Below, piece after piece: positions 1 to 64,000 of a DNA stretch of 64,000 nt. The notes beneath the pieces were generated by a model. It did no database searches. It saw only the letters and a list, made by a program, of their open reading frames with translations, and was not told the origin of the DNA. A program made the translations under genes and the position numbers. This DNA comes from Bacteroidales bacterium (lineage in GTDB: Bacteria > Bacteroidota > Bacteroidia > Bacteroidales > UBA1402). Location: NCBI GenBank assembly GCA_021373135.1, contig JAJFTH010000003.1, positions 186,001-250,000 on the forward strand, read 5' to 3'. The number at the start of each line of letters is the position of its first letter. Positions within the stretch are counted from its first letter, which is position 1.

Positions 1-652
1 CTGAGCTACCCTCGGCATCATAACGAGAAGAGGGATTTTCTATGATTTCAATATGATCAATGTCCTTTCCCTGCATTCCTTTGAGCATGGAGGCCAACTG
101 TTCGGCGGAAACATAAGTTGGTTTATCATCAATCAGCACTTTGATCCCCTGTTTGCCTTTCAAGCTGATATTGTTGTTGTCGTCGACGGATACACCAGGT
201 GCTTTCTTCAGGATGTCTAATACATTTTCAGAATCAGTAGTGATGGATGCTTCCGGATTGATGACTATCTTATCTGCTTGTTGTTCAATAAATGAACGTT
301 TGGCAGTTACTGTGGCCTCTTTTAATATCTGGGTGGATTCCTCCAAAACCACATTTTTCACAATCTTATTGGATGCCAGAACAAATTTTTCTGTTTCATA
401 CTTCTTGTATCCCATTAAAGTGATGGACAGGATATATTCATCAGGATTCACCTTGTCAATGGAAAATTCTCCGGTGCTATTGCTTTCTCCACTTTTGACG
501 GGTATTTTTGTTTTTGCATCCAGCAAAGTTACGGTTGCAAACATCACCGGTTTGTGCTTCCGGTCGGTAATATGTCCCATTACGATATTTTCTGCCATGG
601 ATGTACATATATAAAGGAATGTAAACATGAACAAACTCAAGATTCTTCGCAT
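1..652 (-). CDS. TonB-dependent receptor (outer-membrane beta-barrel family), N-terminal part
   Basis: Partial gene running off the left edge. The ATG is at 652-650 and about 217 codons are visible. The product begins with a signal peptide (MRRILSLFMFTFLY...), followed by a carboxypeptidase-regulatory-like domain at about residues 25-105 (seen in the run GHITDRKHKPV through LMGYKKYE). The plug domain follows (VLDILKKAPGVSVDDNNNI, then VLIDDKPTYVS and HIEIIENPSSRYDAEG). This is the classic layout of the Bacteroidota TonB-dependent receptor family that is not SusC-type. The barrel lies outside the window, so the substrate cannot be guessed. Confidence 0.85.
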   Translation of the reverse strand, partial: MRRILSLFMFTFLYICTSMAENIVMGHITDRKHKPVMFATVTLLDAKTKIPVKSGESNSTGEFSIDKVNPDEYILSITLMGYKKYETEKFVLASNKIVKNVVLEESTQILKEATVTAKRSFIEQQADKIVINPEASITTDSENVLDILKKAPGVSVDDNNNISLKGKQGIKVLIDDKPTYVSAEQLASMLKGMQGKDIDHIEIIENPSSRYDAEGSS

Positions 653-797
653 ACAATTTTTAGTTTAATACATTTAATTTTCTATTTAATACATTTGACG
701 CTCTATTTCAAAAAAGGTAACCTCTGAAAAATTTATTTAATTTTTTTTAAAGTTTAAAGGATGTGCCAGAAACATAAATATTTGAGAATGTGGATCT

Positions 798-840
798 AAA
801 ATAAAAACAGAGTGCCCAATAATGAACACTCTGTGTGAAT
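798..840 (-). terminator. Rho-independent terminator (second of a tandem pair)
   Basis: An 8-bp perfect stem (807-814 with 827-834, ACAGAGTG/CACTCTGT) is followed on the minus strand by a T-rich tract. It lies just downstream of another terminator, after the ribosomal protein genes. Confidence 0.6.
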
Positions 841-844
841 TAGA

Positions 845-887
845 AAAACAAAAAATGGGTTGAACTCTTTATGAGTCAACCCATTTT
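845..887 (-). terminator. Rho-independent terminator of the L28-L33-DUF4295 operon
   Basis: A 12-bp perfect stem (852-863 with 876-887, AAAATGGGTTGA/TCAACCCATTTT) runs into a T-tract on the minus strand. It sits 19 bp beyond the stop of the DUF4295 gene. The remaining bases from 653 to 800 hold no gene that I can see. Confidence 0.8.
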
Positions 888-905
888 AAATATGATACCG
901 ATCAA

Positions 906-1058
906 TTATTTTTTGAAAAAGTCATTGATCTTTTCGTTGTGTACGATTTCTTCCTGGAAAGTATAGGCTCCGGTTTTCGGAGATTTTACCATCTTGATTA
1001 CCTTGGCGTAGGCACGACCTTCGCCTTTTTGCAATGATGCAACTGCTTTTTTTGCCAT
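906..1058 (-). CDS. DUF4295 family small basic protein
   Basis: A 50-residue protein starting MAKKAVASLQKGEGRAYAKV and ending NDFFKK. It matches the short DUF4295 family, which in Bacteroidota sits next to ribosomal proteins L33 and L28. It is lysine-rich, consistent with a ribosome-associated role, but no function is established. It is eight bases downstream of rpmG and clearly in the same operon, ending at a strong terminator. Confidence 0.85.
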   Translation of the reverse strand: MAKKAVASLQKGEGRAYAKVIKMVKSPKTGAYTFQEEIVHNEKINDFFKK

Positions 1059-1066
1059 GACCTATC

Positions 1067-1255
1067 TTATTTAATTTCTTTATGAACTGTCATTTTCTTT
1101 AAAATCGGGTTGTATTTCTTCAGTTCCAAACGACCTGTCGTATTCTTGCGGTTTTTGGTCGTGATGTAACGAGATGTACCCGGCATGCCACTTTCTTTGT
1201 GCTCTGTGCACTCCAGAATAACCTGGATTCTGTTTCCTTTAGCTTTTTTTGCCAT
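1067..1255 (-). CDS. rpmG: 50S ribosomal protein L33
   Basis: 62 residues, the normal length for L33. It starts [20 protein letters not shown] and has the family pattern [11 protein letters not shown] and LELKKYNP. It is a component of the large ribosomal subunit near the E site. This version has a single Cys (ILECTEH) rather than the paired CxxC zinc ribbon, so it is the zinc-independent form. It is the middle gene of the rpmB-rpmG-DUF4295 operon. Confidence 0.97.
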
Positions 1256-1273
1256 TTCTTTGATCTCCTACGA

Positions 1274-1534
1274 TTAATTAAGTACTTGGACATCTTCAAC
1301 ACGTAAATATCCCTTTTCGCTGGCATCTCTCATGGCTGCGTCCAAACCTTTTTTGTTGATGGTGCGCAAAGCTGCTGCCGAAATGGTCAGCGAGATCCAA
1401 CAATCTTGTTCTACCCAATAGAACTTCTTTGTAAACAGATTGACATTGAATTTACGTTTGGTACGCCTTTTAGAGTGCGAAACGTTATTCCCTATCATTG
1501 CTTTTTTCCCTGTGATTTGACAAACTTTAGACAT
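1274..1534 (-). CDS. rpmB: 50S ribosomal protein L28
   Basis: 86 residues beginning [20 protein letters not shown], the typical L28 N-terminus, with the [13 protein letters not shown] segment. It is the first gene of the ribosomal operon; a 9-base -7-like box lies 51 bases upstream at 1585-1593. Nothing unusual. Confidence 0.97.
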
Positions 1535-1584
1535 GTCTTATCTTTTTTAGATTAGTATAGCTCTTGGTGTTTCTTAAAACGGCT

Positions 1585-1593
1585 GCAAAGTAA
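1585..1593 (-). promoter_or_regulatory. Probable -7 box of the rpmB operon
   Basis: On the minus strand this reads TTACTTTGC, close to the Bacteroidota -7 consensus TAnnTTTG. It lies about 50 bases before rpmB. No convincing -33 TTTG was found, so confidence is limited. Confidence 0.4.
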
Positions 1594-1683
1594 GTCATTT
1601 TTTGCTTTCCATGCAAATTTTCAGACAAAAATCATTTTGGAAGAGGCTGATATTCAAAGCGTATTTGTGGGCTATTGGACTAT

Positions 1684-1752
1684 TATAATGGTTGAAATAT
1701 TAATCATTATAAATAAATTATTGATATAATGGTATAAATAATAATCATTATA
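1684..1752 (+). promoter_or_regulatory. Paired palindromic operators of hipBA
   Basis: Two identical dyads are present: TATAATGGT-N10-ATCATTATA at 1684-1711 and again at 1725-1752. Half-sites are 19 bp apart within a dyad, and the two dyads are 41 bp apart (about four helical turns). They sit directly upstream of the hipB -7 box, as expected for autoregulation by the HipB-type repressor. HipB repressing its own operon is established for the family; binding here is inferred. Confidence 0.7.
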
Positions 1753-1753
1753 G

Positions 1754-1762
1754 TACATTTGC
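1754..1762 (+). promoter_or_regulatory. -7 box of hipBA
   Basis: TACATTTGC matches TAnnTTTG. It lies 13 bases before the hipB ATG and directly abuts the second operator dyad, so a bound repressor would block it. Confidence 0.6.
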
Positions 1763-1774
1763 AAAAAAATACCT

Positions 1775-2074
1775 ATGCAAGACTGGTATCGATTAACTGA
1801 TTTTGAAATTTTATCGGAAATGGGCCAACGGATCAAGGCGTTCCGGATATCGAAAAACCTGACTCAGCAGTCCCTTGCCGATCATTCCGGACTGAACCGG
1901 GGTACCATACGTGACCTGGAAAACGGCAAGCCTTTGAATGTCTTGAGTTTGGTTCAGGTGCTCCGTTCTTTGGAGATGCTTTCCAGACTGAATGACCTTT
2001 TGCCGGAGATTAGTCCGGTCATGGCTGCTCAGCAGGCACAGCGAAAACGTGTCCGATTGTCGAAAAAAAAATAG
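1775..2074 (+). CDS. hipB: HipB-like antitoxin, XRE-family helix-turn-helix repressor
   Basis: 99 residues. An XRE/Cro-type HTH spans about residues 16-70 (MGQRIKAFRISKNLTQQSLA, then GLNRGTIRDLENGKP). A basic tail (QRKRVRLSKKK) ends the protein. The gene is one base away from the hipA-like kinase gene, the standard hipBA order in which HipB binds both DNA and HipA. Upstream lie two identical palindromic dyads fit to be its operators. The dimer probably binds those sites and represses the operon. Confidence 0.9.
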   Translation: MQDWYRLTDFEILSEMGQRIKAFRISKNLTQQSLADHSGLNRGTIRDLENGKPLNVLSLVQVLRSLEMLSRLNDLLPEISPVMAAQQAQRKRVRLSKKK

Positions 2075-2075
2075 T

Positions 2076-3218
2076 ATGCGTCAATTTGTTCAGGTAAATT
2101 TATGGAATGAGCCACTGGGCGTGATGGTCAGAGATTCAGAAACTCATTTGGAGCAGTTTGAATTTTTTCCGTCTTTTCTCAGGTTGGGATGGGATATATC
2201 CCCTATCCTATTTCCCATGGAAAGGCTTCGCCTCAAACCTGAAATCTATCAATTTAAGGAGATGGGTGGTTTACCGGATTTCTTGGCAGATATCCTTCCC
2301 GGAAACTATGCCAGGGATATTTTGCGTTATGCCTTGCATGATTCGCAGCAAACACCTGAAACGCTTTCGTCGCAGTCTTATCTTTCATTGCTTGGCAATC
2401 GTGGAATGGGTGCATTCAGTTTTGAGCCTTCTGGTTACCCAGAACTCAATACATTGGAAACCATAGATTTTGACCTGTTGGTTAAATATGCATACAATTT
2501 ATTCAATAATAACGGCAGCGGTCTGAGTGACCGGCGAATCCGGGAGCTGCTCAGAAGCGGACTTTTTACCCGTGGATCCTGGCCAAAGGCTTTGGTGGCC
2601 ATCAATGATTTTACCGGAGAAGTTGTTTCCGGTCAAGGTTCTGTTCCTGAGGGATTTGAAAGCTGGATCATCAAGTTGGACGGTGTTAGAATGGATCGTC
2701 CGGATGATTTGATGGTGGAATATGATTATTATAAGAAAGCCATGGTTTGCGGCATGACGATGGCTCCCTGCCGTATGCTCAAGGACGGGCATAAAACGCA
2801 TCTTTTGTGTAAGAGATTCGACCGTGTCGAAAATGAAAGGTTGCATGTCCAGTCTTTTACTGCATTACGCGAGGATCCGGAGAATTCCTATGAAGCTGCT
2901 TTTCGGTGTATGCGGCAAATGCATTTGTCTCATCTTGAAATGGAGGAACTTTACAGGCGCATGATTTTTAACGTATTGATTGGAAACAAGAAGGATCGCC
3001 CGGATAAGATACTTTTTACTTTTTCCCGTACGGGAAAATGGAAGCTGGCTCCTGCTTTCAATTTAAAGCCAACACCGAATGAGAATACCCATGCCTTGTC
3101 GGTGTGTGGAAAAGTGCAGGATATCACCAATGAGAACTTGCTTGATTTGGGTAAGAAACTTAATATCAAACAGGCTAAATCTATACTGAAGTCTTGTTCC
3201 GAGGCGTTGGGGAAGTAA
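2076..3218 (+). CDS. hipA: HipA-family protein with a degenerate kinase active site
   Basis: 380 residues from the ATG at 2076. An in-frame ATG at 1992 lies inside hipB and is rejected. HipA toxins are Ser/Thr kinases that phosphorylate aminoacyl-tRNA synthetases. Family signatures present are GNRGMGAFSFEP (103-114), SWPKALV (168-174), WIIKL (197-201) and LCKRFDR (244-250). The catalytic segment that usually reads GNTDDHxxN is here GNKKDRPDK (303-311), with Lys306 at the catalytic Asp position, Arg308 for His and Lys311 for the metal-binding Asn. The later DFG-like Asp, normally in SPAYDL, is Asn329 in APAFNL. Codons were read directly, so this is not a translation artefact. It looks catalytically inactive, perhaps a regulatory or structural partner of HipB. 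Confidence 0.85.
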   Translation: MRQFVQVNLWNEPLGVMVRDSETHLEQFEFFPSFLRLGWDISPILFPMERLRLKPEIYQFKEMGGLPDFLADILPGNYARDILRYALHDSQQTPETLSSQSYLSLLGNRGMGAFSFEPSGYPELNTLETIDFDLLVKYAYNLFNNNGSGLSDRRIRELLRSGLFTRGSWPKALVAINDFTGEVVSGQGSVPEGFESWIIKLDGVRMDRPDDLMVEYDYYKKAMVCGMTMAPCRMLKDGHKTHLLCKRFDRVENERLHVQSFTALREDPENSYEAAFRCMRQMHLSHLEMEELYRRMIFNVLIGNKKDRPDKILFTFSRTGKWKLAPAFNLKPTPNENTHALSVCGKVQDITNENLLDLGKKLNIKQAKSILKSCSEALGK

Positions 3219-3224
3219 AAACCA

Positions 3225-4661
3225 TCAGTCCGTATTTTTGGGAGATTCTTCGATGGCTTTTGTCACATAGATTTGTCCGGATTCATAACGGGTTACCCTG
3301 ACATTTTCTCCTTTTTCGATAAATCCATATTCTGAAATGGCGTCGTACATCTTGTCGTCAATACGTACTTTTCCGGAGAGACGAAGAACCGTATCGGTCA
3401 CGCCGGTCTTTCCCACCATATCTTTGGTTTCCATGGGAACTCCGATATAACCTTCTTCATTATTCTGTACGGATGTCAGAGCCAGTTTACGGAATACACC
3501 GTTTCCGTGCCCGATTTTGGTGCTTAACCAAAGACATATCAAGACTGCCGCTATAATGCTTAAAGAAACCAGCAAGAGTGGTTCTGTAACGCCGTCCAAA
3601 CCCTGAAGGCTGAAATGAAACGTGGCATTATCAATCAGGGCAAAAGTCAATCCGCAAAGGATGAACAGGATCCCCAGAATTCCGGCAACCCCGAAACCCG
3701 GTATGACAAAGACTTCCATAAAGAGCAGGATCATTCCGATAATGAAAAGGATGATTTCCCAGTTTTGCGCAAGGCCGTCCATATAAAGCGGTGCAAAATA
3801 GAAAACGGCTGCAACGGCTGCAATCAATGTCGGAAAACCGATGCCTGGTGCTTGTAGTTCAAACCAGATACCGCCAACAATGAGCATGATCAGAATGGCG
3901 CGCAAGGCTGTTCCCATCAATTGTCCCTTTGCGTAATCCCAGCCTTTCATCCTGAATACCGTCAAATCATAATTGGAGTAGCCGACATATTTTGTAAGGA
4001 TTTCGTCCACATTTTCAGAAATTCCGTCACAGTATCCATTTTGAAGGGCTTCGTTGGCAGTGAAGGTCAGTACTTTACCTGTATCGATGATGCCTGCGAT
4101 ATAGATATCCTCATCAACCATGGCTTCTGCTATTTTTGGGTTGCGATGCCATGCAATGGTGGTATCCTGTCCGGTGATGGTGGTGTCTTTACCCTGCGCT
4201 TCGGCTGTGGCACGGATGATGCCGCGCATGTATGACTGATATTTGTCGGGTGCTGCTGCTCCGGATTGGTCCACTACTGTGGAAGCTCCGATGGTACCAC
4301 TTGAACGCATGAATATCTTGTCACAGGCTATGGAAATCAAAGCTCCTGCTGAAGCTGCATTGTTGTTGATGAATACGTAAACAGGCATCGGTGCATTGAG
4401 GATGGCTGTCCGAATGGAATCGGCATAGAGAACTTCTCCTCCGTAGGTGTTCATGTTGATGAGCACCGCATCGTATTTCTTAGTCCTGGCTTCTTCAAGA
4501 CCTTTGCTGATTTCCATCCAAGAGATACTGTTGACTTCTTTGCGAAGGTTTATCTGAAGAATTTGTTTGGCTTTGGGACTTTTAGCCGTTTTTTCCTGGG
4601 AAAACAGAACGGACGGAATCAGCAACAGGCTGAATAAAAGAAAGGCGATGCATGTTTTCAT
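3225..4661 (-). CDS. NfeD-family membrane-bound serine protease (ClpP class)
   Basis: 478 residues, the length of long NfeD proteins. A signal peptide (1-22) precedes a ClpP-like Ser/Lys protease domain (about 33-235): the nucleophile is Ser104 in NNAASAGALIS, and a likely general-base Lys is at 140. Four or five membrane segments follow (about 250-390). The C-terminal NfeD OB-fold (about 405-470) includes GKTGVTDTVLRLSGKVRIDD. In other bacteria such proteins cut stomatin-family partners and act in membrane quality control. No stomatin/SPFH gene is adjacent here. The stop lies six bases from the convergent hipA stop. Confidence 0.9.
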   Translation of the reverse strand: MKTCIAFLLFSLLLIPSVLFSQEKTAKSPKAKQILQINLRKEVNSISWMEISKGLEEARTKKYDAVLINMNTYGGEVLYADSIRTAILNAPMPVYVFINNNAASAGALISIACDKIFMRSSGTIGASTVVDQSGAAAPDKYQSYMRGIIRATAEAQGKDTTITGQDTTIAWHRNPKIAEAMVDEDIYIAGIIDTGKVLTFTANEALQNGYCDGISENVDEILTKYVGYSNYDLTVFRMKGWDYAKGQLMGTALRAILIMLIVGGIWFELQAPGIGFPTLIAAVAAVFYFAPLYMDGLAQNWEIILFIIGMILLFMEVFVIPGFGVAGILGILFILCGLTFALIDNATFHFSLQGLDGVTEPLLLVSLSIIAAVLICLWLSTKIGHGNGVFRKLALTSVQNNEEGYIGVPMETKDMVGKTGVTDTVLRLSGKVRIDDKMYDAISEYGFIEKGENVRVTRYESGQIYVTKAIEESPKNTD

Positions 4662-4749
4662 ACATAAATAATTATTTAACTTTCATGAAAGCGGAAGTTT
4701 AGCATCAAAGATATGGAAATTATTGGTAAGTTTGCTTCAAATTATATGA

Positions 4750-5145
4750 ATGATGAATCAGTTTATCATCCTTTTGGCTTCGAATTCTGAAGCGGAAAAG
4801 AACATTGCTGAAGCCAGAATCATACTGTCTTTGGCTTTTCCTGAAGGGGCACGATTTTCGGAGAATCATTGGAGTGCAACATTGGTGAAAGAAGGGCAAC
4901 CTGCTCCACAGGGAGAATGTGCGAGATATTTGAATGCGGTGTGTGTGGCTCAGTCCGTCAGTACGTTAAGGGATATCCAGGTTGTCCTAAAAAAAATCGA
5001 GTCGGATATGGGACGTATCCGTAGTGTGGAAACGCAGGGACGGGTTGCCATTGATTTGGATCTCGTTGAATGGAATGGTGAGATTCTGAGGCCTAAAGAT
5101 ACCATTCAGGGCTATTATCAGGCTTGTCTGAAAGATCTGATGTGA
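4750..5145 (+). CDS. folK: Short HPPK (FolK)-like protein
   Basis: 131 residues resembling 2-amino-4-hydroxy-6-hydroxymethyldihydropteridine pyrophosphokinase, which transfers pyrophosphate from ATP in folate synthesis. Visible signatures are FIILLASNSEAEKNI (in place of the usual GSN start), YLNAVCVAQ (family YLNA) and RVAIDLDLVEWNG (family R..DLDI). The last carries the two metal-binding Asp residues as D-L-D. The usual C-terminal PHxxxxxRxFVLxPL segment is missing, and the protein is shorter than the roughly 160-residue E. coli enzyme. It could be a minimal FolK or a related protein with altered activity. It is divergent from nfeD. Confidence 0.65.
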   Translation: MMNQFIILLASNSEAEKNIAEARIILSLAFPEGARFSENHWSATLVKEGQPAPQGECARYLNAVCVAQSVSTLRDIQVVLKKIESDMGRIRSVETQGRVAIDLDLVEWNGEILRPKDTIQGYYQACLKDLM

Positions 5146-5320
5146 TTATTTAGGACATAAGGAACTGAAGTCATTACTTTAATGTTGTGAATCTTCTGTA
5201 ATGGAATGACTTAAAAATAGGAATAAATATGATATATTGTGAATTAATCTGATATAATGCACAATTGTTTATTATAATATTAAATGCCTGATAGTTAATT
5301 TAATATAATAAAAGCGTCCT

Positions 5321-5926
5321 ATGAAAAATCCACGTAATTTCATTGCTGTGGCCTTCATGCTTCTTTTTGCAAGCTTTTTTCAGGGTCAAAGCCAAGTTCG
5401 TTCAACTGAAAATGAAGCTTCCGCTACTCAGCAAAAAACCGATTTAAAGAAAGATTCTGCTTTAACAGTCAAAAAGCCGACCTCAGAAGATTTGTACACC
5501 CTTGATTCAGAGATGGCTGAAAAGTTGACCGCCTTGAAGTATGATCCGTCTACAAAACAATCAAAGGTCAGCTATGCGTCCGACAAGACCGGATCAGTGG
5601 CAAAAGTCGTGTTGTATTACCAGAACAATCGGCTGATTCGGGTTGAGAAACGTATTTATGACCAAAGCAATACCCAGACGTCTTATAGCATGTACAACTT
5701 TGATGAGAAGAATAGTTGTTTTTTTAATACTCAATGGAGTCTGAAGGATATTAAGACGCGTACACTGACCATGTCTGAATATGGGTTGATTTACTTCAAT
5801 GGTGACATGGCTTTAATCGAATTGGATTCCACTCAAATGCAAAAGTTGATTCAAGAAACCAAAGATTCTCTTGATGCGCTTATGGGGCATTTTAATGGTT
5901 TCAAATACACCTTCGAAATGAAGTAA
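5321..5926 (+). CDS. Exported protein of unknown function
   Basis: 201 residues with a clear signal peptide (hydrophobic about 7-22, ending FQGQSQV). A low-complexity, charged Ser/Thr/Lys linker spans about 25-55. The mature part looks beta-rich (VAKVVLYYQNNRLIRVEKRI, then TSYSMYNFDEKNSCFFNTQ). I do not recognise the family. It is flanked by 175 empty bases upstream and 230 downstream, so it is probably monocistronic. Confidence 0.7.
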   Translation: MKNPRNFIAVAFMLLFASFFQGQSQVRSTENEASATQQKTDLKKDSALTVKKPTSEDLYTLDSEMAEKLTALKYDPSTKQSKVSYASDKTGSVAKVVLYYQNNRLIRVEKRIYDQSNTQTSYSMYNFDEKNSCFFNTQWSLKDIKTRTLTMSEYGLIYFNGDMALIELDSTQMQKLIQETKDSLDALMGHFNGFKYTFEMK

Positions 5927-6158
5927 GATCTTTTCAACTGTTCGGGCTTTATGCTTATGTGACGGTTGATGTTATTTTCGATGAAGTATGTGTAATTTCC
6001 GAAACTTAATTTGTAAGGTTCTGGAAATATAATTATTTTTTCGCATTGCTTGAATATTATGTTTATTTAACATATATAGGATAACGGGAAATAATCGCTT
6101 AATTGTTTATATATTATATAGTGGATAAATGCAATTGCGTTACCTTAAATTCAATCAC

Positions 6159-6256
6159 ATGAAACGAGCATGTTTGTAAAAATGTCCAAATTTATGATAA
6201 AATGGACATGCGAGTTCCATAGGACTTTAGACGAAAAAAATATTATCATATGAAAA
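6159..6256 (+). repeat. Palindromic dispersed repeat, copy A
   Basis: About 97 bp, about 90% identical to copy B at 11893. Its first 62 bp (6159-6220) fold as a hairpin: ATGAAACGAGCATGT pairs with ACATGCGAGTTCCAT except for one A.C and a tandem GA/GA mismatch. An inner stem GTCCA/TGGAC is also possible. The copy ends in an ATGAAAA that starts a 37-codon ORF. The rest of the 5927-6158 gap shows nothing recognisable. Confidence 0.85.
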
Positions 6257-6363
6257 TCAGAAGTTTTTATCTTACTGATAGTCTGATGCTTTGTTATATA
6301 CATCTGAAGAAAAACACGATTGAAGTTTCTATTTTAGAGGTTTATTCATCTAACTGCCGTTAA
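6250..6363 (+). CDS. Possible small ORF ahead of the sigma factor
   Basis: 37 codons from the ATG at the end of repeat copy A (starts MKIRSFYLTDSLMLCYIHLK, ends SSNCR, stop TAA at 6361-6363). It ends four bases before the sigma-factor ATG. The equivalent position of repeat copy B is the start codon of susD, so the repeat seems to carry a translation start. It could be a translated leader or chance. Confidence 0.3.
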   Translation: MKIRSFYLTDSLMLCYIHLKKNTIEVSILEVYSSNCR

Positions 6364-6366
6364 TGT

Positions 6367-6957
6367 ATGGAAGATGAGTTAAACAATGACCGTGATCTTC
6401 TCGAAAGGCTCAGGAAAGGCAATACCGCTTGCTTTGAGATTTTGTATAGTAAATACAGCGGCAAACTGTATAACTATATTTTGCGCATTTCGAATGGTGA
6501 CTTCTATTTAGCGGAAGAAATCGTTCAAAATGTTTTTGTGAAAATATGGGAAATCCATACCAACATCAATACCGAAGGATCTTTTAATTCATTTGTCTAT
6601 ACGGTGGGGCGGAATATGTTTCTGAATGTTGTCAAAAGCCGTATGCAGGAATATCTATACCAAGACTATGTCATTGAACACGAAAATACGTTCGAGGATT
6701 CCGCAGAAAAAGAAGTCGAGTATAAGATGCTTGAAGAGCAGATCAACAAATTGATCGAACAACTTCCGGCAGCCCGTCGCAAAATATACATCATGAGCAA
6801 GATTAAAAATTTTTCCAACAGGGAAATAGCAACATTGCTCGAAATTTCAGAAAATACGGTGGAGTCTCAACTCAATAAGGCCAACAAATTTATGAGGAGA
6901 AGTCTCCTACCCTACACCGGAATGATGTTCATCGGAGCATTCTTACCATTTTTATAA
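6367..6957 (+). CDS. RNA polymerase ECF sigma factor (FecI-like, SusCD-associated)
   Basis: 196 residues. Region 2 spans about 12-80 (FEILYSKYSGKLYNYILRI, AEEIVQNVFVKIWE, FVYTVGRNMFLN). Region 4 spans about 125-180 (IEQLPAARRKIYIMSKIKNF, NREIATLLEISENTVESQL). The tail is hydrophobic (MMFIGAFLPFL), common in Bacteroidales sigma factors of this class. Next come a FecR anti-sigma, SusC and SusD, the standard trans-envelope signalling order. The sigma presumably drives the susCD genes once FecR releases it. Repeat copy A precedes it. Confidence 0.95.
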   Translation: MEDELNNDRDLLERLRKGNTACFEILYSKYSGKLYNYILRISNGDFYLAEEIVQNVFVKIWEIHTNINTEGSFNSFVYTVGRNMFLNVVKSRMQEYLYQDYVIEHENTFEDSAEKEVEYKMLEEQINKLIEQLPAARRKIYIMSKIKNFSNREIATLLEISENTVESQLNKANKFMRRSLLPYTGMMFIGAFLPFL

Positions 6958-7099
6958 GTTAAACAAACAAAAATTTTCGGTTGCGCATAACGGAATGAAT
7001 CCGCATAGTTGTGTATAACAATGAATGCTTAAGACAAGAATAGATGATAACGCATTGAAAAATTTGTTTTTGATCAAGTCATAAACATATCAAGACACG

Positions 7100-8098
7100 A
7101 TGGAAAAAGATAATAACATAGAACTTCTGGATCGCTTTTTTGATGGCACGGCTACAAAACCGGAAGTGCAATACCTGCTGGAACAATTGAAAGATGCTCA
7201 ATTTGAACAGACATGGATGCAAGAGCAATGGAATGCCACGACCGATAAAATGAATCCGAAGGTACAGCAACGAATTTTTGAAAACATCAAACAAATCAAT
7301 GAATCGAAGCAGGTATTTCATTGGAAAAAATGGATAGCTGTGGCTGCTTCTTTTTTGCTGGTTCTCACCACTTCCCTGTCGGTTTACTTCCTTTACGAAG
7401 GTCAAAGCAGAAATTTTTCCGGAGATATGATTGTGACAGCACAAAAAGGGCAAAAGGTAACTGTGACATTGTCCGATGGAAGTCGTGTATGGGTGAATTC
7501 CGGATCTACATTGGCTTATGGCAGCCGTTACAATCAGAAAGAAAGGATGATCAATCTTGAGGGAGAGGCTTATTTCGAAGTTGTTAAAAATAAAAATGCT
7601 CCATTTATCGTACATAGTAATAATTTTTCGGTGAAAGCTCTTGGGACAGCCTTCGATGTAAAAGCCTATCCGGAAGATAAGAAGATTGTGGTTTCACTAA
7701 TCAATGGAAAAGTGGAAGTTGGGGATAATGATAGTAAAACATATTTAATGCCAAATCAAAGAGTGCTTTACGATTGCATGAGTAAGAACATGGTAAAGAC
7801 GGACGTGGAAGATTGCAGTGTGTATGCGGAGTGGCGTAACAATAGACTCAATTTTGAATCTGATACATTTGAAGAAATCGCCTCTATGTTAGAACGAAAC
7901 TATAATATAAGATTTGTTTTTGAATCGCCGGGACTCAAAAAATTCCATTATTCCGGATCTCTAAGCAATACAAATATTGAGAGCGTATTACAAGCATTTG
8001 CGTTGACTTCGCCATTGCAATATCAAATCAAAGATTCAGCCATTTATTTAAAAGAGAATAAAGAAATGGTTCCTTTTTATCAGCACGTAATGAAATAA
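7100..8098 (+). CDS. FecR-family anti-sigma factor
   Basis: 332 residues. A cytoplasmic N-terminal sigma-binding region spans about 1-75. One membrane segment follows at about 78-97 (WIAVAASFLLVLTTSLSVYF). A periplasmic FecR domain is at about 110-205 (VTLSDGSRVWVNSGSTLAYG, ALGTAFDVKAYPEDKKIVVSL) and a C-terminal DUF4974 domain at about 245-315. It should hold the upstream ECF sigma at the membrane and sense the STN domain of the downstream SusC. A hairpin at 8172-8203 separates it from susC. Confidence 0.95.
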   Translation: MEKDNNIELLDRFFDGTATKPEVQYLLEQLKDAQFEQTWMQEQWNATTDKMNPKVQQRIFENIKQINESKQVFHWKKWIAVAASFLLVLTTSLSVYFLYEGQSRNFSGDMIVTAQKGQKVTVTLSDGSRVWVNSGSTLAYGSRYNQKERMINLEGEAYFEVVKNKNAPFIVHSNNFSVKALGTAFDVKAYPEDKKIVVSLINGKVEVGDNDSKTYLMPNQRVLYDCMSKNMVKTDVEDCSVYAEWRNNRLNFESDTFEEIASMLERNYNIRFVFESPGLKKFHYSGSLSNTNIESVLQAFALTSPLQYQIKDSAIYLKENKEMVPFYQHVMK

Positions 8099-8170
8099 AC
8101 GATGAAGTATTAACCTTAAAAACATGATCCATGACAAATTCAAGTTAAGACCCCTCTACATAAAAACAAA

Positions 8171-8206
8171 AAAAGGTGGAACAGTCTATCCCATCCCACC
8201 TTTAAA
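8171..8206 (+). terminator. Hairpin between fecR and susC
   Basis: AAAGGTGG (8172-8179) pairs with CCACCTTT (8196-8203), followed by a weak AT run. It could end the sigma/fecR message or limit readthrough into susC. The T-tract is short. Confidence 0.5.
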
Positions 8207-8292
8207 TTAACTCAATGTTTTTTCACAGTTGCCTGTGAACCTGCAAATAACTCACAAGCAACTTTTCGTGAATCATTAAATCGAACAAAAGT

Positions 8293-11200
8293 ATGAAAAA
8301 TATGAAAATCACAATGAAAAATAGGCCAAAATGCAAAATAAAGCTCCAGATACGATTTTTGTTGGTCTGTATACTTTTCTTTTGCTCAGCTTTTAATTCC
8401 TTTTCACAGATTACAGTAAATGTAAAAGATAAGACCATCCGTCAGATTATTAAAGTCATAGAGAATAAATCGGACTACAAAATTTTCTATAACGATGATT
8501 TTACCGCTTTGAACAAGGTCGTTTCTCTGAATGTAAAAGATGCTTCTATTGATCATGTCATGAATATTCTTTTTAAAGGAAGTGGCATTTCGTGGAAAAT
8601 GAAAGAAAATAAACAAATAGTGCTCGTTCCGGAAAAAGTATCCGATCAAACAAATCAAACATCTGATTTTCAGACTCACAAATTAACAGGTGTTGTAAAA
8701 GATGCCGACACCGGTGAACCTCTGTTTGGTGTAAGTGCTTTTATTGAGGGCACCAGAATCGGTACTGTTTCTGATATTGCCGGTAAATTCACCATCGAGG
8801 TACCGAAGACTTCTTCCGTATTGGTATTCTCATACATTGGATATATTACAAAGAAGGTTGCTTTTGATAAGCAAAGCACTATTGAAGTAACTATGAATAA
8901 AAATTCAAAGAATTTGGATGAAGTAGTGGTGGTTGGTTATGGTACCCAGAAAAAAGTAAACTTGACCGGTGCTGTTTCACAGATAAAATTCGATGAATTA
9001 GGATCAACACGTCCTATCATTACAGTCTCTTCTGCACTTGGGGGATTAAGTTCAGGTGTAAATGTCAGACAGGCATCAGGCGAACCAGGTTCTGATGGTG
9101 CTACGATCCGTATCAGAGGAATCGGAACGCTCAACAACAGTGACCCTTTAGTCATTGTCGATGGGATGGAAAGTTCGTTAGATGTAATCAATCCACAAGA
9201 TATAGCATCAATTTCTATTTTGAAAGATGCTGCTTCATCGGCTATCTACGGTTCACGTGCTGCAAACGGTGTAATCTTGGTTACGACAAAATCGGGCGAT
9301 AAACAGCGCGTAAGTGTGACCTATACAGGCATGCTGTCAAACTGTAGTCCTATCCATCTGATTGACTTTGTAAGCGATTATCCTACTTATATGCGCCTGA
9401 TGAATGAAAGTGCTTCAAATTATTCAACGGCACAAATCTTCAGCGATGCTACCATCTCTAAATGGGAGACTGCCAATAAAAATCCCAATGCGTTAAATGC
9501 CAATGGAGTACCTAACTATATAGCTTTTCCGAATACAGATTGGAACGATGTTGTTTACAACACAAACAATGTTATTCAAAACCATAATATATCGGTTAGT
9601 GGAGCTACTTCAAACTCGAGATTATTGATTTCTGCCCATTATCTTCATAACCCGGGATTGGTAGATAATACAGGACTGAAGCGTTACAACTTTCGTACCA
9701 ATGCCGAAGTTGATGTTAACAAATGGCTAACCATCGGTACACGTACTTATGCTACCATGGATGATAATGAAATGGGCTCTTACGGGCTTGTACCTCCCTA
9801 TATATTGGCATCAACCCCCGGCGTATACCCTTATTATGACGGAGCATGGGCCGTTCCTGAGGCACCCGAAGAAAGTGCAACTGCGAATAATGTTCTAAGA
9901 ACATTGCATACTAATTTGGGGTTCGATAAGACCTCAAGGGTAAATACCTCTCTTTATACTAAGGTAAAACTTTTCAAAGGGTTGACATGGAATGTTAACT
10001 TTAACTATAATAAGGATTTGTCTGAAAATGCCATCCATTCGGATCCTACCTATGGTATACTAAAACAATTCAGTACAGGTGTATCAATGGGAACGGCCAT
10101 TCCGCCGAGTAACCAGACTACTTCTTATTCGGTTACAAGTGACTATCAATATACACTCGAGACTTTGCTGAACTACCAGATAACTTTGGCTGAAAAGCAC
10201 CATCTAAGTGGTTTGCTGGGCTATAACGAAACGTACTACAATTTGTATGCAAATTCGGCCGCAAAGAAAGGTTTGACAGATGTAAGTGCCTGGGTATTAG
10301 ATGCTGCAACCAATATGATTTCCATCTCAGGTTCCGGCTATAATTGGAGTATGCGTTCGGTTTTTGGTCGTATTAATTACGACTACAATCAACGCTATCT
10401 TTTTGAAGCAAATTTTCGCTGTGATGGTTCGTCGCGCTTTTCATCCAATCATCGTTGGGGAATATTCCCTTCTTTTTCTGCAGGTTGGAGAATCTCTGAA
10501 GAGAACTTCATGAAGGATCAACAAGTATTCCAGAACCTGAAGTTACGCGCTTCATGGGGGGAATTGGGAAATAGTACCACTCCTGGTTATTACGACTATA
10601 TGGCTACTTATGTCCCTGGAAAATATTCATTCAATGGTACACCTGCCAGTGCTGTTTATGGTAGTAAAATTGCGAATGAACTATTAGAATGGGAATCAAC
10701 TGCTGTGACCAATATCGGTCTTGAGACTGCTTTTCTTGGAAACCGTTTGACGGCAGAATTTGAAGCCTACAGCCGGAATACAGATGGAATATTGACTACT
10801 CCACCTGTTGAAATTACGCTTGGAACAGCTTCTCCCCCTACACAAAATCTCGCAGGAATTTCCAACAAAGGTGTTGAACTTACACTTGGTTGGCAAGACC
10901 ATATCGGAGATTTTAAATATTCCATTAAGGGAAATGTGAGCTTCAACAAAAACGAAGTAACGAAGTATAAAGGTAAATTCAAAGAAGGTTGGACCACTGA
11001 TGCTTTGGGTAATCGCGTTTATAGCAGTAACCTTGGGAGCACTACCACCGGAACGACCAATCTTATTACAGAAGGTCATCAGATCAATGAATATTATATG
11101 TACTCACTTTATAATGGAAATCAATCCTATTTTGATTCTGAGGGAAAAGTGAACGCGAAAGGCGGTCCGAAAGATGGAATGATTCGCACTCCTCAAGATA

Positions 11201-11880
11201 TGGAATGGTTGAATGCAATGATTGCCGCCGGCAATATATTTATGCCTAACCAGAGCGTTTCCAAAACCAAGATTTGGTATGGAGATTACATCTATGCCGA
11301 CAATAACGGAAATGGTATCTTCGGTGACAGTTATGACCGGAAATTGACCGGGACATCTTCGATGCCTACCACCGTATTTGGTCTTCAGATGAATTTCAGT
11401 TGGAAGAATTTTGATTTGGGCATGGATTGGACGGGACAGACTGGCAACCAAATTTACTGGCTTCAAATGGGTTACAACATGTCAAACACACGTGTAGCTA
11501 ATCAGATTGGAAAAATGGTTGCCGATAATCATTACTATTATAATGATGCAGATCCTGCCGATGCAGCAAATAACACAACAGCCCTATATCCTCGTTTGAA
11601 GTTAAACAATTATGACACTCAAAACGCGTTGCCGAGTACACGCTGGTTGTATGACGGTACTTATGTAAGGCTTTCAAATGTGACCCTCGGTTATACGTTA
11701 CCTCAAAATATAACAAAGAAGATTTCTATTCAGCAAGCCAGATTTTTCATAAGTGCTGAAAATTTGCTTACCATTACTTCTTATCCAGGCCTTGATCCTG
11801 AACAGACAAGTAGTACGAGTGGAAATTTCACCTATCCTTTGGTTCGGCAGATTGCTTTTGGTACCAATATAACATTCTAA
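8293..11880 (+). CDS. SusC/RagA-family TonB-dependent transporter with STN domain
   Basis: 1195 residues. A long signal peptide (about 1-39) is followed by a secretin/TonB N-terminal (STN) domain at about 40-110, the part that talks to FecR. A carboxypeptidase-regulatory-like domain is at about 130-200. The diagnostic SusC motif LDEVVVVGYG is at about 206-215, then the plug (GATIRIRGIGTLNNSDPLVI), then the 22-strand barrel ending in an aromatic C-terminus (IAFGTNITF). Start codon choice is open: the first ATG is at 8293 and another is in frame shortly after. It imports an oligomeric nutrient with the SusD lipoprotein downstream. No glycoside hydrolase, peptidase or sulfatase is adjacent, so the substrate is unknown. 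Confidence 0.97.
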   Translation: MKNMKITMKNRPKCKIKLQIRFLLVCILFFCSAFNSFSQITVNVKDKTIRQIIKVIENKSDYKIFYNDDFTALNKVVSLNVKDASIDHVMNILFKGSGISWKMKENKQIVLVPEKVSDQTNQTSDFQTHKLTGVVKDADTGEPLFGVSAFIEGTRIGTVSDIAGKFTIEVPKTSSVLVFSYIGYITKKVAFDKQSTIEVTMNKNSKNLDEVVVVGYGTQKKVNLTGAVSQIKFDELGSTRPIITVSSALGGLSSGVNVRQASGEPGSDGATIRIRGIGTLNNSDPLVIVDGMESSLDVINPQDIASISILKDAASSAIYGSRAANGVILVTTKSGDKQRVSVTYTGMLSNCSPIHLIDFVSDYPTYMRLMNESASNYSTAQIFSDATISKWETANKNPNALNANGVPNYIAFPNTDWNDVVYNTNNVIQNHNISVSGATSNSRLLISAHYLHNPGLVDNTGLKRYNFRTNAEVDVNKWLTIGTRTYATMDDNEMGSYGLVPPYILASTPGVYPYYDGAWAVPEAPEESATANNVLRTLHTNLGFDKTSRVNTSLYTKVKLFKGLTWNVNFNYNKDLSENAIHSDPTYGILKQFSTGVSMGTAIPPSNQTTSYSVTSDYQYTLETLLNYQITLAEKHHLSGLLGYNETYYNLYANSAAKKGLTDVSAWVLDAATNMISISGSGYNWSMRSVFGRINYDYNQRYLFEANFRCDGSSRFSSNHRWGIFPSFSAGWRISEENFMKDQQVFQNLKLRASWGELGNSTTPGYYDYMATYVPGKYSFNGTPASAVYGSKIANELLEWESTAVTNIGLETAFLGNRLTAEFEAYSRNTDGILTTPPVEITLGTASPPTQNLAGISNKGVELTLGWQDHIGDFKYSIKGNVSFNKNEVTKYKGKFKEGWTTDALGNRVYSSNLGSTTTGTTNLITEGHQINEYYMYSLYNGNQSYFDSEGKVNAKGGPKDGMIRTPQDMEWLNAMIAAGNIFMPNQSVSKTKIWYGDYIYADNNGNGIFGDSYDRKLTGTSSMPTTVFGLQMNFSWKNFDLGMDWTGQTGNQIYWLQMGYNMSNTRVANQIGKMVADNHYYYNDADPADAANNTTALYPRLKLNNYDTQNALPSTRWLYDGTYVRLSNVTLGYTLPQNITKKISIQQARFFISAENLLTITSYPGLDPEQTSSTSGNFTYPLVRQIAFGTNITF

Positions 11881-11892
11881 TATTTAAGCAAG

Positions 11893-11989
11893 ATGAAACG
11901 AGCATGTTTGTAAAAACGTCCAAGTTTATGATAGAATGGACATGCGAGTTCCATATGACCTTATACAAAAAATTATTATCATATGAAAA
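11893..11989 (+). repeat. Palindromic dispersed repeat, copy B
   Basis: A near-copy of 6159-6256, lying exactly between susC and susD. The 62-bp hairpin core is 11893-11954 with the same GA/GA internal mismatch. The repeat's terminal ATGAAAA is the actual susD start codon. Differences from copy A are mostly single substitutions plus one indel in the A-run. Confidence 0.85.
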
Positions 11990-13746
11990 AAATATATTTT
12001 ATTGGCTCACTTGTTGCAGTTGCTTTGTTTACAGGTTGTGATGGTAGCCTGCTCGACACCGTCCCGACAAACTCCGTTCCTTCAGTAACGATGTGGACAT
12101 CGGAATCCTTAGCCGATTGTGGTGTAAATGGAGTCTATGATGCTTTAAGATATGAAAATACAGGTTATAACTTATGGCATACGGATCAAGATGGATTTAC
12201 AGGAATGAACCGAAACTCGAGTGCTTTATCCTCAGGTATTGCAACAGCAAGTACCGCTTTGTTTTCAGATTATTGGCAACAAAACTACGAAGGCATCACC
12301 CGGGCAAACTATGCCATTCAAAATCTACCAAATGCGCCGTTGACTCCGGCAAAATATGGGCGTCTGATGGCCGAATGCAAATTCTTGCGGGCATGGTTCT
12401 ATTTTAATCTGAACCAAGTGTATAAGGGCGTTCCATATTACAATAAGCCGGTAACTTTTGACGAGGTTACCAAACCCCGTTCAACAGAAACTGCTGTTTG
12501 GGATTCGATGATCTCTGACCTGACCTATTGTATCAACGAACCCAATTTACCTAACATGTATGCTGCAGGTAATGTTGACCACGGACGTGTAACCAAAGCC
12601 GCTGCTTATGCATTAAGAGGGAAAGTATATATGTGGATGAAAGATTATGCGAAAGCCGAAGCCGATTTACGGACTGTTGGAACATTGGGCCCGACCTTGT
12701 TTCAAGGCCCTTATAAACAGCTTTTTAAAGAAGCCAATGAGGCATGTCCTGAAATGATTTTCTCGGTTCAAAACATTGGTGTAGAAGGATATGGCTCCAA
12801 TTCACAATTGAATTTAGCACCTCGCAGTGGATTCGGATGGTGCTGGAATAATTATCTGCCCAACCCTGATTTCGTTGAGTCGTTTGAAGAAGCAAATGGT
12901 AAGCCCTTCGACTGGAATGATTATTTACCCAACTACAACTCCATGACCCCAGTACAAAGGATCGTATTCTTTCTGCGTGATAACATGACGAATGCCGAAA
13001 AGACTGTCTTCACCAATTACGGAGCTGATATGACCAAATATTTAAGCACCGGCAATGAAGCAAGGGTATTGAAAGCGTTTACTGATCGTGATCCACGTTT
13101 GTTGGATGACATCATCACTCCTTATTCATCTCTTTTTGGAGCAGACCAAGGTAATGTAGAAAAAACATGCACCTTACGCTGGCCATTCCGTACTGATACT
13201 CAAGCTCCCTGGGATATCAAAACCGATACGAACACAAAATGGTATTACCTGTGGCGCAAATGGGTATATGAAGGTGCAAGTGAATCACCCAACAGACTGT
13301 ATGGACCTACTGATCAAGTAATGATACGTTATGCCGATGTGGTGTTGTTATTGGCAGAAGCAATTAATGAACAACGCAGTAATGATGCAGAAGCTATAAC
13401 TTTGGTAAATAGTGTCCGTACGCGTGGTGGAGCTGTAGCTTTACAAACTACTGATCCCAATCTTCCTACATTTGTTACAGGTCAGGACAATTTAAGAGAA
13501 CGTATCCGTAACGAACGTCGTTGGGAGCTGTGTAATGAAGGAATTAACCTTTTTGATGAAATGCGTTGGGGAACTTGGAAAGCTAAGAAGTTTTATCAAG
13601 GCAATGGCGTCAAAGAAATACATGGGAAATTGACTTCTCCCTATTCATGGGCAGGTGACTATTTGTATAAATGGGCCATACCGGCATCAGAGGTACAAAG
13701 ATTGGGTCAAGATGTCCTGGTGCCAAATGATGGTTGGATTTATTAA
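11983..13746 (+). CDS. SusD/RagB-family nutrient-binding lipoprotein
   Basis: 587 residues. The lipoprotein signal ends at Cys19 (ALFTGC), then DGSLLDTVPTNSV. SusD family signatures are MAECKFLRAWFYFNLNQVYKGVPY (TPR-like helices), RVTKAAAYALRGKVYMWM and, near the C-terminus, IRYADVVLLLAEAINE and RERIRNERRWELCNEG. It lies on the cell surface and caps the SusC barrel. Its start codon lies inside the palindromic repeat, so expression may be tuned separately from susC. A strong terminator follows. Confidence 0.97.
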   Translation: MKKIYFIGSLVAVALFTGCDGSLLDTVPTNSVPSVTMWTSESLADCGVNGVYDALRYENTGYNLWHTDQDGFTGMNRNSSALSSGIATASTALFSDYWQQNYEGITRANYAIQNLPNAPLTPAKYGRLMAECKFLRAWFYFNLNQVYKGVPYYNKPVTFDEVTKPRSTETAVWDSMISDLTYCINEPNLPNMYAAGNVDHGRVTKAAAYALRGKVYMWMKDYAKAEADLRTVGTLGPTLFQGPYKQLFKEANEACPEMIFSVQNIGVEGYGSNSQLNLAPRSGFGWCWNNYLPNPDFVESFEEANGKPFDWNDYLPNYNSMTPVQRIVFFLRDNMTNAEKTVFTNYGADMTKYLSTGNEARVLKAFTDRDPRLLDDIITPYSSLFGADQGNVEKTCTLRWPFRTDTQAPWDIKTDTNTKWYYLWRKWVYEGASESPNRLYGPTDQVMIRYADVVLLLAEAINEQRSNDAEAITLVNSVRTRGGAVALQTTDPNLPTFVTGQDNLRERIRNERRWELCNEGINLFDEMRWGTWKAKKFYQGNGVKEIHGKLTSPYSWAGDYLYKWAIPASEVQRLGQDVLVPNDGWIY

Positions 13747-13770
13747 AACTGATTATCATCACTAAAAGAG

Positions 13771-13808
13771 TATGCCTGTCCGGATTGGTTCCAGACAGGC
13801 ATATTTTT
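13771..13808 (+). terminator. Rho-independent terminator after susD
   Basis: ATGCCTGTC (13772-13780) pairs with GACAGGCAT (13794-13802), followed by a T-run. It ends the SusCD transcript before the convergent ABC operon. Confidence 0.9.
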
Positions 13809-13881
13809 AATTGAAAATCATTGTTGTCCGGTAAAAATCTTACCAATCCAGGGAAAATGATGAATCAAAGCCATCTTTTGC

Positions 13882-14700
13882 TTATATATAATTCCCCAAA
13901 AGCAATGCGGCAACTCCAGGATCAATCAGGTCTTTTTGCCGGAGCTCGTCGAAAAGGGTCAGCAAATCGTTCACATTCAACCGTTTTTTGTCTTCTCCCT
14001 TAAAATCATAAGCGACTTTTCCTTGGTGCATCATGATGATGCGATCGCCAAGATTCACAGCCTGTTGCATCGAGTGGGTCACCATCAGTGTGGTCAGTTT
14101 GTCTTTCGAAACGACTTGCTGGGTTAGTTCTATCACTTTGTTTGCCGTTTTAGGGTCAAGTGCAGCGGTGTGTTCATCCAGCAACAGTAATTTTGGCCTC
14201 AGGGCTGTTGACATGAGCAACGTGAGCGCCTGCCGTTGTCCACCGGATAATTTGCCGATGGGGTTTTCCAAACGATCTTCCAGGCCCATGTTTAAGGGCT
14301 TCACCATTTTCTTGAAATCATTGACCAGCGATTTTGGCAGTCCCCAGCCAAAGCCACGGCCTTTGCCTCGTTTGATGGCCAGGGCCAGGTTTTCCTGAAT
14401 AGACATGTTCGGAGCAGTGCCACTAAACGGATTTTGAAAAACACGTCCTATGTATTTGGCCCTTTTGTGTTCGCTCCACCTTGTGATGTCCACCCCATCA
14501 AGGGTGATGGTGCCTTCGTCCGGAAGGAACGTGCCTGCAACAGCATTTAAAGCGGTTGATTTGCCCGATCCGTTTGTTCCCAGTATGCAGACAAAGCTGC
14601 CTTCCTCAATCTCAAGGGATAACCCCTGTATGGCTTTCACCTCATTGACCGTGCCGGCATTGAAGGTCTTTTTAATATTTTCGATTTTAAGCATGTACAT
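13882..14700 (-). CDS. ABC transporter ATP-binding protein (TrpZ/branched-chain-like importer)
   Basis: 272 residues. Walker A is GTNGSGKST (41-49), the signature is LSGGQRQ and Walker B is LLLLDEH. The H-loop is in LMVTHSMQQA. It is the last gene of the eight-gene operon and overlaps the permease gene by 14 bases. The permease and the ABC_sub_bind-type binding protein upstream make a complete importer of the kind known as TrpXYZ in firmicutes; the ligand here is unknown. The start at 14700 (MYMLKIEN) could also be the Met two codons later. Confidence 0.92.
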   Translation of the reverse strand: MYMLKIENIKKTFNAGTVNEVKAIQGLSLEIEEGSFVCILGTNGSGKSTALNAVAGTFLPDEGTITLDGVDITRWSEHKRAKYIGRVFQNPFSGTAPNMSIQENLALAIKRGKGRGFGWGLPKSLVNDFKKMVKPLNMGLEDRLENPIGKLSGGQRQALTLLMSTALRPKLLLLDEHTAALDPKTANKVIELTQQVVSKDKLTTLMVTHSMQQAVNLGDRIIMMHQGKVAYDFKGEDKKRLNVNDLLTLFDELRQKDLIDPGVAALLLGNYI

Positions 14701-15628
14701 TTCTTTTAAAAGTCAGTTTCTTCTTGTCTTTCAGGAGGCCCGGCAAAATCAGCGCAATAAAAACAAACAGGGCTGTAATAATTTTCAGGTCGTTCGGATT
14801 TAAGCCCCAACGAAGAGCTATTGCGACGAGTAAGCGGAACAAGACAGAACCGAGCACTGCTCCGACTATGACAAAGCCAACACTGTTGTCGTTGATGATG
14901 GCTTCGCCAATGATGACACTGGCCAGTCCCCAGACCATCATGCCAATTCCCATCTGGACATCGGCGAAACCTTGATATTGTGCCAACATGGCACCTGCCA
15001 GTGCGATAAAACCGTTTGAAAGGGCTATTCCAATGATGATCATCGCTTTTGTGTTGACGCCCAGTGCACGGATCATTTGATCGTTATCGCCGGTGGCGCG
15101 CATGGCCGTTCCGATATTGGTTTTGAAGAACCACCACAGAATGAGGCTGAAAGACACGATGGCCAGAAAACAAAAAAGCAGCAACCACAGGTCTTTCGTA
15201 ACTACCTCCCACCCGATGATTGTGGTTTTGTTGCCGATTCCGGAAACAGTGTCAGAAAGGCTTTCAACCCAACTGAATACCGTGGTTTCATTGAGTATCG
15301 GCATATTACTTTTTCCCATCACATGGAGATTGACCGAATAGAGGGCTGTCATGACCAAAATGCCGGCAAGCAGTGGATTGATCCTGAATTTGGTGTGAAT
15401 GATACCGGTAACTGCGCCGGCAGCCATTCCTGCCATAAAAGCGACCAGACTGGCCAATAGCGGATTAACGCCGGCAACAATCAGGGATGCTGCTGTCGCA
15501 GCCCCAAATGTGAATGATCCTTCGGCGGTAATGTCCGGAAAATCGAAAATTCGAAAACTGATAAAAATTCCAAGCGCCAGTAACGCCAGAATTAAACCGA
15601 TGGTGGTTGATCCAATGAGTAGTGACAT
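14687..15628 (-). CDS. ABC transporter permease (BPD_transp_2 / TrpY-like)
   Basis: 313 residues with about eight to nine hydrophobic segments from end to end. Family signatures are ISFRIFDFPDITAEGSFTFG near the N-terminus and MIRALGVNTKAMIIIGIALSNGFIALAGAM in the second half. This is the permease type that partners ABC_sub_bind (DUF534) binding proteins. It lies nine bases after the STAS-fusion gene and overlaps the ATPase gene, so the importer is translationally tied to the signalling genes upstream. Confidence 0.92.
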   Translation of the reverse strand: MSLLIGSTTIGLILALLALGIFISFRIFDFPDITAEGSFTFGAATAASLIVAGVNPLLASLVAFMAGMAAGAVTGIIHTKFRINPLLAGILVMTALYSVNLHVMGKSNMPILNETTVFSWVESLSDTVSGIGNKTTIIGWEVVTKDLWLLLFCFLAIVSFSLILWWFFKTNIGTAMRATGDNDQMIRALGVNTKAMIIIGIALSNGFIALAGAMLAQYQGFADVQMGIGMMVWGLASVIIGEAIINDNSVGFVIVGAVLGSVLFRLLVAIALRWGLNPNDLKIITALFVFIALILPGLLKDKKKLTFKRNVHA

Positions 15629-15637
15629 ATCGGTATA

Positions 15638-16888
15638 TTATTTGGTTGGAATTAAATGAACAGATTTTACGGGTGCAATCCAGCAAAAACCTTGGACAAA
15701 TTGGCTTTCACCGAGACCGACGGCATCACGGGTATCGTTCAGTATATGAATAATATCGATCAGTTCGGAAGTCTCGAACAAGCGTTCAATGGTTTCATAC
15801 AGGTCTATCTCTGTTTTTTTAAGCGGAATATAAGGGAAGACTGCTGTATGAATATGTCCCGTCAGAGGTGAATCGGGCAGCATGGGGCGCAAAAACGGTT
15901 CCGCTGCTCCTTCTTTTTCAAAAGATACATATCCGACGGAAATGGTCAGCATCTTGTAATGAGCAGGCTCTGTCGTGAAATTGACGGTTTCCTTTATTTC
16001 AGGATAGGTGAATATTTTCTTTCCTTCAACGGGTGAAGCATTCAGGGACGTTCCGATCAATCCACCACTTTCTGCCACCATGACTATAGCCATTTGAGGA
16101 AGTTTGGTCAGCTTTTGAAAACTTTCTGCCAGTTGACTGAATCCGATGGTATTGATGGGATTTTCCGGAACAAAGCGAACCAGATGCGAAAAGTTCCCTT
16201 CAAAGTGCAGCCCGTATAATTCAGTGAGCGTGGCAACCAACTGACCGCTGCCGACAATGTAATCGGGCTTTCTCGAACCGTCGGCTGGTAGATATGCCAT
16301 ATCTTTACCCAGGACTACATATTCGCCAAAACGATCCTTGCATTCATCAAAGGATTCACCGATGGCACCCAGGCCAATTGAAAAATGGTTTTCACCGGAT
16401 TGGAACCGTCTGGCATTTTCGGATTTGAATCCGGAGTCAAAGGTCAGTTCTGGTTGGCCATATATACCAAGATCGGTCGTTCCATCGGGTGACAACGTCG
16501 TGAGGTTGAAATGGAAACCCTGTGTATCCAACTTGTCTTGCGGTTCTTGCTTTACATCTTCTTTCTTCGATTGCGTTGGCGACTGACTGAGCATATCAGC
16601 CATACCGACCATTTGTAGGATGGTACGCACGTTATCCGACATCACAGAAAGATAAAAATGACCGTTTACCGATTTGAGGTTTTTATGCTGAGTGACGAGC
16701 AAACGAATGCCCGCAGAACTTAAGTATTCTACACCCGCCATGTCGAGTGCTATCCGGTATTGGCCTTCGCGTACCAGACTATCAATGTAATCGTTGAGAT
16801 ACCCTGTCCGGTTGGCATCCAACCTTCCGTTGCATTTCAGGATCACTTCATCGTCCTTGATTTCCTTGTTTATTTCGAGGTTGTTCAT
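15638..16888 (-). CDS. STAS-domain protein fused to an unrecognised 290-residue domain
   Basis: 416 residues. Residues 1-105 are a STAS domain of anti-sigma-antagonist type, with YLSSAGIRLL (55-64) at the usual DSSG phosphorylation site; Ser58 would be the acceptor. A Gln/Lys-rich linker (about 105-125) leads into a large domain I do not recognise. Striking runs there are FSIGLGAIGESFDECKDRFG, DGSRKPDYIVGSG and MAIVMVAESGGLIGTSLN. No membrane segment or signal peptide is seen, so it is cytoplasmic. It is wedged between the tandem binding protein (six bases) and the permease (nine bases). It may be the output of the partner switch or a regulator of the transporter. Confidence 0.8.
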   Translation of the reverse strand: MNNLEINKEIKDDEVILKCNGRLDANRTGYLNDYIDSLVREGQYRIALDMAGVEYLSSAGIRLLVTQHKNLKSVNGHFYLSVMSDNVRTILQMVGMADMLSQSPTQSKKEDVKQEPQDKLDTQGFHFNLTTLSPDGTTDLGIYGQPELTFDSGFKSENARRFQSGENHFSIGLGAIGESFDECKDRFGEYVVLGKDMAYLPADGSRKPDYIVGSGQLVATLTELYGLHFEGNFSHLVRFVPENPINTIGFSQLAESFQKLTKLPQMAIVMVAESGGLIGTSLNASPVEGKKIFTYPEIKETVNFTTEPAHYKMLTISVGYVSFEKEGAAEPFLRPMLPDSPLTGHIHTAVFPYIPLKKTEIDLYETIERLFETSELIDIIHILNDTRDAVGLGESQFVQGFCWIAPVKSVHLIPTK

Positions 16889-16894
16889 TTGTTC

Positions 16895-18817
16895 TTATTT
16901 TTTTAAATATTTTTTCGGGATCTTAACTCCGAAATAATTCATGGCTTTCGTATTCACAATGACCGAAGTTTTGGTGACATACTGAAAAGGAATATCGGCA
17001 GGTGATTGCCCGGAAAAAACTTTTTCAGCCAATTTTGCAGCATCTACGCCGGCATAAAAATAATCGCGCGCTACAACTGCAACCGCTCCGGATTCAATCT
17101 GTTCGGTGACAAATCCAAAATAGGGGATTTTTGAGTCATAAGCTGCTTTTATAATAGATGCACAGGCACTTCCTGTCAGATTGTCCGATATTTGGGTAAA
17201 AGCCTGTATTCCGCGATTGGTTATGGAAAGAGCGGCATCAGCTACCTCCGTTGCGGAATTGGCGGGGACGGCAATGAGCTCTAAGCCTCGATTATGGGCG
17301 GCTTTCCTGAGTCCTTCCACGTATGCCACAGAATTCACTTCACCCGGTGTGTAAATGGTGCCGATGGTTTTAATCTTCGGAATTGTTTCGATGACCAACT
17401 TAACCAGGCCATCGAAATTGCTCATGGTGGAAATTCCGGTAATGGTTGGCAGGTGTTTGGTGAACGATTTTCCCAAACCTGCACGGACAGGGTCTCCAAC
17501 ATTCGAGAAAACAATCGGAATATCAGTGATTCTTTTGGAGAGCATTTGAATGGTCGGGGTGGATGATGCGAAAATCAAGTCCCATTTGTTACTGCCAATG
17601 GTTTGGGCGATACTGTTCAAGGTTGAGATATCGCCTTGCGCATTAAACACTTTCAGGGTGAAATCTTTTCCTTCTGTCATTCCTTGTTTTTTTAGTTCTG
17701 ATCGCACTCCTTTTTCAATATTTTCCGAGTTTGGGCTATCCACATAATGAACAAAGCATAATTTTAGTTTCTTTTTAGGAGCCGCCGATTTTTCACCGGT
17801 CATATATTTATTCGGTATTTTGATGCCGAGAGCCTGCGCAACTGCCTGATTGACGACGATGCTTTCCTCCACATAATTCTCTATCGGAATCTTGGCCGGA
17901 CTTTCACCGTTTAACACCCGGGCTACAAAGGAAGCCGAATATACACCGGTAGCATACCATCCGATGCCTACAGCAGCCAGAGCACCTTGTTTTACATAGT
18001 CACAATCATTTAAAATGAGCGGGACTTTATTGTCGCGACAGACTTTCACGATGCCGCTTATCGCCTGAAGAGCCGTATTGTCGCCCGTCACCCACATGGC
18101 GTCAATATTTCTCATGCACAGGGCCGATGCGGCCTGATATACCTCGGAAGTGTTGACGATCGAATTTTCAAGAAGCTCAATTCCTTTTGTCTTCATATAA
18201 TCGCGTGCTACCTGAACGACTTTTATAGAGTTGGCCTCGGAGGAATTGTAAAGGGTTCCGATGCGTTTGGTTCCGGGAAGAATATCTTTGATGAAATCAA
18301 CTGTTTTTTCAACCGGTGGAAACGAACCAACTCCCGTAATATTCGGCAAATGGTCGGTGAAACTTTTGCCTGCTCCTGCCTCCAGAGGCGTATACGTCAT
18401 GGAAAAGACTATGGGGTGTTTTTTTACGGTAGCCACTGCTGCGGTTATCGCAGGTGTAGACGTGACAAGTATCAGGTCAACATCACGGTTGTCCATACTC
18501 AGGTGAATGGGTTGCAGATTGGCAATTTCTCCGTTGGCGTGTTGAGAAATGACCATCAAATTGCTGTCTTTTACAAATCCCAACTGTTTTAATCCGTCCC
18601 ACAAACCGACGAGTGCGGCATCGAACGTGGCATCAGGCGCAAAATAAGTCAGTCCGATTTTATAAATTCTACCTTTTACGGCTTTCAATCCGACACTTTG
18701 AGCGGGTATGATTTCCTTTTCTGTTTTACCTTTTCTGTTTTCCAAATCAGAAAAAAGCAAAATACCTCCTGCAATAAATAGTGCCAGAATTCCGTTTAAT
18801 ATCTTTCGGATTTTCAT
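16895..18817 (-). CDS. Tandem-duplicated ABC substrate-binding protein (two ABC_sub_bind/DUF534 domains)
   Basis: 640 residues, twice the usual length of about 320. The N-terminal signal/anchor is at about 7-23. Domain 1 spans about 52-345 and domain 2 about 355-640. They align end to end: each has a HLP-ITG segment (TDHLPNITGVG, TKHLPTITGIS), a GTLYN/GTIYT segment, and the closing LGIKIPNKY/FGVKIPKKY. A Lys-rich linker (APKKKLKL) separates them. The family binds Trp/Tyr-like or other small ligands for TrpYZ-type importers. Two sites in one chain could bind two ligands or feed both signalling and transport. No lipobox is evident, so it is probably membrane-anchored. Confidence 0.9.
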   Translation of the reverse strand: MKIRKILNGILALFIAGGILLFSDLENRKGKTEKEIIPAQSVGLKAVKGRIYKIGLTYFAPDATFDAALVGLWDGLKQLGFVKDSNLMVISQHANGEIANLQPIHLSMDNRDVDLILVTSTPAITAAVATVKKHPIVFSMTYTPLEAGAGKSFTDHLPNITGVGSFPPVEKTVDFIKDILPGTKRIGTLYNSSEANSIKVVQVARDYMKTKGIELLENSIVNTSEVYQAASALCMRNIDAMWVTGDNTALQAISGIVKVCRDNKVPLILNDCDYVKQGALAAVGIGWYATGVYSASFVARVLNGESPAKIPIENYVEESIVVNQAVAQALGIKIPNKYMTGEKSAAPKKKLKLCFVHYVDSPNSENIEKGVRSELKKQGMTEGKDFTLKVFNAQGDISTLNSIAQTIGSNKWDLIFASSTPTIQMLSKRITDIPIVFSNVGDPVRAGLGKSFTKHLPTITGISTMSNFDGLVKLVIETIPKIKTIGTIYTPGEVNSVAYVEGLRKAAHNRGLELIAVPANSATEVADAALSITNRGIQAFTQISDNLTGSACASIIKAAYDSKIPYFGFVTEQIESGAVAVVARDYFYAGVDAAKLAEKVFSGQSPADIPFQYVTKTSVIVNTKAMNYFGVKIPKKYLKK

Positions 18818-18885
18818 GTGTGTTTTTCTATAATATTTTGACTATCAGATATAAATATGCTTTATATAAAGCATTGAATTAATAA

Positions 18886-19212
18886 TTATTCGAGTGCTTC
18901 TTTCTGCGTATCGAAAATTTGGAAAATAGTGGAGAAACCGGAGATGTCGAAGATTTCTTTGATGACAGGTTGCATGGAACACAGATGCAGTGTCCCATGC
19001 ATGGCATTCACTTTCTTCAGTGCCGTTAAAAAGATTCTCAGACCCGAACTGCTGATATAGTTCAATCCGCTGCAATTTAAAACAATCTTCTTCTCATCCG
19101 CTTCAAATACTTGACCGATGGCCTGCTCCAATTCATTGAAGTTGTTGGTATCCACTCTGCCGTACAATGTCAGCACCAGAAACTCACCGATTTTTTCTTT
19201 TGTGATGTTCAT
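18886..19212 (-). CDS. Anti-sigma factor antagonist, single STAS domain (RsbV/SpoIIAA-like)
   Basis: 108 residues, a stand-alone STAS domain. The phospho-site motif is YISSSGLRI (52-60), with Ser54 replacing the usual Asp and Ser55 as expected acceptor. It lies one base after the HATPase kinase gene and just downstream of the PP2C phosphatase gene, giving a complete kinase/antagonist/phosphatase set. The family cycles between a phosphorylated inactive and an unphosphorylated kinase-binding form. A 68-base gap follows before the duplicated binding protein gene. Confidence 0.93.
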   Translation of the reverse strand: MNITKEKIGEFLVLTLYGRVDTNNFNELEQAIGQVFEADEKKIVLNCSGLNYISSSGLRIFLTALKKVNAMHGTLHLCSMQPVIKEIFDISGFSTIFQIFDTQKEALE

Positions 19213-19213
19213 C

Positions 19214-19642
19214 TCAAATATTTTTAACTAAGGTTAATCTATTCTGATTGTTTTGCCTGGAATAGCTTACCTGATCCATTATTTTCAAGATCAGGAGTAT
19301 GCCCAAACCACCAATGGGCCGTTCTTCGACAGGCAATGTGATATCGGGTAGCTTCTGGGAAAGAGGGTCGAAAGGAATGCCGTCGTCCACAATTTCAACG
19401 GTAAGAATCTTATTTTCGAGCGCAAGTGATATCTGAATCAGGTGTTTTTGATGATCGTTGAAAGCATAAAAAATCACATTGGAAACGGCTTCCTCCAAGA
19501 CCAGATTGAGATTCATGGTCAGCGGTACGGGCAGTTCCCATTTTTCAGCCAGGTTTTCTATTTTTCCGGCCAAAATAGAAAGTGCTTCTATCTTATTTTC
19601 AATTTCAAAGACTTCCTTCATCTTGGTTTCCATAATAAACAA
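19214..19642 (-). CDS. Serine kinase/anti-sigma factor of the RsbW/SpoIIAB type (HATPase_c)
   Basis: 142 residues from 19642; starts at 19633 or 19621 (MKEVFEIENKIEALS) are also possible, because the first codons overlap the phosphatase gene. GHKL ATPase boxes are visible: the N-box NLVLEEAVSNVIFY (46-59), the G1 box EIVDDGIPFDP and the G2 box GGLGILLI. Such proteins phosphorylate STAS partners and sequester a sigma factor or other target. No sigma gene lies in this operon, so the target is elsewhere or is not a sigma factor. Confidence 0.9.
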   Translation of the reverse strand: MFIMETKMKEVFEIENKIEALSILAGKIENLAEKWELPVPLTMNLNLVLEEAVSNVIFYAFNDHQKHLIQISLALENKILTVEIVDDGIPFDPLSQKLPDITLPVEERPIGGLGILLILKIMDQVSYSRQNNQNRLTLVKNI

Positions 19643-21551
19643 TGCTCAACATGGTTAAATCATCGGATTGTTGGTTGCCTTTGACATGCAGGGCTATATC
19701 TTCTGCCACAAAGCGAATCAAATCTTTTGTTTGGGATTCGAAATGAGCACGAACGCAATCTATCAGTTTCTGATCGGAATAAAGTTTCTCCTCCGCATCC
19801 TCTGCTTCTGTAACGCCATCGGTGTATAAAAAGAGCTTGTCGTTTTTGGAAAGGTTGAGTACTTTCTCGCCATAGTCGAAATCATCAAATAGCCCGACAG
19901 GAATATCTTTCGTCAATTCGAAAAATTCGGTTGTTCCATCCGGATGCACCAGCAGCGGCGGATTGTGACCTGCATTGGAATACTTCAATATACCGCTTTC
20001 CACATCAAGGATTCCCAGGAAGAAAGTCACAAACATGTTGGATTCGTTTCCTGCAGAGAGTGATTTGTTCAATGCATTGACGATAACCGCAGTCGATAGC
20101 TGATTTGGTGCCAAGGATCGTAAGAGTGTCCTGGTTACAGCCATAAAAAGCGATGCAGGCACACCTTTTCCGGATACGTCACCGATGGCAAAACAAAGGT
20201 GTTTGTCATCGATTAAAAAGAAATCATAGAGATCACCACCCACTTCTTTGGCCGGCTGCAAGGTTGCAAAAAGGTCAATTTCGGACAAATTGGGGAAAGG
20301 AGGAAAAATCTTCGGAATCATCCCCATCTGAATTTCACGGGCTATTCTCAATTCGCTCTCAATTTTTTCTTTGGCCGATGTGGTCGATTTCAGATGCTCG
20401 ATGTAGGTCGAAAGGTCTTTCTGCATGTGTTCAAACGAGTCGTGCAGGTGTTTCATCTCGTCTTTCGACTTGATATCCGGTAGTTTGTTGTTGAAGTTTC
20501 CGTTGGCAACTTCACGGGCAGATTTGGCAAAAATCTCAAGTGGTGAAATTTGTCTGGAAACAATCCTGGAAACAATAAATGTGAGCAAAATCAAACCAAT
20601 GACCACTAAAAAGATTAAAGCGACCGTGATTTTCCGAAGCGGTAAAAACATTTCCGATTTTGGGAAAACAACGGCCAGGGTCCAGTTGCTGGATGGTAGT
20701 GGGGTATAATACAGCACGCGCTCCACCCCGTTCAACGTGCTTGACACAAATCCAGTCTTGCCTTTTTGCATTTCGCGACCTATGGTTCGCAGTTCCGGAT
20801 TGTTCATTTCCGAAGCATAGCTGAAAATGGTCTGATTCATCATCAACTCTTTTTTTGGATGAGTCACAAAAGTGCCATTTCGGGAAAGAACCGAGGCATA
20901 GCCTGTTTCCAGAATCTTGACCGATGAAACAATATCGGTCAGCCAATCGAGTGCTACATCAATGGTGATGACTCCGGCAAAAGACTTTTCCTTGCCGTGC
21001 ATGCTGTAAAAAGGCATTGAGAAGGTCGTGATCAGGGTATTGGCACCGCCGGTGTCGAAATATGGCTCACTCCAGTATGGCTTTTGAATACTTGCGGGAA
21101 TCTGATACCAATCCATTACAAAATACTCATATTCAGTACTTCCAAGTTGAAAGGTTTTGATATTTCCTTTTTCACGACAGGAATAAGGTGCAAAATATCT
21201 TCCCTTTTCCTTAAAAAAAAAGGATTCATAAGCAATGGCACAACCTACTATTTCGGGATTGTTTCCAATAATTTTTCTGGTTATTCCAAAAATAGAATCG
21301 CTGCTCAGACGCTTATTCTCAATAATCCATTTGTAATTGTTCGCAATCTTTGTGATTGGAGAGAGTATGAGTTCGGTTTTTAAAACAGTGTTGTTTGTGA
21401 TGGCTTCCGCATAGTTATATGTCATCTCCTTCATTTGCTTCTTTGAGAAGAAGTAGAAAACCGACAGGGAAATGATAAAAAGGAACAAACAAAAAGTCAG
21501 AACGTAAAATACGATTCGAGACGCAAGAGACCTGTTGATATTAAGCTTCAT
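19605..21551 (-). CDS. Membrane sensor PP2C phosphatase (RsbU/SpoIIE type) with Cache and HAMP domains
   Basis: 648 residues. The first membrane segment is at about 12-35. A periplasmic Cache-type sensor spans about 36-300 and contains the typical YWSEPYFD (159-166). A second membrane segment is at about 308-330, then a HAMP at about 325-380, a coiled linker, and a SpoIIE/PP2C domain at about 420-640. Metal-binding motifs are present: GGDLYD (438-443), GDVSGKG (457-463), NAGHNPP and FLYTDGVTEA. It should dephosphorylate the STAS proteins when its Cache domain binds a ligand. It is 12 bases downstream of an NMT1-like binding protein, which may deliver that ligand. Confidence 0.95.
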   Translation of the reverse strand: MKLNINRSLASRIVFYVLTFCLFLFIISLSVFYFFSKKQMKEMTYNYAEAITNNTVLKTELILSPITKIANNYKWIIENKRLSSDSIFGITRKIIGNNPEIVGCAIAYESFFFKEKGRYFAPYSCREKGNIKTFQLGSTEYEYFVMDWYQIPASIQKPYWSEPYFDTGGANTLITTFSMPFYSMHGKEKSFAGVITIDVALDWLTDIVSSVKILETGYASVLSRNGTFVTHPKKELMMNQTIFSYASEMNNPELRTIGREMQKGKTGFVSSTLNGVERVLYYTPLPSSNWTLAVVFPKSEMFLPLRKITVALIFLVVIGLILLTFIVSRIVSRQISPLEIFAKSAREVANGNFNNKLPDIKSKDEMKHLHDSFEHMQKDLSTYIEHLKSTTSAKEKIESELRIAREIQMGMIPKIFPPFPNLSEIDLFATLQPAKEVGGDLYDFFLIDDKHLCFAIGDVSGKGVPASLFMAVTRTLLRSLAPNQLSTAVIVNALNKSLSAGNESNMFVTFFLGILDVESGILKYSNAGHNPPLLVHPDGTTEFFELTKDIPVGLFDDFDYGEKVLNLSKNDKLFLYTDGVTEAEDAEEKLYSDQKLIDCVRAHFESQTKDLIRFVAEDIALHVKGNQQSDDLTMLSIVYYGNQDEGSL

Positions 21552-21563
21552 AACAAAAACAAT

Positions 21564-22526
21564 TTACAGGACAGGTTTGTAAAACGCGTTAAAATCAGTT
21601 TTCTTTTTTACATAGCCTCCATCAATTAGAATGCTTTGGGTTTTGTGAAAATCAGATTCGGAAAGTTGGCCTTTTTTTACATTTTTAGTGCCGGGTTCAA
21701 TCAGGCCCAGCATTTTGTCCAACATCCAGGACTGATGTGCCTTGTTGGTAGCGACATGTGCTTTCTTCATTTCTTCCAATACGATATCCAGGGTTTCGGA
21801 GCGATTGTTCTTTGCATATTCCCAACCTTTCAAGGTGGCTCGTACAAATTTTTTCAGGTCTTCCTTACGCAGAGTCAACGTTTTATGGAGACAATAGAGC
21901 CCGTCTTCAGGAATATTATAGCCATAATCGGAAAAGAAGAATGTATTCAACTCCTCTTTGTTGATGCCTGAATTGATAATCTGGTCGTATTCGTTGTACC
22001 ACATGACGGTCATGGCATCAATACCTCCCACCATAAACATATTGACCGATGAAAGAATGGGTACCCATGTGACATGGTAGCCATTGGAGCGGATCAGGTC
22101 TTTTCCGACTTCGTCGAAACCACTTTTCCAGACTCCGATTTTTTTTCCGTTAAGATCGGCAAGACTTTTGATGTTTTTTTCTTTTTTGGACACAAAAAGC
22201 AAGGCTGAATTTTGTGAGAGTTGTGCAATATTCACTAAATCCAGACCTTCACTTCTGGCCGAAATAGCCGAAATCAGAAAAGAGGAGATGATGTCGGACT
22301 CCCCTTTCGCAAGCCGTACGACAGCATTGATCGAGACAGATGGATGAATGATCCTGACATCAAGGCCTTCTGCATGGTAAAAGCCTTTTTTTTCTGCTAC
22401 ATAATAGCCTGCAAATTGTGCCTGGGGTAGCCAATGCGGACTAAAGGTTATTTTTGGCAAGTCTTGTCCGGGACAGTTGAAAGCAAGCAGATAAAACAAA
22501 ACCAAAACGGACAAATGGTGTTTCAT
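21564..22526 (-). CDS. NMT1/THI5-like periplasmic substrate-binding protein
   Basis: 320 residues with a signal peptide (1-20, ending NCPGQ). The family hallmark is LPQAQFAGYYVAEKKGFYHAE (about 33-53), as in ThiY/NMT1 pyrimidine-precursor and nitrate/taurine-type binding proteins. ADLNGKKIGVW (about 122-132) is the usual interdomain segment. It leads the operon and is directly followed by the Cache-HAMP-PP2C phosphatase. No matching SsuC/ThiX-type permease is in the window, so it may act mainly as a sensor subunit. The upstream gap (22527-22670) holds no strong promoter or terminator that I can defend. Confidence 0.88.
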   Translation of the reverse strand: MKHHLSVLVLFYLLAFNCPGQDLPKITFSPHWLPQAQFAGYYVAEKKGFYHAEGLDVRIIHPSVSINAVVRLAKGESDIISSFLISAISARSEGLDLVNIAQLSQNSALLFVSKKEKNIKSLADLNGKKIGVWKSGFDEVGKDLIRSNGYHVTWVPILSSVNMFMVGGIDAMTVMWYNEYDQIINSGINKEELNTFFFSDYGYNIPEDGLYCLHKTLTLRKEDLKKFVRATLKGWEYAKNNRSETLDIVLEEMKKAHVATNKAHQSWMLDKMLGLIEPGTKNVKKGQLSESDFHKTQSILIDGGYVKKKTDFNAFYKPVL

Positions 22527-22670
22527 GTGTTTTCAGGTATAAAAGCCGTTCATGTCTATCATTAAGATCAAGGCTCTAAATGTAATCATTTTTATGATTT
22601 TATTACTAGCGCATGTCAAAAAATTGATTAAGGGTTCATAAAACCAAAAGAATGTGTGAATGCTTCAAAA

Positions 22671-23810
22671 CTATATCACCCCTTTGGTTGACGGTAATTC
22701 GTATTTGTAGATGTCCCTTTTGATCGCCATTTTGATGGATTTGGCGAAAGCCTTAAAGATTCCTTCAATTTTGTGGTGCTCATTTTCTCCTTCCGCTTTG
22801 ATGTTCAGATTCATTTTGGCCGCATCACTCAACGATTTGAAGAAGTGCAGGAACATTTCTGTCGGGACGTCCCCCACCCTTTCGCGTTTAAATTCAGCAT
22901 CCCAGACCAGCCAGGATCGTCCGCCGAAATCCAGGGCGACACTGCACAGGCAGTCATCCATCGGTAAACAGAACCCGTAACGTTCGATGCCCCGCTTGTC
23001 ACCCAGTGCCTTGAGCAAAGCCTCTCCCAGCGCGATGGCCGTATCTTCCACCGTGTGGTGTTCATCCACATTCAGATCGCCTTTGGTTTGTATCGTCAAG
23101 TCAATACCGGCATGTTTACCGATTTGGTCCAGCATGTGGTTGAAGAATCCCAAACCTGTTTCAATATTGGTCTTTCCGTTACCGTCGAGGTTTATCTCTA
23201 CATAGATGTCCGTCTCATGCGTTTTACGGGTTACCACAGCCCTTCTTTCGCCGGCAAAGAGAAAAGCGGTGATGTCGTCCCATTTGCCGGTAATCAAGGC
23301 GCAAACGCCTTCCAAACCGGCCGACTTGAGCTTTTCTGACAAATGATCCGAAGGTTCCTGAAGCAAAATGGCTTTACATCCCAGATTTTTAGACATCTGG
23401 ACATCTGTTTGTCGATCTCCGATCACAAAAGAAGCGGATAAATCGTATTCATCGGTCAGATATTCCTGAAGCATACCCAGTCGCGGCTTTCGTGTAGGGG
23501 CATTATCTGCAGGCATGGAGTGGTCAATATGTATGGCATCAAAAACAATACCTTCATTTTCAAAAGCTTTCAGTATTTTCTTTTGTGCCGGCCAAAAGGT
23601 CTCTTCAGGAAAAGAGCTGGTACCCATACCGTCCTGGTTTGACACCATGACAAACTTAAAATCAAGTTTTTCGCGAATAAAATGCAGGTTGCGGAAAACA
23701 TGCGGGTAAAACTCGAGTTTTTCAAGGCTATCCAGTTGATAATTAACGGGAGGTTCAATCACCATGGTTCCATCTCTATCGATAAAAAGTACGCGTTTTT
23801 TGGTATTCAT
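22671..23810 (-). CDS. hisB: Bifunctional histidinol-phosphatase / imidazoleglycerol-phosphate dehydratase
   Basis: 379 residues. The N-terminal HAD phosphatase (1-165) has the DRDGT motif with Asp11 and Asp13. The C-terminal IGPD domain (about 190-379) has the manganese-binding [17 protein letters not shown] and [15 protein letters not shown]. It catalyses steps 6 and 8 of histidine synthesis. It is the last gene of the hisGDCB operon and lies nine bases after hisC. Confidence 0.97.
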
Positions 23811-23819
23811 TGCCGTAAA

Positions 23820-24851
23820 TTATTTCATTTTTTGAAGGGTCTCAATCAGCAGGGCGTTTTCTTCGGGAATGCCAACAGTTATGCGCAGACATCCAAGGCA
23901 TAAGGATACATTGTTTCTATTTCTGACAATAATGCCCTGTTCCACTAAGTAGCGATAAGTTGCATTGGCATCATTGACTTTGACCAAAACAAAATTGGCA
24001 TCGGTGGGGTAAACTTTCTGAACCATGGGTAGCTTTTCCAGTTGAGCGATAAGTTTTCCGCGTTGGGAAACCAACATCTCCACCCAATCTTCTTTGCGTT
24101 TGAGCTTTTTAATTTCTTCCCCTACAAAGTATTGGGTCAGCAGATTGATGTTGTACGGATATTTTACCTTGTTGAAAAAACCGATGATTTCAGAACCGGC
24201 AAAGGCCATGCCTAAACGAATGGCAGCCATTCCCCAGGCCTTGGAAAAAGTCTGCAACACAATGAGGTTCGGATATTGGTCAAGTTCCGTCAAAAAGCTT
24301 TTTCTGGAAGAAAAATCGATATAGGCTTCGTCAATGACGACAATGCCGTTAAAGCTTTTGATGACCTTTTTCATGTCGCTGACGTTCAGGTCATTGCCGG
24401 TAGGATTATTCGGTGAGCACATGAAGATGATCTTGGTTCTATTATCCACGGCGGCAAGCACGCTGTCCACGTCTATTGAAAAATCCTCCAACAAGTGCAC
24501 CTTGCGGTATTCCACGTTGTTGATGTCCGCACAAACCTGATACATGCCGTATGTCGGATCAATGGCCACGATGTTGTCCACACCGGGTTCGCAAAAAATG
24601 CGAATGACCAGGTCGATGGGTTCATCGCTTCCGTTTCCGAAAAACAACTTTTCAGAATCCATGTTTTTCAGTTTGGCTACCTTTTCCTTGAGATCATTTT
24701 GCAGTGGATCCGGATAACGGTTGTAAGGAGCATTCAGAGGGTTCTCATTGGCGTCTAAATAGGCAGATGCTTTTCCCTTGAATTCGTCTCTTGCACAAGA
24801 ATATGGTTTGAGGTTAAATATGTTCGGTCTGACTAAATTTTGTAGGTTCAT
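23820..24851 (-). CDS. hisC: Histidinol-phosphate aminotransferase
   Basis: 343 residues, a fold-type I PLP enzyme. The PLP lysine is in TFSKAWGMAAIRLG. Other signatures are SPNNPTGND and VIDEAYIDFS. It converts imidazole-acetol phosphate to histidinol phosphate. It follows hisD after 11 bases. Nothing unusual. Confidence 0.97.
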   Translation of the reverse strand: MNLQNLVRPNIFNLKPYSCARDEFKGKASAYLDANENPLNAPYNRYPDPLQNDLKEKVAKLKNMDSEKLFFGNGSDEPIDLVIRIFCEPGVDNIVAIDPTYGMYQVCADINNVEYRKVHLLEDFSIDVDSVLAAVDNRTKIIFMCSPNNPTGNDLNVSDMKKVIKSFNGIVVIDEAYIDFSSRKSFLTELDQYPNLIVLQTFSKAWGMAAIRLGMAFAGSEIIGFFNKVKYPYNINLLTQYFVGEEIKKLKRKEDWVEMLVSQRGKLIAQLEKLPMVQKVYPTDANFVLVKVNDANATYRYLVEQGIIVRNRNNVSLCLGCLRITVGIPEENALLIETLQKMK

Positions 24852-24862
24852 CGGTGAATGAT

Positions 24863-26143
24863 TTATTTGTTTTTGAGTCGAAGTGACATCGCATTCTTGT
24901 GAGCGAAAAGAGATTCGGTTTCAGCCATGATTTCGACAGCGGAACCAATGTTTTGCAAACCTTCGGGGGTGATTTCCTGAAAGGTGATCTTTTTTCTGAA
25001 ACTGTCCAGATTGACGCCGCTGTATGCCTTTGCACAGCCATTCGTCGGCAAAGTGTGGTTGGTGCCGGAGGCGTAATCGCCGGCACTTTCCGGTGTGAGG
25101 TGTCCCAGAAAAACAGAACCGGCATTGGTGATTCTTTCAGCGACATCCCTGTATTCTTTTGTAGAGATGATGAGGTGCTCAGGTGCATATTCATTGGTGA
25201 GGCTGATGGCCTCCTTCCTATTTTTGACAAGAATGATTTTGCTGTTTGCCAGGGACTTCTCGACAATGTCCTTGCGTGGTAGCTGAGCTGTTTGCTTCTT
25301 GATTTCTTCCATGACTTCGGATATCAGGGCTTCACAGGTGGTGACGAGGATCACCTGACTGTCTACACCGTGTTCTGCCTGCGAAAGCAAATCGGAGGCT
25401 ACAAATGCAGGATTCGCGGTTTCGTCGGCAAGCACTTCCACTTCTGAAGGCCCTGCAGGCATGTCTATGGCTACATCGCGAAGACTGACCAGTTGTTTGG
25501 CTGTTGTGACATATTGGTTGCCGGGTCCGAAAATCTTATAGACTTTCGGCACACTTTCCGTACCATAAGCCATGGCACCGATAGCTTGTATGCCACCGAT
25601 TTTGAATACTTGGCTCACACCTGAAATTTTAGCGGCATACAACACGGCAGGATTGATTTTTCCTTCCTTGTTGGGTGGTGTACAAAGCACGATTTCCCTG
25701 CAACCGGCAATCTGAGCCGGAATGGCCAGCATCAATACGGTAGAGAACAATGGAGCTGTTCCACCCGGGATGTATAATCCGACTTTTTCTATGGCGACAG
25801 CCTTCTGCCAGCAAGTGACGCCTGGTACGGTTTCCACTTTGGGCAAAGCGGTATTTTGTGCAGTATGGAATGCGGTGATATTCTGCTTTGCAAGATTAAT
25901 GGCTTGCTTTAAGTTTTCTGATACAAGTGATTCTGATTCAGTGAATTCATTTTCTGAAACAGATAGTTTTTTCAGGTCAACATGATCAAATTTCAATTCG
26001 TTTTCTTTGACAGCCTGATCTCCCCCGTTTTTGATGGAGCGCAAGACACCACTAACGATTTCGTTCAATTGTGTCGTATCATAAACCGGTCTTGACAGAA
26101 GCGCAGGCCATTCACTTTCAGATGGATATTTGATAATTTTCAT
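24863..26143 (-). CDS. hisD: Histidinol dehydrogenase
   Basis: 426 residues from the ATG at 26143 (MKIIKYPSESEWPALLSRPV), matching the usual 425-430. The frame stays open 31 codons further to 26236, but that stretch is the palindromic repeat in the hisG-hisD gap and is not conserved protein. Signatures are CTPPNKEGKINPAVLYAAKI, AGPSEVEVLADE and the zinc-binding DLLSQAEHG. It oxidises histidinol to histidine in two NAD-dependent steps. Confidence 0.96.
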   Translation of the reverse strand: MKIIKYPSESEWPALLSRPVYDTTQLNEIVSGVLRSIKNGGDQAVKENELKFDHVDLKKLSVSENEFTESESLVSENLKQAINLAKQNITAFHTAQNTALPKVETVPGVTCWQKAVAIEKVGLYIPGGTAPLFSTVLMLAIPAQIAGCREIVLCTPPNKEGKINPAVLYAAKISGVSQVFKIGGIQAIGAMAYGTESVPKVYKIFGPGNQYVTTAKQLVSLRDVAIDMPAGPSEVEVLADETANPAFVASDLLSQAEHGVDSQVILVTTCEALISEVMEEIKKQTAQLPRKDIVEKSLANSKIILVKNRKEAISLTNEYAPEHLIISTKEYRDVAERITNAGSVFLGHLTPESAGDYASGTNHTLPTNGCAKAYSGVNLDSFRKKITFQEITPEGLQNIGSAVEIMAETESLFAHKNAMSLRLKNK

Positions 26144-26177
26144 CTCATTATTTTTTATTTTAACATTTAGGAATTCA

Positions 26178-26236
26178 ATGAAACTCGCCAAATAATTGTT
26201 CACTTGTGTGAGCGATAGATCATGGGCTCGTTTCAT
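26178..26236 (-). repeat. Palindromic dispersed repeat, copy C (hisG-hisD gap)
   Basis: 59 bp. On the minus strand it reads ATGAAAC-GA-GCC at one end and GGC-GA-GTTTCAT at the other, with ten perfect pairs flanking a GA/GA internal mismatch. It has a small inner hairpin (TCAC/GTGA). It lies in the same orientation as the his transcript. The outer stem design matches copies A and B. Confidence 0.8.
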
Positions 26237-26248
26237 AATATGAAGTCT

Positions 26249-27100
26249 CTATATGATCATTTTTTCGATGGGCAGAACAAGTATGCCTTCGGCACCCAAA
26301 GTCTTTAATTTGCCGATTACTTCCCAAAACCTTTTTTCTTCCAACACTGTATGCAACGAGCTCCAGCCTTCTTTGGCCAGCGGCATCACTGTCGGACTTC
26401 TCATGCCCGGTATTTCGTTGACGATGGCCTCGATCTTGTCATTGGGTACATTCATCAGCACATATTTCTTATTTTCGGCATATTGGACAGCCTGAATGCG
26501 GAACATCAATTCATCCAGAATCGTCTGCTTTTCTTCTGTCAAGGCTGTATGGCCTATCAGGAGTGCTTCCGATTGCATTACTACTTCCACTTCCTTCAGC
26601 TGGTTGCTCACCAAAGTGCTGCCCGAACTCACGATATCGAAGATACAATCTGCCAAGCCGATGCCAGGAGCGATTTCCACAGAACCGGTAATGACATGTA
26701 TTTCAGCCTTGACGCCTTTTGACTTGAGAAAATCGCCTAAAATAACTGGATATGAAGTGGCAATGGTCTTACCGTTTAGCCATTCTATTCCAATATAATC
26801 AATTGATTTTGGAATAGCGATGGAAAGCCGGCATTTGCTGAATCCCAATCGTTTGATGATATTGGCATTTTCTTTTTTTTCACAAAACTCATTTTCTCCG
26901 ACAATCCCAACATCTGCAATACCGGATGCAACCGATTGAGGTATGTCATCATCCCTTAAGAACAAGATTTCTACCGGAAAATTCTTGGATGGGACCAGAA
27001 GTGTCCGTTTGCCGGGAGCGAGTTTGATGCCAGCTTCCTGGAGCAGCAACATGGTGTCCTCATTGAGACGACCTTTGGATTGTACAGCTATTCTTAGCAT
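26249..27100 (-). CDS. hisG: ATP phosphoribosyltransferase (long form)
   Basis: 283 residues, the long form with a C-terminal regulatory ACT-like domain (about 210-283) that usually mediates histidine feedback. The start MLRIAVQSKGRLNEDTMLLL is typical. GIADVGIVGENE and VSSGSTLVSNQLKEVE are core catalytic signatures. It is the first enzyme of histidine synthesis and the first gene of the operon. The message is also controlled by an attenuator between 27121 and 27242. Confidence 0.97.
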   Translation of the reverse strand: MLRIAVQSKGRLNEDTMLLLQEAGIKLAPGKRTLLVPSKNFPVEILFLRDDDIPQSVASGIADVGIVGENEFCEKKENANIIKRLGFSKCRLSIAIPKSIDYIGIEWLNGKTIATSYPVILGDFLKSKGVKAEIHVITGSVEIAPGIGLADCIFDIVSSGSTLVSNQLKEVEVVMQSEALLIGHTALTEEKQTILDELMFRIQAVQYAENKKYVLMNVPNDKIEAIVNEIPGMRSPTVMPLAKEGWSSLHTVLEEKRFWEVIGKLKTLGAEGILVLPIEKMII

Positions 27101-27116
27101 AATGATTGAATTTTTT

Positions 27117-27155
27117 GAATAAAAAAGGCTTACCTGATGACGGTAAGCCTTTTGA
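27117..27155 (-). terminator. his operon attenuator terminator
   Basis: A 12-bp perfect stem (27123-27134 with 27142-27153, AAAAGGCTTACC/GGTAAGCCTTTT), loop of seven, then a T-run on the minus strand. It ends only about 20 bases before the hisG ATG and after a His-containing leader peptide, so it is placed to abort the his transcript. Confidence 0.85.
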
Positions 27156-27191
27156 ATTTTATTTGTTACACTATAAGTTCAGCCAACCGTA

Positions 27192-27242
27192 TCAACGTTC
27201 AGTATAATGGTGGTAGCCTAAATGTAAAGTGTTTACTTGCAT
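27192..27242 (-). CDS. hisL: his leader peptide
   Basis: A 16-residue reading frame, MQVNTLHLGYHHYTER, stop TGA. Three of its 16 codons are His (CAT, then the adjacent CAC CAT). It lies 12-20 bases behind a good promoter box and about 40 bases before a perfect terminator that precedes hisG. This is the layout of a translation-coupled histidine attenuator. The His run is much shorter than the seven of enteric bacteria. Confidence 0.7.
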   Translation of the reverse strand: MQVNTLHLGYHHYTER

Positions 27243-27260
27243 ATCTGTTGGAAATATGTC

Positions 27261-27292
27261 GCAAAAATAAATATTTATTCCGTATTTCACAA
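27261..27292 (-). promoter_or_regulatory. Promoter of the his operon
   Basis: On the minus strand the -7 box is TATTTTTG (27268-27261 within gcaaaaata), and TTG of a -33 element lies at 27292-27290, about 20 bases upstream. Both fit the Bacteroidota pattern. It places the start of transcription just before the leader peptide. Confidence 0.6.
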
Positions 27293-27394
27293 CATATCAC
27301 GATGAATTATTTCAAAATGCCATTTTATATTAAACATTTATCACTTCCTCTTTGTTTTAAATTTGTATAAATCGGCAAAAACCAAAAAACATTC

Positions 27395-27402
27395 TAACTT
27401 TG
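27395..27402 (+). promoter_or_regulatory. -7 box of the acyl-CoA synthetase gene
   Basis: TAACTTTG matches TAnnTTTG and lies 23 bases before the ATG at 27426. The rest of 27293-27394 shows nothing else. Confidence 0.5.
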
Positions 27403-27425
27403 CGGCAATAATTTAAAAAAAGCAT

Positions 27426-29036
27426 ATGATTGAGACTCCTTTAAATACGTTACAGTCGATTTTAGAAAACAGCGTGAACCTTTATGGCAATAAAATCGCA
27501 TACACGTATGGTTCAGCCTGCACAATCACCTACAACATGTTGGGTGAAAAGTCTTCAAAATTACGATTTTTTTTATCAGAACATGGCATCCGTCAATTTG
27601 ATAAAGTCGTTCTAAGCGGGGAAAATATGCCTCACTGGGGGGTCTCCTATTTTGGAATAGCATCGATGGGGGCAATTATTGTCCCGGTTTTGGTCGATTT
27701 TTCACCAGATGAAGTTTCTACAGTCATCACCCATTCTGACGCAAAAGCTTTAATTCTTTCAAATAAAGTTTATCATAAAATCGGTTCAAAAATAAAATTC
27801 GATGGATTGATCATTATCATGGATGATTTTCATTCCGTATCTACCGGAGAAATGATTGATGATTATTGCCTTCAACATGAAGAAACATTTAAGGAATATA
27901 CTCCCAACAGGGTAAAAGAGAGTGATTTGTCCAATATAATTTACACCTCCGGTACAACAGGCCGTTCCAAGGGAGTTATGCTGACCAATGATAATATTGT
28001 TTGGGATGCACAGATGTGTACCACCCTATATCCTGTCACCAGCGCAGATGTTTATTTATCGGTATTGCCACTGGCGCATACCTATGAATGCACCCTCGGA
28101 CTGGTATTGGGTACCATGCAGGGGGCAACGACACATTATATCGACAAAGCACCGACAGCAAATGTATTGATGCCTTTATTAAAAGAAATCAGGCCGACAA
28201 TGATGTTGACAGTGCCGTTGATTATTGAGAAAATGTTTAAAGTAGGTGTAAAACCTAAATTGACGAAAAATCCTTTCATGCGTTTTCTGTATAATATTCG
28301 TCCGTTCCAGATTATTCTTCATCGTGCTGCCGGTAAGAAGCTATATAGGACTTTTGGCGGCAAATTACAATTCTTCGGTATTGGTGGTGCCGCTGTCAAC
28401 AATGAAGTGGAACGGTTTTTGAGAGATGCCAAATTCCCCTATTCCGTTGGATACGGGCTTACTGAAACATCGCCAATGCTTTTCGGCTCTCCCGTTGAAC
28501 ATACCATTTTCCGTTCCAATGGACCTGCCATGAAAGGCATAGAGACCAAACTAATCAATGTCAATCCGCAATCTGGTGAAGGTGAATTAGTCGTGCGTGG
28601 CCGAAATGTCATGCAAGGTTATTACAAGGATCCCGAGAAAACAGCTGAAGTTTTGAGCCCTGACGGATGGTTATGTACGGGAGATCTTGCGATCCTTGAT
28701 AAAAAAGGGAACATTTACCTCAAAGGACGCAGCAAAAATATGATTCTCGGATCGAGTGGTGAGAATATTTACCCTGAAGAAATAGAGGCCATTATCAATG
28801 AGATGGATGGAGTGGTCGAATCTGTTGTTTACGAAAACAAAGGGAAACTGGTAGCCAGGGTTTATCTGAATCCGGAAGAATTTTCAAAACGTTATCAAGA
28901 ACTGAAAGTTTCAGCTCATAATTATCAGGAAGAGCTGAAGAAAAAAAATGGAATTATATCTGAAAGAGTTGAAAGATCGCGTGAATCAGACTGTAAGCAA
29001 GCATTCACAGTTATCGGACGTACATTTGCAGGATGA
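27426..29036 (+). CDS. Long-chain acyl-CoA synthetase (AMP-forming), C-terminus frameshifted
   Basis: 536 residues as read. The P-loop-like IIYTSGTTGRSKGVMLTNDN (about 174-193), GYGLTETSPM and DGWLCTGDLAILDKKGNIYLKGRSKNMI identify an AMP-forming acyl-CoA ligase that activates fatty acids. After YQEELKKK the frame runs into unrelated residues (NGIISERVERSRESD...). The proper C-terminus, including FEKTATMKIKRFL, is in the +1 frame at 28948-29136. The break is exactly at an A8 run (28941-28948); one A fewer restores a 569-residue protein. It may be a real mutation, transcriptional slippage or a sequencing error. The lost part carries end-of-domain residues needed for a normal C-terminal lid. Confidence 0.9.
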   Translation: MIETPLNTLQSILENSVNLYGNKIAYTYGSACTITYNMLGEKSSKLRFFLSEHGIRQFDKVVLSGENMPHWGVSYFGIASMGAIIVPVLVDFSPDEVSTVITHSDAKALILSNKVYHKIGSKIKFDGLIIIMDDFHSVSTGEMIDDYCLQHEETFKEYTPNRVKESDLSNIIYTSGTTGRSKGVMLTNDNIVWDAQMCTTLYPVTSADVYLSVLPLAHTYECTLGLVLGTMQGATTHYIDKAPTANVLMPLLKEIRPTMMLTVPLIIEKMFKVGVKPKLTKNPFMRFLYNIRPFQIILHRAAGKKLYRTFGGKLQFFGIGGAAVNNEVERFLRDAKFPYSVGYGLTETSPMLFGSPVEHTIFRSNGPAMKGIETKLINVNPQSGEGELVVRGRNVMQGYYKDPEKTAEVLSPDGWLCTGDLAILDKKGNIYLKGRSKNMILGSSGENIYPEEIEAIINEMDGVVESVVYENKGKLVARVYLNPEEFSKRYQELKVSAHNYQEELKKKNGIISERVERSRESDCKQAFTVIGRTFAG

Positions 29037-29136
29037 ACCTTTTGAGAAAACGGCAACGATGAAAATCAAACGTTTTTTATTGAATAAAGATAAAAAGGCA
29101 GAGATAAGAACAAAAGAATCCAATTCTTCAGAATAA
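28948..29136 (+). pseudogene. Displaced C-terminal end of the acyl-CoA synthetase
   Basis: 62 codons (MELYLKELKDRVNQTVSK...) whose sequence continues the upstream ligase: RVNQTVSKHSQLSDVHLQ and PFEKTATMKIKRFLLNKDKK are typical final segments of Bacteroidota acyl-CoA synthetases. It starts inside the A8 run. It is not an independent gene. Confidence 0.8.
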
Positions 29137-29151
29137 GATATTCAAAGAATC

Positions 29152-29523
29152 TTAATGATTCGGACGGAGTAAGTTTCTATATGCTCTCTGTTTGATGAGT
29201 GGAAGTTTTTTGATAACTTCGTCGACAGAATGCCTGATCCATTTCTTGATTTCTCTATCATCCATATCCTGGTTCGGATATAGGGTGTTCCAGTATCGTT
29301 TGTTGAAGTGATAGGCAACTTCGACAGCGGCATATCTTTCTCTCAATTCAACAGCTTTCTCAGGATCACATTTGACAGTGATACTTAATGTACTCCGGTC
29401 AACCGGTATTAAGGCAAACATCTTCCCCATCACTTTATAGACCAACGTGACCTCATCAAAAGGCAGGCATTCTTCTGAACCTCCCATAGACAGGCAATAT
29501 TCCCTTAATTCTTCTATGTTCAT
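29152..29523 (-). CDS. YjbR/MmcQ-family DNA-binding-like protein
   Basis: 123 residues from the ATG at 29523 (MNIEELREYCLSMGGSEECL). A start 18 codons earlier adds a non-conserved tail and is less likely. The MmcQ/YjbR (CyaY-like fold) signatures are LPFDEVTLVYKVMGKMFAL, YHFNKRYWNTLYPN and the C-terminal IRHSVDEVIKKLPLIKQR. The family is widespread; its function is poorly defined. It is convergent with the acyl-CoA synthetase gene. Confidence 0.9.
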   Translation of the reverse strand: MNIEELREYCLSMGGSEECLPFDEVTLVYKVMGKMFALIPVDRSTLSITVKCDPEKAVELRERYAAVEVAYHFNKRYWNTLYPNQDMDDREIKKWIRHSVDEVIKKLPLIKQRAYRNLLRPNH

Positions 29524-29713
29524 GACCGGTAGATTTCTATCTGAATCTGAATTGGATGCAAAATAATACATTTTCACTAATTATCAAACTGAAATCTTAT
29601 CGCTTTTTTTCGGACTGGAAAAAGATACAAATCAAAATTGTTGAAAGGAAAAAAGGTGATAATCTTACTTTGAGATAATAGTGATTGGCTATTTTAGAAT
29701 GTATGCAATAATA

Positions 29714-29745
29714 TTGTGGCTATATCTTTCTTTTTGTATATTTGC
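29714..29745 (+). promoter_or_regulatory. Promoter of ddh
   Basis: TTG at 29714-29716 and TATATTTG at 29737-29744 are 20 bases apart, fitting the -33/-7 pattern of the phylum, 37 bases before the ddh ATG. Confidence 0.65.
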
Positions 29746-29780
29746 GGCCTGAAAATTGTAACATCTAAAAATAATTGAAT

Positions 29781-30680
29781 ATGAGAAAAATTCGTGCTGC
29801 CATAGTTGGATATGGCAATATCGGGAAGTACGTGTTGGAAGCCATTCAAGCTTCTCCTGATTTTGAAGTTGCAGGTATTGTGCGTCGTACAACAAAGTCT
29901 GAAAGTCCCAAAGAACTTGTCGGTATTCCTGTTGTTACTGATATACGTGAACTAGATCATGTAGATGTCGCCTTTTTATCTACTCCTACCCGTAGCGTAG
30001 AAGAACATGCCAAAGAAATCCTTGCATTGGGTATTAACACAGTAGACAGCTTTGATATTCATGGTAAAATATGGGATTTGCATGAATCTTTGGACAAAGT
30101 TGCCAAGGCTAATCATGCGGTATCCATCATTTCTGCAGGATGGGATCCGGGAAGTGATTCCATGGTTCGTGCTTTGATGGAAGCCATTGTACCCAAGGGT
30201 ATCAGTTATACCAATTTCGGTCCTGGTATGAGTATGGGACACACGGTTTGTGTAAAATCCAAACCGGGCGTCAAAGCAGCCCTTTCTATGACTATTCCGT
30301 TGGGAACCGGCGTTCATCGTCGAATGGTTTATATTGAATTGCAGGATGGTTATGATTTTGACAAAGTTGCAGAATCCATCAAGATTGATCCTTATTTTGC
30401 AAGCGATGAAACGCATGTGATGCAAGTGGACGATGTGGATGCTTTAATTGACATGGGGCATGGTGTCCACATGACACGCAAGGGTGTATCCGGAAAGACT
30501 CAGAACCAGCTGCTTGAATTCAATATGAAAATCAATAATCCGGCTTTGACAGCCCAAGTGTTGGTATGTGTTGCACGTGCAAGTTTCAAGCAGGCTCCGG
30601 GTGCTTATACCATGATTGAGATTCCTGTAATTAATATGATGTATGGTGACAAGGAAAGCTTGATACGTCATATTGTATAG
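29781..30680 (+). CDS. ddh: meso-Diaminopimelate dehydrogenase
   Basis: 299 residues from the ATG at 29781; a TTG two codons earlier is unnecessary. The Rossmann motif is AAIVGYGNIGKYVLEA (6-21). SAGWDPGSDSMVRALMEAI and YTNFGPGMSMGHT are typical DAP-dehydrogenase segments. It makes meso-DAP in one NADPH-dependent step from tetrahydrodipicolinate, for lysine and peptidoglycan. It is monocistronic with its own promoter and terminator. Confidence 0.96.
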   Translation: MRKIRAAIVGYGNIGKYVLEAIQASPDFEVAGIVRRTTKSESPKELVGIPVVTDIRELDHVDVAFLSTPTRSVEEHAKEILALGINTVDSFDIHGKIWDLHESLDKVAKANHAVSIISAGWDPGSDSMVRALMEAIVPKGISYTNFGPGMSMGHTVCVKSKPGVKAALSMTIPLGTGVHRRMVYIELQDGYDFDKVAESIKIDPYFASDETHVMQVDDVDALIDMGHGVHMTRKGVSGKTQNQLLEFNMKINNPALTAQVLVCVARASFKQAPGAYTMIEIPVINMMYGDKESLIRHIV

Positions 30681-30706
30681 TATTTAGGATTTTGACATAA
30701 AACTGA

Positions 30707-30744
30707 AAATGCCATCTCTGTTAATTCAGGGGTGGCATTTTTTA
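30707..30744 (+). terminator. Rho-independent terminator after ddh
   Basis: AAATGCCATCTCTG (30707-30720) pairs with CAGGGGTGGCATTT (30727-30740, with G-U pairs), followed by a T-run. Confidence 0.85.
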
Positions 30745-30810
30745 TGGAATGAAAATGATTGGATCATATCCATCAGTTTTATAACATGATCTCAAAATAA
30801 ATTAATTTCT

Positions 30811-31347
30811 TTGTCACAAAATTCGCTCCTGCTCAGACTAAGTATAAACGCTTTCAATCAGTTGAGAACATTCGAAGAAATATATACCGATAATTACGCC
30901 AGATTGCACAATGTAGCTGTAAAGATGGTGGGTGACAGGGAAAATGCTTCCGATATCGTACAAGAAGTGTTTATCGGTTTATACGAAAAGCTCAGCGGAG
31001 GTACAGTGGTGCTTTATCTCAATACCTACTTGTACAGGGCAACACTCAACAAGTGTTTCGATTGCATAAACAGACAAAAAAGATATAGTACGTTGGAAGT
31101 TGTGCCGGAAAACTCGGTGGAAGACGGATCGTTGGAAAGCAGGGAAAGAAAAGTCGTGATTCGCCGGGCACTGTCTAAGCTCAAGCCAGTTGAAAGGGCG
31201 ATATTGATTATGTACAGCGAAGACTTTTCTTACAAAGAAATTTCAGATGCCACCGGTATACGGTTTTCATCGGTGGGCAAAACATTAGCCAGAACATTGG
31301 ATAAAATGGAAAACCAATTAAAATCACAACGTTATGAATTGTATTGA
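30811..31347 (+). CDS. RNA polymerase ECF sigma factor
   Basis: 178 residues if the TTG at 30811 is used; a TTG at 30862 (reading MRTFEEIYTDNYARL) gives a start more like relatives. No ATG fits. Region 2 is YTDNYARLHNVAVKMVGDRE, DIVQEVFIGLYEKL and YLYRATLNKCFD. Region 4 is LKPVERAILIMYSEDF and YKEISDATGIRFSSVGKTL. The next gene is a zinc-binding anti-sigma overlapping by 14 bases, so the two are translationally coupled. It is distinct from the SusCD-type sigma at 6367. Confidence 0.92.
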   Translation: MSQNSLLLRLSINAFNQLRTFEEIYTDNYARLHNVAVKMVGDRENASDIVQEVFIGLYEKLSGGTVVLYLNTYLYRATLNKCFDCINRQKRYSTLEVVPENSVEDGSLESRERKVVIRRALSKLKPVERAILIMYSEDFSYKEISDATGIRFSSVGKTLARTLDKMENQLKSQRYELY

Positions 31348-31822
31348 CAAAGATATTTTGCAAAGATATTTGGATGGAGAAATGGATCCCGACCAAAAAG
31401 CCCAGGTGGATAAACATCTGAAAGAATGCCAGCCTTGCCGCATTCAATTGGAATTGCTTCAAACCCGCGCCGTTCAAATCAAAAAGGCACTGAAAAGTCT
31501 GTCCGACAAGGAAGCGGTAAGGCCTCTACTTTCTTCGATGGTAGATGGGAAACGGTCTGTTATTGAATCAAAGGAACTGCAACATAAAAACGCATCCGGC
31601 AATGGATGGAAACCGGTAACCCGTCTATTCTACGGCATTGCTGTGGCATGTGCCATTATATTGCTGTTTCTTTATACTCCATGGATAAAACCGGAAGAAT
31701 CGCAGGATGTCATTCAAATGCAGGCTGTGATTCAGGAAGTTGATGCCAATCGTCCTTATTCAGAACAAGAAACTGTTATCACGGTGATCGATCCCGATGG
31801 TAAAGTCACTTATCTGAAGTAA
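31334..31822 (+). CDS. Zinc-binding anti-sigma factor with one membrane segment
   Basis: 162 residues. The N-terminal zf-HC2-type motif HLKECQPC (about 28-35) is followed by a helix that would hold the sigma. A membrane segment lies at about 98-115 (LFYGIAVACAIILLFLYTPW) and a short periplasmic tail (VITVIDPDGKVTYLK) ends the protein. It overlaps the sigma gene and precedes an exported protein that may be the sensed or regulated partner. Confidence 0.85.
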   Translation: MNCIDKDILQRYLDGEMDPDQKAQVDKHLKECQPCRIQLELLQTRAVQIKKALKSLSDKEAVRPLLSSMVDGKRSVIESKELQHKNASGNGWKPVTRLFYGIAVACAIILLFLYTPWIKPEESQDVIQMQAVIQEVDANRPYSEQETVITVIDPDGKVTYLK

Positions 31823-31851
31823 TTATCAAACACTTTTAAAAACGTAAAGTC

Positions 31852-33162
31852 ATGAAAAAGAACATTCTAATAATAACATGTCTGCTACTGACTCTTTCTG
31901 CCAACTCGCAGAAACTTGTTGATCTCTACGAAAAAGGATCCATCCGTTTGGTTCCTGATACCGAGTACGCCAAAGATAACGACTGGAATACAATATTCAG
32001 GTCGTACAAGAATTCAACGACGGAAAAACACATCGGTGCACGGGAATCGCTGGTCATAATGCCTGACGGTTCAGTTGTGTTAAATCACGCCAAAGCAAAT
32101 TATTATTCCATGTTTTCACCTCAGGGCAAGTTTGTGAAAGAATTCGGCATTAAAGATGCCAATGGGCAACCGTTCAAAAGGATCAACGGTATTGAAGGCA
32201 TTGTTGGCAACAACACGTTTTTCACATGCCTGGATAACATAGGCAACATGTATTGTTTTGATTTTAACGGAAAGCTGGTCAAGAAGTTGAAGCTGGATTA
32301 TATGTCAAAACAGATGATAAGCTTACCGAACAGAAAGCTTGCTGTAGTAGGATGGGTCATCCTGAAAAATAAAACCCGTGACTTTGTAGCCATTATTGAT
32401 TATTCGACAAATAAGGAGAAAGTGATTTGGGAGCATGATACGGATAGAGACGGAATAACCGGTAACAGTAATATATCCAAATCAGGATTGACTGTTGCAG
32501 TTTCCTCACCATCTGCTTCTCCTGCTGCAATGGCTAAAAAAAATGATGGGCAGTTATCGACCTTTACGTTTTCTGTACCATCTGCCCGCCCGGTTATTGC
32601 CAGTGTGGATAACAGGTTGATTGTTTCTCTTCCGGCTTCTGGAGAGATATTGATATTTGACCTAAATGGTCATTTGTTGTCAAAAGACAAGACCAACTGG
32701 GCTACTAAATATCTTTCAGTGAAAGAGCAAAAAGAAAATCAACAGAATATCATAGATCGGTTTAGAAGTTCCGCCGCGTTTGAAACAGACAAATCGGTTT
32801 CACAGGAAAAAATCATATCGGCACGAAAGAAATTGACAGATCAATTGGAATCTGATATGGATAAAATAAAGACACCCCGCCCTCTTCCGAATTTTTCCAC
32901 CATCATCAAGGATTCTGACGGAAACCTTCTGTTCTTTGAATATCCAAAGGAGGATAATGAAAACAAGTTCAATGTCTGGGTCTACGAAAAAGGTGGCAGA
33001 TTTGTTTGTCAAAGCCACTTCGTTTGTGACGACTATGATTTGTATATCAATCCTTCCCGGATGGTTTTTCATGACGGTTACCTGTACGGTTTGCAAACCC
33101 GCAAGAATGCGTCCGGCATTCCGATGAGGCTGGTGCGGTTCAAACTGACTGCTGCAGATTAA
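31852..33162 (+). CDS. Exported beta-propeller-like protein of unknown function
   Basis: 436 residues with a signal peptide (1-19, ending SANSQ). The mature part shows repeated short strands and Asp/Gly turns such as MFSPQGKFVKEFG, NMYCFDFNGKLVKKLK and ILIFDLNGHLLSKD. This pattern resembles NHL/6-bladed propellers but I cannot assign a family. A charged segment at about 290-345 (KEQKENQQNIIDRF...) interrupts it. It is the third gene after a sigma/anti-sigma pair and likely belongs to that regulon. A strong bidirectional terminator follows. Confidence 0.7.
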   Translation: MKKNILIITCLLLTLSANSQKLVDLYEKGSIRLVPDTEYAKDNDWNTIFRSYKNSTTEKHIGARESLVIMPDGSVVLNHAKANYYSMFSPQGKFVKEFGIKDANGQPFKRINGIEGIVGNNTFFTCLDNIGNMYCFDFNGKLVKKLKLDYMSKQMISLPNRKLAVVGWVILKNKTRDFVAIIDYSTNKEKVIWEHDTDRDGITGNSNISKSGLTVAVSSPSASPAAMAKKNDGQLSTFTFSVPSARPVIASVDNRLIVSLPASGEILIFDLNGHLLSKDKTNWATKYLSVKEQKENQQNIIDRFRSSAAFETDKSVSQEKIISARKKLTDQLESDMDKIKTPRPLPNFSTIIKDSDGNLLFFEYPKEDNENKFNVWVYEKGGRFVCQSHFVCDDYDLYINPSRMVFHDGYLYGLQTRKNASGIPMRLVRFKLTAAD

Positions 33163-33227
33163 TGAGTGAAAGTAATTGTGAAGTTCACAAGAAAACCGGT
33201 CAAAGAAGCATAAGAATACAAAATCAC

Positions 33228-33276
33228 AAATATCAATGCCATCTCCATTTTTTAGAGATGGCATTGATATTTTTAA
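33228..33276. terminator. Bidirectional terminator
   Basis: An 18-bp perfect stem (33228-33245 with 33255-33272), loop of nine, with T/A runs on both sides. It serves the plus-strand exported protein and the minus-strand crcB. Confidence 0.9.
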
Positions 33277-33282
33277 TAGTAT

Positions 33283-33648
33283 TTACACTCTGGATCCCAG
33301 CAAGTCTCCAAGCCAAACAGCAAGCAAACTAAGCAATATACTACCAATTGCGTATAAAATGAAAATGCCGGTTTGACCACTCCTTAACAAATGCAGACTC
33401 TCATTTGAAAAAGTGGAAAAAGTTGTGAAACCACCACAAAATCCCACAGCCAATAGTAATCGTTCATTTTCTCCTATAATCTGTCGACTGAGCAATGCGT
33501 ATAATAATCCAATCAGAAGACTGCCCAATATATTGACAATCAAGGTTCCAATCGGGAATCCGGCAAAACTGAAAAGCTTTCCGGCCAAAGTGCGCAAAAC
33601 GCTTCCTAATCCGCCTCCGATAAATACAAAAAAGAGTGATTTCAGCAT
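33283..33648 (-). CDS. crcB: Fluoride channel CrcB/FluC
   Basis: 121 residues, four membrane segments. Signatures are FIGGGLGSVLRTLAG, GTLIVNILGSLLIGLL and GFCGGFTTFSTFSNE, which include the Na+ and fluoride-path residues of the family. It works as a dual-topology dimer exporting fluoride. It is seven bases downstream of tsaD and probably cotranscribed. No fluoride riboswitch was recognised upstream. Confidence 0.95.
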   Translation of the reverse strand: MLKSLFFVFIGGGLGSVLRTLAGKLFSFAGFPIGTLIVNILGSLLIGLLYALLSRQIIGENERLLLAVGFCGGFTTFSTFSNESLHLLRSGQTGIFILYAIGSILLSLLAVWLGDLLGSRV

Positions 33649-33655
33649 ACTCGTC

Positions 33656-34678
33656 TTATAGGGTGACTCTAGAATATGGTGCTACATCCATAGAGGAAAA
33701 AATGCCATCCTGATATTTAAAATAACCTGTCATAGTGATCATGGCAGCGTTATCTGTCGTATAGGCAAATTTGGGGATGTGGATGGTCCATCCGTATTTT
33801 TTGGCATGATCAGCAAAGGCTGTGCGTAAACCGGTGTTGGCTGAGACACCTCCTGAAAGGGCAACTTCTTTGATACCCAGTGCTTTGGATGCTTTTCTGA
33901 GCTTATCCATCAGGATATCCACCACCGTGGCTTGTAGAGAGGCACACAAACTCTCCTTGTTTTGTTCAATAAAATCCGGATTCAAGGCAACTTCATCACG
34001 CAGACGATATAAGAAAGAGGTTTTAAGACCGCTGAAGCTGTAGTTGTATTCAGGAATATGAGGCTTGCTGAATCTAAAGGCTTTCGGATTCCCCAACTTG
34101 GCGAGTCTGTCTACTACCGGACCTCCTGGATAAGACAACCCCATCACTTTGGCACATTTGTCAAAAGCTTCTCCGGCTGCATCATCGATGGTCTGGCCGA
34201 TAATTTCCATATCATTGTATGAGCGGACCAGTACAATTTGGGAATTGCCGCCGGATACAAGCAGGCATAAATATGGGAAATTAGGAAGTTGATGCTCCTC
34301 TCCTTCCACCTGTATGAAATGTGCCAGAATGTGACCTTGTAAATGATTGACATCTACCAACGGAATATTTAGAGACCTGGCGAAGCCTTTGGCAAAGGAT
34401 GTCCCTACCAGCAAAGAGCCCATCAGACCGGGACCACGGGTGAAAGCGACAGCCGAAAGTTCATCTTTTGAAATTCCGGCCTGTTTAAGTGCTTGATCGA
34501 CAACAGGTATGATATTTTGTTCATGTGCTCTTGATGCCAATTCCGGAACAACACCTCCGTAAGCTTCGTGTATTTTTTGGCTGGCAATGACATTCGACAA
34601 CAAATAACCATCTCGGATGACTGCTGCGGAAGTATCATCACAAGATGATTCTATACCAAGAATAGTGATGTGGGACAT
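33656..34678 (-). CDS. tsaD: tRNA N6-adenosine threonylcarbamoyltransferase
   Basis: 340 residues, normal length. The start MSHITILGIESSCDDTSAAV and the metal-binding HLQGHILAHF (about 110-119) are diagnostic; CLLVSGGNSQIVLV and ALSGGVSANTGLR complete the ASKHA fold. With TsaB/C/E it makes t6A37 of ANN-decoding tRNAs; those partners are not in the window. It diverges from the tamB gene. Confidence 0.97.
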   Translation of the reverse strand: MSHITILGIESSCDDTSAAVIRDGYLLSNVIASQKIHEAYGGVVPELASRAHEQNIIPVVDQALKQAGISKDELSAVAFTRGPGLMGSLLVGTSFAKGFARSLNIPLVDVNHLQGHILAHFIQVEGEEHQLPNFPYLCLLVSGGNSQIVLVRSYNDMEIIGQTIDDAAGEAFDKCAKVMGLSYPGGPVVDRLAKLGNPKAFRFSKPHIPEYNYSFSGLKTSFLYRLRDEVALNPDFIEQNKESLCASLQATVVDILMDKLRKASKALGIKEVALSGGVSANTGLRTAFADHAKKYGWTIHIPKFAYTTDNAAMITMTGYFKYQDGIFSSMDVAPYSRVTL

Positions 34679-34795
34679 AAAAAGTCAAAATTGTGTTTTT
34701 ATCAGTTTGACTGTAAAATATGTGCGCCTTTTTCTTATTTTTGCATATAAAAGTATGACGAACGGATTACAGCCCGACAAAGGTACCAAATTAAT

Positions 34796-37700
34796 TTGAA
34801 AAGAACGGGGATCATAGTGCTTCTTGTGTTGCTGATACTGATTGGCATACCTCTGATTTTGTTGAATACGTCCTATTTTCAACAGCGTTTGGTCGATCGT
34901 GTGACCAAAGATCTCAATCAAAAGACCGGAGCTAAAATATACATAGAGGATTCAGAAATCAGCCTGTTTCGTGGTATTGTTTTTCATCATGTACAGATCA
35001 ATGACAGCTTGGGTCGTCAAATCTTGAAAGCGGAAAGATTTGATGCTGAAGTCCGGGTACTCCCTCTATTAAGCAGACGTCTGGAATTGAATGCTTTACG
35101 TCTGATTCGTGCAGATATTCATCTTTGGCGTGATAACCCTAAAGGTAAATTGAACATTCAGTCGATCATAGATGCTTTCAAGAAACCCAATAAGAAAACA
35201 ATCCTGCCTTGGCATCTTGATTTTTCAACGATTCTGTTGCGAAATAGCCGGATTCGTTATGACGTAAAATCCGAGTTTAACAAAACGGACGGTATTGACG
35301 GAAATCACCTTGATTTTAGCCGGGTTTCCGCAAAAATGAGTCTAAAGATTGCTCCTAAAAGACATTATCAGTTACGGATTTATAAATTTCAGGCAGAAGA
35401 AAAATGCGGTTTGAAAATTGATGATCTGAAATGTCAGGCCAAACTCTCTGACAATGCTTTTACGCTGAAAAACCTGAAAATATATTCTGCCAAATCAAGC
35501 ATGGAAATTGATTTGCTTGATGCAAAATATCATGGTTTTTCTGCTTTTTCAAATTTTGCAAATGCTGTTAAATTTAATCAGACAAATATCAGATTGACTG
35601 TTGTCCCTTTTGATTTTTCCTTTCTGAACGCATCTCTGGCCAACTTGAACAAGCCGGTCAAATTGTCTTTGTCCGCTATCGGAAAATTATCCGAACTGAC
35701 TTGCAATCAGATTCTGGTCAATATGGATAATATATTCCTTTTAAATGGAAAAATCACTTTAAAAGGCCTTCCTAAAATTAAGGATTTGTATATGAATGGT
35801 TTGATAGAAACGCTTCGTATCATGCCTGAATGTCTGGAATATTTTTCCGGTGTAGCGACCAATCAGTTTGCAGAAATACCGGCCTTACGCAATCTCGGCA
35901 CCATCAATTATATGGGGAATATCAACACGGTAGCTCATCGATGGGTACTCAGAGGTGATTTCGCCACTGCAGCAGGTAATGTCGGTACAGATATCCAATT
36001 ATCTCCTCAGAATGATCATTTTTTATTTAAAGGAAAAATAAACACTGATGCATTCAAACTGAACCGAATATTTCCTGACAATAAGATGTTGGGGGATGTT
36101 GCCTTTGATGTGACTGTCGATGGAGCCATTGATTCCCAAAAAGGATCGTCCGGAAAAATTGACGGTTTGATACCATCTGTCTTTTATAATGGTTACAAAT
36201 ACCAAAATTTGACGCTGAACGGCCAATTTGACAAAATGGGCATGGAAGGTATTTGCAAAATCAATGATGAAAATGCCAGACTTGTATTTTTCGGATCGAT
36301 CAACCGTTCAAACCCTTTGCCTAAGTATAAGTTTGATATACTGGTTGATGAAATCAACCTACAGCCTTTGAATATTTTATCTAAAGCTGGAAAATCAAAT
36401 GCAGCATTTCATTTACATTCTGATTTTGAGGGAAAAACTCTGGATGATTTGCAAGGCAGTATTTCCATTGACAGCCTTTCTTTATTTCACAATCAGGAAT
36501 GGTTTCATTTAAATCATCTGGATCTGACGGCAGGTAGAGATCCTGCAAGAAATCATATATTGATCACTTCTCCTCTCATCAATGGAGAAATTTGGGGTGA
36601 TTACAAATTCAGCACTTTGATGAACAGCGCAAGGTCGCTTGTCGGATATTATCTTCCATCTCTGATTAATCCTGGCATTCCTGATTTTTCAAATAATAAT
36701 GTGTTTGATTTTCATTGTACCCTCTCTCCTTCCGAACATTTTTCCAAAGTCTTTGGTTTACCGTTTACCATAGAAAAGACATTGGATGTCCGCGGATTTT
36801 ATAATGACAGACTGAGAAAATTCAGGCTAAAGGCGGAAGTTCCTGAACTGACTTATGGAAAGACATTGATCCAATCGATGGGGCTGCTTTTTGAAAATCC
36901 TCAACAGGATGTAAAATTTCTGGCCTATGCACAAATTGGTTCTGGTGATAAGCAAATGAAATTTGATTTGGATACGAGATCCTCGAATGACAATACAGCA
37001 TTGAAGATTAATATCAGCAATGCAGCAGTCAAGACTTACAGTGGAAATATACAAAGTGACCTCCGTTTTTCAAAAAGGGCAGATGGAAAAATTCAGGTTG
37101 GGGCTGATTTAAACAAGTCTGATATTATCGTAAACGATTCTGTTTGGCAAATTCATCCTACCAAAGTTCAATGGGAAGGTCATCGACTCTATGTGGAAGA
37201 TTTTCAACTTACGCACTCCGGTCAATTTATTAAAATTCAGGGATTTGCTTCTGAAAATTCATCAGATACCCTGTCTGTTCAGATGAATTCCTTTAGTCTG
37301 GATGATTTGTTCATGATCCTTCCGAAGACAAAGTCCAACCTCAGCCTGGGTGGTTTGGTCAGTGGTCATGCCAAATGTATGAGGTTATTGGATAATCCGG
37401 CCATGAATGCAGACCTGACAGTCAGAGATTTTTCCATCAACCATACCGTTTTGGGCAACCTGACTGCTAAATCGAAATGGAATAATGCGTTGAAAGCTTT
37501 GGCTTTGGATGGCGTGATTCGTTCCAATGAAGAAATTGGAGGTGTACATAAAAAAATGGCTACCGCAAGTGGTGCTTACTTCCCTACTTCTGATTCCTTA
37601 TTCCTTTCCATTATAGGGGATCGTGTACCTTTGGGTTTCCTGGATCCCTATTTGGGTAAAATCATGTATCAGATGGAAGGTGTGGCTTCCGGTAACATTC

Positions 37701-39274
37701 ATCTGATCGGTCCTATGAAAAATCTTGGAATATATGCTCAGGCCTATGTGGAGAATGCGTCTTTTGGTGTTGAGATGCTGAATACCCGTTATTATTTCAG
37801 TGATTCTGTTTTACTTTCTCCAAGAATTGTCGTTTTTCGAAATGTGGACGTCAGGGACAAAGAAGGAAATCATGCCAAAGCAACCGGTATCATCAGACAT
37901 GACCATTTTAAAAACATGCAGACATCGATTGATATTCAGACCAATAAATTACTGGCAATGGATATTCCTCCATCATCTAATGCTTATTTTTACGGTACTG
38001 CTTATGGGTCAGGTTCTGTTTCCATCAATGGCAGGCAGGAAAAAATGACGATTGATGTCAATATGCGCACAGAAGACAAGACCAATGCAACCATTTCTTT
38101 TTTAGATAATTCAGAGGTCGCCGAATATAGCTTCATCAATTTCATTCAGAAAAAGAAAGTGAATGAGGATTATAATCTGGAATTCAAAAAAGGTAAATCG
38201 GTTAAACCTGATTTGTCGACTAAGAAAGCATTGACCGATTTGACCGTCAATCTGCAAATTGAAGCGACGCCAAAAGCCGAACTTACATTGATTACAGACC
38301 CTTCTTCGGGTGATGAAATCAAGGCTCGCGGGAATGGTGCCATCCGTGCTGTTTTCCGTGGTGCTGACGATATTCAGTTATTTGGGCGATATACCATTGA
38401 AAACGGAAGTTATAAGTTCATTTACGAGAATCTGCTTCGAAGGGACTTTACCATTGAAAACGGAGGCAGTATCAACTTTTCCGGAAATCCTTTTGCTGCA
38501 GAATTAAATATTGTGGCTAACTATACTGTCAATGCGAATCTGTCGGATTTGTTGTCCTCTTCGGATATCAGCAGCTCAAAGTTATCCAGTAACAGCATTC
38601 CTGTAAATTGTGTGCTGAAATTGAATGGGGAACTTCAAAAGCCCGGTATACAGTTGGGTTTGGACTATCCTGCAGCGGATGAAGACTTAAAAAGACGAAT
38701 TGCCAATGTCATCAACACAGATGATATGATGAATCAGCAAATCGTATTCCTGATGCTTTTTGGACGTTTCAGCACGCCGACATACAATTCCGCACAAAGC
38801 GGAAACACCAGTGGCATGTCCACTGTATTGAACACGACCATATCTACGCTTTCCTCTCAACTGAACAGTATGATATCTGATGTATTCGGGCAATCCAAGA
38901 TGTCCTTTGATTTTGATTATAGGAATGAGGCTTATGAAATGGGTGCTCCTGGAGAATGGAAAGTGGGCATGAGTGGAAAATGGTTGGACAATCGTTTGAC
39001 ATTCAATGGAAATCTCGGCTCCCGTGAGGATTTGACACAGACTGGTAAGAGTCAATTTATCGGAGAGTTTGACATTGATCTCAAGCTCAACAATTCGGAA
39101 AAATGGAGTGCCAAATTCTTCAATAGAGCCAACGACAATCGTTACTTCAAGTCTGCGCTGAATACACAGGGTGCAGGTATCGTTTATAAGGAAGATTTCA
39201 ATACATTTTCGGACCTGTTTGCGCAAATGGTTGAAATGCTCCAGAAGCCTTTTAAAAAAGGTGAATCGAAATAA
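34796..39274 (+). CDS. tamB: Giant TamB-like inner-membrane/periplasmic protein (DUF490)
   Basis: 1492 residues with a TTG start. The frame upstream is closed by a stop at 34748 with no ATG before it, so TTG is the best choice. The N-terminal membrane segment is at about 5-25 (IIVLLVLLILIGIPLILL). A long beta-rich body follows (the AsmA/TamB-type N-domain starts around KNPFYFQQR-like residues and VTKDLNQKTGAKIYIEDSEI). The TamB (DUF490) C-terminal domain is at about 1080-1480. Such proteins form hydrophobic grooves that move phospholipids or assist outer-membrane protein assembly. No BamA-type partner is next to it. Confidence 0.9.
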   Translation: MKRTGIIVLLVLLILIGIPLILLNTSYFQQRLVDRVTKDLNQKTGAKIYIEDSEISLFRGIVFHHVQINDSLGRQILKAERFDAEVRVLPLLSRRLELNALRLIRADIHLWRDNPKGKLNIQSIIDAFKKPNKKTILPWHLDFSTILLRNSRIRYDVKSEFNKTDGIDGNHLDFSRVSAKMSLKIAPKRHYQLRIYKFQAEEKCGLKIDDLKCQAKLSDNAFTLKNLKIYSAKSSMEIDLLDAKYHGFSAFSNFANAVKFNQTNIRLTVVPFDFSFLNASLANLNKPVKLSLSAIGKLSELTCNQILVNMDNIFLLNGKITLKGLPKIKDLYMNGLIETLRIMPECLEYFSGVATNQFAEIPALRNLGTINYMGNINTVAHRWVLRGDFATAAGNVGTDIQLSPQNDHFLFKGKINTDAFKLNRIFPDNKMLGDVAFDVTVDGAIDSQKGSSGKIDGLIPSVFYNGYKYQNLTLNGQFDKMGMEGICKINDENARLVFFGSINRSNPLPKYKFDILVDEINLQPLNILSKAGKSNAAFHLHSDFEGKTLDDLQGSISIDSLSLFHNQEWFHLNHLDLTAGRDPARNHILITSPLINGEIWGDYKFSTLMNSARSLVGYYLPSLINPGIPDFSNNNVFDFHCTLSPSEHFSKVFGLPFTIEKTLDVRGFYNDRLRKFRLKAEVPELTYGKTLIQSMGLLFENPQQDVKFLAYAQIGSGDKQMKFDLDTRSSNDNTALKINISNAAVKTYSGNIQSDLRFSKRADGKIQVGADLNKSDIIVNDSVWQIHPTKVQWEGHRLYVEDFQLTHSGQFIKIQGFASENSSDTLSVQMNSFSLDDLFMILPKTKSNLSLGGLVSGHAKCMRLLDNPAMNADLTVRDFSINHTVLGNLTAKSKWNNALKALALDGVIRSNEEIGGVHKKMATASGAYFPTSDSLFLSIIGDRVPLGFLDPYLGKIMYQMEGVASGNIHLIGPMKNLGIYAQAYVENASFGVEMLNTRYYFSDSVLLSPRIVVFRNVDVRDKEGNHAKATGIIRHDHFKNMQTSIDIQTNKLLAMDIPPSSNAYFYGTAYGSGSVSINGRQEKMTIDVNMRTEDKTNATISFLDNSEVAEYSFINFIQKKKVNEDYNLEFKKGKSVKPDLSTKKALTDLTVNLQIEATPKAELTLITDPSSGDEIKARGNGAIRAVFRGADDIQLFGRYTIENGSYKFIYENLLRRDFTIENGGSINFSGNPFAAELNIVANYTVNANLSDLLSSSDISSSKLSSNSIPVNCVLKLNGELQKPGIQLGLDYPAADEDLKRRIANVINTDDMMNQQIVFLMLFGRFSTPTYNSAQSGNTSGMSTVLNTTISTLSSQLNSMISDVFGQSKMSFDFDYRNEAYEMGAPGEWKVGMSGKWLDNRLTFNGNLGSREDLTQTGKSQFIGEFDIDLKLNNSEKWSAKFFNRANDNRYFKSALNTQGAGIVYKEDFNTFSDLFAQMVEMLQKPFKKGESK

Positions 39275-39306
39275 GAATCAATCAATAAAGCAGGCTCCTC
39301 TGTTTT

Positions 39307-40788
39307 TCAATATGCACGTGCGAATATTACACGGCGTGCAGAAGGTTTTCCTGTAACCATGCATTTCCCGGGAGTCTTGTCTCCTTCAAAAGGAATGCAG
39401 CGGATGGTTGCCTTTGTTTCATTCTTGACGAGTTCTTCTGTCTCGGGAGTTCCATCCCAATGGCAAAGCAAGAAACCGCCCTTTTCGATTTCCACCTTGA
39501 ATTCCTCGTAACTGTTTACCTCACGAATATTGGCATTTCTATAATCAAGTGCTTTTTTGTAAATGTTGGCCTGAATTTCATCCAACAAATCTTTGATGAA
39601 AGATTCGATGCCGTCGATTGAACGAGTCTCTTTGGTAAGCGTATCACGACGAGCAATTTCAATGGTGTTGTTCTCCATATCGCGGGCTCCGAGAGCCAGA
39701 CGAACAGGCACACCCTTCAATTCGTATTCAGCGAATTTCCAGCCTGGTTTTTTGTTGTCGGTGTTGTCGTATTTTACGCTGATACCGAGTGATTTCAGTT
39801 TTGCCATTATCTGGTTTGCCTTTGCATCAATAGCGTGCAATTGCTCGTTATTTTTATAAATTGGAACAATGACAACCTGAAATGGTGCCAATGCAGGAGG
39901 AAGAACCAGCCCGTTGTCATCGGAGTGCGTCATGATCAGTGCCCCCATCAAACGGGTGGAAACGCCCCAGGATGTTGCCCATACATATTCCTGTTTGTTG
40001 TCCTTGTTTACAAAAGTGACGTCAAAAGCCTTGGCAAAATTCTGGCCAAGGAAATGAGAAGTACCGGATTGCAATGCTTTCCCATCCTGCATCATTGCTT
40101 CGATGGTGTAAGTGTCCAAAGCTCCGGCAAATCGCTCTGTCGCTGTTTTTACACCTTTGATCACAGGCATAGCCATGAACTTTTCTGCAAATGTGGCATA
40201 AACCTCCAACATCTTTTGTGCTTCTGCTTCCGCTTCTTCGCGGGTGGCATGAGCTGTGTGCCCTTCTTGCCACAAGAATTCCGTTGTACGCAGGAACAAG
40301 CGGGTACGCATTTCCCACCGGACTACATTTGCCCATTGGTTGACAAGGATAGGCAGGTCACGGTATGAGGTGATCCAGTTTTTATAAGTATTCCAGATGA
40401 TGGTTTCAGAGGTGGGACGAACAATCAATTCCTCTTCCAGTTTGGCATCGGGGTCAACCACGAGACCTGTCCCGTTGGGATCTTTCATCAGTCTGTGATG
40501 TGTTACGACGGCACATTCCTTGGCGAAACCTTCTACATGTTCTGCTTCACGGCTTAAAAAGGATTTTGGGATAAACAATGGAAAATAAGCATTTTGATGT
40601 CCCGTTTCCTTAAACATGTCATCCAACTGACGTTGTATCTTTTCCCAGATAGCATATCCATAAGGTTTGATGACCATGCAACCGCGTACGGCTGAGTTTT
40701 CTGCCAAATCGGCTTTAATGACCAAATCCTGATACCATTGTGAATAATCGACGCTTCTGGATTCCAACTCTTTCAATTCTTTTGCCAT
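39307..40788 (-). CDS. proS: Prolyl-tRNA synthetase (archaeal/eukaryal type, ProS type 3)
   Basis: 493 residues, lacking the INS editing insert of bacterial ProS. Class II motifs are visible: [13 protein letters not shown] (about 42-54), [17 protein letters not shown] and [23 protein letters not shown]. It charges tRNA-Pro. It is divergent from the SBF transporter gene and convergent with tamB. A type 3 ProS is normal for Bacteroidales. Confidence 0.96.
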
Positions 40789-40928
40789 AAGATATATTTG
40801 TATGCGAAATTGTCTGTTTCTTCTTAAAGAATCGGCAAATTTAGCAAAGATTGCTTGGATAGCAAACTGAAATCATTAATTTCGCGGAGGCTAAAAAATA
40901 ATATTTCGCTATTTTTAAACCAAGTGTT

Positions 40929-41888
40929 ATGTATGAAGCTCTTCTGGAACTTGACCAGGTAAGGATCAACTTTTCAACCTCAGGGTCACATGTCCTGAAT
41001 ATCATTTTAGGTTTTATCATGTTTGGTGTGGCTCTTGATATTCGTCCAAGAGAATTCAAGGAAATCATCAAAAAACCAAAAGCACTGATAGGTGGTCTAT
41101 TGGCACAGATGTTTCTCTTGCCTGCAGTCACTTTCCTGATTGTTCTCCTGTTCCACAAGATCCTGACTCCGACAATTGCCATGGGCATGATATTGGTGGC
41201 AGCCTGTCCCGGAGGAAATATCTCCAATTTCATCTGCAATTATGCAAAAGGGAAAATTGAGCTATCTGTTACCATGACGGCCATGACGACCGTTGCCGCC
41301 ATACTGACTACACCTTTCAATTTTGCTTTCTGGGGGGATATTTATATGAATTATCTGGCAAAACACGCAGCCAATGAGTTACTTCCGAATCTCACCATCG
41401 ACCCTGTCCAAATGTTCCATACCGTCTTCATATTACTGGGTATTCCCTTGGCTTTGGGGATGTTCTTTGCACACTTATTTCCAACGCTATCCAAAAAAAT
41501 TGCTCCCTGGTTCCAGCGGTTTTCCATTTTAATGTTTGCAGCGATGATTGTCATTGCTTTCTCAAACAATTTAGATATTTTCCTGAATTATATCGGTTAT
41601 ATAGCTCTTATTGTTTTGGTACACAATGCTTCTGCGTTTGCCACCGGTTATCTGACTGGTACAGCCTTCAGAGTAACGCCCAAAGAAAGACGGGCCATAT
41701 CCATCGAAGTCGGAATTCAAAACAGTGGATTGGGACTTGCCTTATTGTTCAATCCTAAGATTTTTTCCCCCGACCTGGCCATTGGTGGTATGTTGCTTAT
41801 TGTTGCTTGGTGGGGAATTTGGCATATAGTAGCTGGTCTCACCTTGGGCACTTTCTGGCACAGAAGACCGATTGAAGAAATTGAATAA
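40929..41888 (+). CDS. Bile acid:sodium symporter family transporter (SBF-like)
   Basis: 319 residues with about nine or ten hydrophobic segments. Family signatures are NIILGFIMFGVALDIRPREF, MILVAACPGGNISNFICNYA and EVGIQNSGLGLALLF, the last two holding the helix-crossover and sodium sites. The substrate is some organic anion and is not determinable. It is followed after five bases by an acyltransferase gene. Confidence 0.9.
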   Translation: MYEALLELDQVRINFSTSGSHVLNIILGFIMFGVALDIRPREFKEIIKKPKALIGGLLAQMFLLPAVTFLIVLLFHKILTPTIAMGMILVAACPGGNISNFICNYAKGKIELSVTMTAMTTVAAILTTPFNFAFWGDIYMNYLAKHAANELLPNLTIDPVQMFHTVFILLGIPLALGMFFAHLFPTLSKKIAPWFQRFSILMFAAMIVIAFSNNLDIFLNYIGYIALIVLVHNASAFATGYLTGTAFRVTPKERRAISIEVGIQNSGLGLALLFNPKIFSPDLAIGGMLLIVAWWGIWHIVAGLTLGTFWHRRPIEEIE

Positions 41889-41893
41889 AATTG

Positions 41894-43270
41894 ATGATGG
41901 AGAAAATTTACGATAATACACTTTATTACAAGCTTCTGCGTTTTTTTGTGCGCATTCCTTTTGTGCGTTTTTTCAGGCAAATTGAGATTCGTGGTATAGA
42001 ACGAATTCCGCAAGGTGATCCTGTCATTTTTGCAGGCAATCATCAGAATGCACTCTTTGACGCCTTGGCCATTCTCTTTTTCCAGAAAGGTCCTATTGTT
42101 TTTATGGCGCGTGCAGACATTTTTCAAAATAAGATTGTTGCCAAATTTCTGAGATCCCTGAAAATTGCTCCCATTTATCGCATCAGGGATGGTTTTGAAA
42201 ACCTGACAAAAAACGAAAAGCAGATGAATGGTGCAGTGAATGTTTTGGTGGATTGTAAGCAAATGTGTCTGATGCCTGAAGGGAATTTAGGAAATCAACA
42301 CAAATTACGTCCATTGGTAAAAGGACTTTTTCGCATAGCTTATTCCGCTGAGGAAAGGTTGAATGGTGAAGCCCATGTGAAAATCGTACCTGTAGGAATT
42401 GACTTTAGTTATTATTTTCATTCAGGACCCGACTTGGTCGTTACCTACGGAGAGCCGATAGATGTCAGGGATTATGTGAATATTTACAGAGAAAACCAAG
42501 CCAACGGTTTAAATCTTCTTCGGGATAAACTGGCAGCATCCATGTCACCGTTGATGCATGACATCAGGAGTGTTTCCGATTATGAAAAAATATACAGGCT
42601 TTGCTGTCTGGGAACACCTGCCTATTTGGATGTCTTGCTTGAAAAGGGAGAGGAAACGGATGCCACGACGATGGCCGGTTTACGCTTTGATGCACGTTGC
42701 GCCTTGAGCAAGATTTTAGATGGGATTGATGCTGAAAATCCTGAACAGATTGGTGCTTTGGATGACTTATGCAAAAGGTTGAAGCAATTGCCCGGATCTC
42801 CGGCTGAAGTGTCTGAGTGGATGGATGATAGACAACCCGGATTCATCACGGCTTTATTGATGGCTTTATCCATTCCGCTTCTTCCGGGTTTATTGATGAA
42901 TTTTCCTGCCTGGCTGATCAGTCATCAGATTTGTAAAAGAATCGAAGATAGGCAGATGCACAGCACTTTTGTTTTTACAATGGGCATGCTTTTCAACCTC
43001 ATCATCTATCTCGTTGCAACTTGCTGCTTGGTGAATTATACCGTTGTTTCAGCCCTGTATGGATTGCTGATTTTCTTTTTCGTAACAGCCTATGGCCTTG
43101 TCAGCGAACGCGCCAGACAAGCACTGAGATTGCCTTTAAGACGTATGGCATGGTCATTCGGCAAGAGAGGAGCATTGTTGCAGCAATGTAAGGCTGATTA
43201 CCGAAAGCTGAAAGAAGAAATCAAGAAGGTGGTTAAAAATAATGAAGTGGTTGTTTCAAAAGTTTTTTAA
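41894..43270 (+). CDS. PlsC-like 1-acyl-glycerol-3-phosphate acyltransferase with C-terminal membrane segments
   Basis: About 458 residues from the ATG at 41894 (TTG at 41891 also fits). The acyltransferase HX4D motif is NHQNALFD (about 50-57) and the later PEGNLGN box is present. A helical region (about 230-305) separates it from three or four C-terminal hydrophobic stretches, including ALSIPLLPGLLMNFPAWLIS. It probably acts at the inner membrane in lysophospholipid or glycerolipid acylation. Longer than typical PlsC (about 240), as in the two-part Bacteroidota versions. Confidence 0.85.
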   Translation: MMEKIYDNTLYYKLLRFFVRIPFVRFFRQIEIRGIERIPQGDPVIFAGNHQNALFDALAILFFQKGPIVFMARADIFQNKIVAKFLRSLKIAPIYRIRDGFENLTKNEKQMNGAVNVLVDCKQMCLMPEGNLGNQHKLRPLVKGLFRIAYSAEERLNGEAHVKIVPVGIDFSYYFHSGPDLVVTYGEPIDVRDYVNIYRENQANGLNLLRDKLAASMSPLMHDIRSVSDYEKIYRLCCLGTPAYLDVLLEKGEETDATTMAGLRFDARCALSKILDGIDAENPEQIGALDDLCKRLKQLPGSPAEVSEWMDDRQPGFITALLMALSIPLLPGLLMNFPAWLISHQICKRIEDRQMHSTFVFTMGMLFNLIIYLVATCCLVNYTVVSALYGLLIFFFVTAYGLVSERARQALRLPLRRMAWSFGKRGALLQQCKADYRKLKEEIKKVVKNNEVVVSKVF

Positions 43271-43370
43271 GCTTCTGAGAATTGACTATTTGAGATTGCT
43301 CTCAGATTAGGAGTACGAATAAAAAGAGGGTGTACCAGACTTTTGATACACCCTCTTTAAATATCCGTAC
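43269..43370 (+). repeat. Intergenic repeat R2, copy 1, carrying a terminator
   Basis: It shares with 60108-60206 the run AAGC-T-TGA-AATTGA-TATTTGAG, then CTCAGAT, GTACGAATAAAA-GAGGG, CAGACTTTTGA and CTTTAAATA. Copy 1 includes a perfect hairpin, GAGGGTGTA/TACACCCTC, around the shared CAGACTTTTGA loop. It lies in the convergent gap between the acyltransferase and sodB. Confidence 0.75.
43324..43360. terminator. Bidirectional terminator within repeat R2
   Basis: A 10-bp perfect stem, AGAGGGTGTA with TACACCCTCT, flanked by an A-run and a T-run. It can end both convergent genes. Confidence 0.85.
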
Positions 43371-43384
43371 CGATACTTGCTTTT

Positions 43385-43957
43385 TTAGAACCTTTTCAAT
43401 ATTACATTCCAGTCCAGAATATTCCACAGATTCTTAATATAGTCTGCTCTTTTGTTTTGATAGTCAAGGTAATAAGCATGTTCCCATACATCAAAGCATA
43501 AAAAGGGTCTCCATCCTTTTCTCATAGGGTTTCCGGCATTGCTTTCACCTACAATCTGAAGTTTTCCATCCAGATCTTCGACCAGCCACAACCATCCGGA
43601 TCCGAAAAATCCGACAGCGGCTTTACTGAATTCTTCCTTAAACACATCAAAGTTACCCCATTTATCTTCAATGGCTTTGCAGGTGGGAATATTCTGATCC
43701 TTGGTTTTACCCAATGCTTCAAAATAGAAAGTGTGGTTCCATACCTGGGCAGCGTTGTTAAAAATGGGTCCGTCAGGGGCTGTCTTGATGATTTCTTCCA
43801 ATGACATGTTCTCGAAAACGGTACCGATGATAAATTTGTTCAGATTGTCGACATAAGTCTGATGGTGCTTTCCATAATGAAATTTCATGGTCAATTCGCT
43901 GATCGATGGCTCCAAGTCATTCAGCGCATAAGATAAATTGGGCAGTGAGAAGTTCAT
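43385..43957 (-). CDS. sodB: Iron superoxide dismutase
   Basis: 190 residues. The metal ligands are the first His of KFHYGKHHQTYVDN (about residue 27), His in QVWNHTFYFEAL, and Asp/His in DVWEHAYYLDYQNKR. Gln of AAQVWNH is the iron-type marker. It converts superoxide to peroxide and oxygen in the cytoplasm. It is monocistronic. Confidence 0.95.
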   Translation of the reverse strand: MNFSLPNLSYALNDLEPSISELTMKFHYGKHHQTYVDNLNKFIIGTVFENMSLEEIIKTAPDGPIFNNAAQVWNHTFYFEALGKTKDQNIPTCKAIEDKWGNFDVFKEEFSKAAVGFFGSGWLWLVEDLDGKLQIVGESNAGNPMRKGWRPFLCFDVWEHAYYLDYQNKRADYIKNLWNILDWNVILKRF

Positions 43958-44112
43958 ATTCAGATTGTTTTTAAGTTAAACAATAAACGTTACTAATACC
44001 TCCGAGATTTGAAATTGATATAAACAAACATACGAAAATATTTTCAAATAAACTATATGGAAAAGAATCACCAAATACCCAATTTGGCCTTTTTGCTTTG
44101 GAGATTTTGGGT

Positions 44113-44120
44113 TACATTTG
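44113..44120 (+). promoter_or_regulatory. -7 box of the uvrD/pcrA gene
   Basis: TACATTTG matches TAnnTTTG and lies 26 bases before the GTG start; TTTG lies 17 bases upstream at 44092-44095. Confidence 0.6.
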
Positions 44121-44145
44121 AAAAATTAAAATTGTATTTCAAATT

Positions 44146-46542
44146 GTGGAAGATCCCCTTGAAAATCTGAATGATAGTCAAAAGACAGCCGTTCTTTACA
44201 ACGATGGACCGTCATTGATCATAGCTGGAGCAGGCTCCGGAAAAACCCGTGTACTTACCCACAAGATAGCTTATCTGCTTCAGAGCGGCATACAACCCTG
44301 GACCATCATGGCATTGACTTTTACCAACAAGGCAGCCCGGGAAATGAAAGAACGGATTTCAACGTTGGTTGATCCGCAAGCCGCTTCCAGGTTGTGGATG
44401 GGTACTTTCCATTCCATCTTTTTCAGAATTCTCAGGGCAGAATCCGAAGCAGTTGGTTTTCCTTCGGGTTTCACGATATATGATTCAGCCGACAGCAAAA
44501 GCCTGATCAAGACTATTTGCAAAGAGATGAACCTTGATGATAAGATCTACAAGGTAAAATCTGTACAAGCCAGAATTTCTTCGGTCAAAAACGATTTGAT
44601 CTCTCCGGCTGCCTATGCCGCAAATGCTGAACGGATAAAAGAGGACATACTCGGTAAAAGACCATTGATCAAGGAAATATACTTGCGCTATGTGGAACGA
44701 TGCCGCCTTGCTGCAGCTATGGATTATGATGATTTGTTGTTTCAGACCAACATTCTGTTCAGGGATCATCCGGAAATTCTTGCACAATACCAGGATCGTT
44801 TCACTTTTATTTTGGTGGACGAGTACCAGGATACCAATTTTTCACAATATCTGATCGTTAAGAAACTGGCAGAAAAGCATCACCGTGTTTGTGTGGTCGG
44901 TGATGATTCCCAGAGCATCTACTCCTTTCGGGGAGCCAATATTGACAATATCCTAAACTTCAGGAAAACCTATCCCGAAGGGAAACTTTTCAAACTCGAA
45001 CAAAACTATCGCTCTACACAAACCATTGTAAACGCTGCCAATAGCTTGATTTCCAAGAATAAAGGACAGATACGAAAAAATGTTTTTTCGGAAAAGGAAG
45101 AAGGTAACAAGATCAAGGTACTCAGTGCGTATTCGGATCTGGAAGAAGGCTTTATGGTCGCCAATAAAATCAGCGAATTGCGGCTCGGTTATTTTGACAG
45201 TTTTAATGACTTTGTCATACTTTACCGCACCAATGCACAGTCCAGAATCTTTGAGGAATCCCTGCGGAAACGGAATATCCCGTACAGGGTGTACGGAGGC
45301 CTCTCCTTTTACCAACGTAAGGAAATCAAAGATGTCATCGCTTACTTGAGGCTTGTTCTAAATGCAGATGACGAAGAAGCCTTCAAGCGTATCGTGAATT
45401 ATCCTGCCCGCGGCATCGGAGAAACCACCATGCAAAAGATCATCCATGCGGCTTCCGAAAAGGGGGTCAGTCTTTGGAAAGTATTGGAAACCCCCTCTTC
45501 GTATGATGTTGCAATAAACTCAGGTACAGCAAAGAAGCTTGATGGATTTAAATCTTTCATTGAATCATATCGCATTCTGGTTTTTAAAAAGAATGTCTAT
45601 GAACTCACGGAACAATTGATTCGTGAATCCGGCATCATGCATGATGTGAGTGAAGATCAATCTCCGGAAAATTTAAGCCGAAAGGAAAATATCATGGAGT
45701 TGTTGTCCGGTATGCACGATTTCTGCGAATCCCGCATCGAAGAAGGTAATGAGGCTGTTTCCCTGACCGATTATTTGTCCGAAGTTTCTTTGTTGACCGA
45801 TCAGGATGAAGAAAAAAATGCCGAAGGTGAGCGCGTGACGCTTATGACTATCCATTCAGCCAAAGGACTTGAATTCAAGAATGTCTTTGTCGCCGGTCTG
45901 GAAGAAGAGATTTTTCCTTCCGCGCACTGTCTGGAATCCGAAAGGGCACTTGAGGAAGAACGTCGCCTGCTTTATGTCGCCATTACCCGTGCCAAGAGCA
46001 TCTGTGTGTTGAGCTACGCCAAAAGCCGTTTCAGAAACGGTCAGAACAATTTCACCAGGCCAAGCCGCTTCCTGAAAGACCTTGATCCGAATCTGCTGGA
46101 TTTTCCGACGGAGGCATCAATGTTCTCATCCTCCTCTACGAGCACGTTTGAACGCGAATCCGGCAATTATTACAACAAGACTTCCGGATTTAGGGTCAAG
46201 GAAGAAAACCGTCCATCCTGGCAGTCAAAATCACCAGAACGGACATCTGTTCCTTCTATCAACGGGGTGACCTCTTCAGGCAGTCGGCTGACCAAATTGC
46301 CCAAGATCTCCTCTGCGCAGTCAATATCAACCCCTTCACCAATCGGAAAAGGATTTTCAGCAAGCGGAAACCATATTTCCGGTCTGAAAGTCGGTGGATT
46401 TATCCTGCATGAGCGTTTTGGAAAAGGTCAAATCTGCGCGATGGAAGGCATCGATGATAACGCCAAGATTGATGTGGAATTTGAAAATTCTGGACACAAG
46501 AAATTATTGCTTAAATTTGCACGTTTTACCCTCATTGAATAA
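44146..46542 (+). CDS. pcrA: UvrD/PcrA/Rep-family superfamily 1 DNA helicase
   Basis: 798 residues with a GTG start. Q-motif LNDSQKTAVLYNDG, Walker A IIAGAGSGKTRVLT (about 26-39), motif II LVDEYQDTN, motif III VVGDDSQSIYSFRGA, motif V MTIHSAKGLEFKNVFVAG and motif VI YVAITRAKS are all present. The C-terminal tail after about 670 is Ser/Thr/Pro-rich and ends in a Tudor-like domain (HERFGKGQICAMEGID...). It unwinds 3'-5' in repair and replication. NspC starts six bases after the stop. Confidence 0.95.
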   Translation: MEDPLENLNDSQKTAVLYNDGPSLIIAGAGSGKTRVLTHKIAYLLQSGIQPWTIMALTFTNKAAREMKERISTLVDPQAASRLWMGTFHSIFFRILRAESEAVGFPSGFTIYDSADSKSLIKTICKEMNLDDKIYKVKSVQARISSVKNDLISPAAYAANAERIKEDILGKRPLIKEIYLRYVERCRLAAAMDYDDLLFQTNILFRDHPEILAQYQDRFTFILVDEYQDTNFSQYLIVKKLAEKHHRVCVVGDDSQSIYSFRGANIDNILNFRKTYPEGKLFKLEQNYRSTQTIVNAANSLISKNKGQIRKNVFSEKEEGNKIKVLSAYSDLEEGFMVANKISELRLGYFDSFNDFVILYRTNAQSRIFEESLRKRNIPYRVYGGLSFYQRKEIKDVIAYLRLVLNADDEEAFKRIVNYPARGIGETTMQKIIHAASEKGVSLWKVLETPSSYDVAINSGTAKKLDGFKSFIESYRILVFKKNVYELTEQLIRESGIMHDVSEDQSPENLSRKENIMELLSGMHDFCESRIEEGNEAVSLTDYLSEVSLLTDQDEEKNAEGERVTLMTIHSAKGLEFKNVFVAGLEEEIFPSAHCLESERALEEERRLLYVAITRAKSICVLSYAKSRFRNGQNNFTRPSRFLKDLDPNLLDFPTEASMFSSSSTSTFERESGNYYNKTSGFRVKEENRPSWQSKSPERTSVPSINGVTSSGSRLTKLPKISSAQSISTPSPIGKGFSASGNHISGLKVGGFILHERFGKGQICAMEGIDDNAKIDVEFENSGHKKLLLKFARFTLIE

Positions 46543-46547
46543 AGCAA

Positions 46548-47690
46548 ATGATTGATTTCAAAGACATCCCCTCTCCCGCTTTCGTGTTGGATGAAAGCCT
46601 TCTACGCAAAAACCTGAGCCTGATCAAGTCTGTCAAAGAACGTTCCGGGGCGGAAATCATACTGGCATTCAAAGCCTTCGCTTTGTGGAAGGCTTTCCCC
46701 ATCATCCGGGAATATGTTTCCTATGCTGCGGCCAGTTCCGTTTTTGAAGCCCAACTGGCTTTTGAAGAAATGGGAAATCCGGCCTATACGTATTCTCCGG
46801 CCTATACCGAAAAGAACTTTCCGACAATTTTGAAATACAGCAGTCACATCACTTTTAATTCGCTCAATCAGTTTGAACGTTTCTATCCGGCTGTCCGACA
46901 TTTTAGCGATCGAAAAATATCCTGTGGTTTGCGCATCAATCCCGAATATTCCAGTGTCAAAACGGCATTGTACAATCCTTGTTCTCCGGGATCGCGAATG
47001 GGAATCCTTTCAGACTTGCTGGGTGACAAATTGCCGGAAGGTGTGGAAGGCCTGCATTGTCACACGTTGTGTGAATCGACTTCGTTTGAGCTTGAGAAAA
47101 CTTTGGTCGAGATAGAAAAACGTTTCGGTCGCTTTTTGCCCGAAATCAAATGGTTGAATATGGGTGGCGGTCATCTGATGACACGCAAGGATTATGATGC
47201 GGAGCACCTGATTCAGGTCTTGAAAGATTTTCAGTCAAAATATCCGCACATTCAATTGATTTTAGAGCCTGGTAGTGCCTTTGGATGGGAAACAGGGTAT
47301 CTGGTATCCTCCGTGGTGGATATCGTCGAAAATCGCGGCATAAAAACGGCTATTTTAGATGTATCCTTCGCCTGTCACATGCCAGACTGTCTTGAGATGC
47401 CGTATAAACCGGGCATACTCGGTGCAACGGATGCCGTAAAAGGAAAACCGACCTATCGCATGGGCGGCAACAGTTGTCTTGCCGGTGACTTTATGGGTGA
47501 CTGGAGTTTTGAAAAGCCTTTAAAAATCGGTGATCAAATCGTTTTTGAAGACATGATCCATTATACGATAGTCAAGACGACGATGTTTAACGGGATACCA
47601 CATCCTGCATTGGTTTTTCAAACGTTGGAAGGAAAGAATCTGATTTGGAGATCGTTCGATTATTCCGACTACAAGAATCGAATGGATTGA
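46548..47690 (+). CDS. nspC: Carboxynorspermidine decarboxylase
   Basis: 380 residues, an alanine-racemase-fold PLP decarboxylase. The PLP lysine is in LAFKAFALWKAF (Lys near 42), with HCHTLCESTS, WLNMGGGHLMT and LEPGSAFGW as family segments. It makes spermidine or norspermidine from the carboxy form. The partner dehydrogenase is not in the window. It seems cotranscribed with the helicase gene. Confidence 0.95.
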   Translation: MIDFKDIPSPAFVLDESLLRKNLSLIKSVKERSGAEIILAFKAFALWKAFPIIREYVSYAAASSVFEAQLAFEEMGNPAYTYSPAYTEKNFPTILKYSSHITFNSLNQFERFYPAVRHFSDRKISCGLRINPEYSSVKTALYNPCSPGSRMGILSDLLGDKLPEGVEGLHCHTLCESTSFELEKTLVEIEKRFGRFLPEIKWLNMGGGHLMTRKDYDAEHLIQVLKDFQSKYPHIQLILEPGSAFGWETGYLVSSVVDIVENRGIKTAILDVSFACHMPDCLEMPYKPGILGATDAVKGKPTYRMGGNSCLAGDFMGDWSFEKPLKIGDQIVFEDMIHYTIVKTTMFNGIPHPALVFQTLEGKNLIWRSFDYSDYKNRMD

Positions 47691-47744
47691 GCCTCGTTTG
47701 AATAGTCAAAAGTGCCGGTTTTTGAGAAAAATTACATACCTGCA

Positions 47745-47776
47745 TTTGCAATATTCAAAATTTAGCGTACTTTTGT
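47745..47776 (+). promoter_or_regulatory. Promoter of tRNA-Gly
   Basis: TTTG at 47745-47748 and TACTTTTG at 47768-47775 are 19 bases apart, an exact match to the Bacteroidota consensus. The same GTACTTTTG core precedes tRNA-Lys. Confidence 0.75.
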
Positions 47777-47853
47777 ACCCGCAAACGCAAGATTCGACTT
47801 CATTTGCAAAGCACAACGGGATAGCGTTCCCCTTTTGTACCAATCAAAATCAT

Positions 47854-47926
<73 letters not shown>

Positions 47927-47933
47927 CAACGAG

Positions 47934-47954
47934 AGCGACAAAGGTCGCTTTTTT
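47934..47954 (+). terminator. Terminator after tRNA-Gly
   Basis: AGCGAC/GTCGCT with a four-base loop, then a T-run. Confidence 0.8.
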
Positions 47955-47970
47955 AGTATAAAACGTATTT

Positions 47971-48055
47971 GCTCAGGTGGTGAAATTGGTATACACGCCA
48001 CTTTGAGGGGGTGGTGGGCGAATCGCCCGTGTGAGTTCGAGTCTCATCCTGAGCA
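47971..48055 (+). tRNA. tRNA-Leu (GAG)
   Basis: Acceptor stem GCTCAGG/CCTGAGC, a long variable arm and anticodon GAG within TTTGAGG. CCA is not encoded. Confidence 0.93.
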
Positions 48056-48087
48056 CATTACTTTTATCAGAAGGTATTTATCCCTGA

Positions 48088-48174
48088 GCCCAAATGGTGA
48101 AATTGGTAGACACGCTAGTTTCAGGGACTAGTGGCCGCAAGGCTGTGCAGGTTCGAGTCCTGTTTTGGGCACCA
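48088..48174 (+). tRNA. tRNA-Leu (CAG)
   Basis: Acceptor stem GCCCAAA/TTTGGGC, long variable arm, anticodon CAG within TTTCAGG. CCA is encoded, unlike in the two preceding tRNAs. Confidence 0.93.
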
Positions 48175-48220
48175 AAGTCTCTTTATATTGCTGTTATCAG
48201 CCCTATAAAGAGACTTTTTT
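48174..48220 (+). terminator. Terminator after tRNA-Leu (CAG)
   Basis: AAAGTCTCTTTATA (48174-48187) pairs with TATAAAGAGACTTT (48204-48217), then a T-run. The remaining 138 bases to rsgA hold nothing clear. Confidence 0.85.
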
Positions 48221-48358
48221 ATCATAATAAAGTAACTGCATGTTTTGAAAGAACTTCGACTTGGCTAATTTATATTAGGTCCAAACAAAAGTTTAAATCA
48301 ATCTGTAAAGCGCAATATTAAAAGCTGAGAGACACCCTCTAAACTGCTTAAATAGAGA

Positions 48359-49414
48359 TTAGAAATTCGCTTTACGCTTCTTCACTTCGTCTATGAGTTT
48401 TGAAAAGGATTTATCTTTTTTACGCTTTTCATGTTCCGAAGTAGAGAAATGCCACACTTCCCGTCGAAGTTTGAGATAGCTTTCATAAACTTTAGAGTCT
48501 AATGTACCGTTATTTACTGCTTCTAAAACCGCACAACCGGGTTCATTGATATGCTCGCAATCCTTAAAACGACACGATTTTGCATAATCGGAAATGTCCA
48601 GTATTTCTGCTAATGAATCGGGATCTTCAATAGTCAAGCCAAATTCCCGAACGCCCGGAGTATCGATTAATACACCGGAACCGTCCATCAACACCATTTC
48701 CCGACGGGTCGAAGTGTGCCGGCCTTTCCCCGTGGACTGACTGATGTCGGACGTGAGCAATATCGATTTTTCGCAAAGCGCATTAACCAAAGAACTTTTA
48801 CCGACACCCGAAGAACCGACAAACACCACCGTTTCGCCTTCTGCAATGGATTCCCGTAATCGGAGAATCGTTTGGGGTTGATGAATACTTGTAAAAAATA
48901 TCGGCATTTGGCTGGCAAGGTGTTTCACTTGTTCTTCTACTTTTTGTCTGTCGAAACATAGATCCGCTTTATTGAGTACAAATACAGGTTTAATGCTCGC
49001 TTCCAATATCTGAACCATGAAACGCTCGGCTCTGCGAACATTGAAATTATCATCCAGGCTTTGCACAATAAAAGCCTTATCGACATACGAAGCAATAGCT
49101 TGTTTATCGGCAACCGTTCCGCTTTTCTTGCGAAATAATGTCCGTTCACGGGGCAGCATATCAACTATAATCCCTTTATTTTCGTCAAAAGGTTGAAAAA
49201 CCACCCAATCGCCTGTACAGGGTAGTTCTACATCCGATTTTCCATACATCATATTTCCCGTTAGCTCACACTGAAACAGCCCGTTTTCGGAAATCACTTC
49301 GTAGCATGTCCGGTGTACGATGGATATACGACCATGGGTTAAGGCCTTAAAAGTTGATTTTTGTTTTAGTTGGCTTAGCTTTTCGTTCCAACCATAGGTA
49401 TTTAAATGAATCAT
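48359..49414 (-). CDS. rsgA: Ribosome small-subunit-dependent GTPase A
   Basis: About 351 residues from the ATG at 49414 (MIHLNTYGWNEKLSQLKQK), which has an AGGAAGAG sequence before it. The frame runs 27 codons further up but that part is not conserved. Circularly permuted GTPase motifs are in order: LNKADL (G4), GSSGVGKSSLVNAL (G1) and DTPGVREFG (G3). The zinc finger is CRFKDCEHINEPGC. It helps late 30S maturation. This long YloQ-like version may be a paralogue of a second RsgA elsewhere. Confidence 0.92.
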   Translation of the reverse strand: MIHLNTYGWNEKLSQLKQKSTFKALTHGRISIVHRTCYEVISENGLFQCELTGNMMYGKSDVELPCTGDWVVFQPFDENKGIIVDMLPRERTLFRKKSGTVADKQAIASYVDKAFIVQSLDDNFNVRRAERFMVQILEASIKPVFVLNKADLCFDRQKVEEQVKHLASQMPIFFTSIHQPQTILRLRESIAEGETVVFVGSSGVGKSSLVNALCEKSILLTSDISQSTGKGRHTSTRREMVLMDGSGVLIDTPGVREFGLTIEDPDSLAEILDISDYAKSCRFKDCEHINEPGCAVLEAVNNGTLDSKVYESYLKLRREVWHFSTSEHEKRKKDKSFSKLIDEVKKRKANF

Positions 49415-49676
49415 TGCTCTTCCTTTTTTGTAATGAATAATACAAACTGTAGTATTCTTTATGTACATGTGAAAGCACAACAAGGCTTCCGTCATTGTAC
49501 ACAGATTAAAAAACTAAACTTATAATAACATAGAAACGACCCTCGAAAAGAGTTATCCGAGAGCTAACAAAAGGACAATCCGCATTAGAAGCACAGATTG
49601 TTTACAACACCAAATCCGATTTATATAAAGTCTTTAACATGGTGCAAAGGTAGTAATATTTTGTTTGACAAAAAAT

Positions 49677-49714
49677 ATGTCGCTAAATTGAGATAGTTCA
49701 TGGGCTCGTTTCAT
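49677..49714 (-). repeat. Palindromic dispersed repeat, copy D (degenerate)
   Basis: On the minus strand its first 25 bases match copy C at 23 of 25 positions (49690-49714 with 26212-26236). The second arm is reduced to GCGACAT. It lies in the rsgA-rhuM gap (49415-49785), which otherwise shows no feature. Confidence 0.6.
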
Positions 49715-49785
49715 TTGTAAAACACAATCTACATATATTGCCAGGAGAATGAATGCAGCCAATAAATTTCCGAACAACTAAAACA

Positions 49786-50787
49786 TTAACTGGGCAGCTT
49801 TAATTTCTTTATGTCCTCTTCAATTTCTTTCAGACTCAGCTCCTTTTCAATGGCTTTTTGGGTTGCTTTGTATTTCTCAAATTCTTTCCCGGATTTTACC
49901 AAAGCCATTTCGTGACTGATTTTACCGGCATGATTAAGCAGCTCCCTACCGTTCAGTTGTAAGATTGCATCTAAGCGTTGTATCCAGTCTGCCATGTGCA
50001 TGGGAATGCGTTGTTGCGCCATTGTTTCGGCAAATGCCAGATACTGTTCAACCAGTAGCCCAAGCAACTTTATTTCATCCTCTTTCAAATAGTTTTTGGC
50101 AATGCCTATATCCGTTTTCTTTACAGCCAAGGCGTTTTTCTTATCAAACGACTGCATGCCCATTAACGGCAACGAAGCATCCACTCGACGGTATACCAAC
50201 TCGGCAGCGGTTTGCTGACTGATGGCCCAAAGCAATTTGTTTTGCACGACCCTGAAAAACTCGATGGTTCTTTCATCTTTGGGGTCGTAATCAATGCTGG
50301 TGGTGTAGATGTCTTTTATTTTTTGATAGAAAAAGCGTTCCGAAAGACGTATCTCCCGTATCCGCTCTTGTAACTCGTCGAAATAGTTCATCGAACTGCC
50401 CGATTTGAAGCGGTCATCGTTCAACGCAAAACCCTTGATGATGTATTCTTTGAGCCGCTGGGTAGCCCAAATACGAAACTGCGTACCTTGTGGCGATTTC
50501 ACACGATAACCCACCGAAATTATTACATCGAGGTTGTAGTAGTCAATCGTTCTTTCCACTTCCCGATTACCCTCTATCTGAACTGTTCGGAAATTCCGAA
50601 CAGTTGCCGAAGTCTCTAATTCTCCTTCCTCAAACACATTTTTAATATGCTCGCTTATCGTGGCTTTCGATTTTTGAAACAGATCACATAGTTGCGCTTG
50701 TGTAAGCCAAACTGTTTCTTCCTCTAAGCGAACATCTATTTTAATGTTGCCATCGGTGTTTTGGTATATCAGTATTTCACTATTCAT
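49786..50787 (-). CDS. RhuM-family protein
   Basis: 333 residues. The start MNSEILIYQNTDGNIKIDV and the segments EETVWLTQAQLCDLFQKSKATISEHIKNVFEEGE (helix-turn-helix-like), DYYNLDVIISVGYRVKSPQG and FRIWATQRLKEYIIKGF are diagnostic of the RhuM (virulence RhuM) family, common in genomic islands. Its molecular role is not established. It lies beside decayed TcmP/DUF5131 genes, suggesting a region of turnover. Confidence 0.9.
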   Translation of the reverse strand: MNSEILIYQNTDGNIKIDVRLEEETVWLTQAQLCDLFQKSKATISEHIKNVFEEGELETSATVRNFRTVQIEGNREVERTIDYYNLDVIISVGYRVKSPQGTQFRIWATQRLKEYIIKGFALNDDRFKSGSSMNYFDELQERIREIRLSERFFYQKIKDIYTTSIDYDPKDERTIEFFRVVQNKLLWAISQQTAAELVYRRVDASLPLMGMQSFDKKNALAVKKTDIGIAKNYLKEDEIKLLGLLVEQYLAFAETMAQQRIPMHMADWIQRLDAILQLNGRELLNHAGKISHEMALVKSGKEFEKYKATQKAIEKELSLKEIEEDIKKLKLPS

Positions 50788-50829
50788 GTTAGTTAGTTGT
50801 TTCTTTTTAACAAGGATTTTATCGCCTTA

Positions 50830-50985
50830 TCAAAATCGGATTCTATTCTTTGTGGATAGCCCCATAGCTTGCAGCCGTCTGGCCATCACTTCCGCATAAC
50901 AATGCGCACAGCCCGCTGAGTACTTGGTACATCCGGTTACAGGATTCCAAGTCTTGTCCGTCCATTCTATTTTTGTCGTTTGCAT
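50830..50985 (-). pseudogene. Truncated DUF5131 (Gp37/Gp68) three-Cys protein
   Basis: 51 codons ([20 protein letters not shown], then [20 protein letters not shown]) followed by a stop. It holds the whole N-terminal C-x5-C-x2-C cluster of the DUF5131/Gp37-Gp68 family. The family is normally over 200 residues, so the rest is gone. It begins nine bases after the stop of the TcmP fragment, the usual order of this pair. Confidence 0.75.
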
Positions 50986-50993
50986 AAAGCTCA

Positions 50994-51263
50994 TTACATT
51001 GATCCAATAATATCTGCGGCAATCTTTTTTGCAGTTGCGTTTGATGAAGCAAAAGCAAAATGGTATATGGGTACATTCTTTGAATTCAGCAACACCAAAG
51101 GCTCATCGGATACCTCCTCAAAAATAGTCTTTAGTTTTGAAATATATAGCCTGGCAATTCGATTTATTGAATTCAGTCTAGGAACCACCCCATTTAGTAT
51201 GTTTACTATTTGCAGGAAATCCGATTGTTGATTTATTTTCGTAAGAATCATTCCTAAATACAA
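50994..51263 (-). pseudogene. C-terminal remnant of a three-Cys-motif partner protein (TcmP)
   Basis: About 89 codons with no good start (the first codon is TTG after a stop). The end, [20 protein letters not shown] then [19 protein letters not shown], resembles the C-terminus of TcmP proteins, which are about 270-370 residues. Its N-terminal part is missing. It directly precedes the DUF5131 fragment. Nothing clear is visible from 51264 to 51670. Confidence 0.6.
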
Positions 51264-51432
51264 AGACTATCAAATGTATATATTAATGCAATATTAGTAA
51301 TATTTTTACACATATTCCAAAAAATATAGACAGAAAATTTAAAAGGTTAACTTACAATAGATTAAAAAAAGTGTTACTTTTACATTCTAATTCTTATGAT
51401 TAAAACATTATCTTTTATGTCCGAACCCAGTA

Positions 51433-51672
51433 ATGCAGACTCGGCTGGAAAAGATTTCCGGAGACTCTATTAAACTACAAAAAGAAGACGAAAAACTCAA
51501 GGAACAGGTCCAAGCAAATAAAATCGACACCTTTAAACACGCCTTTGAAGATCTACTTTTCCAGGCTAGTACATGCTTTTTTGTTTCGATAGTAGTTTTC
51601 TGCAATTATGCCAAATTTGTGGTGGTGCATTTCTTGAAAAATAGAACATTTATGGTGGTATATTTCCGATAA
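51433..51672 (+). CDS. Doubtful small ORF
   Basis: 79 codons: a charged, coiled-coil-like N-terminus (LEKISGDSIKLQKEDEKLKE) and a hydrophobic second half. No family recognised. It lies in an AT-rich gap beside gene remnants, and may be a fragment of a lost gene. Confidence 0.2.
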   Translation: MQTRLEKISGDSIKLQKEDEKLKEQVQANKIDTFKHAFEDLLFQASTCFFVSIVVFCNYAKFVVVHFLKNRTFMVVYFR

Positions 51673-51677
51673 ATAAT

Positions 51678-51685
51678 TATCTTTG
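51678..51685 (+). promoter_or_regulatory. -7 box of the DUF4143 ATPase gene
   Basis: TATCTTTG matches TAnnTTTG, 28 bases before the ATG. Confidence 0.55.
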
Positions 51686-51712
51686 CTGTAAATAATAGCC
51701 AAAATCAGTATA

Positions 51713-53056
51713 ATGAAAAGTAAGAGCCTCTATTTTTTGAGAGATATTGATCTCCACTTAAAAATCTGGAAAGAAGATATACATCATAAGCCTTTGTTGC
51801 TACGTGGTGCCCGACAGGTTGGAAAATCATCTGCTGTGCGGCACTTAGGTGAGACATTCGAATATTTTTTGGAGGTGAACTTTGAACGTAATCCGGATAT
51901 GAAGCAACTATTTAGTGCTTCGCTAAGTCCCAAAGAAATTTGCAGCAAATTGTCTGCAGTATATAATTTGCCTATTCAACCGGATAAAACGCTTGTGTTT
52001 TTCGATGAAATTCAGGCTTGCTTACCTGCTATTGCTTCGCTGCGGTTTTTTTACGAAGAATATTCTGAATTACATGTTATTGCTGCAGGTTCGTTGTTGG
52101 AATTTGCATTGCAGGAAATACCTTCTTTTGGCGTAGGCCGCATACGTTCATTGTATATGTATCCATTTTCGTTTAATGAGTTTTTGCAAGCGCAAGGATT
52201 GAATGGGCTGATTGACGAAAAACGTCGTGCAACGATTGACCATCCACTATTAGAGCCCTTTCATAAAAAATTAACAGATCTTTTGCGAACTTTTTTGTTG
52301 GTTGGAGGTATGCCAGAGAGTGTAAAAACCTGGATTGAGAAGTCTGATTATTTAGCTTGCCGGTATGTGCAAAATGATATTATAGAAACCTATATCGATG
52401 ATTTTGCAAAGTATAAAAAACGAATTTCACCAATGATCTTACAGCAAACACTTCGTTCGGTAGCTTTGCAATCGGGTTGTAAGTTTGTTTATTCGCAAGT
52501 ATCGCATGATATGGAATCGGCAAAAATAAAAGAGGCTTTGGACTTGCTTTCAATGGCGGGAATTATTATGCCGGTTACACATACGGCAGCTAATGGTGTG
52601 CCGTTAGGCGCAGAAGTAAATACGAAGTTTCGCAAGTATCTTTTTATGGATACTGGATTATTGCAAAGGTTACTAAATCTTGATATGGACAATATACTTC
52701 TTTCCTCGGATATTAATTTAGTAAACAAAGGGACATTGACAGAAGTTTTAGTTGGCTTAGAACTGTTGAAATATGGAAGTTGTTATGAACGTCAGGAACT
52801 ATATTATTGGCTACGGCTTGATAAAGGGGCTCAAGCAGAAGTCGACTATGTACTGTCAAAAAGTGATGCCATTATTCCAATCGAAGTGAAGGCGGGAACA
52901 AAAGGATCAATGCAAAGTCTTTATAGTTTTATGGCATTGAAAAAAACAGGTTTGGGCATTCGTACTTCAATGGAAAATTTCGGTAGGATAGGTACTATTG
53001 ACATTTATCCTTTGTATGCTATTGAAAACTTTTCGTTTATCAAACATACCGCATAA
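51713..53056 (+). CDS. AAA-family ATPase with DUF4143 domain
   Basis: 447 residues. Walker A GARQVGKSS (about 32-40), Walker B LVFFDEIQ (about 95-102) and an arginine-finger-like AAGSLLEFAL stretch belong to the AAA_14 domain. The C-terminal DUF4143 domain (about 205-400) has a nuclease-like end, GAQAEVDYVLSKSDAIIPIEVKAG, similar to the D-ExK fold of restriction endonucleases. This is a common accessory gene in anaerobes, often found near toxin-antitoxin loci. Function is not established. It follows the decayed TcmP region. Confidence 0.9.
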   Translation: MKSKSLYFLRDIDLHLKIWKEDIHHKPLLLRGARQVGKSSAVRHLGETFEYFLEVNFERNPDMKQLFSASLSPKEICSKLSAVYNLPIQPDKTLVFFDEIQACLPAIASLRFFYEEYSELHVIAAGSLLEFALQEIPSFGVGRIRSLYMYPFSFNEFLQAQGLNGLIDEKRRATIDHPLLEPFHKKLTDLLRTFLLVGGMPESVKTWIEKSDYLACRYVQNDIIETYIDDFAKYKKRISPMILQQTLRSVALQSGCKFVYSQVSHDMESAKIKEALDLLSMAGIIMPVTHTAANGVPLGAEVNTKFRKYLFMDTGLLQRLLNLDMDNILLSSDINLVNKGTLTEVLVGLELLKYGSCYERQELYYWLRLDKGAQAEVDYVLSKSDAIIPIEVKAGTKGSMQSLYSFMALKKTGLGIRTSMENFGRIGTIDIYPLYAIENFSFIKHTA

Positions 53057-53156
53057 AGTGTTGTCCGACTAATTATTTTCACTTACTCCACAACTTTTCA
53101 ATTTGATTCTGGACTTCCCTCTCTTCTCTTGAAATCAGTAAAACATCATAAACCGT

Positions 53157-53849
53157 TTACTGCCCCACATACTTGCATATTCCGAAAGCGGTCGGCACAT
53201 GAAAATCAGGGACTTGCTTCTGTGGATCCAACCAGGAGTACCAAATAACGTTTTTTGAATTCATGTCGGTAAAATCGGCCCGGAAAAGTCCAAGGTAGAA
53301 AGATTGCTTTGCTTTTATGCCCAGCTTCTCCAACTCGGAAATCGGAATGCGTCCTTCTACGACATACCCTTTCGGAGTATATTTGGCGGCAATATCGTAC
53401 CTTTCAAATTTCCAGGAATAATCAATCTTCCGGTAATACTGAACCGCATAATCCAGCACATGGCCCGTCGAGCTTATTTCCATGCAAAAATATTGGGACA
53501 AGACCGAATCGACACTGAAAAACAGCTCTACCCTATCTCCCTTGGAAACGGATAATTCATTTGAGAAACTGTTATCCACAATGTTTTTGTCACCCACATC
53601 AAAGCAAAAATTAAAATAGGTCTCTGAACAAAAGCATTTGAAAACAGTATTGTCCTTCCCTATGGGAACCCACGGAGAACAAAAACCGACGACAGAATCA
53701 GTTGCCCCCCATTCGGCGCAGTCAAGGACCCCGTCAACATGAATATCTTTGAACTCGGGGTGGGTTAAAATGGTTTTTGACGGATCAAGGCTGTAACCAT
53801 TCATCACGAAGGTCAAAAAGAGTAAAAGGGTTGCAATGAATCTGTTCAT
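53157..53849 (-). CDS. Secreted CBM9-like carbohydrate-binding protein
   Basis: 230 residues from the ATG at 53849 (MNRFIATLLLFLTFVMNGYS), which gives a clean signal peptide; the frame extends to a TTG but is less good. The CBM9-like domain shows ILTHPEFKDIHVDGVLDCAEWGATDS and GRIPISELEKLG, with beta strands between. It could bind a sugar terminus or serve as an enzyme subunit. It diverges from an acetylesterase gene, suggesting a role in glycan use. The 53850-53975 gap is otherwise empty. Confidence 0.8.
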   Translation of the reverse strand: MNRFIATLLLFLTFVMNGYSLDPSKTILTHPEFKDIHVDGVLDCAEWGATDSVVGFCSPWVPIGKDNTVFKCFCSETYFNFCFDVGDKNIVDNSFSNELSVSKGDRVELFFSVDSVLSQYFCMEISSTGHVLDYAVQYYRKIDYSWKFERYDIAAKYTPKGYVVEGRIPISELEKLGIKAKQSFYLGLFRADFTDMNSKNVIWYSWLDPQKQVPDFHVPTAFGICKYVGQ

Positions 53850-53975
53850 ATACTCCGTGTTGACAAATAGCAATATCTTGCTTTTTAATTAGTTATCACT
53901 TTTCCCGAAAAGTTTGACGGGACAGCTGTGATTTTGACAGTGAAAATACGTTTTTTTCCTAAATAACAAATTGCC

Positions 53976-53983
53976 TATCTTTG
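53976..53983 (+). promoter_or_regulatory. -7 box of the esterase gene
   Basis: TATCTTTG matches TAnnTTTG, 43 bases before the ATG. Confidence 0.55.
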
Positions 53984-54026
53984 CAAAAAATAGGTTGAGA
54001 CAAATATTTATTTAATTTTTTAAATC

Positions 54027-55319
54027 ATGCATAAACACTTACTATTCGTTTTATTCATAGTATGCTCCAATTTGCTGGTATGCGGACAAACCGGTTCACA
54101 ATCGGTTAAGATTTCAGTCATTCCCAACAGCTCCAATTGGGAATATAAATTGGGAGAAAAGGCAAAATTTGATGTTGTTGTGACAAAAGACGGCATTTCT
54201 ATCAAAGATGTAGCAATCAGGTATGAAATTTCCCATGACATGATGCCGCCTCATAAGAAGGGAGAGAAAATTTTAAAAGACGGTAGATCTACCCTTGATA
54301 TCGGGACGATGAAGACTCCGGGATTTTTGCGTTGCATAGTCTATGCAACGATTGAAGGAAAGAGCTACAAAGGTGTTGCAACGGCAGGATTCGAACCACA
54401 AGCTATAAAGACCACCACCAAAATGCCTAAGGATTTCCTGGAATTTTGGGATCAGGCAAAAGCTGAGAATGCTAAGATTCCGCTCAATCCAAGTTTGAGA
54501 TTATTGGAAAACCGGTGCACCGAGAAAGTAAATGTTTATGAACTGTGTTTTCAAAATTACGGGAATACCCGCATTTACGGAATTTTGTGCGTCCCAAAAG
54601 CTCCCGGTAAGTACCCTGCCCTTTTGAGAGTACCGGGTGCCGGTGTATGGCCTTTTGCCGGACAAATGGCCTATGCCGAAAACGGCGTTATTTCATTGGA
54701 AATCGGTATTCATGGGATTCCTGTAACAATGGACAGCAGTGTGTACAGAGATTTGGCCAAAACGGCATTGGCAAATTATAAATACTTCAATTGGGATGAC
54801 AGAGATATGGTTTATTTCAAACGTGTCTATCTGGGTTGTGTTCGCGCTGTCGATTATATCTTCACCCTGGAACAATTTGACGGCAAAAATATCGGCGTTC
54901 AGGGCGGTAGCCAAGGTGGTGCCCTGTCCATTGTCACGGCAGCTTTGGACAGCAGAATCAAAGCTTTGATTGTATTTTATCCTGCCTTGTGCAATTTGAC
55001 CGGATATTTACACAAACAGGCTGCCGGATGGCCTCATTTGTTTATGAGAATAACCGATCCGCCATGTGTTTTGAAACAAAAAGCCAAAACGACAGAATAT
55101 TATGATGTCGTGAATTTTGCCAGATTGATTAAAGTTCCCGGATTTTATTCTTCCGGCTTTAATGACAGGGTTTGCCCTCCTACTTCCACTTTTTCTGCCT
55201 ATAATGAGATTACGGCACCAAAAACGTTTTTGTTTGTTCCTGAAACGGAACATTATTATAAACCGGAGCAAAAAAGCAAAGCGATTGATTTTATGATGAA
55301 AGCACTCAAGGATAATTGA
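54027..55319 (+). CDS. Secreted AXE1-family acetyl xylan esterase / cephalosporin-C deacetylase-like
   Basis: 430 residues with a signal peptide (1-20, ending LVCGQ). An N-terminal beta domain (about 25-125) precedes the alpha/beta-hydrolase. The catalytic triad is visible: Ser in GGSQGGAL (about 294), Asp in GFNDRVCPP, and His in PETEHYY. RVPGAGVWPF likely lines the oxyanion region. It removes acetyl groups from xylan or similar glycans in the periplasm or outside. No xylanase is near. Confidence 0.9.
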   Translation: MHKHLLFVLFIVCSNLLVCGQTGSQSVKISVIPNSSNWEYKLGEKAKFDVVVTKDGISIKDVAIRYEISHDMMPPHKKGEKILKDGRSTLDIGTMKTPGFLRCIVYATIEGKSYKGVATAGFEPQAIKTTTKMPKDFLEFWDQAKAENAKIPLNPSLRLLENRCTEKVNVYELCFQNYGNTRIYGILCVPKAPGKYPALLRVPGAGVWPFAGQMAYAENGVISLEIGIHGIPVTMDSSVYRDLAKTALANYKYFNWDDRDMVYFKRVYLGCVRAVDYIFTLEQFDGKNIGVQGGSQGGALSIVTAALDSRIKALIVFYPALCNLTGYLHKQAAGWPHLFMRITDPPCVLKQKAKTTEYYDVVNFARLIKVPGFYSSGFNDRVCPPTSTFSAYNEITAPKTFLFVPETEHYYKPEQKSKAIDFMMKALKDN

Positions 55320-55345
55320 TGGTTTCATGAAAATGCCGGCAATAT

Positions 55346-55389
55346 GAACAGTCCCCCAAAAGTTTGACTCAACTTTTGGGGGACTGTTC
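55346..55389. terminator. Perfect 19-bp hairpin between convergent genes
   Basis: GAACAGTCCCCCAAAAGTT (55346-55364) pairs perfectly with 55371-55389 around a six-base loop. It has no T-tract on either strand, so its terminator role rests on stem strength and location only. Confidence 0.6.
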
Positions 55390-55415
55390 CTTAAAATAAA
55401 TTGTGCAGCTTTTTT

Positions 55416-56462
55416 TTATTTCTTGACCATGCTTTTCTCTACCAGCAATATAAATGCAGCCGGTACCGGTGTTTCGAAATGATGCATTTCTCCGGTGACC
55501 GGATGAACAAATGAAAGCACATTGGCATGTAAGGCCAATCGTCTCAGACTGGAAGCATGTCCGCCGTATTTCAGGTCACCGACCAAAGGATATCCGATGC
55601 TGTTCATCTGCACACGGATCTGGTTTTTGCGGCCGGTTTCAAGTTCCAGTTCAACAAGGCTGTATTCGTCACTGCTTTTCAGGACTTTGTAATGTGTAAT
55701 AGATTCCTGGCCATCTTCCGGATTCGGGCTTGAGTAAACGATCAAAGCCTTGCTTTCCCACAAGTATGATTTGATGGTCCCTGTTCCAGACCCATCGCCG
55801 GTTTCAAGTTTTCCTTCAACCACTGCTGTGTATTTGCGCTGATTGACCGTGTATTTCCAATTATTTTGCATGGCGTATTGCACTTCGGGATCTTTGGCAA
55901 AAAGCATCAACCCGGAAGTTTCTCTGTCTAAACGGTGAACCACAAAAATCTTGTTCCCGGGGTTCTGTCTCTTCACGTATTCGCTCAGGATGCTGTATGC
56001 TGTCCGTTTAAGCTCTTTCTGGGTGGCGATGGATAGCAGTCCCGCCGCTTTCTCTACAACAATCAGGTATTTGTCTTCGTAAATGATTTTCAGTTGAGGA
56101 TCCTTGAGGGTGACCTCCCCTTTTCCCCAGTGGATGTTCACTTCATCACCGGCATTCAGATGATAATCGAATTGACGGATCACCTGCTTTCTAATGGTAA
56201 TCTGTTGATGGGACAACAAAGATTTGACGGTAGTGCGACTCTGATCTTTCAGTTGCGCCAGTAAAAAAGCCATCAACTCCGTAGGCTCAGTAACCGTCAG
56301 AACACTGACTGTTCTTTTCTTCGCATTTTTGGGTTGTGTTTTGGGCAGCTTGGACTCAGGAACATCCCTTTTAACTCTTGGTTGGTTCTTGGACTTGAAG
56401 TGATCAGCCGTTTTTTCAGCTGAAGAAAACACTTTGCGTTTGGGTTGGGACTTGGATTGCAT
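55416..56462 (-). CDS. RluA-type pseudouridine synthase with S4 domain
   Basis: 348 residues from the ATG at 56462 (MQSKSQPKRKVFSSAEKTAD); the upstream extension to 56525 overlaps the tex promoter and is dropped. The basic N-terminus (1-65) is followed by an S4 RNA-binding region (about 75-125). The catalytic motif HRLDRETSGLMLFAK (Asp near 178) and GRKNQIRVQMNSIGYPLVGD are present. Targets are uridines in 23S rRNA or tRNA. It shares a divergent promoter region with tex. Confidence 0.88.
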   Translation of the reverse strand: MQSKSQPKRKVFSSAEKTADHFKSKNQPRVKRDVPESKLPKTQPKNAKKRTVSVLTVTEPTELMAFLLAQLKDQSRTTVKSLLSHQQITIRKQVIRQFDYHLNAGDEVNIHWGKGEVTLKDPQLKIIYEDKYLIVVEKAAGLLSIATQKELKRTAYSILSEYVKRQNPGNKIFVVHRLDRETSGLMLFAKDPEVQYAMQNNWKYTVNQRKYTAVVEGKLETGDGSGTGTIKSYLWESKALIVYSSPNPEDGQESITHYKVLKSSDEYSLVELELETGRKNQIRVQMNSIGYPLVGDLKYGGHASSLRRLALHANVLSFVHPVTGEMHHFETPVPAAFILLVEKSMVKK

Positions 56463-56478
56463 TCGATTGGAATTTGTA

Positions 56479-56486
56479 CAAAGATA
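56479..56486 (-). promoter_or_regulatory. -7 box of the pseudouridine synthase gene
   Basis: On the minus strand TATCTTTG, 17 bases before the ATG at 56462. Confidence 0.5.
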
Positions 56487-56491
56487 GGCTT

Positions 56492-56499
56492 TATTTTTG
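56492..56499 (+). promoter_or_regulatory. -7 box of tex
   Basis: TATTTTTG matches TAnnTTTG, 40 bases before the ATG at 56539. It faces away from the RluA box six bases away, so the two promoters are back to back. Confidence 0.5.
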
Positions 56500-56538
56500 T
56501 ATCTTCGCGCGTCGTAGACAGACACAAAACATATTATT

Positions 56539-58665
56539 ATGTCGGATCATTTTATCAAACGTATTGCCGCTGAGTTGCAACTACCGGCCAATGGCGTACG
56601 AAACACACTTCAACTTTTATCAGAAGACGCAACCATTCCGTTCATAAGCCGTTACCGAAAAGAAAGGACAGGCGGTCTTGACGAAGTCCAAATCGGAGCC
56701 ATCTCCGATCTCAACGACAAGTTGACCGAACTCGATAAACGCAAGAATGCCATCCTCTCTTCCATAGAGGAACAGGAAAAGTTGACGCCGGAACTAAAAA
56801 AACGCATTGAGGACTGTTGGCAGATGAATGAGCTCGAAGACCTCTATCTGCCATACAAACCCAAACGGCATACCCGTGCTGAAGTCGCCCGCCAAAAAGG
56901 GCTTGAACCTTTAGCTAAATTACTCATGGCTCAAAATGCACAGGATGTGGAAAGCTCCGCCCTTCCTTTTGTCAAAGATTTGGTTGAAAGTGTGGAAGAC
57001 GCCTTGAAAGGAGCCAGGGATATCATCGCCGAATGGGTCAACGAAAACGAAAGATCGCGTCAGATGGTACGGAACCGTTTTCGGAAAGAAGCGGTCATCA
57101 CTTCTAAGGTGTTCAAAGGCAAAGAAGAACAAGCCGTCAAATATAAAGATTACTTTGATTATTCAGAGCCGCTCAAGCGTTGTACTTCCCACCGTTATCT
57201 GGCTGTAACACGAGGAGAAAGCGAGGGCTTTCTAAAGGTTTCCATCACACCCGATGATGACAACTGCTGTGAAGATTTGTACCATATATTCCTTCAGGGA
57301 ACAGGTCCAAGTTCCCGGCAGGTAAAGGATGCTGTATGTGACGGATTCAAGCGGTTGTTGAAACCATCCATTGAAACCGAATTTGCAGCCCTGAGCAAGG
57401 AGAAATCGGATGATGAAGCCATCCGGATTTTTGCCGACAATCTGAAACAGCTCTTGCTGGCTGCTCCTTTGGGACAGAGACGGGTTTTAGGCATCGATCC
57501 GGGGTTTCGGACAGGTTGTAAAATTGTTTGTTTAGATGCGCAAGGCAAACTGCTTCACAACGAAACCATTTACCCGCATGCCCCACAACATGAAACAGGT
57601 CCGGCGGCCAGAAAAATAACCCATCTGGTTGAAACGTACGATATCCAGGCCATCGCCATTGGAAACGGCACCGCTTCCCGCGAAACAGAAGAATTCATAC
57701 AGAACTTGCGCTACGACCGAAAGATTCAGGTCTTTGTGGTGAGTGAAAACGGTGCATCCATCTACTCTGCCTCCAAGATTGCCAGAGAAGAATTTCCGGA
57801 TTACGATGTAACAGTCCGGGGATCCGTTTCCATTGGTCGCCGTTTGATGGATCCGCTGGCGGAATTGGTTAAGATTGAACCGAAATCCATCGGCGTCGGT
57901 CAGTACCAACATGATGTCGATCAGGGTAAGCTCAAGAAATCGCTGGACCAGACCGTCATCAATTGTGTCAATCAGGTCGGCGTCAACCTGAATACGGCCA
58001 GCAAGTACCTGTTGACTTATGTATCAGGGCTTAATTCAGTGATGGCGCAAAACATTGTGGAATATCGCAATGACAACGGAGCCTTCGAAAGCAGGTCTGA
58101 GTTGATGAAAGTCCCACGCATCGGTCCGAAAGCCTTTGAACAAGCTGCCGGATTTCTTCGCATACCTGATGCTAAAAACCCTTTGGACAACACGGCTGTA
58201 CATCCGGAACAATATGCTTTGGTCGAAAAGATGGCTAAAGATCTGAAATGCTCCGTCAAAGAATTGATTGAACAGAAAGAACTCCGGAAAAATATCCGGC
58301 TCGAGAATTATATTTCCGAAGAGGTCGGAATGCTGACTTTGAAAGATATTTTGGAAGAACTTGACAAACCCGGACGTGACCCCAGAAGCAAAATTGAAGT
58401 CTTTGAATTTGACAAGACCATTCATAAGATTGAAGATCTCAGGGAGGGTATGGTTTTGCCCGGCATAGTCACCAACATCACCGCTTTCGGTTGCTTTGTG
58501 GATGTCGGTGTCAAGGAAAACGGACTGGTGCATCTTTCCCAGATGGCTGACAGATATATCACCGATCCTTCGCAGGTCGTTTCGCTGCATCAGCATTTGA
58601 AGGTTAAAATCCTGAACGTAGACCTGGATCGGAAACGCATCCAACTTTCCATGAAAGGCTTGTAA
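56539..58665 (+). CDS. tex: Tex RNA-binding transcriptional accessory protein
   Basis: 708 residues. The N-terminal helix-rich region (about 1-190), YqgF/RuvC-like domain (about 315-440, RVLGIDPGFRTGCKIVCLDA), helix-hairpin-helix pair (about 490-560) and S1 domain (about 635-708, GMVLPGIVTNITAFGCFVDVGVKENG) match Tex. It binds nucleic acids and RNA polymerase. Typical of the phylum, nothing unusual. Confidence 0.96.
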   Translation: MSDHFIKRIAAELQLPANGVRNTLQLLSEDATIPFISRYRKERTGGLDEVQIGAISDLNDKLTELDKRKNAILSSIEEQEKLTPELKKRIEDCWQMNELEDLYLPYKPKRHTRAEVARQKGLEPLAKLLMAQNAQDVESSALPFVKDLVESVEDALKGARDIIAEWVNENERSRQMVRNRFRKEAVITSKVFKGKEEQAVKYKDYFDYSEPLKRCTSHRYLAVTRGESEGFLKVSITPDDDNCCEDLYHIFLQGTGPSSRQVKDAVCDGFKRLLKPSIETEFAALSKEKSDDEAIRIFADNLKQLLLAAPLGQRRVLGIDPGFRTGCKIVCLDAQGKLLHNETIYPHAPQHETGPAARKITHLVETYDIQAIAIGNGTASRETEEFIQNLRYDRKIQVFVVSENGASIYSASKIAREEFPDYDVTVRGSVSIGRRLMDPLAELVKIEPKSIGVGQYQHDVDQGKLKKSLDQTVINCVNQVGVNLNTASKYLLTYVSGLNSVMAQNIVEYRNDNGAFESRSELMKVPRIGPKAFEQAAGFLRIPDAKNPLDNTAVHPEQYALVEKMAKDLKCSVKELIEQKELRKNIRLENYISEEVGMLTLKDILEELDKPGRDPRSKIEVFEFDKTIHKIEDLREGMVLPGIVTNITAFGCFVDVGVKENGLVHLSQMADRYITDPSQVVSLHQHLKVKILNVDLDRKRIQLSMKGL

Positions 58666-58733
58666 ATCAGAAGTACCGTTATCTTCTCCGCTGAAAAAGA
58701 CAATCCGTAGATAAACCCGGACTGAAAAAATGC

Positions 58734-58741
58734 TATTTTTG
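58734..58741 (+). promoter_or_regulatory. -7 box of paaK
   Basis: TATTTTTG matches TAnnTTTG and lies 31 bases before the ATG at 58772. It overlaps the upstream in-frame ATG at 58730, which is why 58772 is chosen as the start. Confidence 0.6.
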
Positions 58742-58771
58742 CAAAGCTTTTTCTTAAAATCAGCTTGTATT

Positions 58772-60079
58772 ATGTATTTTAATAAAGAAATGGAGACGCT
58801 CACTCGTCCCGAAATTGAAAAGCTTCAATTGGAGCGCCTTCAAAAGACAGTCAGCCATTGCATGAATTCCGCTTTCTACCGTCGACGTTTTGAAGAAGTC
58901 GGTATCAAACCAGAGGATATCAAGACCTTGGATGATTTGAAAAAAATCCCGTTTACCACTAAAGCCGATCTGCGAAGTACCTACCCATTTGGAATGGCCT
59001 CTGTCCCACTCGAAAAATGTGTCCGTCTGCATTCATCCAGTGGCACGACAGGTAATCCGACGGTTGTTTTGCATACCCAAAAGGACCTTGACCAATGGGC
59101 GGAAGCTGTTGCAAGATGCCTTTATATGGTTGGACTGCGCAAGACCGACGTTTTTCAGAACACATCAGGTTACGGTATGTTTACCGGAGGCCTTGGCTTT
59201 CAATATGGAGCGGAACGTCTCGGTATGCTGACGGTTCCTGCAGCCGCCGGAAACAGCAGACGTCAGATTAAGTTTATCAAAGATTTCGGTACGACTGGTC
59301 TCCACGCCATACCAAGTTATCTTGGACGCCTCTATGAAGTGATGAAAGAAGAAGGTGTGGATCCCAAAAGAGATACCAAACTCCGGACTTTGATCATCGG
59401 TGCCGAACCGCACTCAGAAGAGCAACGACGTCGTATTGAGGAAATGTATGGTGCCAAAGCTTACAATAGTTTCGGTATGTCGGAAATGTGCGGACCAGGT
59501 GTTGCATTTGAGTGTCCCGAACAAAATGGCATGCACATTTGGGAAGACTATTGCATCGTGGAAATCATAGATCCGGAAACATTGGAACCGGCTAAGGAAG
59601 GTGAAGTCGGTGAATTGGTGCTGACTACCATCAACCGTGAAGCCATGCCTTTGCTTCGTTACCGCACCAGAGATCTGACGAGAATTCTTCCCGGAGAATG
59701 TCCTTGCGGGCGTCACCATCTTCGTCTTGATCGCATGAAAGGCCGTAGCGACGATATGATCATTCTGAAAGGTGTAAACATCTTTCCCATTCAGGTTGAA
59801 AACATTTTGATGAACTTCAAGGAGTTGGGAACAAATTACCTGATCACCCTTGAAACAGACGACTCCAATTACAACGACGAGATGTTGGTTGAAGTGGAAC
59901 TCAGTAATCCGTTAACCGATGATGGCCGTTTACAGTCTCTTACTCGTGAAATCACCCGTCAACTGAAAGACGAATTGTTGATTACACCCCGGGTGAAACT
60001 TGCCCAAAAAGGCAGCCTTCCCCAATCTGAAGGTAAAGCCGTACGTGTTAAAGATTTAAGGAAAACTGCGACATTTTAG
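58772..60079 (+). CDS. paaK: Phenylacetate-CoA ligase
   Basis: 435 residues. The AMP-binding signature LHSSSGTTGNPTVV (about 83-96), FGMSEMCGPGVAFEC and RGDDMIILKGVNIFPIQVEN-type segment (here GRSDDMIILKGVNIFPIQ) are diagnostic of PaaK and its Bacteroidota relatives. It activates phenylacetate or another aryl acid to its CoA ester. It is alone here, with no indolepyruvate oxidoreductase genes within the window. Confidence 0.93.
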   Translation: MYFNKEMETLTRPEIEKLQLERLQKTVSHCMNSAFYRRRFEEVGIKPEDIKTLDDLKKIPFTTKADLRSTYPFGMASVPLEKCVRLHSSSGTTGNPTVVLHTQKDLDQWAEAVARCLYMVGLRKTDVFQNTSGYGMFTGGLGFQYGAERLGMLTVPAAAGNSRRQIKFIKDFGTTGLHAIPSYLGRLYEVMKEEGVDPKRDTKLRTLIIGAEPHSEEQRRRIEEMYGAKAYNSFGMSEMCGPGVAFECPEQNGMHIWEDYCIVEIIDPETLEPAKEGEVGELVLTTINREAMPLLRYRTRDLTRILPGECPCGRHHLRLDRMKGRSDDMIILKGVNIFPIQVENILMNFKELGTNYLITLETDDSNYNDEMLVEVELSNPLTDDGRLQSLTREITRQLKDELLITPRVKLAQKGSLPQSEGKAVRVKDLRKTATF

Positions 60080-60107
60080 TATTTTGAAGCAGTTTGAAGT
60101 TTTTTTT

Positions 60108-60206
60108 AAGCCTTTGATAATTGAATATTTGAGTTTGATCTCAGATAGGTTGTACGAATAAAACGAGGGAGCTTCAGACTTTTGAGATATCATCATTTCT
60201 TTAAAT
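60108..60206 (+). repeat. Intergenic repeat R2, copy 2
   Basis: The diverged partner of 43269-43370. It keeps the short TGAG/CTCA hairpin, GTACGAATAAAA-GAGGG, CAGACTTTTGA and CTTTAAATA in order. The terminator stem of copy 1 is broken here. It sits after paaK, upstream of tRNA-Lys. Confidence 0.7.
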
Positions 60207-60307
60207 AAACTTGTTTATATGCCTGAATATGATTCGGCTAACCTGAATTAATCGAAAATAAAACAAAAAAACCACTCTGAAAATTTTCGTGTTTCTGCCG
60301 AAAAGTG

Positions 60308-60315
60308 TACTTTTG
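60308..60315 (+). promoter_or_regulatory. -7 box of tRNA-Lys
   Basis: TACTTTTG, identical to the tRNA-Gly box; a TTTTCG about 20 bases upstream is a poor -33 element. Confidence 0.6.
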
Positions 60316-60338
60316 CCGCCGTTCTGATTATATGGAAT

Positions 60339-60411
60339 GACTCGCTAGCTCAGTTGGTAGAGCAACAGACTCTTAATCTGTGGGTCGTGGGTTCGACCCC
60401 CACGCGGGTCA
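60339..60411 (+). tRNA. tRNA-Lys (CTT)
   Basis: Acceptor stem GACTCGC/GCGGGTC, anticodon loop CTCTTAA (CTT), T-loop TTCGACC. CCA is not encoded. Confidence 0.93.
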
Positions 60412-60418
60412 CGTCGGT

Positions 60419-60454
60419 AAAAGCACTTGCAATTTGGTTTGTAAGTGCTTTTTT
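60419..60454 (+). terminator. Terminator after tRNA-Lys
   Basis: AAAAGCACTTGCAA pairs with TTGTAAGTGCTTTT (one G-U pair), then a T-run. Confidence 0.85.
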
Positions 60455-60523
60455 CTTTGCTACGATTATGGATCAACTGCAAAAGTTGGATCAAGAACAA
60501 AGTTGTGTAGTATTGGCAAAATG

Positions 60524-60558
60524 GGCACCACTTCTTTCGGGCAGCGGCATAACCTCCG
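60524..60558 (-). repeat. Left inverted repeat flanking hicAB
   Basis: 35 bp, read on the minus strand, matching 61614-61648 on the plus strand at 30 of 35 positions; 18 bases (CGGAGGTTATGCCGCTGC) are exact. The stretch 60560-60820 is more GC-rich than its surroundings and has no gene I can defend. Confidence 0.65.
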
Positions 60559-60823
60559 TCTCCGCTAGTCCAGGTTTGTGTCCACTCGACTCCGGCACAA
60601 AAATTTTGTCTTTTCAAGCCTTCAATATTTTGTTTTGCCGGACTCTTCGTGTCCACTGCACCTGTCCGTCGAAGTCGACGTCGGCCATGCCGCTTCCCTT
60701 CAGTGCGCTACTTGGGGCACAAATGAAACTTCGAGTTGTTCCTAACAATCCGCAACTATATAAGTCACTTGAAGATCTTCATCCTGTTGTTTATTTCCTT
60801 CATACAAAGAGCAGTTACAACTG

Positions 60824-61210
60824 TCACGCTATATGGTGTTTGGAACGTTGGCGGGGGGATTTTTTCCTAACGTTCTCAATGTTTAATATATTTTCCAATG
60901 CGTTCTTGATATACGCATTAATAGTAATTCCGGTTTCCTGTGCCGCATTTGCTATTTTGTTATGGATTTCCGGAGTGAGCCGGACATTAAGTGTGCCGCT
61001 ATAAGCCTTGCGAGGTTCAATTCCACGAGTTTTGCAACTTTCTAAATAAGAATCAATACCTGCTTCAAAATCAGCTTTCAACTCTTCAACGGTTGTACCT
61101 TCATAGCTAATTACATCTTTGCTCATTCCAAGAACTTTTCCAAATAAACAATTATCTTCTCCGCTGTATTCAACGCTTCCGATATAACCTTTGTATTTTA
61201 AATTTCCCAT
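60824..61210 (-). CDS. hicB: HicB-like antitoxin
   Basis: 128 residues from the ATG at 61210 (MGNLKYKGYIGSVEYSGEDN). The N-terminal partial RNase-H-like HicB fold has FGKVLGMSKDVISYEGTTVEELKADFEAGID. The C-terminal ribbon-helix-helix is GTLNVRLTPEIHNKIANAAQETG. It neutralises HicA and probably represses the operon. It begins two bases after the hicA stop, so the order is toxin then antitoxin. Confidence 0.88.
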   Translation of the reverse strand: MGNLKYKGYIGSVEYSGEDNCLFGKVLGMSKDVISYEGTTVEELKADFEAGIDSYLESCKTRGIEPRKAYSGTLNVRLTPEIHNKIANAAQETGITINAYIKNALENILNIENVRKKSPRQRSKHHIA

Positions 61211-61211
61211 A

Positions 61212-61496
61212 TTATTTTTCAATAAAGTTGTTTTCAGATAAAAATTCTAATACCTGCTTCATTACGTAACTTTTGACGGCATTTACAGGGTGAGGCTTAT
61301 GTACTCCATAAGAAAGATTCTTTTCTTCGTTTATAAACTCCATACGCGAACCTGACGTTTTCCCTTTTGATCCAATTTCAAAACCGAAAAGCCTAAAAAG
61401 CCTGACCAATTCTTCAAAAGTAAAATCATTTGGCAAAGATTTAAAACGATCAACCAGCTTTTCCTTTGTGCCCATCTCGTTGTTTATTGTAATCAA
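61212..61496 (-). CDS. hicA: HicA-like mRNA interferase toxin
   Basis: 94 residues (a start at 61475, MGTKEKLVDRF, is equally good). The core has FTFEELVRLFRLFGFEIGSKGKTSGSR with the double-stranded-RNA-binding-like fold, and the catalytic His in YGVHKPHP. It cleaves mRNA when free of HicB. It is slightly longer than typical HicA (60-85). Upstream is a stretch of poor coding potential to the right inverted repeat. Confidence 0.85.
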   Translation of the reverse strand: MITINNEMGTKEKLVDRFKSLPNDFTFEELVRLFRLFGFEIGSKGKTSGSRMEFINEEKNLSYGVHKPHPVNAVKSYVMKQVLEFLSENNFIEK

Positions 61497-61613
61497 AAGT
61501 ATTTATTTGTATGCAAATGTAACTATATATAGTTGCAAATAAAAACAAAAAAGAATAAAAGAAAACGCTTTAAGGAAAATTTAATAGTTTATAGTCGTTC
61601 TTCATCAAAAAAA

Positions 61614-61648
61614 CGGAGGTTATGCCGCTGCACGAAGGGAGCGATGCC
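61614..61648 (+). repeat. Right inverted repeat flanking hicAB
   Basis: See 60524-60558. The two arms are 1,125 bp apart outer edge to outer edge, with CGGAGG facing inwards on both. Confidence 0.65.
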
Positions 61649-61781
61649 AAACATCCACAAAGGAGAGTATTGTCAAACCTGTCCGAAAGAAACGATACCA
61701 ATTAATCCCCAATTTATTGATTCCGGCTAATCTCAAAAGATCATTTTTTTAACGTTATTCCACAATTTCTCAATTTAATCC

Positions 61782-62198
61782 TTATTTCTTAACAGACAAC
61801 GGCTTTCCTTTTTCGCCCAAATAAACGCCTATCAGCACCACCTCTTCTTTACCATTGTTGAATCCGTTGTGAAAGGTATTCACCACTTCTGCGAAACAGC
61901 TGTTTTCCGGGAATTGTCTGATCTCTCCATGCTCCAGCTTTACATTTAATGTTCCTTTCAAAACATAAGCAAACACCGGATAATCATGTTTGTGCCAACC
62001 AGTCGAATCTCCGGACGGAATGGTTATTTTGGAAATGGATACTTCTCCGTTTTGAGAGGAAGGAAAAATGATCTTTTGTCCGATAGACGTCGTATCCGTT
62101 TTTAAAACAGGTTCGATCAGAACGCCCTTATTGTATTGAGCCAAAATATTAAAACAAAAAGTGAAAAGAATGATGAAAGTTAGTGCGGTCTGTTTCAT
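61782..62198 (-). CDS. Secreted single-domain cupin protein
   Basis: 138 residues with a signal peptide (1-20, ending FNILAQ). A cupin barrel holds GWHKHDYPVFAYVLKGTLNV (motif 1 with HxH and a later Glu replaced) and a second motif around FHNGFNNGKEEV. It is probably a periplasmic metal-binding protein; substrate unknown. It is monocistronic; the 61649-61781 gap holds no gene, and 62199-62404 shows nothing clear. Confidence 0.8.
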   Translation of the reverse strand: MKQTALTFIILFTFCFNILAQYNKGVLIEPVLKTDTTSIGQKIIFPSSQNGEVSISKITIPSGDSTGWHKHDYPVFAYVLKGTLNVKLEHGEIRQFPENSCFAEVVNTFHNGFNNGKEEVVLIGVYLGEKGKPLSVKK

Positions 62199-62404
62199 AG
62201 CTGTTAAAATTTAATATATTTTTCCGGACATATCTAAACCAAAAGGCCGGTTTTGATTGGAGTCTTTATGAATTCGATTTATCATACCATGATAATTGCT
62301 TTTTTCCTTTGTTTTATAATGCATTTTTCGGAATCACAATCCTTATGGGATTCTGTTAATTCGGTGTAAATATATGAATAATATCAGGACTGAAATAAGA
62401 TTTA

Positions 62405-62412
62405 TATATTTG
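62405..62412 (+). promoter_or_regulatory. -7 box of the broken lipoprotein gene
   Basis: TATATTTG matches TAnnTTTG, 22 bases before the ATG at 62434. A promoter in front of a broken gene supports recent decay. Confidence 0.5.
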
Positions 62413-62433
62413 TAGTTATCGAAAACTGATGTC

Positions 62434-62801
62434 ATGAAACCTTTTTTTAAAAGTTTGATTTTATACGTTCTATCTCTGACCGCTTTTTCATGCTCTGATG
62501 CCAAGTTGTTGCAGAAAGGTTTATCCCAATACAGTGAGCATTTGGGTTATGAATTTACAAGTCCCATTTCAAAAGGCCCAAAAGCTGATTCCTTGGTTGT
62601 CATTTTTAACCATTGTTTGACGAAAGTGACCGAAGCGGACATTTTGCACTAAGCTATGACAGCTTGCCATCAGACAGTATCTATACACTTGAAATCTTTA
62701 TTAATCAGTCCAACTTTTTGGGGTCAGATCACAAACCCGGGACTCGTTATATTGTAGGAAATCTCCAATCCATTCAGATAAATACCCGCCACAATATCTG
62801 A
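62434..62801 (+). pseudogene. Frameshifted, truncated lipoprotein gene
   Basis: The first frame (62434-62652, 72 codons) begins as a lipoprotein (MKPFFKSLILYVLSLTAFSC) and stops after LVVIFNHCLTKV. A second frame one base off, from about 62613, gives FDESDRSGHFALSYDSLPSD and runs to 62801, overlapping the end of the convergent gene. The two look like one reading frame broken near 62605-62615. Family unknown. If so, the original protein was probably exported to the envelope. Confidence 0.5.
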
Positions 62802-63968
62802 ATTCTTCACTCCTACTTTCAGACTCATGTCTTTAAAGAGATTGTAATAGCCGCTCAAGTCAAATTCATTGTCGGTCCAGAATAAAACTCCCGGCTTTTC
62901 AGCGAAGTACTTGTGATTCCTGTTGTAGTAATTGTATTGGTAATGGCTGCCGATATAAAATTTCTGGCTGAAAAAATAAGAGGAAGAAATCTTGGCTCCG
63001 AAATCGAAGATTTTTTCATTCGCAAGACAATACCTATCATCAATTTTGATGCTGTCAATAGATCTGTAGTTGATAAAAGGACTCAGTTTGATACCGAATT
63101 TGTTTGAATCCGATTTAAATAATTGTATTGGAAGAGAAAAGAGATATCCGGACATGTTCTTGGAAAGATACATGCCGGCATTGAAATTGACGGATTTCCT
63201 GATTCCGGTGGAAATCAGAAAACCTACGGACAAATCATTGAATAGGTCCAAACCTAAAGAAAACGAACCGATAAACTTGATGCTCTTATTATAATTATCA
63301 GGATTGAGGATAAATCCGGGTTGGCGGCCAGTGAAATAATATCGGGGTGTTATGGGGCGGATGACTGTCTCATCGAGACTGTCAGGTATTCGGTTCAAAA
63401 AATGGTATGCATGGTTTCTTTCGGCAATATACATGGAATCATTGATATCTGCATGGCGGTAACCTCTGAACAATTCGGAATATTTCTTCTCGGAAAAAGT
63501 GTAGAATTTTCTGTAAGACATCGTGGCGGTGTCCGTTTGTCCCAGTTGTTCGTAAGCATAACCTTCCAGAAAAGGGCTGTCGGAATAAAGATCGATATCC
63601 GGATAAAGATGCCGCATGGTGGAAATATTTTTTAATGCCAGGGTAAAATTTTTGTCCTGAATGGCTTTATTGGCATCGGCATATAATCCGGCAAGTCTAA
63701 AATCAGAGTTCTTCAGCAAAATATTTTTTTCCAATCTTTCCTCAAAAGGATATTTGTATTCCAAATCCTGCAATTCTTTTTGAAAATTCCCGATATTGGT
63801 GGAATCAATCAATTGATTGTTGTAGTTGCGAAGAGTGACGGCCTCAGATTTTAAAACATACTCATATTGCCTTTTGGGTGTATTGTATATGATATTTTCG
63901 GGCTTGAACCCGACACAACCGGATGTAAGGAATATGATACAGAAATATATACAGCTTTTCAAGTACAT
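62724..63968 (-). CDS. Lipoprotein with helical N-domain and outer-membrane-barrel-like C-domain
   Basis: 414 residues. The lipoprotein signal ends at Cys18 (FLTSGC). A helical, TPR-like part (about 60-200) includes SPFLEGYAYEQLGQTDTATM. The second half (about 220-414) has many alternating aromatic strands (YFSQKFYIGSHYQYNYYNRN-type) resembling a small beta-barrel or beta-sandwich. Family not recognised. It is convergent with the broken lipoprotein and starts near the right window edge. Confidence 0.7.
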   Translation of the reverse strand: MYLKSCIYFCIIFLTSGCVGFKPENIIYNTPKRQYEYVLKSEAVTLRNYNNQLIDSTNIGNFQKELQDLEYKYPFEERLEKNILLKNSDFRLAGLYADANKAIQDKNFTLALKNISTMRHLYPDIDLYSDSPFLEGYAYEQLGQTDTATMSYRKFYTFSEKKYSELFRGYRHADINDSMYIAERNHAYHFLNRIPDSLDETVIRPITPRYYFTGRQPGFILNPDNYNKSIKFIGSFSLGLDLFNDLSVGFLISTGIRKSVNFNAGMYLSKNMSGYLFSLPIQLFKSDSNKFGIKLSPFINYRSIDSIKIDDRYCLANEKIFDFGAKISSSYFFSQKFYIGSHYQYNYYNRNHKYFAEKPGVLFWTDNEFDLSGYYNLFKDMSLKVGVKNSDIVAGIYLNGLEISYNITSPGFVI

Positions 63969-64000
63969 AGATTTATTTTAACGGCAAGTAAAAATACATG

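Follow-up and report, generated by a model that had tools for sequence, protein, structure and literature searches.

A predicted ribosome-mediated histidine attenuator upstream of hisG in a member of the Bacteroidales

The closest described counterpart of the element reported here is the enterobacterial his leader, hisL (RF00514), with which it shares a leader peptide containing His codons, alternative antiterminator and terminator hairpins with a T-run, and a location directly before hisG. Leaders of a similar kind have been predicted in Firmicutes, namely His leader attenuators (Ashniev et al., 2022; PMC9413887) and the leaders of hisS/hisZ (Naville and Gautheret, 2010; PMC2965389). They also possess a short leader, a run of His codons, and a terminator and an antiterminator predicted by comparison; they belong to another phylum and are likened to our element by description only. 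In Firmicutes, his operons are also known to be controlled by riboswitches and T-boxes (PMC9413887). For B. thetaiotaomicron, short ORFs resembling leader peptides were mentioned in general terms, the present leader not being among them (PMC7366714). Our literature text searches, the scope of which did not extend to the key earlier attenuator papers on the phylum, retrieved no description of the present leader in Bacteroidota. Amino-acid attenuators were reportedly found by Vitreschak et al. (2004; FEMS Microbiol Lett 234:357) also in some Bacteroidetes/Chlorobi, and this kind of attenuator has therefore probably already been predicted in the phylum. The leader presented here yields a model of amino-acid control in Bacteroidales that is complete and testable. 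Few cis-regulatory RNAs are annotated in this order, and an alignment and a covariance model are offered for a leader absent from Rfam. The mechanism is an ordinary one, and the understanding of attenuation is unchanged by this finding.

The window, i.e. the entire stretch of 64,000 nucleotides analysed, originates from a Bacteroidales genome (G000:C9:186001-250000). The gap between hisG and a divergently oriented AMP-binding gene (27426-29036) is 325 nt long and holds a promoter, a leader gene, and a terminator (Table 1). The preliminary description of this locus had listed, in this order, a promoter, a leader with His codons 7, 11, and 12, a 12-bp terminator with a T-run, and hisG; description and coordinates were correct, and the three codons were confirmed on the sequence. 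We consider this element to be, with high probability, a ribosome-mediated transcription attenuator of the classical type, predicted to sense charged tRNA-His before hisG. The genes hisH, hisA, hisF, and hisIE are not next after hisB in the window. The region 3' of hisB (16895-22526) encodes a periplasmic-binding-like protein, a phosphatase with a sensor region, and an anti-sigma-like ATPase.

Table 1. Features of the predicted attenuator and of the genes that follow it.
Feature	Position in the window	Strand	Basis
Order of parts: promoter, leader gene, segment ACGGTTGGCT, terminator, hisG		minus	
Promoter, Bacteroidota type: TTG (27292-27290), 20-nt spacer, TATTTTTG (27269-27262)	27262..27292	minus	sequence
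Leader gene MQVNTLHLGYHHYTER: ATG at 27242, TGA at 27194-27192, 17 codons including stop	27192..27242	minus	sequence; same-length His leaders in nearest relatives
His codon 7	27224-27222	minus	sequence
His codons 11 and 12 (CAC CAT), proposed stalling site	27207..27212	minus	sequence; His in L002, L003, L090
Segment 2, predicted antiterminator 5' strand ACGGTTGGCT, 2 nt past leader stop codon	27181..27190	minus	conservation, pairing, folding
Segment 3, GGCTTACCGT, spanning two loop bases and a portion of the terminator 5' arm; partner of segment 2 (single U-U mismatch)	27140..27149	minus	
Intrinsic terminator (3:4), AAAAGGCTTACC-GTCATCA-GGTAAGCCTTTT (loop GTCATCA), then T-run to ~27119	27123..27153	minus	12/12 pairs; 96.9% of cells paired, 26 relatives (MAFFT alignment)
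hisG, ATP phosphoribosyltransferase, first controlled gene	26249..27100	minus	PF01634 + PF08029
Operon remainder after hisG	22671..26236	minus	ORFs + Pfam
hisD	24863-26236	minus	ORFs + Pfam
hisC (assigned by position; class I/II aminotransferase)	23820-24851	minus	ORFs + Pfam
Two-domain hisB	22671-23810	minus	ORFs + Pfam

As proposed in the preliminary description, hisG leaders of relatives were compared for His codons and pairing. The set comprised 81 loci (80 fetched relatives and the window), and the 400 nt upstream of each hisG were examined for an ATG-initiated ORF of 8-24 amino acids with at least three His, including an HH pair. Such an ORF was present in 41 of the 81 upstream regions, versus a mean of 1.1 and a maximum of 4 in dinucleotide shuffles of the same regions; for the window taken alone, it arises in 0.75% of shuffles. 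Leaders in the window's own family are 13-16 residues long (MSIRSHFTGHHHCVGR, MTRRYTHFGHHHYAGR, MTVLFHHLLHHHYAGR, MDKLNRYHGHHHHSGR, MIKYDYHHGHHHSRRQ, MNKYPHHHHALQS). The first three of these, aligned 16-residue leaders of the nearest relatives, carry His at positions 11 and 12, matching the HH pair of the window. They also carry His at position 10, which is occupied by Tyr in the window, and this is why the His run of the window looks short and diffuse. Runs of HHHHHH, often present in the 41 leaders, occur in more distant relatives; examples of relatives' leaders are MNYTGSHHHHHHPSE, MKTRVSHHHHHHNGQ, and MKYSIAHHHHHHYPDESIR. The retention of His 11 and 12 in close relatives and the HHHHHH runs in distant ones support the earlier proposal of a histidine attenuator with a 16-residue leader. 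Both His codons are used across all leaders (CAT, 175; CAC, 45), so it is the amino acid, not the DNA, that is kept. This short leader gene, coding for the product amino acid, appears to be of the type characteristic of the attenuator class. About half of the hisG loci (L004, L014-L016, L031-L034, L040, L043, and others) lack a His leader and have either a plain TAnnTTTG promoter before hisG or a hisG located behind another gene. The attenuator has, therefore, often been gained or lost.

Promoters of the Bacteroidota type consist of TTG and TAnnTTTG. The element TATTTTTG matches TAnnTTTG, and the promoter ahead of the leader fits the Bacteroidota consensus, not that of sigma-70. Of 44 leaders, 43 had TAnnTTTG no more than 60 nt 5' of their ATG, as opposed to 6.6% in shuffles, and TTG occurred at the proper distance in 39. 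A sigma-70 promoter match within the leader (27228-27201) was rejected, since the upstream Bacteroidota motif fits and is conserved.

A strong stem followed by a T-run was found in all 45 leaders with complete sequence, at a distance of 14 to 84 nt from hisG. The location of this predicted intrinsic terminator, between the leader and the first gene, is also that characteristic of attenuators. The stem could instead be a constitutive terminator, i.e. a partial terminator or an insulator ahead of hisG, beside which the His-rich ORF would be incidental; AAGGCTTGCC-type short terminators are indeed widespread in the phylum, and many weak matches of our covariance model are plain terminators with no leader. 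However, His-rich leaders before hisG occur 40 times above chance, always with a terminator between leader and hisG, and a conserved segment 2 lies next to the stop codon. This makes a constitutive terminator exceedingly unlikely.

An antiterminator partner had not been obvious in the preliminary description, which allowed for a different mechanism. Comparison points to such a partner just past the stop codon: segment 2, the pairing of which with segment 3 is conserved and covarying. With an antiterminator present, a different mechanism is not needed. This strand is kept in nearly all of the ~45 relatives. In the 45 complete leaders, the terminator was located and pairing was then sought between the stop-codon region and the terminator 5' arm. 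In most leaders, segment 2, with the consensus TCGGTGGGC (ACGGTTGGC in the window's clade), starts a few bases at most from the stop codon; its partner in the terminator is GCTTGCCGA (or GCTTRCCGT), located in the 5' arm and loop. The best-helix score for segments 2 and 3 added up to 878 over 43 loci, versus 601 ± 15 (maximum, 631) for shuffled spacers. As a guard against circularity, both motifs were located by sequence only, and the flanking bases were then tested. The outer pairs, between bases 5' of CGG and loop bases 3' of CCG, were formed in 0.589 of cases versus 0.469 ± 0.039 for permuted partners (5 of 5000 permutations). The terminator can do without these loop bases, and their pairing thus speaks for the antiterminator itself.

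In alignment A1 (MAFFT, 26 relatives), the antiterminator was 86.4% paired, and sliding the partner by 1-3 columns reduced the pairing to 28-50%. Covariation was 0.204 versus 0.150 ± 0.014 (0 of 500 shuffles), with shuffle P values being optimistic because the relatives are kin rather than independent. No covariation was detected within the core of segments 2 and 3, since this core hardly varies; the outer pairs alone are informative. The copy in the window is weak, with three His codons (two of them adjacent) and one antiterminator mismatch, a U-U pair that also occurs in its clade. Taken alone, the antiterminator helix of the window is not significant (P = 0.15 versus shuffled spacers). Given this value and the mismatch, the claim of an antiterminator rests on its conservation in relatives.

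A ribosome shields ~12 nt downstream of its A site. In folds with the A site at His codon 11 or 12, segment 2 was free and the antiterminator formed at ~-13 kcal/mol (RNA up to the terminator loop), lengthened by UGAU:AUCA pairing of the stop-codon region with the loop. When the A site was placed at the stop codon instead, segment 2 was covered, no antiterminator formed, and the full terminator dominated. The geometry of the window therefore fits control by stalling. The predicted antiterminator would exclude the terminator and become exposed on stalling at the regulatory codons, as in attenuators of this class, the case being weak on the window sequence alone.

The promoter motif, the conserved His leader, the terminator, and the conserved and covarying antiterminator are established by sequence and comparison. 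We infer, in addition, the start of transcription, the stalling, the readthrough response, and the tie to histidine. Most likely, this bacterium turns on its histidine-making genes only in histidine shortage, via stalling at the leader His codons. RNA polymerase would start near 27255 and a ribosome would translate the leader. When charged tRNA-His is ample, the ribosome would reach the stop codon and cover segment 2; the terminator 5' arm would then fold with the 3' arm, and transcription would stop ahead of hisG. When histidine is scarce, the ribosome would stall at His codons 11 and 12, leaving segment 2 free to pair with segment 3 before the 3' arm is made. This pairing would block the terminator, and hisGDCB would be transcribed.

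The leader peptide might also exert control at another step, acting on the translation of hisG or through Rho-dependent termination; the hairpin would then be secondary. Control of this kind has precedents in other bacteria, and the hisG start lies merely 22 nt past the stem in the window, so the sequence cannot fully separate termination from access to the hisG start. The strong stem and T-run in each of the complete leaders, at the varying distances from hisG given above, argue against control at another step, as does the alternative pairing, which aims at the terminator and not at the hisG start. We regard it as highly unlikely and retain transcription attenuation.

Segment 2 may also be sequestered by the leader in relatives of the window. 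The mean probability of its pairing with the leader was 0.68 in relatives versus 0.51 for shuffled leaders (Wilcoxon P ~1e-9); in the window, hairpin 1:2 was no better than in shuffled leaders (0.65 versus 0.66). Counted back from the end of the stop codon, most of the partner bases fall at 7-20 nt, in the last leader codons and often at the end of the His run. As judged from folding, relatives' leaders may hide the antiterminator strand, which would complete the classical set of three hairpins. In these relatives, hairpin 1:2 would maintain termination if the leader is untranslated or once the ribosome has gone, and a stalled ribosome would mask the leader partner strand, thereby releasing segment 2. 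The leader peptides (L006-L081) recurrently end with PSE, PNE, PDE, or NGQ. Folding of leaders with PSE/PNE/PDE or NGQ ends pairs their final codons with segment 2, which is probably why these ends recur. This suggests that the peptide end may be conserved for RNA reasons.

The His_leader family RF00514 matched neither the window nor any of 13 relatives, even up to E = 10, and found E. coli hisL at 131.6 bits in a positive control. Rfam searches up to E = 10 yielded sub-threshold, chance-like matches only, the best being Thr_leader with 24.7 bits versus a gathering score of 55. Conversely, the covariance model R1 built here, with which the window element reaches 63.5 bits, fails to find the E. 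coli his leader. The Bacteroidales leader differs from hisL by a shorter leader RNA, a segment 2 that begins from the stop codon, a smaller number of His codons in the window copy, and a Bacteroidota promoter. It would work like hisL, yet the covariance-model test places it outside RF00514. The chance that histidine or tRNA is read directly by a riboswitch or T-box is close to nil: no feature supporting such a device was found, no known T-box or riboswitch model and no Rfam family at gathering score was matched in the window or the 13 relatives, and the His codons are conserved, which is a need of translation only.

The order was searched with R1. Among the 29 top-scoring new loci (L103-L131), some of which coincide with loci used to build the model, 25 were His leaders with a HisG-like ORF behind them, as judged by its N-terminus. 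The other four were two Trp leaders and two loci of neither type. Among 25 further loci from a search of the phylum (L132-L156), eight were His leaders before hisG and four were Trp leaders. One of these His leaders, MKQFLHIHHHHILPDGKRDDAM (L132), belongs to the same phylum but lies outside the class. The same design before hisG also occurs in other families. Weaker R1 matches, from ~37 bits down, are for the most part plain terminators, so the number of His leaders cannot be read from genome tallies of matches.

The second-best R1 match in the window's genome (L096; G000:C5:92979-93068, minus strand) is the Trp leader MSKILCANWWWLFKLQQKW (NWWW) with a terminator before trpB (TIGR00263). Like the His leader, it combines a short leader, here with WWW, a terminator, and a biosynthetic gene downstream, and is matched by the same covariance model; it differs in its Trp codons and terminator sequence. 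From its sequence, this locus is predicted to be a tryptophan attenuator that shares the design of the His leader. WWW leaders before trpB-like or anthranilate-synthase-like ORFs were also recovered with the His-leader model from other Bacteroidota (L121, L123, L137, L142, L150, and L151). We tentatively suggest, at somewhat less than an even chance, that these elements form a Bacteroidota-wide family outside Rfam, not described in detail, of His, Trp, and perhaps other amino-acid attenuators. Their one compact design would comprise regulatory codons, a stop codon, and an antiterminator strand from the stop codon onward; the last codons (PSE, PNE, PDE, or NGQ) would be fixed by pairing with that strand, the peptide end being kept for RNA reasons. 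One further locus, L133, contains near 1501-1581 a short ORF, MIINITIKKHTKMKRVLHGRL, together with an antiterminator-like segment and a terminator before an aspartate-semialdehyde-dehydrogenase-like ORF, and is possibly an attenuator of the Thr/Lys/Met type.
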